A DNA stretch of 33,289 nt. It comes from Cryomorphaceae bacterium (lineage in GTDB: Bacteria; Bacteroidota; Bacteroidia; Flavobacteriales; Schleiferiaceae). The notes under the pieces were generated by a model. That model was given only the letters and a program-made list of their open reading frames with translations, was not told the DNA's origin and made no database searches. Numbering within the stretch: position 1 is the first letter of the stretch; the number at the start of each line of letters is the position of its first letter. The translations under genes and the position numbers were made by a program. Below, piece by piece: positions 1 through 33,289 of this stretch. The stretch covers positions 1 to 33,289 of the forward strand of contig JABMNC010000044.1 in assembly GCA_013205365.1 (NCBI GenBank). The letters are read 5' to 3'.

Positions 1-180
1 AAAAAACGCGTCGGGCGTTATGCTGTCTTGGTCCGACCAATGCGTCAGGGTTGCAGTTCCGCCCATGAAGGCACCCTCGTTGAGAATGTAGAGCCCCGTT
101 TGAAAGAAATTTGTAGTCTTATTGGGCTCACAGGACCAAAGTGCTATGGCAGAACCAATTAGTAGTAAGGTGCTTTTCAT
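1..180 (-). CDS. BtuG/YncE-like surface lipoprotein, N-terminal part only
   Basis: This gene is absent from the ORF track because it runs off the left edge. From the ATG at 178-180 the minus strand stays open for 60 codons to base 1. Residues 1-17 form a lipoprotein signal peptide (MKSTLLLIGSAIALWSC, Cys at 17), so the product should be lipid-anchored in the outer membrane. The next segment, GLYILNEGAFMGGTATLTHW, resembles the first blade of the YncE/DUF5074 beta-propellers of Bacteroidetes, which often read 'V..LNEG.....ASL..Y'. It lies 41 nt downstream of a BtuB-like receptor under a cobalamin riboswitch. In Bacteroides such a lipoprotein, BtuG, caps BtuB and captures vitamin B12, so I infer a B12-binding partner of the receptor. 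The reading frame and lipobox are seen directly; the family call rests on a short segment. Confidence 0.75.
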   Translation of the reverse strand, partial: MKSTLLLIGSAIALWSCEPNKTTNFFQTGLYILNEGAFMGGTATLTHWSDQDSITPDAFF

Positions 181-221
181 GTTTTTTGAATTTTAGGATT
201 AAAAGAAATGGAATACTTGGA

Positions 222-1988
222 TTATTTGGTAATGCTGGCTAAGGGACAGTGCCAGGTCAGGCTCAACTGACGGCCCGGTAAGGGGTAACCAAGCTGAAGG
301 TAAATTTGCTGGTTTGTTGCGTTGGTAAGGGCGAATTCGACCGAGGACCTTGGCCCCTTCCAGCGCAGGCTTGCATCGAGCTGAAACTGAGGACCGATCC
401 AGGTATCTCGACTGGAACTCCATGCGGTCGGGGTGGCTGACCTAAGGCGATTGAAGACCTCAAATTCCCACTTCTTGTGCTGGTACCTAAGCGGAATATT
501 AAGGGTGAACGGAGCCACATAGGGCATGCGCATTCCAGAATTATTGATGCTGTACACCCATTGCGCAGAAATTTGGCCCTGCCATGGTCCCCTTAGTAAG
601 GTGCTGTTAAGATTCATTCCAATGCGGCGAAGGGATTCAACATTGCGAGGCATCCAAATGGACCCTGTCGGTATCCAAAAGATGGCGTCTCGAAGAAGGC
701 CTGCGTAGCCCTCCATCGAGCCCATTCTATGGCTTGCTTTTGCGCGTGATTCCCAACCAAGTTCAGGCCGGAGTGCAGGATTCCCCCCAGGCGACCAGAA
801 GAGATCGTTAAGGGTGGGGAAGCGCTGGTGCCGGTGCAGTTTTACATTCCAGGATGCCTTTTGACCCAGCCCCTTGTGCTGAAGTTCTGCAAAGGGCAGC
901 AGGGTTCCCAGCTCGTCGCCCTGACGAAGCTGGCTTAAACCCCATGAATACCGGAGCATAGGTGCAACGAATCCCTCTCCGCGCAGCATTAATTGCATTC
1001 TTAGAATACTTGCTTCGGATTTATTAGGTCCTTCGGCCATGAGCCGATCCACGTCGAGCGAGCTTCGAAGCTGATGGCCTGAACGTCGGTAGCCCGATTG
1101 AATTCGAATTCCAAGGGTCTGAAATTTGTTACTGTCTTGAATCCCGCCAAATAAAGGATAATCGTAGGTCTGATTGGCCAAAACAGCGTGCTGCGTGCTG
1201 CTCCATTCCCAACGACGGGAGTTCCATTCCTGACGCTGAATCACCGTAGCGCGCAAATCCTGCTGCACTGCACCCAAACGCCGCGGCACATTGGCGGACT
1301 CTGGCAAGCCCTGCTTCAGCCAAACTGCGTAAAAATGAGTGGCCTGCTTAATTTGCCCGATCGAGGAACGCAGGGAACTGCGAAACTCCAAGCGCTCGGT
1401 GCCGGCACCAGTGCGCCAGTAGCGGTCGCCCAGGAAGTCACGGTAGCGGTAGCGATTGAGTCCGCGCCGAGCCGACAGTCCAAAATCTGCTGTTTTGCCC
1501 GGAATCCAAAGGTTTAAGCCGGCATTCCCAAGCGTAGATGATTCCAGCGAAAGGGACCCTAGGCTGTCGCTGCTTAAACGGATTCCGTCTGCACTGCGCT
1601 GCATGCTAAGCCCCGCGCTCGGCAGAAGCTGCAGGTCCATAATGCCCAAATCAGCGGCAGATAAGGCCATTCCCTCCCACTGAATCCAAGTATGGTTGGA
1701 GGGGAGTCCGTCTAAAGAAAGCCAGGCACTGCCAGTGGGGCCGGTCTGGCGTAGGTCGATTCCCGAACGCAGCAACGCCGCCGCCGACCAACCCATGGGT
1801 TTGGAGGGTATTTGAACGCTTGGCTTGGCTCCAGTTTGCCAGCGTCCGCCCAAAACCGACACTTCGGGTAGGGATGTTCCAATCAGGCTGTCGCTCAAAG
1901 GAGCGACCTGTGCACCGATCGACGCAAAGCATAGGGATACCGCTAAAAACCACGCAACCTTAAGGCCACGCTGGGAGCATAGATTCAT
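222..1988 (-). CDS. BtuB-like TonB-dependent outer membrane receptor (cobalamin uptake)
   Basis: This encodes a 588-residue outer-membrane receptor, close in size to E. coli BtuB. I chose the ATG at 1988 rather than the track start at 2015, which is a TTG, because 1988 begins a clean signal peptide ending in AVSLCFASIGAQ at about residue 27. It is followed by a TonB-box/plug start (SLPEVSVLGG). The plug is divergent, but the rest is rich in alternating aromatic beta-strand patterns. Near the C terminus GYPLPGRQLSLTW matches the last strand of BtuB-type receptors; the extra tail after it is unusual, since such barrels normally end in an aromatic residue. Substrate assignment comes from the cobalamin riboswitch immediately upstream and the BtuG-like lipoprotein downstream. 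Energy would come from TonB-ExbB-ExbD, not encoded here. Expression should be repressed when cobalamin is plentiful. Confidence 0.9.
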   Translation of the reverse strand: MNLCSQRGLKVAWFLAVSLCFASIGAQVAPLSDSLIGTSLPEVSVLGGRWQTGAKPSVQIPSKPMGWSAAALLRSGIDLRQTGPTGSAWLSLDGLPSNHTWIQWEGMALSAADLGIMDLQLLPSAGLSMQRSADGIRLSSDSLGSLSLESSTLGNAGLNLWIPGKTADFGLSARRGLNRYRYRDFLGDRYWRTGAGTERLEFRSSLRSSIGQIKQATHFYAVWLKQGLPESANVPRRLGAVQQDLRATVIQRQEWNSRRWEWSSTQHAVLANQTYDYPLFGGIQDSNKFQTLGIRIQSGYRRSGHQLRSSLDVDRLMAEGPNKSEASILRMQLMLRGEGFVAPMLRYSWGLSQLRQGDELGTLLPFAELQHKGLGQKASWNVKLHRHQRFPTLNDLFWSPGGNPALRPELGWESRAKASHRMGSMEGYAGLLRDAIFWIPTGSIWMPRNVESLRRIGMNLNSTLLRGPWQGQISAQWVYSINNSGMRMPYVAPFTLNIPLRYQHKKWEFEVFNRLRSATPTAWSSSRDTWIGPQFQLDASLRWKGPRSSVEFALTNATNQQIYLQLGYPLPGRQLSLTWHCPLASITK

Positions 1989-2025
1989 CTTCAGGCTGCA
2001 CTCTTCCCGGCGCAATCGGATTATC

Positions 2026-2199
2026 GTTCGAGGCAGGTCTTCTGGCTCATTCCCTCATACGCCCCCTTCCCGGTTTCCCAGTGGGTATCTGCGGCGCAGA
2101 GTTAGGTGGAATTTACAGCTGCGGGCACAGCTCCGGTATTGCACCGGATTCCCTTTTCAGCAAGCATCCTAAGTCGATCTCAGGGCTTGCACCACGAAC
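2026..2199 (-). promoter_or_regulatory. Cobalamin (B12) riboswitch
   Basis: On the minus strand this leader carries the hallmark elements of the cobalamin riboswitch core: GGTGCAAGCCC near the 5' side, then GGGAATCCGGTGCAATACCGG, GCTGTGCCCGCAGCTGTAA (the B12-box region), and GAGCCAGAAGACCTGCC at the 3' side. The outer P1 helix can be drawn between GTTCG (2195-2199) and CGAAC (2026-2030), which fixes the boundaries. About 37 nt separate P1 from the receptor ATG at 1988 and must hold the expression platform. I see no U-tract terminator there, so translational control is the simpler reading (inference). Confidence 0.97.
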
Positions 2200-2201
2200 A
2201 C

Positions 2202-3071
2202 TCAAAGGTAGTTGAAAAATTCCCTCGCCGCATTGTGCGCACTTTCAAGAGCCAGGGGTTTTATGCCGAAGGTGGCCCCGCGAGCCGTCGCGAATGTCAG
2301 CAGAGCCTCAGTGGGCAAATTGCCCACAAGTTCATTTTGGGCATAGGGGCATCCGCCCAGGCCAAGCAGCGCGGTATCAAAACGCCGAATACCCGAATCC
2401 CATGCCGCATCCAAAAGTCCGTTGCTTAAGGCATTGGCGGCAGGCATATGCAGGTGCAGTCCAAGTTCCGCAGTACCCGCCTCCTTGCGCACCGCGGATA
2501 CTACCGAGCGAATTCCCTTAGGACTGGCATTGCCCACGGTGTCGCTGATTGAGAGCACATGAGGATTAAATCGCTTCACCACCCGTGCGGTCCACTCGGC
2601 CACCAAGTCAATGCTGTGGGCCTCGCCATAGGGATTCCCAAAGGCCATAGAGAGGTAGACCACCAGCTGCTTGTCGCCCGCGTGCAGGCGATCCATCGAG
2701 GCGGACCAATCGTCTAAGGCATGCTCCTGGGAACGCTTGGTATTGCGAATTTGAAACTGCTCGCTCAGTGAAAAGGGAACGCCAACGGCGTCTACGGCCT
2801 CGTGAGCCAATGCAGCATCGATTCCTTGGCTGTTAGCAGCAATAACCAAAAACTTGTTAAGACCCTTGTCGGGAGCAAGTGCGTCAAGTACTTGAACCGA
2901 ATCAACCATTTGCGGAATTGCCTTGGGAGAAACAAAGCTCGCCAGGTCGAGGCAGTCAAACCCCACGGCCATTAGTCGGCGGAGGTAGGCAATCTTGTCT
3001 TCGGTGCGAAACACCGTTGCATAGCCCTGCATGGCGTCCCGCGGACACTCGATCCAAGTTATTGCTTCCAT
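2202..3071 (-). CDS. Hydroxymethylglutaryl-CoA lyase family protein
   Basis: This 289-residue protein belongs to the HMGL-like TIM-barrel family, which cleaves 3-hydroxy-3-methylglutaryl-CoA to acetyl-CoA and acetoacetate in leucine catabolism. Seen in the sequence: the N-terminal ECPRDAMQG motif with the Arg-Asp pair (standard form G-P-R-D-G-x-Q), SDTVGNASP in the middle, HLH as metal-ligand histidines, and the active-site cysteine loop GLGGCPYA followed by VGNLPTE. After HLH the canonical Asp-Thr is replaced by Met-Pro; as I recall, Bacteroidetes homologues commonly deviate here. The ATG at 3071 overlaps the end of pyrD by 13 nt, so the two are co-transcribed. A related acyl-CoA lyase specificity cannot be excluded. 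Confidence 0.87.
   Translation of the reverse strand: MEAITWIECPRDAMQGYATVFRTEDKIAYLRRLMAVGFDCLDLASFVSPKAIPQMVDSVQVLDALAPDKGLNKFLVIAANSQGIDAALAHEAVDAVGVPFSLSEQFQIRNTKRSQEHALDDWSASMDRLHAGDKQLVVYLSMAFGNPYGEAHSIDLVAEWTARVVKRFNPHVLSISDTVGNASPKGIRSVVSAVRKEAGTAELGLHLHMPAANALSNGLLDAAWDSGIRRFDTALLGLGGCPYAQNELVGNLPTEALLTFATARGATFGIKPLALESAHNAAREFFNYL
2203..2210 (-). promoter_or_regulatory. -7 promoter box for the B12 riboswitch transcript
   Basis: The minus strand reads TACCTTTG, an exact match to the Bacteroidetes -7 word TAnnTTTG, ending 3 nt before the P1 5' strand of the riboswitch. The box overlaps the stop codon of the upstream lyase gene. It places the transcript start at or just before the riboswitch's first helix. 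Confidence 0.75.
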
Positions 3072-4090
3072 GCCGGCGAAAGTTGGCGAACCATAGCGGG
3101 CCCGGCGTATACAAATCCTGAGTAAACCTGCACTAAATCCGCACCGGCATTGAGCTTATCGGTAACGTCTTGGGCCCGTCGAACCCCTCCAACGCCCACT
3201 ACCGAAGCACTTTGACCTACCGACTCGCGCACCCAGCCTACTACCTCGGTGGATCGTTTGGCTATTGGCGCACCACTAAGACCCCCTGCTCCAATGGCTT
3301 GAAGCCGGCCCTCTGGTGTGGAAAGGCCCGAGCGCCCGATGGAGGTATTGGTCGCAATAATGCCCTGAACCCCGCACTCCACGGCAAGAACAGCCGTGCG
3401 TTGAACGTGGTCCTTGTCGGAGTCTGGATCAATTTTAAGGGCCACGGGCTTGCCGCCCAAGCGCTTAGCTTCAGTGCAGACGGCAAGCAAGAGCTCGCGC
3501 ATGCTGCTGGCTGACTGCAAATCCCTCAGGCCAGGCGTATTGGGAGACGATACGTTGACGGCGATGTAGTCCACCTCTGCGTATAGGGCGTTTAAGGCCG
3601 CGAGGTAGTCTTCGGTTGCGCCTACGTTGGGGGTGGTTTTATTGCGGCCGATGTTGCCCCCGACAATGATGCTCTGGTGCCGAGAACTGCGAATTCGTGA
3701 AGCGGCAGCCTCAGCACCCATGTTATTGAAGCCCATGCGGTTAATGAGAGCCTCGTCTTCGGGCAGGCGAAACAAGCGAGGCTGCGGGTTACCTAGCTGG
3801 GCCCGCGGTGTCACCGTACCGATTTCGAGGTGGCTGAACCCGAGGGCCTCCCACGCTCTAAGCGCCACGGCGTTTTTGTCCATTCCCGCAGCAAGGCCCA
3901 GCGGATGCTTAAATTCTAAGCCCATAGCCTTTACTGGCGCCGAAGGAATACTTCCATAAGCGGCCCGGAGCGCTGCCGATGCCAATGCACTATTGGAGGC
4001 AAACTGGAGTCCGCCCATAATAAGATTGTGGGCCTGCTCGGGAGACAGCAGTTTGAATAAAAGGGGGCGCAGCAGAGCAGAATAAAGCAT
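3059..4090 (-). CDS. pyrD: Dihydroorotate dehydrogenase (quinone), class 2
   Basis: This is the FMN enzyme that oxidises dihydroorotate to orotate in pyrimidine synthesis and passes electrons to membrane quinone. Its 343 residues match class 2. The N-terminal amphipathic extension (MLYSALLRPLLFKLLSPEQAH) is the membrane-association element that defines the class. Further motifs are GLAAGMDKNA (about 65-74), GTVTPRAQLGNPQPRLFRL (91-109), NRMGFNN (118-123) and NVSSPNTPGLRDLQ with the catalytic serine near 181. The C-terminal phosphate-binding parts GGLSGAPI and VGVGGV are also present. It is the first gene of a minus-strand unit with the HMG-CoA-lyase-like gene and diverges from smpB across a 38-nt gap holding a promoter for each direction. 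Confidence 0.97.
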   Translation of the reverse strand: MLYSALLRPLLFKLLSPEQAHNLIMGGLQFASNSALASAALRAAYGSIPSAPVKAMGLEFKHPLGLAAGMDKNAVALRAWEALGFSHLEIGTVTPRAQLGNPQPRLFRLPEDEALINRMGFNNMGAEAAASRIRSSRHQSIIVGGNIGRNKTTPNVGATEDYLAALNALYAEVDYIAVNVSSPNTPGLRDLQSASSMRELLLAVCTEAKRLGGKPVALKIDPDSDKDHVQRTAVLAVECGVQGIIATNTSIGRSGLSTPEGRLQAIGAGGLSGAPIAKRSTEVVGWVRESVGQSASVVGVGGVRRAQDVTDKLNAGADLVQVYSGFVYAGPAMVRQLSPAWKQ

Positions 4091-4098
4091 GGAGTTTT

Positions 4099-4106
4099 CA
4101 AAGGTA
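4099..4106 (-). promoter_or_regulatory. -7 promoter box for pyrD
   Basis: TACCTTTG on the minus strand is an exact TAnnTTTG match, 8 nt upstream of the pyrD ATG. With initiation a few bases downstream, the leader would be only a few nucleotides long. Confidence 0.7.
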
Positions 4107-4116
4107 GCGCCGGGGT

Positions 4117-4124
4117 TAGATTTG
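4117..4124 (+). promoter_or_regulatory. -7 promoter box for smpB (near-leaderless)
   Basis: TAGATTTG on the plus strand is an exact TAnnTTTG match. Only four bases (CAGT) separate it from the smpB ATG, so transcription should begin at or within a base or two of the start codon. No ribosome binding site fits in that space. Confidence 0.7.
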
Positions 4125-4128
4125 CAGT

Positions 4129-4566
4129 ATGAATCCGGTCATTGTTAACAGACGGGCGCGCTTCGAATACGTTCTTGAGGAAGAGTTCACTGCCGGCTTG
4201 ATGCTGGCGGGAACCGAAGTCAAGGCCCTTCGAGACGGCAAGGCCAATCTGAGCGATGCCTACGCCTATGTTTCAGAAGCCGGCGAGGTTTGGATCAAAA
4301 ACCTCCACATTTCGGAATTTAAATTCGGAACCTACGCCAATCATGCTCCACTGCGCGAGCGCAAATTGCTTTTAAAGAAAAACGAGCTAAAAAAGATTCG
4401 CAAAGAATTGCAAAACAATGGATTGACCCTAATACCATTAAAGCTATACTTTACACCTAGAGGCTGGGCAAAACTCGATATCGCCCTGGCGCGAGGCAAG
4501 AAATTCTACGATAAAAGAGCCACCCTGAAAGAGCGCGACATCGATCGCGATGCGGCGCGGGAGTAG
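4129..4566 (+). CDS. smpB: SsrA-binding protein SmpB (trans-translation)
   Basis: SmpB binds tmRNA and delivers it to ribosomes stalled on truncated mRNAs. The 145-residue product has the family N terminus (NRRARFEYVLEEEFTAGLML), then AGTEVKALRDGKANLSDAYAY, an L-Y-F-T-P-x-G-W-A-K-L motif (KLYFTPRGWAKLDIALARGK) and the basic tail KFYDKRATLKERDIDRD. That tail probes the mRNA channel; here it ends shortly after DIDRDAARE, a little shorter than many relatives. It is a single-gene unit with its own promoter. Its stop codon directly abuts the stop of the opposing pcm gene (TAGCTA), leaving no intergenic sequence. The tmRNA gene itself is not in this window. Confidence 0.97.
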   Translation: MNPVIVNRRARFEYVLEEEFTAGLMLAGTEVKALRDGKANLSDAYAYVSEAGEVWIKNLHISEFKFGTYANHAPLRERKLLLKKNELKKIRKELQNNGLTLIPLKLYFTPRGWAKLDIALARGKKFYDKRATLKERDIDRDAARE

Positions 4567-5226
4567 CTATCGAGAAGACGAAACGTCCTTGAGCATCGGC
4601 ACAAAGCGAAAGCTGCCAAGATCTTCGTGAAGCCATTCACCGTCCTCACCCCGACGAACCTTGAGCATGCGCTGCTCGGACTCGACGGCTCCTATGGGCA
4701 CAATCAGCACGCCAGAGGGGCTTAATTGGTCGAGGAGTTCCTTGGGGAGCGCAGGTGCGGCGGCGGTAATTATAATGCCGTCAAAGGGAGCAAAGGCAGG
4801 CAAACCCTTGTAGCCGTCGCCAAACTTTTGATTCATGCGCTTGTAGCCAAGTTCCGCAAGCAATCGTTTGCTGAAGTCAAAGAGGGCCTTTTGGCGCTCT
4901 ATGGTATACACTCGATAGCCTAATTCCTCCAAAACAGCAGCCTGGTAGCCTGATCCGGTGCCAATTTCTAGGACCTTGGCTCCCGCCGCGAGCCCCAGGG
5001 CATTGGACTGAAAAGCTACCGTGTAGGGCTGCGAAATGGTTTGGCCTGAAGCAATGGGGAAGGCAACATCTTGGTAGGCAAACTCCTCAAAGGAACTCTC
5101 GAGGAATGCATGCCTAGGAACCCTCCCCATCGCCGCGAGAACAGTCTCGTTGTCTATGCCTTTGCTGCGCAAAATTGCGAGAAGCTGTAGGCGTTGGCCT
5201 TGATGTTTGGGCAGGTCGGGAGTCAC
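4567..5226 (-). CDS. pcm: Protein-L-isoaspartate O-methyltransferase
   Basis: This SAM-dependent enzyme methylates isoaspartyl residues to start repair of damaged proteins. Motifs seen are AYQDVAFPIASGQTISQPY (substrate region, conserved in PIMT), the SAM-binding VLEIGTGSGYQAAVLEELG, VYTIERQ, and the C-terminal VPIGA segment. The track start at 5241 is a TTG lying inside a likely -7 box. I prefer the GTG at 5226, giving 219 residues; homologues begin just before the KHQGQR-equivalent helix. Upstream of that GTG the minus strand reads TACTTTCG plus four bases, a one-mismatch version of the spacing seen at smpB and tsaD. The gene diverges from the lipoprotein at 5259. Confidence 0.93.
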   Translation of the reverse strand: MTPDLPKHQGQRLQLLAILRSKGIDNETVLAAMGRVPRHAFLESSFEEFAYQDVAFPIASGQTISQPYTVAFQSNALGLAAGAKVLEIGTGSGYQAAVLEELGYRVYTIERQKALFDFSKRLLAELGYKRMNQKFGDGYKGLPAFAPFDGIIITAAAPALPKELLDQLSPSGVLIVPIGAVESEQRMLKVRRGEDGEWLHEDLGSFRFVPMLKDVSSSR

Positions 5227-5244
5227 GGCCCGAAAGTACAACCT

Positions 5245-5252
5245 TACCTTTG
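5245..5252 (+). promoter_or_regulatory. -7 promoter box for the lipoprotein/sugar-transferase unit
   Basis: TACCTTTG is an exact TAnnTTTG match 6 nt before the ATG at 5259. It supports that ATG over the longer ORF-track start at 5175 and again implies a very short or absent leader. Confidence 0.7.
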
Positions 5253-5258
5253 GGGTCT

Positions 5259-6158
5259 ATGGGCACCGGTTCTCGAATTATCCACATCTTTTTAGCGGCT
5301 TGTGCCTTGACCCTAGTAGGAACGACGGCAAGCTGCGACCGCAATGAAGCTGCGCCCTGCGTTATTCTTGAAATTGACAGCCTTACCCTTGCTCCCGACC
5401 CGGCTCGCGGAACATCTAGTGCCCACATCCGCTCGGTATGGGTGGAGTCTGAAGGGAAAAACATTGGAGTCTTCCCCCTCCCTGCCAAAATCCCTTTGCC
5501 ACTTAGCAATCCTGCCTCCAAAGTGCGTATTTATCCGGGTGTCGAGGTAAATGGAATCAGCTCTTTTCAAGCGATTTATGAGTTTTATAAACCCTACGAA
5601 CGCGACCTAAACAGCAGCTTCGGCAGTACGGTTAAGTGGCCGCCTCTGGGCCCTGCCGTCTTGGAATACGAAACCTGGTCCAAGGTCGTTATTGTAGAGG
5701 ATTTTGAGTCCGCCGGAATTCAGCTCGCGCCCAGCCAGCGCAGCGATACGGTGTGGACCCTTACCTCCGCAGAACGATTCAACCCACCCCTTGGAGAAAG
5801 CAACAGTGCAAGCGGCATGATCATCCTAAGACCCGGACAGCAGATTTTTGAGGCCATTACTCAGCAGGCCTATGTTTTGCCCCGTGGCGGACAAAATGTT
5901 TATTTGGAATTCAACTACAAATCCACCATGCCCTTCAGCATGGGCGTAGTCGCCAACCAACCCGGCCAGACGACCCAGCAGTCTACGGTCACCTTTCGCG
6001 ATAAATCAGCGTGGGCCAAGGCCTACGTGAATTTGGTTACCGAGGTTTCTGGATTCCCTAGCGCCATTGACTACAACCTTTTTGTGGGTGCCGTCCGCAC
6101 GCGACCTGATAAGGCCGATACCCTTTGGCTCGACAACCTAAAGCTAGTGTACCGTTGA
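5259..6158 (+). CDS. Uncharacterised lipoprotein upstream of a sugar transferase
   Basis: I do not recognise a named family. The track ORF begins at 5175, but the ATG at 5259 follows a promoter box and starts a lipoprotein signal peptide (RIIHIFLAACALTLVGTTASC, Cys about 26), giving 299 residues. The mature part is rich in Thr, Ser and aromatic beta-strand segments. It contains paired phrases typical of extracellular beta-sandwich proteins, such as VYLEFNYKST and a closing DTLWLDNLKLVYR that is reminiscent of carbohydrate-binding-like jelly-roll folds. No enzyme motif is visible. Its stop codon overlaps the likely TTG start of the sugar transferase, so the two are translationally coupled, suggesting an envelope role linked to glycan synthesis (inference). 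It diverges from pcm. Confidence 0.8.
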   Translation: MGTGSRIIHIFLAACALTLVGTTASCDRNEAAPCVILEIDSLTLAPDPARGTSSAHIRSVWVESEGKNIGVFPLPAKIPLPLSNPASKVRIYPGVEVNGISSFQAIYEFYKPYERDLNSSFGSTVKWPPLGPAVLEYETWSKVVIVEDFESAGIQLAPSQRSDTVWTLTSAERFNPPLGESNSASGMIILRPGQQIFEAITQQAYVLPRGGQNVYLEFNYKSTMPFSMGVVANQPGQTTQQSTVTFRDKSAWAKAYVNLVTEVSGFPSAIDYNLFVGAVRTRPDKADTLWLDNLKLVYR

Positions 6159-7588
6159 GCCCGCGAAGCGCATCCCTTAAACGCAGCCAGAGACGCTACA
6201 CCCTAGCCTATATACTGGCGGACTTTACCGCAGCCTGTATTGCCTACACTTGGCTCTATGACTACCGCAAAAGCGTCGTCGAGCCGGCCCGATTTGGGCT
6301 CGAATCCTTAGAATGGGATGCGTTCTATCCTATTGGAATGGCAATTACTGCCCTGTTATGGCTTAGCACTATGGCCCTTGTTGGACTGTACCAGGGTTTA
6401 CTGCGCAAATCGCGCCTGACGGAGGTCCGTCGCCTAATCCAAGCCCTTGCAGTCTTTGTAATTGCCTACTTCTTGCTCTTCATCCTTGACGATTATGTGA
6501 AAAACTACCGCGCCTACTGGGGCTCGCTGCAGCGCTTTGGGGGCGGACTTCTCTTGGCGAGCGTTGCCTTTCGCCTTGCCCTAGGCGGCCACATAAGCTG
6601 GCGAATTACCCAAAAGCACCTGCATTTTGCGACCCTCGTGATTGGTGAAAAGTCGATTATCGAAGCCCATGAAGCCAAGGTTCGCAAGCACGCAGACGCT
6701 TCGGGCGAAGTGCTCGCAGGGTGGATTTCTACCTCAGACCATAAAGAAAATGCTCCATGCATTGGCCTGCCGCTCTTGGGAACGCCCAAAGAAATTGCCC
6801 ACTGGGCAGCGCGACTCAACATTGAAGACGTCGTTATTGCCCTCCCCCCAGAGGAACACTACAAACTGACCGCGCTATTGCTTGATTTGGAGCAGCTTGG
6901 TCTTCGAATTTTTATGTTTCCGGACACCTACGGAATTCTGTCGGGCATGGTGCGGCTCGACGAACACGGAGTTCCGCTCATGGAATGGCACAACGAGCCA
7001 ATGGACTCCTGGCAGCGCAACAGCAAAAGGATTGCGGACCTAGCTCTCTCGGCTGCAGCATTGCTCCTCCTTACACCCCTTTTGCTGCTGGTGGCTCTGC
7101 TCGTTGCAGGCTCCAAGGGGCCAATACTGTTCAAGCAAGATCGACTCGGACGGCAGGGTAAGGTCTTTCAAATTATTAAGTTCCGCACCATGATTGCTGC
7201 GGCTGAGGCTCAAGGACCACAGCTTTCATCGACCAACGACGCACGAATTACCCGAATTGGTTCTTTTTTGCGCAAGTACCGCATTGACGAACTTCCCCAG
7301 TTTTGGAATGTGCTTGTTGGCGATATGTCGCTGGTGGGACCACGCCCGGAGCGGGAATTTTATGCTTCGCAAATCATAGAACGAGCCCCGCAGTACCGCC
7401 ACATTTACAAGGTTCGGCCGGGAATCACGAGTTGGGGAATGGTCCGATACGGCTATGCCAGTAGCGTGGATGAAATGATTCGCCGCATGGAATACGACCT
7501 TCTCTATATTGAGAACATGTCTTGGCACAACGACCTCAAGGTGCTTATTTACACCGCCTGGACGGTGTTCAAGGGGCGCGGAAAGTAG
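6155..7588 (+). CDS. Polyprenyl-phosphate sugar-1-phosphate transferase (exopolysaccharide initiation)
   Basis: This protein should transfer a sugar-1-phosphate from a nucleotide sugar to undecaprenyl phosphate, the first step of exopolysaccharide or O-antigen assembly. Its layout is that of the WbaP/CpsE-like family: four N-terminal membrane segments, a central Rossmann-like region (about 160-280), a fifth membrane segment (LALSAAALLLLTPLLLLVAL), then the catalytic domain. The catalytic domain shows GPILFKQDRLGRQGKVFQ, KFRTM, RKYRIDELPQFWNVL, GDMSLVGPRPE and VRPGITSWG. No ATG exists near the N terminus. The TTG at 6155 forms TTGA with the previous stop and is the likeliest start (477 residues); the TTG at 6125 is the alternative. 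The sugar transferred cannot be read from sequence. Confidence 0.93.
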   Translation: MSPRSASLKRSQRRYTLAYILADFTAACIAYTWLYDYRKSVVEPARFGLESLEWDAFYPIGMAITALLWLSTMALVGLYQGLLRKSRLTEVRRLIQALAVFVIAYFLLFILDDYVKNYRAYWGSLQRFGGGLLLASVAFRLALGGHISWRITQKHLHFATLVIGEKSIIEAHEAKVRKHADASGEVLAGWISTSDHKENAPCIGLPLLGTPKEIAHWAARLNIEDVVIALPPEEHYKLTALLLDLEQLGLRIFMFPDTYGILSGMVRLDEHGVPLMEWHNEPMDSWQRNSKRIADLALSAAALLLLTPLLLLVALLVAGSKGPILFKQDRLGRQGKVFQIIKFRTMIAAAEAQGPQLSSTNDARITRIGSFLRKYRIDELPQFWNVLVGDMSLVGPRPEREFYASQIIERAPQYRHIYKVRPGITSWGMVRYGYASSVDEMIRRMEYDLLYIENMSWHNDLKVLIYTAWTVFKGRGK

Positions 7589-7599
7589 CTTCTGAGCCG

Positions 7600-7607
7600 T
7601 ACTTTTA
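7600..7607 (+). promoter_or_regulatory. Possible -7 box (one mismatch) for the dehydrogenase gene
   Basis: TACTTTTA differs from TAnnTTTG at the last base and lies 5 nt before the ATG at 7613. The position matches the other start-proximal boxes in this window. Confidence 0.4.
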
Positions 7608-7612
7608 AGGCT

Positions 7613-8500
7613 ATGAAGCACCTTAGCGTACTCGGCGCCGGCGCGATGGGCAATGGAATTGCCCACGTCTTTGCCACCAGCGGATGGAATGTCTCGCTTT
7701 TTGACATCAGCGCATCAGCCTTGGAGCGCGCCATAGCCACCATTTCAAAAAACCTCGAGCGCCAAGTGGCCAAAGGCCTACTTTCTGCCGAAGATGCTAC
7801 TGCAGCCGTCGCGCGCATCAGCACCCACACCGAGCTGGCAACGGCCGTTGCCGGTTCCGCCCTAGTCGTAGAGGCTGCCACCGAGAACGTGGACATCAAA
7901 CTCAAGTTGTTTGCTCAACTCGACGAATTGTGTGCGCCTGAAACCATTTTGGCCTCCAACACCTCGTCCATTGCTATTGGACGCATCGCGGCGGCTACCA
8001 AGCGACCCGACAAGGTCATTGGAATGCACTTTATGAATCCGGTTCCGGTGATGAAGCTGGTTGAGATCATTCGTGGCTACAAAACCTCGGACGCCACGGC
8101 GGCTGCGGTGGTGGCAATTAGCAAGGAGCTCGGCAAAATCCCAGTGGAGTGCCAGGACTTCCCTGGATTCGTAGCCAATCGAATTTTAATTCCCATGATT
8201 AATGAAGCCATAGAAGCGCTTCAAACGGGGGTTGGTAGCGTAGATGCCATCGATTCCATCATGAAATTGGGCATGGCCCACCCTATGGGGCCGCTTCAGC
8301 TTGCCGACTTTATTGGGCTTGACGTATGCCTTAGCATCCTAAAGGTGCTCCAGGAAGGCCTTGGCCAGCCCAAGTATGCACCCAACCCACTCCTCGTGGC
8401 CATGGTGACTGCCGGAGACCTCGGCGTCAAGTCGGGACGCGGATTCTACGACTACGCGAACGGAACCAAGGACGCCCCTGTCGCGCCCAATTTTCAATAA
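7613..8500 (+). CDS. 3-hydroxybutyryl-CoA (3-hydroxyacyl-CoA) dehydrogenase
   Basis: This 295-residue enzyme interconverts 3-hydroxyacyl-CoA and 3-oxoacyl-CoA with NAD(P). The N-terminal Rossmann domain opens with LGAGAMGNGIAHVFATSGW (about 5-23) and includes ASNTSSIAI and the family signature GMHFMNPVPVMKLVEIIRG, whose His is the catalytic base. The C-terminal helical dimerisation domain has PGFVANRILIPMINEA, HPMGPLQLADFIGLDV and the closing GRGFYDY. The length fits the monofunctional Hbd/PaaH type, not the fused FadB type. It starts 24 nt after the sugar transferase, probably from its own promoter, and has no metabolic link to it. Substrate chain length cannot be decided here. Confidence 0.95.
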   Translation: MKHLSVLGAGAMGNGIAHVFATSGWNVSLFDISASALERAIATISKNLERQVAKGLLSAEDATAAVARISTHTELATAVAGSALVVEAATENVDIKLKLFAQLDELCAPETILASNTSSIAIGRIAAATKRPDKVIGMHFMNPVPVMKLVEIIRGYKTSDATAAAVVAISKELGKIPVECQDFPGFVANRILIPMINEAIEALQTGVGSVDAIDSIMKLGMAHPMGPLQLADFIGLDVCLSILKVLQEGLGQPKYAPNPLLVAMVTAGDLGVKSGRGFYDYANGTKDAPVAPNFQ

Positions 8501-8514
8501 GTCCAAGCTCCTAG

Positions 8515-8533
8515 GGCTTGCCCAAGGCAAGCC
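8515..8533. repeat. Perfect 8-bp inverted repeat between convergent genes
   Basis: GGCTTGCC and GGCAAGCC form an 8-bp stem with a CAA loop, 15 nt after the dehydrogenase stop. No T-run follows on either strand, so it is a poor classical terminator. It may act as an mRNA 3'-end stabiliser for one or both converging transcripts. Confidence 0.45.
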
Positions 8534-8585
8534 AATAAGCTACCGGGCGGTGAAGGCAATACCTACTCCTTAGGCAGGTTCTAAA

Positions 8586-8611
8586 TCCGAGCCATGATTC
8601 GGAACTTTTTT
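8586..8611 (+). terminator. Weak hairpin plus T-run after the dehydrogenase gene
   Basis: TCCGA and TCGGA enclose an 8-nt loop and are followed by AAC and six Ts. The stem is short, so the call is tentative; the T-run overlaps the argS stop codon. It is placed correctly to end the plus-strand transcript before it runs into argS. Confidence 0.35.
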
Positions 8612-10379
8612 ACATCCGCTCAGGCGCCTCAATCCCTAGAAGATCCAAAGCCCGCCTAAGGGAAGAGGCCGTCGCTCGGCTGAGGTCAACGCGGAAGGCG
8701 ATCAAGGCCTCCGATTCCGCATTGAGAATGGAATTGACCTGGTAGAATGCATTGAAGGCCTTAGCGACGTCATAGGCAAACTGGGCAACGACGGCAGGAC
8801 TATAGGTCCGCGCTGCCTGCTCGACAACCTCCGGAAAGCGGTAGATAGTCTGAATCAAGTCTTTGCTGCGTTCGTCGAGGCGAACGTCGGCCCAAGACCA
8901 AGAGCTGGGAAGACCCTCGGACTTGCGCAAAATAGACCGCACTCGAGCATGGCTATATTGAATGAAGGGCCCCGTATGGCCGTTGAAATCAATGGACTCC
9001 TCGGGGTTGAAGACCATGCGTTTGCGAGGATCCACCTTGAGAATGTAGTACTTCAATGCGCCATGGCCCAGAACCTGGTAAAGCTTTGCTTTTTCGGGCT
9101 CGCTAAGACCCTCTGTTTTGCCGAGTTCTTCGCTCAAGGATCGCGCGCTAGCCTCCATCTCGTCCAGTAAATCGTCGGCGTCAACCACCGTGCCCTCCCG
9201 GGACTTCATGCGGCCGTTGGGCAAATCGACCATGCCATAGCTCAAGTGGTAGAGCTCGTCCGCCCAGGGGTAGCCTAATTTTTTGAGAATAAGAAACAAA
9301 ACCCTAAAGTGGTAGTCTTGCTCGTTCCCCACCACATAGGTGAGGCGATTGATGGAGAAGTCCTTAAAACGCTGAATGGCCGTGCCAATATCCTGGGTCA
9401 TGTAGACCGAGGTTCCGTCGCTGCGAAGCACGAGTTTTTCGTCCAACCCATCTTCCCTTAAATCAATCCAGACGGAACCGTCGTCCCGACGGTAAAAAAC
9501 TCCGCTCTGAATACCAGCCTCAATGTCTTGCTTACCCAGCAAGTAGGTTTCAGACTCGTAGTAGTTGCGGTCAAATACAATGCCGAGCCGCTTATAGGTT
9601 GTGTTGAAGCCTGCATAGACCCACTCATTCATGGTGGACCATAGGGCCCGCACCTCAGGGTCGCGGTCTTCCCACTTGCGAAGCATTTCTTGAACCTCGA
9701 GCATGCAGGGAGCATGGTTCTTGGCGTAGTCCTCGGGGTGGCCGGCATCCATGAGTTCGCGAACCTGAGCTCGGTACTCTTGGTCAAAGCGCACATAAAA
9801 GGTTCCGACCCAGTGGTCGCCTTTTTGGCCTGCTGACTCCGGAGTCATTCCGTCGCCAAAATGCTGCCAGGCCCACATGCTCTTGCAAATGTGCACGCCT
9901 CGGTCGTTGATGATCTGCACCTTAACTACCTTTCGCCCGCTGGCCTCAAGAATTCGACTGAGGCTATGCCCTAGGAGAATGTTGCGCACATGCCCCAAAT
10001 GCAAGGGCTTGTTGGTGTTTGGGCTGCTGAATTCGACCATAGCCGCCGGCAATTCTGCATCGACAGGCCAGCATCCCCAGTCCGCACTGCTTCGCAGGGC
10101 GTCAAAGAGGGATTCGAACTGGTCGGAGGCAAGAACTAAATTCAGGAATCCTTGAACGGCGTTAAACCGCGTAAACAATGGAGTGGCCTTGAGAAGAGCG
10201 GCACCTATTTCGTTTGCGGTTTCGACAGGGGATTTGCGGCTCAGCTTTAAAAAGGGGAAAACCACCAAGGTGGCGTCTCCCTCAAATTCTTTGCGCGTTG
10301 GCTGTAGCTCTGGCGATGCCTCCCAGCCATAGAGGTCGCGCAGAACCGCAGAAACGGCTGTAACTAATGCTTCAGTCAT
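8610..10379 (-). CDS. argS: Arginyl-tRNA synthetase
   Basis: This class I synthetase charges tRNA-Arg. Its 589 residues match the usual length. The N-terminal additional domain (about 1-105) precedes the catalytic fold with EFSSPNTNKPLHLGHVRN, where HLGH is the HIGH signature, and KVQIINDRGVHICKSM. Further on are TYVVGNEQDYHFRVLF and YGMVDLPNGRMKSREGTVV, the KMSK-equivalent region. The C-terminal DALR anticodon-binding domain contains FIQYSHARVRSILRK and ends in the characteristic ALDLLGIEAPERM. It starts 5 nt after the arginase stop codon with no promoter box of its own, so it should be expressed from the arginase promoter. Confidence 0.98.
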   Translation of the reverse strand: MTEALVTAVSAVLRDLYGWEASPELQPTRKEFEGDATLVVFPFLKLSRKSPVETANEIGAALLKATPLFTRFNAVQGFLNLVLASDQFESLFDALRSSADWGCWPVDAELPAAMVEFSSPNTNKPLHLGHVRNILLGHSLSRILEASGRKVVKVQIINDRGVHICKSMWAWQHFGDGMTPESAGQKGDHWVGTFYVRFDQEYRAQVRELMDAGHPEDYAKNHAPCMLEVQEMLRKWEDRDPEVRALWSTMNEWVYAGFNTTYKRLGIVFDRNYYESETYLLGKQDIEAGIQSGVFYRRDDGSVWIDLREDGLDEKLVLRSDGTSVYMTQDIGTAIQRFKDFSINRLTYVVGNEQDYHFRVLFLILKKLGYPWADELYHLSYGMVDLPNGRMKSREGTVVDADDLLDEMEASARSLSEELGKTEGLSEPEKAKLYQVLGHGALKYYILKVDPRKRMVFNPEESIDFNGHTGPFIQYSHARVRSILRKSEGLPSSWSWADVRLDERSKDLIQTIYRFPEVVEQAARTYSPAVVAQFAYDVAKAFNAFYQVNSILNAESEALIAFRVDLSRATASSLRRALDLLGIEAPERM

Positions 10380-10384
10380 GGAGG

Positions 10385-11341
10385 TTAACGATTGGAAGGT
10401 TTGCTTAAACGATCCTGCAATCGGTATACGGTATTTTGGAGCAGGCGGAATGCAGCAGATCCCATGGCGTTCCCGCCCTTGTCGAGCAGGGGATTGATTT
10501 CGGTAAACTCAATGCAGCGGACCTTGGAATCATCAGCAAAAAGTTCGAGCAAATGCTTCGCTTCCGACTCCTCAAAACCTCCCGGAACTGGAGTGCCGGT
10601 ACCTACTGAAATGCTCGGATCCATGGAGTCCACGTCAAAAGACACATAAATCATGTCGCATTCCGCCATTTGACTGATAACCTGCTTCACGATGCTTTCG
10701 ATTCCTTGAGTGCGGACCTCGGGCACTCGAAAAACCTTAATGCCGTATTTGGCAATGAGTGCATTTTCTGGCCCTTCGGTACTTCGCAGACCAATGTAGG
10801 CCAAGTCTTCGGGACGCACTCTTTGGGTCGGACCCTTAAGCTTAATCCAAGATTCACGGGTCACCAAACTCGGTTCGTTTATTTTACAGGCTAGATTGTC
10901 TTCGCCCAATGCGGTTGCCAGGGGCATTCCGTGCAGATTACCCGAGGGAGAGGTGTAGGGGGAATGCAGGTCGGCGTGCGCATCAATCCAAACCACCCCG
11001 AGCCTCGCCAAGGGAAAAGCCTGCTTGATTCCCGCAATGGTTCCGCCTGCATTGGAGTGGTCTCCACTAATTATCAGCGGGAACTGCCCGTCGTCAAGGG
11101 TTTCGGCCACAACGGCTGAGATGCGACGGTACATGCGCACGATGCCTCGAATCCTTTTGCCATAGGGAGTCTCGGGATGACGGTAGAGAAGGGCGTTGTT
11201 AGTTTGCACCTTGCGAGGCTGCAGGGACCTAAAAAACTTGGGCTGAATGCGAAAGGATGCACTGCGAATGGCGGCGTATCCGAGGCTCGATCCTCGAGTG
11301 CCTGCTCCCAATTCAGACATGGCCGTTATCAACTGCAGCAT
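10385..11341 (-). CDS. Arginase (ureohydrolase family)
   Basis: This 318-residue manganese enzyme most likely hydrolyses arginine to ornithine and urea. All family metal-binding motifs are visible: GDHS, VWIDAHADLHSP, the substrate loop SPSGNLHGMPLA, SFDVDSMDPS with two Asp ligands, and EINP in the position of ENP. The opening ELGAGTRGSSLGYAAIR is the arginase-type N terminus, and TSPSGNLHGMPLA favours arginase over agmatinase or formimidoylglutamase. The ATG at 11341 sits 4 nt after an exact -7 box, which favours it over the internal Met at residue 8. It leads a two-gene unit with argS, so the consumer of arginine and the tRNA-Arg charging enzyme share one promoter. Confidence 0.88.
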   Translation of the reverse strand: MLQLITAMSELGAGTRGSSLGYAAIRSASFRIQPKFFRSLQPRKVQTNNALLYRHPETPYGKRIRGIVRMYRRISAVVAETLDDGQFPLIISGDHSNAGGTIAGIKQAFPLARLGVVWIDAHADLHSPYTSPSGNLHGMPLATALGEDNLACKINEPSLVTRESWIKLKGPTQRVRPEDLAYIGLRSTEGPENALIAKYGIKVFRVPEVRTQGIESIVKQVISQMAECDMIYVSFDVDSMDPSISVGTGTPVPGGFEESEAKHLLELFADDSKVRCIEFTEINPLLDKGGNAMGSAAFRLLQNTVYRLQDRLSKPSNR

Positions 11342-11345
11342 ATTC

Positions 11346-11353
11346 CAAAGGTA
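11346..11353 (-). promoter_or_regulatory. -7 promoter box for arginase-argS (near-leaderless)
   Basis: TACCTTTG on the minus strand is an exact TAnnTTTG match, separated from the arginase ATG by the four bases GAAT. It is one arm of a perfect inverted repeat shared with the ftsK promoter. Confidence 0.75.
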
Positions 11354-11363
11354 GGAATTGGCC

Positions 11364-11371
11364 TACCTTTG
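11364..11371 (+). promoter_or_regulatory. -7 promoter box for the ftsK operon
   Basis: TACCTTTG is an exact TAnnTTTG match, 10 nt upstream of the ftsK ATG at 11382. It supports this start and a leader of only a few nucleotides. Confidence 0.7.
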
Positions 11372-11381
11372 AACGCAGTCC

Positions 11382-13754
11382 ATGGCCCGAACTTCCAAAA
11401 ACTCCACGTCGTCGAGATTAAGCGACCTAAAGTCAGCCTGGCTAGACGTCAAGCAGAGCCCATCCCTTCACGCAGTACTCGGTCTGACCGTCCTTTTTAT
11501 CGGACTCTTGGGCTTTGTTGCCAGCACTTCGACCCTCTTCACTTGGACTTCGGACTACAGTGCCCTTGAGCTGGGTTTTGCCCAGGTTTTGAGCCAGCGC
11601 GACATCGTCATTCAAAATACCCTCGGCTCCATCGGCGCAGCGGTGGGCATGGTGGTAACGGTGCGCGGATTTGGTATCGCCTCCCTCCTTCTTTGGACCG
11701 TGATCATGGCCTTTGGCTTGCGCTGGGGTTTGGGAATCGAACTCAGGGCACTTCGCTGGGCGAGGCGCAGTTTGCTTAGGGCATTGTTAATTACTTCAGG
11801 GCTTGCACTGCTGCCTTGGAACGCCGGCGACGCCGTGGTCGGGGACTATGGACGCGTTATTGCAACCTGGTCCACACACTGGCTAGGCCTTCTCGGGGCC
11901 TGCTTGACCTGGATGGTCCTTGCCCTGATCCACACAGTATGGGTTTTTCAGCTGCGTCCGCAAATGCTCGGGCAGCACCTGGCCAACCGCTTTGCGGCAA
12001 CCGACGCCCTGAATGAAGTCCCAATCGACGAAGAGGCTGAGCTAATTCCCGACGAAGGCCCCTTGGTGGTTGACCTGTTTGGCAGCGAGCCAAATCAAAG
12101 TCCGCCATGGAATGAAGACGATGAGGATCTTGCACTCGAGCCAAGCATGGTCGCAGATGATGACCTCGATCTCGAGATTCAATCGACGGTTGAGGCTCCA
12201 CAGGCCAGCCCCTCACTGGTCAAACCGGCTGCTGCCTCTGATATGGGACCCTACGACCCGAGACGCGACCTTTCGCGCTACCAAACCCCTCCCCTTCAGC
12301 TGCTCAATGACTACGGGCAATCCACGGCCAAAGTGGACCAAGAGGAACTGGAGGCCAATAAGGAGCGGATTCTTGAAACCCTGCGCAACTACAAAATCGA
12401 GATTTCTAAGATCAAGGCCACCGTGGGTCCAACAGTAACCCTCTATGAAATTGTTCCCGAGGCCGGAGTCCGCATCAGTAGGATTAAGTCGCTAGAGGAC
12501 GACATCGCGCTAAGTCTGAGTGCTTTGGGCATAAGAATTATTGCTCCTATCCCCGGTAAAGGAACCATTGGCATCGAGGTACCAAACCGTCACCCCCAGA
12601 TGGTGAGCATGCGGTCGGTGCTGGCCTCAGAAAAGTTCCAGAAGTCTGATATGGATTTACCCTTGGCCTTGGGCAAGACCATCTCTAACGAGGTTTATAT
12701 TGTTGACCTTGCCAAAATGCCCCACCTCCTGATGGCTGGTGCTACGGGTCAGGGTAAGTCGGTGGGGCTCAATGCGATTATCGCATCGATTTTGTACAAG
12801 AAGCACCCGGCTGAGGTAAAGTTTGTACTGGTGGACCCCAAAAAGGTGGAACTGACCCTCTACAACACCATTGAACGGCACTTTTTGGCCAAGCTGCCTG
12901 GGGACGATGAGGCCATTATTACGGACACCAACAAGGTAATTTACACGCTGAACTCCTTGTGCATTGAGATGGATCAGCGCTATGAATTGCTGAAGTCTGC
13001 CATGGTGCGGAATCTCAAGGAATACAATGTCAAGTTCACTGCCCGCAAACTCAACCCTGAGGAGGGGCACCGCTATTTGCCCTACATTATTTTGGTGATT
13101 GACGAGTTTGCCGATTTAATTATGACTGCCGGCAAAGAGGTTGAAATGCCGATCGCTCGGCTTGCTCAGCTTGCACGCGCCATTGGCATTCACTTGATTG
13201 TGGCCACACAGCGTCCTTCGGTAAACGTTATCACGGGCATTATTAAAGCGAACTTCCCAACGCGTATTGCCTTTAAGGTCAGTGCCAAGATTGACTCCCG
13301 CACGATTCTCGATGCGGGCGGCGCGGAACAATTAATAGGCAAGGGCGACATGCTAATCTCGAGCGGCAACGACTTGATTCGCCTGCAGTGTGCCTTTTTG
13401 GATACCCCCGAGGTGGAGCAAATTTGCGAGTTTATTGGGAGCCAGCAAGGTTATCCCGATGCCTACCAGCTGCCAGAATACGAGTCCGAGGAGGGCCGCC
13501 TTGGCGGTGGCGGCAACTTTAGTGCCGAGGAACGCGACAGCATGTTTGAAGAGGCCGCTCGCATGGTAGTAATTCACCAGCAGGGCTCGGCATCGCTTTT
13601 GCAACGCAAGCTTAAGCTTGGCTACAATCGCGCAGGTCGCTTGGTCGATCAGCTCGAAGACGCTGGAATCATTGGCCCCTTTGAGGGGTCCAAGGCACGC
13701 CAAGTTCTGATTCAGGATGAAGTGCAACTTAACGAACGTCTCAAAAACTTATGA
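11382..13754 (+). CDS. ftsK: DNA translocase FtsK
   Basis: FtsK anchors at the division septum and pumps DNA during chromosome segregation and dimer resolution. The 790-residue protein shows all expected parts. There are about four membrane segments within residues 28-190, then a short acidic linker (about 205-285) with EDDEDLALE-like stretches. The alpha/beta motor domain carries the Walker A GATGQGKSVG near 453 and Walker B ILVIDEFADLI near 570, followed by LARAIGIHLIVATQRPSVNVITG. A C-terminal gamma winged helix (about 725-790) with YNRAGRLVDQLEDAGIIGP would read the polar KOPS-like sequences. The linker is far shorter than in E. coli, as usual outside Gammaproteobacteria. It is the first gene of a six-gene coupled run; lolA overlaps its stop by 4 nt. 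Confidence 0.98.
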   Translation: MARTSKNSTSSRLSDLKSAWLDVKQSPSLHAVLGLTVLFIGLLGFVASTSTLFTWTSDYSALELGFAQVLSQRDIVIQNTLGSIGAAVGMVVTVRGFGIASLLLWTVIMAFGLRWGLGIELRALRWARRSLLRALLITSGLALLPWNAGDAVVGDYGRVIATWSTHWLGLLGACLTWMVLALIHTVWVFQLRPQMLGQHLANRFAATDALNEVPIDEEAELIPDEGPLVVDLFGSEPNQSPPWNEDDEDLALEPSMVADDDLDLEIQSTVEAPQASPSLVKPAAASDMGPYDPRRDLSRYQTPPLQLLNDYGQSTAKVDQEELEANKERILETLRNYKIEISKIKATVGPTVTLYEIVPEAGVRISRIKSLEDDIALSLSALGIRIIAPIPGKGTIGIEVPNRHPQMVSMRSVLASEKFQKSDMDLPLALGKTISNEVYIVDLAKMPHLLMAGATGQGKSVGLNAIIASILYKKHPAEVKFVLVDPKKVELTLYNTIERHFLAKLPGDDEAIITDTNKVIYTLNSLCIEMDQRYELLKSAMVRNLKEYNVKFTARKLNPEEGHRYLPYIILVIDEFADLIMTAGKEVEMPIARLAQLARAIGIHLIVATQRPSVNVITGIIKANFPTRIAFKVSAKIDSRTILDAGGAEQLIGKGDMLISSGNDLIRLQCAFLDTPEVEQICEFIGSQQGYPDAYQLPEYESEEGRLGGGGNFSAEERDSMFEEAARMVVIHQQGSASLLQRKLKLGYNRAGRLVDQLEDAGIIGPFEGSKARQVLIQDEVQLNERLKNL

Positions 13755-14407
13755 TTACTCGTTTGCTTTTTACCGCGGGCTTTTGCCTGATTTCCTTCTT
13801 CTCGTCAGCGCAGTCCGAAACTCCATTGGCTTATGTGCAGCGGGTGAAGAAGCAGGCCCTCACTTATTCCGACCAAAAGATTGGCTTTACTTCGGTGCTT
13901 GACGCGCCAGGGCGCAACGGCCAGCGGGTTCAGCGCAAAACAAGCGGCGAGGTCTGGGTAAAGGGAGAGTCCGCCAAGTTGGTGCTCCAAGGGCAAACCT
14001 TCTTTTTCAAGAGCGGAGTGGTTACAACCGTTAGCCCAGAAGACGAAGAAATAACGGTCCGCAAACTCAATGGCGATGCCAACCAGTATACTCCTGCGGT
14101 GCTACTTGGCAAGTACGAGAAGAATTCTTCTTTTGCATGGGCAGGAACTGAAACGATCGCTGGTAAGACAATCAAGTTCGTCAGTATGATACCCAAGAAC
14201 GATCCCGACGTAGCCAAAGTGATTCTTGGAGTCGATACCAAAACCTTGAAGCTGTATAGCTTTACCGAAGAGGCAAGGAACGGAACGAAGTCTACAGTCA
14301 CCATGCTGTCCTATGAAACCAACAAGGGTTTGACTACCAACGACGTGGAGTTCAAGCGATCCAACTACCCGGCGAACTACGAATACATCGCGCCTAAAGT
14401 ACAGTAA
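13751..14407 (+). CDS. LolA-like outer membrane lipoprotein carrier
   Basis: This 218-residue periplasmic protein resembles LolA, the chaperone that ferries lipoproteins from the inner to the outer membrane. It begins with a signal peptide (LLFTAGFCLISFFSSAQ, cleavage near residue 21). It then follows the half-barrel layout: a helix (AYVQRVKKQALTY), strands with SGEVWVKGESAKLVLQGQ resembling the LolA 'G.l.l.rP.r.R' segment, and a late strand with KLYSFTEEARNGTKSTVTML. Sequence identity to LolA is low in Bacteroidetes, so position helps: it directly follows ftsK with an ATGA overlap and precedes an LptG/LptF-type permease. It could instead carry another lipid-modified ligand. Confidence 0.82.
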   Translation: MITRLLFTAGFCLISFFSSAQSETPLAYVQRVKKQALTYSDQKIGFTSVLDAPGRNGQRVQRKTSGEVWVKGESAKLVLQGQTFFFKSGVVTTVSPEDEEITVRKLNGDANQYTPAVLLGKYEKNSSFAWAGTETIAGKTIKFVSMIPKNDPDVAKVILGVDTKTLKLYSFTEEARNGTKSTVTMLSYETNKGLTTNDVEFKRSNYPANYEYIAPKVQ

Positions 14408-14412
14408 GCGAT

Positions 14413-15813
14413 TTGGGTAAGCTAGACCGCTACTTTATCGCGAACTTCATACAATTATTTGCCAAAACACTGGCGATGAGCGTGTTCATACTGCTCATGC
14501 AAATGGTTTGGAAGTATATGGATGACCTTGCCGGTCGGGGAATTTCGCTTTGGCGCATCCTCGAACTAATGGGCTACTGGTCGGTGTCTATTTTACCCAT
14601 GGCGGCACCCATTGCGGTCCTTTTTGCGGCCATCATGGTTTATGGTCAATGGGCGGAATCGCGAGAATACGCCGCAACGAAGGCCTCGGGATTTTCCTTT
14701 CTTCGCATGCTTAGGCCTCTGTTTTTGGTACTGAGTGTTATTGGAGTTCTCATGTTTTTGGTGAGCAACAACTTCATTCCAGTCGCCAACTACAAAGGAG
14801 AGAATTTATTGCTGAACATCGCTCGTCAGAAACCCACGTTCAAACTAAAGCCAGGGGTTTTTGTAGCGGGTCTCGACGGATTCAGCGTGAAAATTGGCCG
14901 CAAGGAAGAGAACCGAATCTATGATGTAATCCTTTATGACCATCGAGAACGGGGCCAAGGGAACGTTGGGGTCTTGACCGCTCCCGAAGGCGAAGTGCGC
15001 TACCCCGAGGGAAGTCCAACGATGACCCTCGTACTTCGCAACGGCAGAAGCTACCTTGACGTGAAGGAATCAATACGACAGGAGCGGCTGCGGCAGGGTT
15101 CTATGGTGGCCGAATTTGACAGTATGGTAGTACGGCTTGATATGTCTTCGTTTTTGCTGGGGGATTTAGGCGGGGTTCAGCGCAGCAATGAGTACAACAT
15201 GCTCACCATAAGCCAGCTGGATACCTCGATTGACCTGATTGAAGGCCAAATAAAAGCCCGTGTTGCAGAAGTTTCTAAAGGAATGCAGCGAAAGTTGGGG
15301 GGATGGGTTGGCGACAGCCTAATCGGATTTTCAGAGGCTGACCCCAAATTAACGGTTTCTGAAAGAATTCAGCCCATTCACCGCTATCGGGCGACCCAAA
15401 GCGCCCTGAATCTGGCGCAGACTAATAGGGATTACATGAATCAAATAGCCTCAGAATTGGATTGGCGCAACCAACACCTCTCCAGGCATTATTTAGAGTG
15501 GCATAAGAAATTCAGCGTGGCCGTGGCATGTATGCTTTTGTTCTTCGTAGGCGCAGCACTAGGCAGCATCATTCAGCGCGGCGGCTTTGGTTGGGCTTTT
15601 GTGTCGAGCGTGCTTTTGTTCCTACTGCATTATGTACTCACTATGGTTTCTGAAAAACTCGGACGCACTTGGGTACTGAGTCCGTTTTGGGCCATATGGG
15701 GACCAAACCTTGCCCTGATGCCGATTGCTTTATTTATGGTTTGGTGGGCCTCTATCGACGGGCAATTGCCCCTTCATTGGATTCGAAGACGCATTAAAAC
15801 CAGCGCTCAGTGA
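14413..15813 (+). CDS. LptF/LptG family permease
   Basis: This 466-residue inner-membrane protein belongs to the YjgP/YjgQ family, which as LptF and LptG extract lipopolysaccharide from the inner membrane with the LptB ATPase. The N terminus KLDRYFIANFIQLFAKT fits the family ('..DRYi...f'). About three membrane segments lie within residues 15-120, then a periplasmic beta-jellyroll domain (about 135-245: VFVAGLDGFSVKIGRK, APEGEVRY), and three more membrane segments at 370-450. An inserted segment of about 100 residues between the jellyroll and the late helices is predicted mostly helical. The start is TTG at 14413, 5 nt after lolA; no ATG fits. The next gene overlaps its stop by GTGA. Whether it is the F or G subunit cannot be decided. 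Confidence 0.92.
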   Translation: MGKLDRYFIANFIQLFAKTLAMSVFILLMQMVWKYMDDLAGRGISLWRILELMGYWSVSILPMAAPIAVLFAAIMVYGQWAESREYAATKASGFSFLRMLRPLFLVLSVIGVLMFLVSNNFIPVANYKGENLLLNIARQKPTFKLKPGVFVAGLDGFSVKIGRKEENRIYDVILYDHRERGQGNVGVLTAPEGEVRYPEGSPTMTLVLRNGRSYLDVKESIRQERLRQGSMVAEFDSMVVRLDMSSFLLGDLGGVQRSNEYNMLTISQLDTSIDLIEGQIKARVAEVSKGMQRKLGGWVGDSLIGFSEADPKLTVSERIQPIHRYRATQSALNLAQTNRDYMNQIASELDWRNQHLSRHYLEWHKKFSVAVACMLLFFVGAALGSIIQRGGFGWAFVSSVLLFLLHYVLTMVSEKLGRTWVLSPFWAIWGPNLALMPIALFMVWWASIDGQLPLHWIRRRIKTSAQ

Positions 15814-16946
15814 GAATTCTGCATTTATGCAACAAGGTGCCCTTCCCAGGGCGCGACGGGAGTAGCCTTGCCATGGAGGCCATGATACGCATTGAGGCGT
15901 CCCTAGGGCATGAGGTACAGGTTGTTGCGCTAAACACCGACAAGCATTGGGTGCATCATCCCTCCTCCCCGATTGCTGGGGCGTCCCTCGAAGCCATTGA
16001 TCTCCAAACGGCACCCCGCTGGAACACGGCCTTGGCTAACCTCTTTGAGCGGCAGAGCTACTACGCGAGTAGGTTTTGGAGTGCCGAGGCAGCAAGTCGG
16101 ATTGAAATCCTTGCAGTCACTTGCGACTTGGTGGTTTTTGACAGCCTATTTATGGCAGTCTACCTGCCGCATATTGGCAACAAACCCAGTGTGCTTCGGG
16201 CGCACAACGTTGAGCATTCCATTTGGCAGCGCGGACTCTCCGAAGAACCAATCCTCCGAAGATTTTATGTTTCCCTACAGGCCAAGCGCTTAAAACGTTG
16301 GGAACACGAGGTTTCTGCTCAAGTCTCGCGCATTTGGACCATCAGCAACGAAGACCAGCTTTGGTTTGCCATAGCACATCCAGGAGCGGTTCAATGCCTA
16401 CCCTGCAGCGTCGATTTTCTCAATGGTTCCTGGGAGCAGAGCGGCGCCTCCTCTGCGTCGGCCTACCATCTTGGCGCCATGGATTGGACACCCAACATCC
16501 GAGGAATGCGGTGGTTCATCGATGAGGTTGCGCCAAAACTAAGGAATGCTGAGCTTGAGGTTTTTAGCAAGCACTGGCCATTTGAAGCTTCAACAGGTCC
16601 TGTCAAGCACCAAACCCATGACCTTGACTTTCAAAAATTTGGAGTATTCGTTGCCCCAATCCGTAGCGGAAGCGGAATGCGCATCAAGCTTCTCGAGGCA
16701 ATGGCACGAGGTAAGGCCATTGTAACCACGAGCCTTGGCGCAGAAGGCCTAAAAGCGCAGCACCATGTTCACCTACTTATTGCGGACTCCGCCGAGGATT
16801 TTGCTGCTGCCCTAGACTTGCTCTGCAGCAACCTTGATCTTCGCAGCCGAATAGGCAATGCTGCTGCGGCCCATGCCCGGCAAACGTTTAGCGACGAAGC
16901 GGTTGCCTTGGAACTCAGCAAGGAACTTGCGACCTTTAGCCACTAA
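15810..16946 (+). CDS. Glycosyltransferase, GT4/GT-B fold
   Basis: This 378-residue protein has the two-domain GT-B plan. The N-terminal acceptor domain starts with LCNKVPFPGRDGSSLAM, the form seen in 'sugar transferase, PEP-CTERM/EpsH1-type' relatives, and includes LRAHNVEHSIW. The C-terminal donor domain has HLGAMDWTPNIRGMRWFIDE, then the nucleotide-sugar motif VFVAPIRSGSGMRIKLLEAMARGKAIV with its Glu, and TSLGAEGL. The start is GTG, overlapping the lptF/G stop as GTGA. Its own stop shares a base with the next start (TAATG). Sitting between the LPS-transport permease and a GT2, it probably acts on a surface glycan or lipid; donor and acceptor are unknown. Confidence 0.9.
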   Translation: MRILHLCNKVPFPGRDGSSLAMEAMIRIEASLGHEVQVVALNTDKHWVHHPSSPIAGASLEAIDLQTAPRWNTALANLFERQSYYASRFWSAEAASRIEILAVTCDLVVFDSLFMAVYLPHIGNKPSVLRAHNVEHSIWQRGLSEEPILRRFYVSLQAKRLKRWEHEVSAQVSRIWTISNEDQLWFAIAHPGAVQCLPCSVDFLNGSWEQSGASSASAYHLGAMDWTPNIRGMRWFIDEVAPKLRNAELEVFSKHWPFEASTGPVKHQTHDLDFQKFGVFVAPIRSGSGMRIKLLEAMARGKAIVTTSLGAEGLKAQHHVHLLIADSAEDFAAALDLLCSNLDLRSRIGNAAAAHARQTFSDEAVALELSKELATFSH

Positions 16947-18124
16947 TGGAAGCTATAGCATTGATTTTTTGGGGGCTTGCTCTGGTTCCCTACAGTCTTT
17001 TTCCCTTGGTTCTGAAGGCCTTAGGTCAAAAACCGAAAAGCCTAGAAGAAGCCAAGCAGCAGCCTAAGCTGCCTAGGGTATCGGTTGTTTTTGCGGCCTA
17101 CAACGAAGAGGCAAACCTGGCCCGCATGCTCGACCATCTCCTGGCACAGGATTACCCTGGCGAATTGGAAGTTTGGGTGGGTTCCGACCAAAGTACCGAC
17201 CGAAGCGACGAGGTTTTATCGCAGTACAGCGCAAAGCACCCCTCCATCCATTGGATTCGAATGGAGCAGCGCTCGGGCAAAGCACAAATAATCAACCGAT
17301 TGGTGAGCGAATCAAAGGGAGATTGGTTGGTGGGCACCGACGCAAATATTTTGTTTGCCCCCGACTGCATTCGCCAACTTCTTCTCGAAGCCGAGTTAAA
17401 TCCCAAGGCGACGGTGGTGGGCGGATCCTTGTTTTACCGAGGCATGGGCGAATCCGCGGGCCGGGGAATTGCCGACCAAGAGCGCTGGTACATCAATTGG
17501 GAGAACTTTGCCAAACGCGTAGAGTACGACCGAACCGGCTGCGCCATGGGAGTCGAAGGAGGACTATATGCCATTCGCCGTGAAGCCTTCCGCCCCATTC
17601 CATTCGGGACTTTTATGGAGGATTTTTATCTGAGCTTCTCTGCCATGCTCCGCGGTGAAGACGTTGCCTGGTCTATTAACGCAGTCGCGAGCGAAGACGT
17701 CAGCCACGACCGCAACCCAGAGTTCAATCGCAAAGTGCGCATTGCACACGGAAATTGGCAGAATATTGGACGCTTTATTGGCTCCCTTCACAGGCTTCGG
17801 TTGCCGGTGCTTTTGCTTTTTTTAGGGCATAAGCTGCTGCGCTGGACTGCGCCGCTCCTGGTTCTTGGTGGAATACTCTTGGGACTTGTCCCCGGCCAGA
17901 CTTGGTCCGAGGGCGGACAAATAGCCTGGACCCTCTTTGCCGGATTATCTGCCTATACCCTTGCTTTAAGAGCCTTTGCTTTGACTCCCCTCGATCGAGT
18001 ACCGGGTCTGCGCCTACTGAACCACCTGCTGCTAATGAACCTAGCTTTAGGCCTTGGATTCCTGCGCTACCTTCGCGGCCGAACCAACGGTGTTTGGGAA
18101 CCGACTCCACGTACCAACGAATGA
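16946..18124 (+). CDS. Membrane glycosyltransferase, family 2
   Basis: This 392-residue GT2 enzyme has an N-terminal membrane anchor (AIALIFWGLALVPYSLFPLV). The GT-A core follows with VSVVFAAYNEEANLARMLDHL, the nucleotide-binding GSDQSTDRSDEVL, and GTDANILFAPD, where the DAN triplet stands in for DxD. A GVEGGLYAIRREAF acceptor-site motif is also present. Two C-terminal membrane helices lie at about 290-360. The region SHDRNPEFNRKVRIAHGNWQN takes the place of the (Q/R)xxRW motif of processive enzymes and lacks that exact signature, so single-sugar transfer is more likely than polymer synthesis (inference). It is coupled on both sides: TAATG with the GT4 gene and ATGA with ribB. Confidence 0.9.
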   Translation: MEAIALIFWGLALVPYSLFPLVLKALGQKPKSLEEAKQQPKLPRVSVVFAAYNEEANLARMLDHLLAQDYPGELEVWVGSDQSTDRSDEVLSQYSAKHPSIHWIRMEQRSGKAQIINRLVSESKGDWLVGTDANILFAPDCIRQLLLEAELNPKATVVGGSLFYRGMGESAGRGIADQERWYINWENFAKRVEYDRTGCAMGVEGGLYAIRREAFRPIPFGTFMEDFYLSFSAMLRGEDVAWSINAVASEDVSHDRNPEFNRKVRIAHGNWQNIGRFIGSLHRLRLPVLLLFLGHKLLRWTAPLLVLGGILLGLVPGQTWSEGGQIAWTLFAGLSAYTLALRAFALTPLDRVPGLRLLNHLLLMNLALGLGFLRYLRGRTNGVWEPTPRTNE

Positions 18125-19239
18125 AAAGCACTCCATTTGCTTCGATTGAAGAAGCGCTCGACGACCTAAGGGCCGGCAAGATGATTATTGTCGTTGACGA
18201 CGAAGACCGCGAAAACGAGGGCGACCTCGTGGCCTTGGCAGAGGGAGTAAGCCCCAAAACCATAAATTTTATGGCCACGCACGCACGAGGCCTCATCTGT
18301 GTTCCACTTGTGGACCAACGCTGCGACGAGCTCGACCTACATGCCATGGTTCAGCGCAATACAGACCCCCACGAGACCGCATTTACCGTGAGCGTAGACC
18401 TTGAAGGCCATGGAGTTAGTACTGGAATCTCGGCCCAAGATCGCGCAAAAACCATCAATGCTCTGGCCAATCCCAATACGGTCGCTGTGGACTTTCGCAG
18501 ACCGGGGCACATCTTCCCACTGCGTGCTCGTCCTGGAGGCGTGCTTCGCCGCGCAGGGCATACCGAAGCGGCCATTGACCTGGCTCGTCTTGCAGGAAGT
18601 CGTGCGGCAGGAGTTATTGTAGAAATCATGAACGAAGACGGGAGCATGTCTCGGCTTCCCGAGCTCGAGGTAATGGCGGCGAAGCACGATCTGCGCATCA
18701 TTAGTATCGAGCAGCTGATTCGCTACCGCATGGAACGGGATCGTCTTGTTCACGAACTGCAGTCCTACCGTCTTGAAAGCCCCTACGGACCTTGGGAGGT
18801 GCGAATTTATGGGCAGTCCACCTCGGACCAACGGCATGCGAGCTTCAGCTTCGGCACTTGGCATGAGCAAGACGATGTTTTGGTCCGCATGCAGAGCGGG
18901 CCCTTCGGCAGCTCCCCATGGCTGCACTTTGAGGCATCCGAGGGCAGCAATTCGCTTCACTTCGAGGCGTCTATGAAAAAAATTGCTGAGTGTGGATCGG
19001 GCTGCATCGTCTGCCTAAACCAGCGCGGACTTGCACCTGATTGGACGCAATGGAACCCCTCGTCGCCCCCGACTGCGGCTCGATCCATGGGCCAAGACCC
19101 ACTCGACTACGGAGTCGGCGCTCAAATTCTCCACGGCTTGGGCCTTCGAAGGGTTGTGCTTCTCACGCAGAATCCTATGCGTCGAGTTGGAATTGACGGC
19201 TATGGCCTGCAAATAGTGAGCAACGAAAGCCTCTACTAG
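18121..19239 (+). CDS. ribB: 3,4-dihydroxy-2-butanone-4-phosphate synthase with a degenerate GTP cyclohydrolase II domain
   Basis: The ATG at 18121 overlaps the GT2 stop (ATGA) and replaces the track start at 17902, giving 372 residues. The N-terminal RibB domain (about 1-205) converts ribulose 5-phosphate to the four-carbon precursor of riboflavin. It shows VVDDEDRENEGDLV, THARGLICVPL, STGISAQDRAKTI, RPGHIFPLRARPGGVLRRAGHTEA and GVIVEIMNEDG. The C-terminal half aligns with GTP cyclohydrolase II through LDYGVGAQILHGLG and LLTQNPMRRVGIDGYGL. However, the zinc-site region reads VRMQSGPFGSSPW and lacks the three-cysteine SECLTGD...RCDCG motif, and the RQEGRGIGL loop is gone. RibA activity is therefore unlikely here and should be encoded elsewhere. 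Its stop overlaps that of tamB on the other strand. Confidence 0.95.
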   Translation: MKSTPFASIEEALDDLRAGKMIIVVDDEDRENEGDLVALAEGVSPKTINFMATHARGLICVPLVDQRCDELDLHAMVQRNTDPHETAFTVSVDLEGHGVSTGISAQDRAKTINALANPNTVAVDFRRPGHIFPLRARPGGVLRRAGHTEAAIDLARLAGSRAAGVIVEIMNEDGSMSRLPELEVMAAKHDLRIISIEQLIRYRMERDRLVHELQSYRLESPYGPWEVRIYGQSTSDQRHASFSFGTWHEQDDVLVRMQSGPFGSSPWLHFEASEGSNSLHFEASMKKIAECGSGCIVCLNQRGLAPDWTQWNPSSPPTAARSMGQDPLDYGVGAQILHGLGLRRVVLLTQNPMRRVGIDGYGLQIVSNESLY

Positions 19240-22200
19240 TTCTTTTTTGGGCCTTGCAGCAGTTGACGCCAAGAGGCGCCACTTTGCTCATAACGGATTC
19301 CGATGCCCTGTCGCTGGCTTCCTACCACCCCAGTTTGTAGCATTTGGTTGTTTTTGTTCTGGTAAGCCTTGGTGGACCATCGACCGTCTTCAGACAGCTG
19401 GTACCGAATTTCAATATCTCCCAAACCAATGCTTGGCTGCGATTGGCCTATGGGTATGCCCCACTCCGTTTGAATGCTGAGGCGATCATCCAAAAAGCTC
19501 CTGCCAATACTTGCTTCCATCTCGCGCTGAGCGGCGGCGCTGTTGCTCGAATAGGCTAGGTTTACATCCCAATCTGCTCCTAATCCTTGGGTCACAAAAT
19601 TGCTGAATTGGGAGGCTAGTACCTGCGTGGTGTTGCTTTCAACGGCTTGCATACCTTGAGCTGACAGGGGTGAAGAACCCAACCAAAATGAACTAATAGT
19701 CAACAAACTAAGTACTTGAGTAGTCCGCTCGTCGGAATAGCTCAATCGGCTTGCCAAAGCGGCTTGCGCGATTTCTCCTGCATTGGGCATTCCAATGTCA
19801 AAGGCGAGCTGGGGCTGAAAAAGCGGACCCGTTGCCGTCAGGCGCACGTCCAGGTTTTGCCGACCCGCATCAGGCAGCGAGAGGTAGTCCTTGACGTCAG
19901 CTCGAGTGCGGTAGAGTGCAGATAGGTTCATTTGAGCCGCGTAGGGGTCGCCGGACCACCGAATGGTTCCTCCCGTAACCAAACTAAAGGGTTTGTTGAT
20001 TAGGTTGCCGAGGGTAAACAAATAGGTTCCCCGGTCCATGGTCAGGTTGCCTCGAAGCATCATGTCGCCCACCCAGGGAACGTCTAGGGATATTGGGCCG
20101 GTTCCGCGGGCCTCGATAACGTCGCCAAGCGTTTCATCAAGGATCAATTGAGCCAAGATATCCTGGGTCACCTCGAGGTCAAGGTGAAGGTCAAACTTGA
20201 AATCCTCGGTGTTACGCTGCCGCGGCTTGAGGGGCTCGGCTCGACTGCGGAAAGTTAAAAACTTTACCTCTTCAAGCGAAACGGGCGCATCCAAGGGGAG
20301 TACGAAAACTGAGGAATCGACCGATTTAGCACTGACATTCATGCGAAGGGACGAGGCGCTTCCCTTGAGGTCTCCAGTACCCGAAGCCACCACATACCCA
20401 TAAAAATCTGCCTTGGGACTAGGCGGTAAATCCATAACCACCATTCCCTCGGTCTTGAACCTTAAATCAATAAATTGCTGCGCTTCAAAATTGAGATTGA
20501 CCGAAACTTCTGCGGAACCTACTCCCCGATGGTCGGCAAACCGGCTTGGTCCCATCTTAAGGGACTTTTGCCCCAAAACCCAAGGAGCCGTGCCGCGCAA
20601 GCCAAGACCCAAAGCGGGAATAGTCAAGCCAGCGTTGGTCCAAAATCCGCTCCCCTCCCACCGTATGTCCGAAAAATTAGACTGTGCGGAGCATTGTGCC
20701 CGTCCCTTAATTCGACCATCAAGCGCATTTATCGCTCCGTCGGCAAAGGGCCTTGCCCAGCGCACCGGAATGCTAATTTGCTCGCTGACCGCCTCTAGGC
20801 CATTGACGCCGTAGCTGCCATTAACGTGCAAAATTGCCGTATCTCCATGGTCCCAGCGGAGGCTCAAATCGGCAGCCTCCCGGTCGGGAACAAAATCAAG
20901 ACCAAGCGAAACCCCTCCCAAGGGCTGCTGCTTCATGCTGAGGTTTTCTGATTGAAGTCCGCCCGAGACCGCCCAGCCAGCCTGCCGGTTCATGAACTTG
21001 GCATCAATCGAGACCGAACCACCGAATTCAAACTGCTCAAGGCCCGCAACCTTGGTCCAGAAGGGCAGATTGAGCCCGCGCGCGCGGAGCCTTAAAAACT
21101 CTCCCTCGATGGGGCTCCAGGCCCCGTCCAAAGCCAATTGCCCCTCTGAACAGTTCCAAAAAAGCGCCTCGTCTAGGGCCACGCGCCCCTTGTTAAAATC
21201 ATAGGAAAATCGGTCTGCGCCCTGCAAAATTCCGTGAATTCGCAGGCTGTCGCCGTCCTCAGGTTTGTACCACGCGTCACCGTATCCGTCGACCAAGCGG
21301 CCGTTCCACTTGCTTCCGTAGGGCCAAATCTGCATTTGAGCCTCAAATTCTCCACCCCGCGGGTGGTTTGCTAGGCCCGTCAACTGAACTTTTAGGCTGT
21401 CTCCTGGTCGAGCAATCAAAACAGCCTCCGCCTTCTCGGGACCGTCCCAAGTAAGTTCGTGGCGGACCATGGACGCATTGGCCAGATAGTCCCATCGGCC
21501 GATTTGGCCCTTATCGAGGTACTTAGCCGAGCCGCGGGTAAATTGCTCGCTGTTCTCCAGGTGAACCTCCAGCGAGGGCCCCAATGCATCCAATTTCTTC
21601 AGGCCAAGGGAATCTAGTATCTGCAGTTTGCCCGCTACGAGTTGGGATGCTAAATCCGAACTACTTGAGGCCCCAAAGTTCCATTGGTCCGGGCTGCGCT
21701 TGAACATGGCCTTAAGCTGGTAGTCCCCCCACGAAGCCTCAATATTCCATGCATTGCTTGACTGAGTCGCCTTGAACCGAGCTACCGTTGCCAGGCTGTC
21801 TTCTGCAGAAGCGACTAGGGCATTGGGCTCTAAAGCCGACCAAAGTGCCCTAACCCGGTGCACTGAAGGGAGGTCCTCAAGGGGTTTTAAAGGGCTTAAG
21901 GGCAACCACAAAAGTGCAACAGACCGCAGGCCGTAGTCGCCTTGAGCCTCGATTCTGCCGTAAGTCGACTCCTCCACGAGGGCTCGCCACCGGCTGCTTG
22001 TTCCGCTCAAATCAATCGAAGTAAACTGCGCTCTTTGCTCCAACCATCGAGCATTCAGGTTTTTGCCTTGGACCGTCCAGTTCGAATCGGAATAGTTGGC
22101 CTCGAGGCCCCCGTGAAGCAGCCACTGGCTGCGGTCGGGCTGCTTGGTCGAATCAGCCCTCAAAGTAGCTTTAACCGAACCGTCGCGCTCGCTGGCCCGC

Positions 22201-23051
22201 AGGGCGAGGCCCGGAGCCCTAAGCTCGAGCTCGTGGACTAATTCGCCCCATCGTCCCTGAGCATGCGCCTCAAACTGACCCCATTGCAAGCGCTGCTCGG
22301 GCATTTTCCATTCGTTCTTGCTCTGGTAGGCATTTAAAACAACCGCATTCGATGAGTCGTCCGATACCGCTATGCGAATTGCCTTGGGCGAATAATTCAC
22401 TTCGGCCAAAAGGTTGGACCAGCGTACTTCGGCTTCTGCGGCGTCAGAATCCATGCGAATCTTGGCCTCAATAAGACTAGCGCCAGGCAGATCAAGTCCC
22501 AGGCTCGCGTCAAGTCCCAGAGAATTCGAGGCCCAAACCAGCTGCTTAATGCGGAGCTTAGAGGGGGCAATCAAAGTGTCTCCCTGAACGTCGCGCGCCC
22601 AAAAACCCAGCTCTACCTCACCAATCTCGCAGGAAAAGACCGAGGTACTGGAGTCTGAGGGGTCGGTCCAGGGACTGAACCAGTCCAGCCACTTGGAGTC
22701 AGGAATACCACTAACCACTAAGGAATCCAGAATGAGTCGGTCTGCATAAAGTCTTCCCTTGCGCCATCCCAGGCCCGTGAGTTCGGCACTGCCCAAGAAC
22801 AAGCCCTCCTCGGCCCGATGAATGCGTAATCCATTAATCTCAATTCCTCGCAACGGCTTCCAGGTAATGGAGCGGAACTCCATGCGAGCAGAGTCCGCCA
22901 AAGGATTGGCCTCAAGGTAGCCTCGGACCCATTTTTCTGCTGGGCGGCTGATCCAAACAGGGTTGAGCGCGAGCATGGCAAGGGTCAGGCCCAATACACC
23001 TATTAGACCAGCGAGAGTCCAAAGTGAAATTTTAACAATGCGCACAGCCAT
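19236..23051 (-). CDS. tamB: Translocation/assembly module TamB family protein
   Basis: This 1271-residue AsmA/TamB-type protein is thought to bridge inner and outer membranes, and relatives act in outer-membrane protein assembly or phospholipid transport. It has one N-terminal membrane anchor (SLWTLAGLIGVLGLTLAMLAL, about 9-30). A very long repetitive beta-strand region follows, typical of a hydrophobic-groove 'taco' fold. The C-terminal DUF490 domain holds RGTYLFTLGNLINKPFSLVTGGTIRW, then LTATGPLFQPQLAFDI and SSNSAAAQREMEASIGRSFLDD. It is somewhat shorter than many Bacteroidetes homologues. It diverges from tsaD, and its upstream region has only a partial -7 match (TAACTTCA, 4 nt before the ATG). 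No TamA/BamA partner is in the window. Confidence 0.94.
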   Translation of the reverse strand: MAVRIVKISLWTLAGLIGVLGLTLAMLALNPVWISRPAEKWVRGYLEANPLADSARMEFRSITWKPLRGIEINGLRIHRAEEGLFLGSAELTGLGWRKGRLYADRLILDSLVVSGIPDSKWLDWFSPWTDPSDSSTSVFSCEIGEVELGFWARDVQGDTLIAPSKLRIKQLVWASNSLGLDASLGLDLPGASLIEAKIRMDSDAAEAEVRWSNLLAEVNYSPKAIRIAVSDDSSNAVVLNAYQSKNEWKMPEQRLQWGQFEAHAQGRWGELVHELELRAPGLALRASERDGSVKATLRADSTKQPDRSQWLLHGGLEANYSDSNWTVQGKNLNARWLEQRAQFTSIDLSGTSSRWRALVEESTYGRIEAQGDYGLRSVALLWLPLSPLKPLEDLPSVHRVRALWSALEPNALVASAEDSLATVARFKATQSSNAWNIEASWGDYQLKAMFKRSPDQWNFGASSSSDLASQLVAGKLQILDSLGLKKLDALGPSLEVHLENSEQFTRGSAKYLDKGQIGRWDYLANASMVRHELTWDGPEKAEAVLIARPGDSLKVQLTGLANHPRGGEFEAQMQIWPYGSKWNGRLVDGYGDAWYKPEDGDSLRIHGILQGADRFSYDFNKGRVALDEALFWNCSEGQLALDGAWSPIEGEFLRLRARGLNLPFWTKVAGLEQFEFGGSVSIDAKFMNRQAGWAVSGGLQSENLSMKQQPLGGVSLGLDFVPDREAADLSLRWDHGDTAILHVNGSYGVNGLEAVSEQISIPVRWARPFADGAINALDGRIKGRAQCSAQSNFSDIRWEGSGFWTNAGLTIPALGLGLRGTAPWVLGQKSLKMGPSRFADHRGVGSAEVSVNLNFEAQQFIDLRFKTEGMVVMDLPPSPKADFYGYVVASGTGDLKGSASSLRMNVSAKSVDSSVFVLPLDAPVSLEEVKFLTFRSRAEPLKPRQRNTEDFKFDLHLDLEVTQDILAQLILDETLGDVIEARGTGPISLDVPWVGDMMLRGNLTMDRGTYLFTLGNLINKPFSLVTGGTIRWSGDPYAAQMNLSALYRTRADVKDYLSLPDAGRQNLDVRLTATGPLFQPQLAFDIGMPNAGEIAQAALASRLSYSDERTTQVLSLLTISSFWLGSSPLSAQGMQAVESNTTQVLASQFSNFVTQGLGADWDVNLAYSSNSAAAQREMEASIGRSFLDDRLSIQTEWGIPIGQSQPSIGLGDIEIRYQLSEDGRWSTKAYQNKNNQMLQTGVVGSQRQGIGIRYEQSGASWRQLLQGPKKN

Positions 23052-23069
23052 GCCGTGAAGTTACGGACC

Positions 23070-23077
23070 TAATTTTG
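23070..23077 (+). promoter_or_regulatory. -7 promoter box for tsaD (near-leaderless)
   Basis: TAATTTTG is an exact TAnnTTTG match with the four bases TGCC between it and the tsaD ATG. The spacing is the same as at smpB and arginase. Confidence 0.7.
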
Positions 23078-23081
23078 TGCC

Positions 23082-24125
23082 ATGGCCGGCAATGAACCCC
23101 TAATACTCTCTATCGAAAGCAGCTGCGACGACAGCGCTGCGGCAGTTCTTCGGGGTCAGAGGGTATTGTCCAATGTTGTCTACGGCCAATCCGTGCACGA
23201 GCAGTTCGGCGGAGTCGTTCCTGAACTCGCATCCCGAGCGCACAGCCTTATGGCAGTCCCAACCGTACGGGCGGCGATGGAGCAGGCTGGAATTGCCTAC
23301 AGTGACCTCGATGCGGTTGCAGCCACCGAGGGGCCAGGGCTCTTGGGATCCCTACTTGTCGGCCACGGAATGGCCAAATCACTGGCCATGTCGCTTGAAA
23401 TTCCCTTCATTGGCGTCAACCACATTCAAGCCCACGTTCTTGCGCACAGCCTAATAGAACCGCGCGTTCAAGAGAATCCGCTTCAGGGCTTCCCTTTTTT
23501 GGCATTGGTCGTGTCGGGCGGACACACTCAGCTTTTTGACGTGCGATCCGCCTTTGATTTTGTGCTTTTGGGCGGAACCCTTGACGATGCCGTCGGTGAG
23601 GCATTCGACAAAACTGCCAAAAACCTTGGTCTTCCCTACCCCGGCGGGCCCGAGGTGGATCGGCTCGCGGAACTGGGCGACCCCAGCACCTTTGTTTTTG
23701 CCAAAATGCAGACCGCCGGGCTCAATTTTAGCTACAGCGGACTCAAAACCAGCATTCTTTACAGTATTCAAAAGGAACTGCGCAGCAACCCCGACACCCT
23801 GAAGGACCAACTCAATGATTGGTGCGCGTCGGCTCGGCAAACCCTGATTCAACCCTTGCTCGAACGGCTCGACCGCGCGCTTGGCCCTGAGCATCAATTT
23901 GTGGTACTGGCCGGCGGAGTCGCCGCCAATTCCTTGCTGCGCCGTGAAGCAAAAGCCTGGGCAGCCCGACGGGGAGTTCCCATAGGCATTCCACCCCTTA
24001 GCTATGCCACCGACAACGCCGCAATGATTGGAGCGGTCGCCTACTACGCCTATCAATCAGGGCGTTTTAGTTCCCTCAATGAAGCCGCCAGCGCAAGGCT
24101 AGAAGTACCTTCGCTTGATGAATGA
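23082..24125 (+). CDS. tsaD: tRNA N6-adenosine threonylcarbamoyltransferase TsaD
   Basis: TsaD transfers the threonylcarbamoyl group onto A37 of ANN-decoding tRNAs (t6A), working with TsaB, TsaE and TsaC/Sua5. The 347 residues match the family. It opens with ILSIESSCDDSAAAV and continues with VVPELASRAH. NHIQAH carries the metal-ligand histidines (H114 and H118), and LVVSGGHTQL, GGTLDDAVGEAFDKTAK, YPGGPEVDRLA and SYSGLKTS follow. The C terminus has VLAGGVAANSLLRR and SYATDNAAMIG. It leads an operon with the rimB-like gene, rimK and rsmE, all acting on tRNA, ribosomal protein or rRNA. Its last bases overlap the next start. Confidence 0.98.
   Translation: MAGNEPLILSIESSCDDSAAAVLRGQRVLSNVVYGQSVHEQFGGVVPELASRAHSLMAVPTVRAAMEQAGIAYSDLDAVAATEGPGLLGSLLVGHGMAKSLAMSLEIPFIGVNHIQAHVLAHSLIEPRVQENPLQGFPFLALVVSGGHTQLFDVRSAFDFVLLGGTLDDAVGEAFDKTAKNLGLPYPGGPEVDRLAELGDPSTFVFAKMQTAGLNFSYSGLKTSILYSIQKELRSNPDTLKDQLNDWCASARQTLIQPLLERLDRALGPEHQFVVLAGGVAANSLLRREAKAWAARRGVPIGIPPLSYATDNAAMIGAVAYYAYQSGRFSSLNEAASARLEVPSLDE
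24106..24113 (+). promoter_or_regulatory. Possible internal -7 box before the rimB-like gene
   Basis: TACCTTCG, inside the end of tsaD, is one base off TAnnTTTG and lies exactly 4 nt before the ATG at 24118. The pcm start shows the same TTCG variant and spacing. It could give separate expression of the rimB-rimK-rsmE part. Confidence 0.35.
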
Positions 24126-24570
24126 TGCACCAAATCGCAGCCCAAGCCGCAGCTTAGGTCGCACCGAATTGGTGGACTTGCCGCAGCTCCCATGGCTTGG
24201 TGCCAACGCAGTCATCGACAGCGGGGCCTACCACTGTGCCATTCACTGCATCAATTTTCACCTAGACGGCGATGCGCTGCTGGTTACCTGGCAGGGCGGG
24301 ACGGTCACGCGGCATGAGCAGTTTCGTAAGGTGACGGTAAAATCCAGTTTTGGTGACAAGCAAGAACGCTACCTAATTTACTTACAGCTTCGCGTTTATG
24401 GCGAAGATTTTAACCAAGAGTTCAGCCTATCGGACCGCTCTCGCATGCGGAATCCTTTGCTTCTAGGGCGAACCTTTTTGAAGCGCGGATTTATAGTGAA
24501 CGTGCGGCGGCGAAACTCCTCAGCGAAGTACCTTTCGCGAACCATCCCACCAAGTCCTGCCGCTCCATGA
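24118..24570 (+). CDS. RimB-like retropepsin-fold protease (PF05618, 'RimK/LysX family')
   Basis: This 150-residue protein matches the ATP-dependent zinc protease/RimB family. The motif set is [32 protein letters not shown], read here as G-R-x-E near the start and the D-[ST]-G active-site triad [18 protein letters not shown] and a final strand GFIVNVRRR complete it. The retroviral-protease-like fold with an Asp-Ser-Gly loop points to proteolysis. In Pseudomonas a RimB protein works with RimK in adding and trimming glutamates on ribosomal protein S6. The ATG at 24118 overlaps the tsaD end (8 nt), and rimK overlaps this stop as ATGA, so the pair is coupled. The track start at 24115 is a TTG directly before the ATG. 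The partner role is inference from family and position. Confidence 0.87.
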
Positions 24571-25478
24571 TTATACTTATTTTGTCAGCCAACCGCAATC
24601 TTTACTCCACCCGCAGGCTTGTGGAGGCAGCGGAATCCCGCGGACACCAGGTCAAGGTCATGAATATTGGGCGCAGCTATGCCGTTCTTTCTGCCAATGA
24701 ACTCGACATTTACTACGGAGACCACCGAATTGAAGGGGTCGATGCGGTGATTCCAAGAATTGGGGCATCGATAACTATTTATGGCGCTGCAATGCTCCGT
24801 CAGCTCGAGATGAAGCAGGTCTTCACTCCCGTGAGCAGCCTTGCCTTAGTGCGGTCCCGAGACAAGCTTCGCGCCCTGCAGATTCTAGCCAAGGCAGGGG
24901 TGGCCATTCCACGAACCGCCGTTGCCAAGCAGCCCTCTGACGTGGACGCACTGATTAAAGAAGTAGGCGGAGCCCCTCTGGTAGTCAAACTCTTGGAGGG
25001 CACTCAGGGCAAGGGAGTGGTTTTGGCGGAGTCCAAAACAGCTGCGCGAAGCGTAATTGAGGCCTTTTATTCCCTTGACGCCAATATTTTGGTGCAGGAG
25101 TTCATTAAAGAAGCCAAAGGAGCCGACATTCGCGCCATTGTGGTGGGAGGTAAGGTCGTTGCCGCCTACAAACGCCAAGGCCGCGAAGGCGAATTTCGGA
25201 GCAATTTGCACGGAGGCGGTCAGGGAATTCCCATCAAACTCAAGGCAAGCGAGCGCGCCATGGCCGTGAAGGCTGCCAAAGCCCTAGGACTTATGGTCGC
25301 AGGGGTAGACATGCTCCAAAGCGCCCGTGGCCCCTTAATCATGGAGGTCAATTCCTCTCCCGGATTGGGCGGAGTAGAATCCGTCACCGGAATCGACGTG
25401 GCCGGCCACATCATAGACTACATAGCTGCCAACCATCTGCAGTCCAAGGCCCAGTCCAAGGACAAAATCGGAGTCTAA
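24567..25478 (+). CDS. rimK: RimK-like ATP-grasp ligase (S6 glutamylation)
   Basis: RimK adds glutamate residues to the C terminus of ribosomal protein S6. The 303-residue protein has the N-terminal domain start [22 protein letters not shown] and [12 protein letters not shown]-like [12 protein letters not shown]. The ATP-grasp core (about 110-285) follows with [38 protein letters not shown] and [35 protein letters not shown] and the metal-binding [11 protein letters not shown] complete it. These are the long conserved blocks of bona fide RimK, not just any ATP-grasp enzyme. It overlaps the rimB-like gene by 4 nt, and rsmE starts on the base after its stop. The S6 gene is not in the window, so the target is assumed from the family. 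Confidence 0.95.
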
Positions 25479-26189
25479 ATGCACCATTTTTGGGGACTTA
25501 GGCAAGGCCGTAATTTAATTTTAAATGAAGAAGAAAGCCGGCATGCTCGAAGCGTGCTTAGGCTCTCTGACGGCGACCTCGTGAGGGTCCTTGACGGCGA
25601 GGGATCGGCCTGGGACGGTGCGCTTCAGTTCATCAACAAGCGAGACGCAATGGTGGCCAATGCCCTTGAAGTCCCAAACTACGGGGCTGTTTCGGGCTCC
25701 TTTCACCTCTATGTGGCTCCGACCAAAAACCTCGACCGCCTGGAGTGGCTGCTTGAAAAATCCGTAGAAATGGGCATTCATTCCCTGACCCTTTTGGAAT
25801 GCGCCCGTTCGGAGCGAAGGAGGCTCAAACTCGACCGACTGGTACGCGTCATGCAAGCAGCCTGCAAGCAAAGCGGCAAGGGAAGGCTGCCCCTACTCCA
25901 TGGCCCCATTCCCTTTGCGCAAGCATTGGAGAACTGCACCTGCGAGCAAAAAGCCATTGCGGCCTTAATAGACGGAGCGGATTCTCATTTTCTACCGCCA
26001 TTGATCCGCAGCAAACCAGGAGAATCCTGGTCGGTTTTTATTGGCCCCGAGGGAGACTTCAACGAGTCTGAAGTGTCGGCCGCGCAATCAAAGGGATTCG
26101 TCTTAGTGCACTTGGGCCCCCACCGACTGAGGACAGAAACCGCCGGACTTTATGCGGTAGCGGCATTTGCCCAGCGTTTGGTCAGCTAA
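25479..26189 (+). CDS. rsmE: 16S rRNA (uracil-1498-N3)-methyltransferase RsmE
   Basis: RsmE methylates U1498 of 16S rRNA using SAM and a SPOUT trefoil-knot fold. The 236-residue protein has the N-terminal PUA-like domain (LILNEEESRHARSVLRLSDGDLVRVLDGEGSAW). The central segment VAPTKNLDRLEWLLEKSVEMGI includes the Lys of the family motif, followed by CKQSGKGRLPLL. The knot motifs are FIGPEGDFNESEV and LGPHRLRTETAGLYA. The usual 'GPEGG' has Asp for the second Gly, and 'LG.RILRtETA' has His-Arg-Leu; both are mild deviations. It ends the tsaD operon, and its stop overlaps the hutH stop by 4 nt on the opposite strand. Confidence 0.96.
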   Translation: MHHFWGLRQGRNLILNEEESRHARSVLRLSDGDLVRVLDGEGSAWDGALQFINKRDAMVANALEVPNYGAVSGSFHLYVAPTKNLDRLEWLLEKSVEMGIHSLTLLECARSERRRLKLDRLVRVMQAACKQSGKGRLPLLHGPIPFAQALENCTCEQKAIAALIDGADSHFLPPLIRSKPGESWSVFIGPEGDFNESEVSAAQSKGFVLVHLGPHRLRTETAGLYAVAAFAQRLVS

Positions 26190-27691
26190 AAAACCTCGTC
26201 GAGCCCGCCCAAGGCCTGGGTTTGCACAAAATGCAGCGCTGCCTCCATGGCTTCGTGGGCATAATAGTCGCCGGGGCTAGCCGCATATTCCCGACGGAAT
26301 GATGCCTTCAAGGCCTCAAGCTTGGGGCCTAAGTCGCGGACGCTGCGCTCTGAGGCCTGAACCGCACAAAGCCATTCCATAGCCAGTATGCGCTCAACGT
26401 TCCCCAAAACTTCGTACAGGTCGGTCGCGGCGTTGGCGCCCATGCTCACGTGGTCTTCTTGGCCGGCGCTGCTGTCTATACTGTCGGCACTTGCAGGGGT
26501 AGCACGCTGCTTGTTGCGGCTCACTAGGGCCGCAGCTGCGTACTGCACGATCATAAGGCCACTCTCTACGCCACTGTCCACAGCGAGAAACATGGGAAGT
26601 CCGCGCTTGCCAAGGCAGAGCTGGTTGATGCGGCGCTCGCTTATGCTGCCCCACTCTGCACTGGCAATTTTAACGTAATCAAAGACCAAAGCAAGGGGCT
26701 GGCCGTGAAAATGACCTGCACTAACGCCGTCGCCAGAATCGGTGAAAACCAAGGGATTGTCGGTTACCGAGCAGGACTCGGTTTGAAGTACCCGCAGGGC
26801 ATGGGTCCAAGCGTCTCGGCTGGCTCCGTGAACCTGGGGCATGCAGCGAAACGAGTAGGGATCCTGAACGTGGACTTTGCCGTAGTGCCACCCGGGCGAA
26901 CCATCGGCCCAAGTGCGTACGCTGCGCGCCACCCCTACCTGGCCATGGTGCGGACGCAGAGCATGAACACGTTCCTCAAAGGGCGAGGGCATTCCGTCAT
27001 AGGCAAGTAGGGATGCGGTTCCCACGGCGTCGGCCCAATGCGCTATTGCCGCAGCCTTGATTGCGCTAGCAAAACCAACTGCCTGCATGAACTGGGTTCC
27101 GTTAATGAGCGCAAGACCCTCCTTGGCCTCGAGTACTTGCGGGCTTAAGCCCAATTCCGCCCAAAACTGAGTTGCCAATTTGCGCTGGCCTCGATGGTGC
27201 ACAAAGCCTTCGCCAATCAGGGCAAGCGACAGGTGCGCAAGGGGTGCCAAGTCACCCGAAGCCCCGAGGGATCCCATAATGGGCACCTCCGGTAGGGCGT
27301 CTTCCTTGAGCAGGACGAGCAGCGCATCCAAAAGTTCGGGCCTAACGCCCGAGTGCCCGAGGGCTAGGTTACGCGCCTTGGTAGCGAGCATTAACCGCAC
27401 CATAGCGGGCTCCGCCAAGGGTCCCGACCCTGCCGCATGGCTAATAATTAGGTTGCGTTGAAGCTTTTGAAGGTCCTGCCGCTCCACTGCTATGGTGCAC
27501 AAGGCGCCAAACCCCGTATTTACCCCATAAACGATGCGACCCTCTTCAATTCCGCGGTCCAAAACGAGGCGATTTGCCGCTACGGCTTCTCGGTCAGCGC
27601 GCTCAAGCTGAAGCTGCGCCTGGCCCCTTGCAACGCTCTGCCACTGGCTAAGGGTCCATTCGGCGGTTAGGTTTAGTGCATTCAATGGCAT
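26186..27691 (-). CDS. hutH: Histidine ammonia-lyase
   Basis: HutH removes ammonia from histidine to give urocanate, the first step of histidine degradation. I use the ATG at 27691 (501 residues); the track start at 27709 is a TTG touching the promoter box. The self-processing MIO prosthetic-group site is in MGSLGASGDLAPLAHL, with Ala-Ser-Gly at 144-146. YGVNTGFG is at about 55-62. The selectivity loop reads NLIISHAAG, with Ser-His at 84-85 as in histidine-specific enzymes, not His-Leu (tyrosine) or Phe-Leu (phenylalanine). SSAGQEDHVSMGANAA is near the C terminus. It stands alone: no hutU, hutI or hutG is nearby, so those must lie elsewhere. Confidence 0.95.
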   Translation of the reverse strand: MPLNALNLTAEWTLSQWQSVARGQAQLQLERADREAVAANRLVLDRGIEEGRIVYGVNTGFGALCTIAVERQDLQKLQRNLIISHAAGSGPLAEPAMVRLMLATKARNLALGHSGVRPELLDALLVLLKEDALPEVPIMGSLGASGDLAPLAHLSLALIGEGFVHHRGQRKLATQFWAELGLSPQVLEAKEGLALINGTQFMQAVGFASAIKAAAIAHWADAVGTASLLAYDGMPSPFEERVHALRPHHGQVGVARSVRTWADGSPGWHYGKVHVQDPYSFRCMPQVHGASRDAWTHALRVLQTESCSVTDNPLVFTDSGDGVSAGHFHGQPLALVFDYVKIASAEWGSISERRINQLCLGKRGLPMFLAVDSGVESGLMIVQYAAAALVSRNKQRATPASADSIDSSAGQEDHVSMGANAATDLYEVLGNVERILAMEWLCAVQASERSVRDLGPKLEALKASFRREYAASPGDYYAHEAMEAALHFVQTQALGGLDEVF

Positions 27692-27706
27692 AAGTTTGGG
27701 TTTCAA

Positions 27707-27714
27707 CAAAAGTA
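27707..27714 (-). promoter_or_regulatory. -7 promoter box for hutH
   Basis: TACTTTTG on the minus strand is an exact TAnnTTTG match 15 nt before the hutH ATG at 27691. The divergent photorepair operon has no equally good box; its start region holds only TTAGAGTTTTT before the ATG. Confidence 0.65.
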
Positions 27715-27737
27715 GCGCGAGGCGTGTTAGAGTTTTT

Positions 27738-28418
27738 ATGAAAACATACTTTATAATTGGTCATCGTAGCGGAATTGGACGCGCCCTTGCCGAATTGCTT
27801 CTTCAGCGCGGAGACTACGTCCTTGGCCTGTCGCGCCAGCCGGCTGACTTTTCGCATGCCAACCTTCGCGAAATTCAAGCCGATATTGTAACCTGGGACG
27901 GCTCTGGGCTTCCCGAAGAACTCGACGGGTTGGTCTACGCTCCCGGCAGCATCAACCTAAAACCCTTCAAGGGTTACAAGATCGAAGACTTTAGGAACGA
28001 CTTCGAAATCAATGCTCTTGCTGCGGCCTTAACGCTCCAGAAGGCCGAGAAAGCGCTTCGTGCAGCCCAAGGTTCTGCACTGCTCTTTAGCACGGTAGCT
28101 GTTTCTCAGGGAATGAGCTACCATGCAAGCATTGCCATGGCTAAAGGCGCTGTAGAAGGTCTCGTGCGGTCCCTTGCAGCGGAATGGGCTCCTGCAATGC
28201 GGGTCAATGCCATAGCCCCGTCCATCACCGATACTCCCTTGGCGAATAAAATACTCGGCAACGAAGCCCGCGCGGCGGCAGCGGCAGAACGCCACCCCCT
28301 AAAGCGCGTCGGCCAAGTAGCTGATTTGGCCCATGCTGGCCTTCTTTTGCTCGACAATTCATGGATCAGTGGCCAGGTTTTGGGAGTCGACGGCGGCATG
28401 AGCAGCCTTCGCCCCTAG
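27738..28418 (+). CDS. SDR-family protein lacking the catalytic tyrosine, in the photorepair operon
   Basis: This 226-residue protein has the short-chain dehydrogenase/reductase fold. The ATG at 27738 is used in place of the longer track start. The dinucleotide loop reads GHRSGIG (G-x3-G-I-G), DGLVYAPGSIN matches the NAG region, and EINALAA supplies the structural Asn. PSITDTPLANKI and SGQVLGVDGGMSSLRP form the usual C-terminal segments. The active site is altered: where Y-x-x-x-K is expected the sequence is IAMAK, so Ile132 replaces Tyr while Lys136 stays. A nearby Tyr128 is not at the right spacing. It may be a binding or regulatory protein, or use another acid. It is the first gene of the operon, and the next start shares a base with its stop (TAGTG). 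Confidence 0.88.
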   Translation: MKTYFIIGHRSGIGRALAELLLQRGDYVLGLSRQPADFSHANLREIQADIVTWDGSGLPEELDGLVYAPGSINLKPFKGYKIEDFRNDFEINALAAALTLQKAEKALRAAQGSALLFSTVAVSQGMSYHASIAMAKGAVEGLVRSLAAEWAPAMRVNAIAPSITDTPLANKILGNEARAAAAAERHPLKRVGQVADLAHAGLLLLDNSWISGQVLGVDGGMSSLRP

Positions 28419-29059
28419 TGATTACCGAAGCCCTTTGGACCCAATGGGCGCCGCGCTACAGGGCCCAGTTCTTTAATTCCCTAAGCGGGCCTCGACAGGT
28501 CGGCTTGCTCACTTCGTTCTCGCCCGAAGGCATTGCCAATGCGGCCGTGTTTAGCCAAACCCTTCATGTGAGCGCCAACCCGCCCCAGCTTGGTTTTCTG
28601 TTTCGGCCCCTAACCGACGAGCACCAAGGGCTGCGCTACTGCAGGGAGCAACAAGCCTTCGGCTTTCATCTTCTGGGCGGACAGCAGTTCGAGGCAAGGC
28701 AGCTTCACCAGTGCAGCGCTAAGTATCCTGAGGGTCAGAGCGAGCTTGACTCCGTCGGCCTACCCTGGCAGTCCTTTGAGCACATTCCTGCCCCTCGCAT
28801 CACCTCGGCTTTGGTTGCTTACGGACTTCGACTCGACGAAGAGCACCTTCTCGCCAACGGCAGTGTTTTGTTGGTGGGGTCCGTCGTTGAGGTGCACCTT
28901 GCCCCTTCAATGACTATCGAAGAATATGGATTTGTGCCAATGCCCCAGGACCATTTTACCGCACAAGGTCTTGACACCTACTTGCACAGCAAGACCGTGG
29001 CTCAGCTTCCCTATGCGGAAGTTAATGCAGAGGTGACCGATCCATTGCTCAAGCCATAA
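28418..29059 (+). CDS. Flavin reductase-like FMN-binding protein
   Basis: This 213-residue protein resembles the flavin reductase-like domain family (PF01613), whose members bind FMN/FAD in a split-barrel fold. The matching segment is the first half: GPRQVGLLTSFSPEGIANAAVFSQTLHVSANPPQLGFLFRP corresponds to the family's 'P..v.lvtt....G..N.a..S....vs..PP.l.f'. The start is GTG at 28418, overlapping the SDR stop; the track start at 28361 lies inside the SDR gene and is rejected. The C-terminal half (PRITSALVAYGLRLDEEHLLANGSVLLVGSVVEVHL) also follows the family's beta-barrel order. Co-location with two flavin-dependent photolyase-type proteins suggests it supplies or handles reduced flavin for them. 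That role is inference. Confidence 0.85.
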   Translation: MITEALWTQWAPRYRAQFFNSLSGPRQVGLLTSFSPEGIANAAVFSQTLHVSANPPQLGFLFRPLTDEHQGLRYCREQQAFGFHLLGGQQFEARQLHQCSAKYPEGQSELDSVGLPWQSFEHIPAPRITSALVAYGLRLDEEHLLANGSVLLVGSVVEVHLAPSMTIEEYGFVPMPQDHFTAQGLDTYLHSKTVAQLPYAEVNAEVTDPLLKP

Positions 29060-29062
29060 ACC

Positions 29063-29216
29063 GTGCGCGGAGTAGCCAAGAATAACCTGCCCCAAGGACT
29101 GCATCCAATGCGGCCGACCCTTTGCCTGGCGCAAAAAATGGGAGCGCGACTGGGATCAGGTCAAATTTTGCTCGGACCGCTGCCGTGGGGATTCTAAAAA
29201 AACACAAAGCCCATGA
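29063..29216 (+). CDS. DUF2256 small zinc-binding-type protein with an apparent +1 frameshift
   Basis: This short gene is not in the ORF track. From the GTG at 29063, three bases after the flavin-reductase stop, the frame reads [10 protein letters not shown]. It must then move +1 at the CCCC run 29090-29093 to continue as [16 protein letters not shown] and later VKFCSDRC. The joined 50-residue product is a complete DUF2256 protein with the order CX2C-X19-CX3C and the hallmark RPFxWRKKW. Without the shift, the first frame loses all four cysteines, and the second frame has no ATG, GTG or TTG start. The shifted stop TGA overlaps the photolyase ATG as ATGA. Possible causes are a sequencing or assembly error in the C run, a real mutation, or programmed frameshifting. 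The function of DUF2256 is unknown; it commonly sits beside cryptochrome/photolyase genes. Confidence 0.88.
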
Positions 29217-30736
29217 TTCTTAGACTCATCCTGGGCGACCAACTCAACCCCAAGCACTCCTGGTTTGACAGCCCGCGCGAAGACGTCGTCTACGCCCTGT
29301 TTGAATCCGAAGAAGAACTCCGCTACGCCCCGCACCACCGCCAAAAAATGCTCGCCTTCTTGCACGGCATGGAGCGGCTTGCTCATAACCTCGAGGCCGA
29401 AGGCCATCGTGTGGCCTACTGGACCCTCGACGACCCCCGGCAGCAAGGAAGCCTTCGGGCAAACCTGGAAGCCCTCCGAGCCGAAATAGAACAAACAGGT
29501 CAAACGGTACAAATTGAGTATCAGGAGCCCGACGAATGGAGGCTAAGCGAGTCTTTTAAGGGCCTTGGGACCTGCGTACCGAGCGAACACTTTCTCACCG
29601 AGCGAAGCACGGTAGCCAATCAGTTTGCGGGCAAAAAGACCTTCCTCATGGAATCGTTTTACCGAGTAATGCGTCAAAAGTGGAATGTTCTCCTCAATGC
29701 GGCAGGCCAGGCAGAAGGAGGAGCCTGGAACTTCGATTCCGACAACCGGTCCAAGTGGGACCCCAAGCAAAGCGTTCCGGCCGAGTGGCGGGCGCACCAT
29801 AACCTAAGCGAGCTGAATGAACGCCTCGATCGTCATGGAATCCCAAGTTGGGGTGAAGCCAGCGCAGAAGACTTCCCTTGGCCCGCCGACCGAGCCGAAG
29901 CACTCAGCATCCTCGACCATTTTATAGAGCACCTACTTCCGCTTTTTGGTCGGTTTCAGGACTCTCTGGCCGAAGATCAGGACTTTCTCTTTCACAGCAG
30001 ACTATCCTTTGCGCTCAATACCAAAATGCTTAGTCCGCTTGAGGTAGTTCAGCGAGCAGAACAGGCCTATCGCATGGAACCACAGCGCGTTCCCCTTGCC
30101 GCCGCTGAAGGCTTCATTCGGCAAATTTTGGGTTGGCGCGAATACATCCGCGGTATTTATTGGGCAAAAATGCCCGAATACCAGAACCTGAACTTCTTTA
30201 ACCACGACCGAGCCCTACCCGACTGGATGTTCACCGGTAAAACTAAAATGCGCTGCCTAAGCGTCGCAGTGGACCAAAGCCTGCGTACGGCCTATGCCCA
30301 CCACATTCAGCGCCTTATGGTTATAGGCAACTTTGCTCTTCTGTCGGGACTGGACCCCAGCAAACTCGATGCATGGTACCTCGGCATTTACATCGACGCG
30401 GTGGAATGGGTCGAGCTGCCCAACACCCGCGGCATGAGCCAGTTTGCCGACGGCGGCATTGTGGGAACCAAACCCTATGTAAGCAGCGGATCCTACCTCA
30501 ATAAGCAGGGCAACCACTGCGCGAAATGCACCTATTCCGTCGCCGAAAAAGTGGGCGATAATGCCTGCCCCTTTAACTCCCTTTACTGGCATTTTCACGA
30601 ACGCAACCGGCACCTGCTCGAGCGGAATCCCCGCATTGGAATGGTCTACCGAACCTGGGACAAGATGAACCCCGATCATCGTGAATCTTTACTTGATCAG
30701 GCAGAGCATAACCTAAATAGAATAAACGAGTTATGA
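29213..30736 (+). CDS. FeS-containing bacterial cryptochrome/photolyase (PhrB/CryB type, probable (6-4) photolyase)
   Basis: This 507-residue flavoprotein belongs to the FeS-BCP clade, whose characterised member PhrB repairs (6-4) photoproducts with light. The opening [16 protein letters not shown] is the clade N terminus. The [4Fe-4S] cysteines fall at 348 (MRCLS), 436 and 439 (HCAKC) and 452 (ACPF), each two residues before those I recall for Agrobacterium PhrB. The double-histidine segment [19 protein letters not shown] and [18 protein letters not shown] match the FAD/active-site region. Members use a lumazine-type antenna, so riboflavin-pathway intermediates matter. It overlaps DUF2256 upstream and the DASH gene downstream, both as ATGA. 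A sensory role as in CryB is possible. Confidence 0.95.
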
Positions 30737-31950
30737 TTGCCTGGTGGCTCCGTCACGATCGCCGACTCAGCGACAACTCTTGCTGGGAATTTGCACTCAA
30801 AGAAGCAGCTAAAACAGGCGAAGAGGTCAGGGTTTTCTTTGCCTGGAACCGCCTCCACCTTGATGCTGGAATTGGTGGAATTCCGCGCATGAGCGCGCGT
30901 CGCATCGACTGGACGAAAAAAGACCTTAAAATGATGCGCACAGAGCTTCAAAAACACGGAATCAACCTAGAAGAAACCGAAGGTTCCGCCCTTGATTGGC
31001 TTCGAACGCACCGACCGAGTACCCTCACCTACAGCTTTGCGGTGGCTCATGAGGAGCGCCAAGACGAAGCCCAACTTTTGCCCTTGGTAAAGCGGATTCA
31101 AGGATTTTGGACGCACAGTATTCTCGAACCAGACAGCATTCCGGGGGGATTAAACCAACTGCCAGAGGTTTTCACCCCCTTTAGGCACAAGATTGAGCGA
31201 GAAAACCTCCGCTTTGAATTGCCTCCCTTACTGGTGAAGCCCAACGTGGAATCTCCCACCTCAAGCAGTCTAGCCTTTCCCTTTGAGCCTGGCGAAGCCT
31301 CGGCATTAGCCCGTCTAATAGCATACATGGGCAATCCAGAAGGAGCCGCGGAGTACAAGACACGCCGCAATGGTCTTCTCGGGACCGAATATTCCACCAA
31401 ATTTTCTCCATGGCTGGCATCGGGCGCACTGAGTCCACGCCGAATTTGGCAGGCTTGCCTGTCTCTCGAGGAGTCGCTCGGAGGCAGTCCCGAGGTAGAA
31501 TGGATCCGCGTGGAACTTCTTTGGCGGGAGTACTTTCAATGGGTCGCCTACCGTGCAGGCAGCCGACTTTTTATTAAAAAGGGATTTAGGGAGCAGTCGC
31601 CCCGAGCCGGATTCAACGCCCGGGCATTCCAACGTTGGGTCGACGGCCTAACCGGTGACGATTTTGTAAACGCAGGCATGCGAGAACTCGCAGAAACGGG
31701 CTTTAGCAGCAACCGCGCTCGGCAGAATTTAGCGTCCTACCTGATCCACGATCTCGGCATCGATTGGCGCTACGGTGCCGCATACTTTGAGGCGCAACTG
31801 CTTGACTACGACCCGGCGAGCAATTGGGCTAATTGGGCCTATTTGGCTGGCGTGGGCAACGACCCCCGCCCTGTTCGGCGATTCAACACGGTCAAGCAGG
31901 CCCAAGACTACGATGCCAACCGAGCTTTTCGCAAGGCTTGGCAGCAGTAG
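30733..31950 (+). CDS. Cryptochrome DASH / DASH-type photolyase
   Basis: This 405-residue protein is a cryptochrome/photolyase of the DASH clade, which binds FAD and usually MTHF and repairs cyclobutane dimers, best in single-stranded DNA. The N-terminal photolyase domain starts WWLRHDRRLSDNSCWEFAL. The C-terminal FAD domain shows YKTRRNGLLGTEYSTKFSPWLASGALSPR, then ELLWREYFQWVAYR and GFSSNRARQNLASYLIHDLGIDWRYGA. DYDPASNWANWAYLAGVGNDPR and the closing QAQDYDANRAFRKAW complete it. These are DASH-type versions of the motifs. It is slightly shorter than most DASH proteins. It ends the photorepair operon and overlaps the FeS photolyase by 4 nt, so one transcript could cover repair of both main UV lesions. 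Confidence 0.94.
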   Translation: MIAWWLRHDRRLSDNSCWEFALKEAAKTGEEVRVFFAWNRLHLDAGIGGIPRMSARRIDWTKKDLKMMRTELQKHGINLEETEGSALDWLRTHRPSTLTYSFAVAHEERQDEAQLLPLVKRIQGFWTHSILEPDSIPGGLNQLPEVFTPFRHKIERENLRFELPPLLVKPNVESPTSSSLAFPFEPGEASALARLIAYMGNPEGAAEYKTRRNGLLGTEYSTKFSPWLASGALSPRRIWQACLSLEESLGGSPEVEWIRVELLWREYFQWVAYRAGSRLFIKKGFREQSPRAGFNARAFQRWVDGLTGDDFVNAGMRELAETGFSSNRARQNLASYLIHDLGIDWRYGAAYFEAQLLDYDPASNWANWAYLAGVGNDPRPVRRFNTVKQAQDYDANRAFRKAWQQ

Positions 31951-31987
31951 TAACGATAAAAACTCCGCCTGCATAGTAAATTGCGGC

Positions 31988-32260
31988 ATGCAACAGGACC
32001 TACGAATTATCGCACTCTACTTTCGCGGGCTTTTCTATCGCTACGAAAACTCCAAAGGAGGCATTCCCATTGGAGAAACCCTGCTCCTGCAGGAGATGCT
32101 CCTGCGCAAAGTAATTGCTCCGCACCCGCTGGATGCGAGCCGTGCCATTCTCACCTTTCGCGGCGAACGATACGCCAAAGACATTGTGCACAAAATGATT
32201 CGTCCCGTGCTCTATATTATTTTAAGCATCATCTTGGCCGCTACGCTCCTTGGAATCTAA
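31988..32260 (+). CDS. Small single-pass membrane protein of unknown function
   Basis: I do not recognise this 90-residue protein. The ATG at 31988 replaces the track start at 31775, which lies inside the DASH gene. The N-terminal 65 residues look soluble (DLRIIALYFRGLFYRYENSKGG is mixed basic/aromatic, and PLDASRAILTFRGERYAK is strand-like). Residues about 70-90 (IRPVLYIILSIILAATLLGI) form one C-terminal membrane helix, suggesting a tail-anchored inner-membrane protein with the soluble part in the cytoplasm. It begins 37 nt after the DASH gene and overlaps the TTG start of the DUF2490 gene by 11 nt, so the last two are probably coupled. A partial -7-like TAAATTG lies just upstream. Confidence 0.75.
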   Translation: MQQDLRIIALYFRGLFYRYENSKGGIPIGETLLLQEMLLRKVIAPHPLDASRAILTFRGERYAKDIVHKMIRPVLYIILSIILAATLLGI

Positions 32261-32879
32261 GCATCTTAAATTTTTGGCTCCCCTTTTACTGCTGCTTTTT
32301 GTGGGATTATTGCCAATGGCCAATGCCCAGACCCAGGTATGGGCTTCTGCGACGGTCAAGGCAGCCTTGAGCAAGAGGTGGGATGCCGCCGCATCCATAG
32401 AGCAACGATGGCGGGGCACGGAATTCAATCAGTTCGCAGACCTGCGCATTAATCGGGACGCAAAAAATAAATGGAACTACTTCTATGAATTTAGAGCACC
32501 CTTCTCTCAAAGCACTAAAGCAAGGCATACTCTGGCTCTCGAGAAAACGTTTAAGCCTAAAATTTCAGGCCTTAAAATCGCAGACGTGAATGCGGGTATT
32601 CGCTACCACTTTAACCGCAACGCATCCGTTCGATATGGACTTTATGCCCAGCGCAACCTTGGAATATGGACCCCTGAGGTTAGTTACGAGTGGTGGCACG
32701 AGCAATTCAGCCCCTTTTCAAGCCTGCGGCGCACTCGCCTTACCGCAGGGCTTAGCATCAAGCAGGGAAAGCACTTAAAATGGTCCGCAACAGTTGCGAT
32801 GCAGCAGAACTACCGAGGCTTGGATAACCTCGAAGCCGATTTTGCCATCGTCCGATTGGGCCTGCGCTACAAGGTCTAG
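32250..32879 (+). CDS. DUF2490-type outer membrane beta-barrel protein
   Basis: This 209-residue protein resembles the DUF2490 family of small predicted outer-membrane barrels, whose function is unknown. A signal peptide (HLKFLAPLLLLLFVGLLPMANAQ) ends near residue 26. It is followed by TQVWASATVKAALSKRWDAAASIEQRWRG, the family's typical opening ('W....v...l.kkw......e.R'). Repeating strand pairs follow, with RYHFNRNASVRYGLYAQRN and a final AIVRLGLRYKV ending in a barrel-like strand. The start is TTG at 32250, which keeps the charged n-region; the TTG at 32274 would remove it. It is coupled to the small membrane protein before it. Its stop overlaps the hisS stop by 4 nt. Confidence 0.83.
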   Translation: MESKHLKFLAPLLLLLFVGLLPMANAQTQVWASATVKAALSKRWDAAASIEQRWRGTEFNQFADLRINRDAKNKWNYFYEFRAPFSQSTKARHTLALEKTFKPKISGLKIADVNAGIRYHFNRNASVRYGLYAQRNLGIWTPEVSYEWWHEQFSPFSSLRRTRLTAGLSIKQGKHLKWSATVAMQQNYRGLDNLEADFAIVRLGLRYKV

Positions 32880-33289
32880 GTCCAGGCAAAGGACCCCAAG
32901 CCGTCGAGGGTAAGTTCAGTCTGAATTCCAGTCTTTAAGTTTTTGACCTGTATCGACTGTGCTCGCTCTTCCTGAGCGCCAGCCATGACGACAAACTGGG
33001 CGCCAATCTTGTCTGCGTAGTCAAACTGCTTTTTAATCTTTGCGGATTCTGGGTAGAGCACGGTTCGGATTCCTATGGCGCGAAGGGATTCGGCTACCCT
33101 AAAGGCATAGTCGGCCTCCTGGTCGCCCAATTGAAACACTAGGACCTGTGGGCCAAAGGCGAGGTCCGGGAGAAGACCCAGTTCCTCGAGGCAAAGCAAA
33201 ATTCGGTCAAGACCAAAACTGATTCCTACACCGCTCAAGCCCGGAGCACCAAAAATGCCTGTTAAATTGTCGTAGCGTCCGCCACCGCC
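32876..33289 (-). CDS. hisS: Histidyl-tRNA synthetase, C-terminal part
   Basis: The last 137 codons of hisS run in from the right edge; the track shows only the part after an internal Met. At the edge the frame reads GGGGRYDNLTGIFGAPG, and GVGISFGLDRILLCLEE is class II motif 3, holding the ATP-binding Arg. The C-terminal anticodon-binding domain follows: VLVFQLGDQEADYAFRVAESLRAIGIRTVLYP, then KIKKQFDYADKIGAQFVVMAG and VKNLKTGIQTELTL. The enzyme charges tRNA-His. Its stop codon overlaps that of the convergent DUF2490 gene in the shared palindrome CTAG. Confidence 0.96.
   Translation of the reverse strand, partial: GGGGRYDNLTGIFGAPGLSGVGISFGLDRILLCLEELGLLPDLAFGPQVLVFQLGDQEADYAFRVAESLRAIGIRTVLYPESAKIKKQFDYADKIGAQFVVMAGAQEERAQSIQVKNLKTGIQTELTLDGLGSFAWT

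Follow-up and report, generated by a model that had tools for sequence, protein, structure and literature searches.

Promoter boxes set close before start codons and predicted leaderless mRNAs in a genus of Flavobacteriales

In the genome of a Cryomorphaceae bacterium (GTDB order Flavobacteriales, family Schleiferiaceae; GenBank assembly GCA_013205365.1), the promoter-like octamer TANNTTTG lies preferentially 4 or 5 nt before start codons, and this genome-wide positional bias is real. These boxes are very probably the -7 elements of ordinary primary-sigma promoters located near the start codon, with mRNAs that are leaderless or nearly so and that make up a major class in the genus. With moderate confidence, this can be widened to a joint reading, in which leaderless transcription is a main mode of gene expression of a free-living genus and serves about half of the recognizable box-promoted genes, divergent genes are packed on 30 to 49 bp, and the near-leaderless state of smpB is older and has been kept across much of the order.

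The window, i.e., the whole 33,289-nt stretch of contig JABMNC010000044.1 that was analyzed, belongs to a small genome, a 1.52-Mb assembly of 169 contigs with a G+C content of ∼55% in the sampled part. Its TsaD protein is 95% identical to those of two Flavobacteriales assemblies (Baikal-G4 and UBA972) and 75 to 78% identical to those of assemblies labeled Schleiferiaceae, Cryomorphaceae, or merely Flavobacteriales, Bacteroidetes, or Bacteroidota; the Lake Baikal or other lake origin of the nearest named relatives suggests a freshwater habitat. Pfam searches confirmed SmpB, dihydroorotate dehydrogenase, an arginase family protein, FtsK, TsaD, protein-L-isoaspartate methyltransferase (PCMT), and a putative Zn-protease (the rimB-like gene), identified TamB as the divergent neighbor of tsaD, and returned no match for the lipoprotein.

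The exact box with a 4-nt gap, which the earlier note had reported for smpB, the arginase family gene, and tsaD, is present at all three. The smpB box TAGATTTG (positions 4117 to 4124, plus strand) is followed by CAGT and the ATG at 4129 to 4131 (whole pattern, 4117 to 4131), with which the predicted leaderless smpB gene begins (4129 to 4566, plus strand; PF01668, E value of 1.7e-54). The arginase family gene (PF00491) has TACCTTTG at 11346 to 11353 on the minus strand, separated by GAAT from the ATG at 11339 to 11341 (pattern 11339 to 11353), and tsaD (PF00814) has TAATTTTG at 23070 to 23077 on the plus strand, separated by TGCC from the ATG at 23082 to 23084 (pattern 23070 to 23084). Three such arrangements compare with 0.21 expected, and none of 100 dinucleotide shuffles of the window reached that number. 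The octamer alone is not enriched in the window (11 copies versus 14.4 expected), so the unusual feature is its placement.

Two further boxes are TTCG variants at gap 4, as had been claimed (0.38 expected; 3 of 100 shuffles reached two). The variant TACTTTCG of pcm (5231 to 5238, minus strand) is separated by GGCC from a GTG codon at 5224 to 5226 (pattern 5224 to 5238). The variant TACCTTCG of the rimB-like gene (24106 to 24113, plus strand; ATG at 24118, pattern 24106 to 24120) has the same spacing, but it was set aside as probably coincidental: it falls within the codons for Glu-Val-Pro-Ser at the end of tsaD, a coding sequence that most relatives retain without the spacing to an ATG. The lipoprotein, pyrD, and ftsK genes, described earlier as nearly as close to their boxes, indeed have gaps of 6, 8, and 10 nt, but only the first could count as near-leaderless, the gap-8 and gap-10 genes being short-leadered. 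Their boxes all read TACCTTTG and are found at 5245 to 5252 on the plus strand (lipoprotein; ATG at 5259), 4099 to 4106 on the minus strand (pyrD; ATG at 4088 to 4090), and 11364 to 11371 on the plus strand (ftsK; ATG at 11382). Finally, tamB has a degenerate box, TAACTTCA, at 23056 to 23063 on the minus strand, 4 nt (CGGC) from its ATG at 23049 to 23051.

The earlier note expected a genome-wide peak at a distance of 4 nt, and such a peak was found. In a sample of 1.12 Mb of the source genome (120 stretches plus the window), counting only ATG codons that open an open reading frame (ORF) of at least 100 codons, gaps of 3 to 8 nt between the exact box and the ATG were represented by 8, 44, 28, 10, 8, and 6 sites, respectively, against a background of ∼2 to 3 per position; three control octamers gave 9 to 10 sites each, summed over the same gaps. 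The distance is thus not strictly fixed: 4 is the main peak, but 5 is also well populated, and a tail extends to 8. The TTCG variant peaks at gaps 4 and 5 as well (10 and 9 sites), GTG and TTG starts show a smaller peak at gap 4, and the exact gap-4 pattern counted genome-wide without the ORF filter has 49 matches versus 11 for a reversed control. Selection of starts by a dicodon score was tried and abandoned because it picked starts too far downstream; the histograms are therefore based on ORF length only.

Single cases such as the rimB-like gene do look coincidental, and the pattern is frequent in AT-rich genomes, both of which would be expected if the arrangement reflected chance or base composition. 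The histogram is nevertheless far from flat (44 sites at gap 4 versus ∼2; Poisson probability of <1e-40, on contigs partly chosen for the pattern), and on contigs sampled blindly, gaps 4 and 5 hold 16 sites versus 0.8 expected (P = 3e-16). Together with conservation across the genus at orthologous genes (see below), these counts already refute chance, which retains a negligible probability.

Many contigs of the second and third batches had been selected for holding the gap-4 pattern, so prevalence was estimated from loci L001 to L024 only (262 kb), nearly all of which were picked blindly by contig number, 3 of the 24 being later pieces of contigs already sampled. On these contigs, gaps 3 to 8 hold 23 exact boxes versus 2.3 for controls, an excess of ∼21, and gaps 9 to 80 hold 50 versus 30.7, an excess of ∼19. 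The near excess is thus about equal to the far excess, a half-and-half estimate that applies to exact boxes in 262 kb; promoters with degenerate boxes could sit further upstream, undetected. Counted from the side of the box, 129 of 464 exact boxes (28%) in the whole sample, and 28 of 108 on the blind contigs, lie 3 to 8 nt before the ATG or GTG of a long ORF.

The near boxes are oriented in the direction of the gene and match the -7 element (TAnnTTTG) of Bacteroidota primary-sigma promoters, which combine it with a -33 TTTG; the octamer is the same, and G is likewise rare in its two free positions. In mapped Flavobacterium promoters, the box occupies positions -12 to -5 and is separated from the transcription start by 4 or 5 nt (PMC6847099, PMC9723704). 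With this spacing, gap 4 would put the A of the ATG at +1, gap 5 would have transcription begin 1 nt upstream of it, and gaps 6 to 8 would yield starts 2 to 4 nt upstream. The leadered genes of the source genome point in the same direction, G being depleted beginning at the fourth base past the box, the probable transcript start. The resulting mRNAs would be translated from a 5'-terminal AUG (or GUG) with no leader. Genes of Bacteroidota have no Shine-Dalgarno sites, and their starts lie in A-rich contexts (PMC6847099). As for an anti-Shine-Dalgarno sequence, the source assembly lacks the 16S 3' end, and CACCTCCTT was matched at five sites in 4 of the 22 genus genomes, only one of these sites having the usual GGATCACCTCCTT.

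As the earlier note had remarked, -33 elements are weak or absent: TTTG is found 17 to 21 bp upstream of 2 of 126 near boxes, against ∼4.5 expected. Published promoters of F. johnsoniae also show little -33 signal (PMC6847099), a property common to both sets, so that the missing TTTG gives no ground for excluding the near boxes from the primary-sigma promoters.

Given that other start signals are conceivable where Shine-Dalgarno sites are missing and A-rich contexts are used (PMC6847099), the octamer might instead be a translation signal or a regulator site on a longer mRNA made from an upstream promoter. This is very unlikely: the octamer is the known -7 box of the phylum, its flanking preferences match those of the boxes of leadered genes, divergent start codons lie only 30 to 49 bp apart, and further boxes in the same orientation are almost lacking within 60 bp upstream (2 of 72 gap-4 and gap-5 genes at most). 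The bases around the start were also compared. Leadered and operon-internal starts have an A-rich context at about -3/-4 and at -11 to -14, and gap-4 starts have C at -4 (57%) and at -1 (59%); the -1 pyrimidine is weak evidence because it is common to operon-internal starts.

Conservation at orthologous genes is most extensive for smpB. Its box and 4-nt gap are identical in all 21 genomes of the genus in which the start could be read, with protein identities as low as 58%, and the start codon, unchanged in position, is ATG in some and GTG in others. Of 30 genomes sampled elsewhere in the order, 19 have a box 4 to 7 nt before the ATG (exact in 17, TTCG in 2), and of the other 11, two have a box at 20 and 33 nt and nine have none. 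The greater age of near-leaderless smpB is part of the joint reading given above and is favored to the same moderate degree; the titles and abstracts listed included none that tied smpB to leaderless mRNA in Bacteroidota. For tsaD, all seven close relatives retain both the box and the gap of 4, and in the six relatives read, the divergent tamB gene has TANNTTCG or TANNTTAG, likewise at gap 4. In a genome from a different family of the order (G036), a gap-4 site (contig C5, 203733 to 203747) is located directly upstream of tsaD. The pyrD box is kept in the genus with a varying gap, the lipoprotein box is kept in close relatives, and the pcm box at gap 4 is kept in the closest clade only. In place of this box, more distant members of the genus (L199, L194 to L198, and L203) have TAATTTGC upstream of pcm, at a gap of ∼8; this sequence agrees with TAnnTTGY, an alternative motif described for F. 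psychrophilum (PMC9723704).

These comparisons bear on the choice of start codons, which are predicted here, automatic start choice being unreliable. Conceivably, the -7 elements are genuine but translation really starts further downstream, leaving the mRNAs leadered and the gap-4 ATG unused. However, the distance from the box is locked to the ATG across the whole genome, the smpB and tsaD homologs begin at the gap-4 codon across the genus, and in smpB, ATG and GTG alternate in place, all of which makes downstream starts very unlikely.

A layout absent from the earlier note, and new here, is a frequent back-to-back arrangement of the boxes. Within 60 bp upstream of 25 of 72 gap-4 and gap-5 starts, the opposite strand carries a box that faces outward. 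The source-genome sample contains 23 divergent pairs with a box 3 to 12 nt before both starts, and in 19 of them the start codons are 30 to 49 bp apart and the boxes 6 to 23 bp apart, which leaves little room for leaders. Four such regions are found in the window: pyrD/smpB (38 bp, boxes 10 bp apart), pcm/lipoprotein (32 bp, boxes 6 bp apart), arginase/ftsK (40 bp, boxes 10 bp apart), and tamB/tsaD (30 bp, boxes 6 bp apart), the last of which, with its degenerate tamB box, is outside the count of 19 pairs. The divergent regions contain little besides their two -7 boxes, and the upstream contacts of each promoter overlie the start of the other. If neither a leader nor a -33 box is needed, divergent genes could share 30 to 49 bp with two outward-facing -7 boxes, a layout that may serve genome compaction. 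A single symmetric bidirectional element with a fixed box spacing was considered and rejected, the spacing being broad (6 to 23 bp) and the boxes separate.

Like the bidirectional bacterial promoters described by Warman, Grainger and colleagues (PMC12825309), these regions would give two divergent transcripts from one short segment, and here, too, the two polymerase sites should exclude each other. In E. coli, however, a single symmetric -10 element is shared, and the starts, which flank it or fall inside it, are 10 to 23 bp apart in the five promoters studied (PMC12825309), whereas the regions described here have two separate -7 boxes 6 to 23 bp apart and start codons 30 to 49 bp apart. The opposite orientation was also observed in the window: two boxes facing each other, TAAGTTTG (plus strand) and TACTTTTG (minus strand), are located at 27691 to 27714 between histidine ammonia-lyase-like and SDR-like genes, and judging from their positions, the 5' ends of the two transcripts would overlap.

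Every one of the 22 genomes of the genus shows a gap-4 excess, with totals of 1,316 gap-4, 852 gap-5, and 295 gap-14 sites. Along with the peak in the source genome and the conservation at orthologous genes, this supports, at the level of sequence, the prediction of the earlier note that several mRNAs would begin at or near the start codon. The excess amounts to ∼29 per Mb in the genus and mostly 1 to 13 per Mb in 17 other genomes of the order, two being below zero and two, G034 (40) and G037 (17), being exceptionally high; as a background, gap 14 is slightly biased where genomes are AT-rich, as leadered promoters occur there too (seen in the G034 histogram). G034, which is likewise a small genome from the order (1.9 Mb; G+C content of 31% in the sample, L205 to L224), has a strong peak of 19 gap-4 and 12 gap-5 sites in 400 kb, so the trait is confined neither to the genus nor to its higher G+C content. 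In a sample of 248 genomes of the phylum, the gap-4 excess is patchy, and a high AT content makes chance occurrences of the pattern common.

In 30 genomes from 28 other genera of the order (∼100 kb around smpB, with smpB itself left out), only 3 boxes fall in gaps 3 to 8 (control of 2.3, smpB included) and 49 fall in gaps 9 to 80, a split that differs (Fisher P = 0.0006) from that on the contigs sampled blindly. In this small sample, the other genera thus show almost no near excess, in line with the small leaderless shares reported for F. psychrophilum (5.5% of mRNAs; PMC9723704) and B. thetaiotaomicron (3.7% with a leader under 10 nt; PMC7366714). These two species share with the genus studied here the phylum, the promoter box, and leaderless mRNAs (predicted here), but such mRNAs are rare there, whereas here the near excess equals the far excess on the blind contigs; a high leaderless share would be a departure from both figures. 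In F. johnsoniae, 87% of predicted transcripts have leaders of >10 nt (PMC6847099), and, unlike in the mapped Bacteroidota species, where most leaders exceed 10 nt, the start codon of a large share of genes here would coincide with +1 or adjoin it. Another parallel is provided by the TA-led genes of Actinobacteria and Deinococcus-Thermus (PMC3160421), likewise a sizeable class with a fixed short distance from box to start, seen here in the peak at gaps 4 and 5 and in the conserved smpB and tsaD sites; the sigma box there is TANNNT, as opposed to TAnnTTTG.

How ribosomes of Bacteroidota find starts without Shine-Dalgarno sites is an open question, and leaderless mRNA had been set aside as an answer because of its rarity in the mapped species. 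A genus in which it is apparently common provides a natural contrast inside one order, with smpB and tsaD as named genes for tests in culturable relatives. The survey of TA-led genes filed many Bacteroidetes genes as atypical and left their leaderless status open (PMC3160421); in a phylum with many such genes, box placement is a start-site signal that gene finders could use.

Box placement can also be seen at an RNA element of the window. A cobalamin riboswitch (Rfam RF00174, 108.7 bits; 2015 to 2211, minus strand) is located upstream of a TonB-receptor-like ORF, and its promoter box, TACCTTTG (2203 to 2210, minus strand), abuts the first helix of the aptamer, so that the riboswitch RNA probably starts at the edge of the aptamer.
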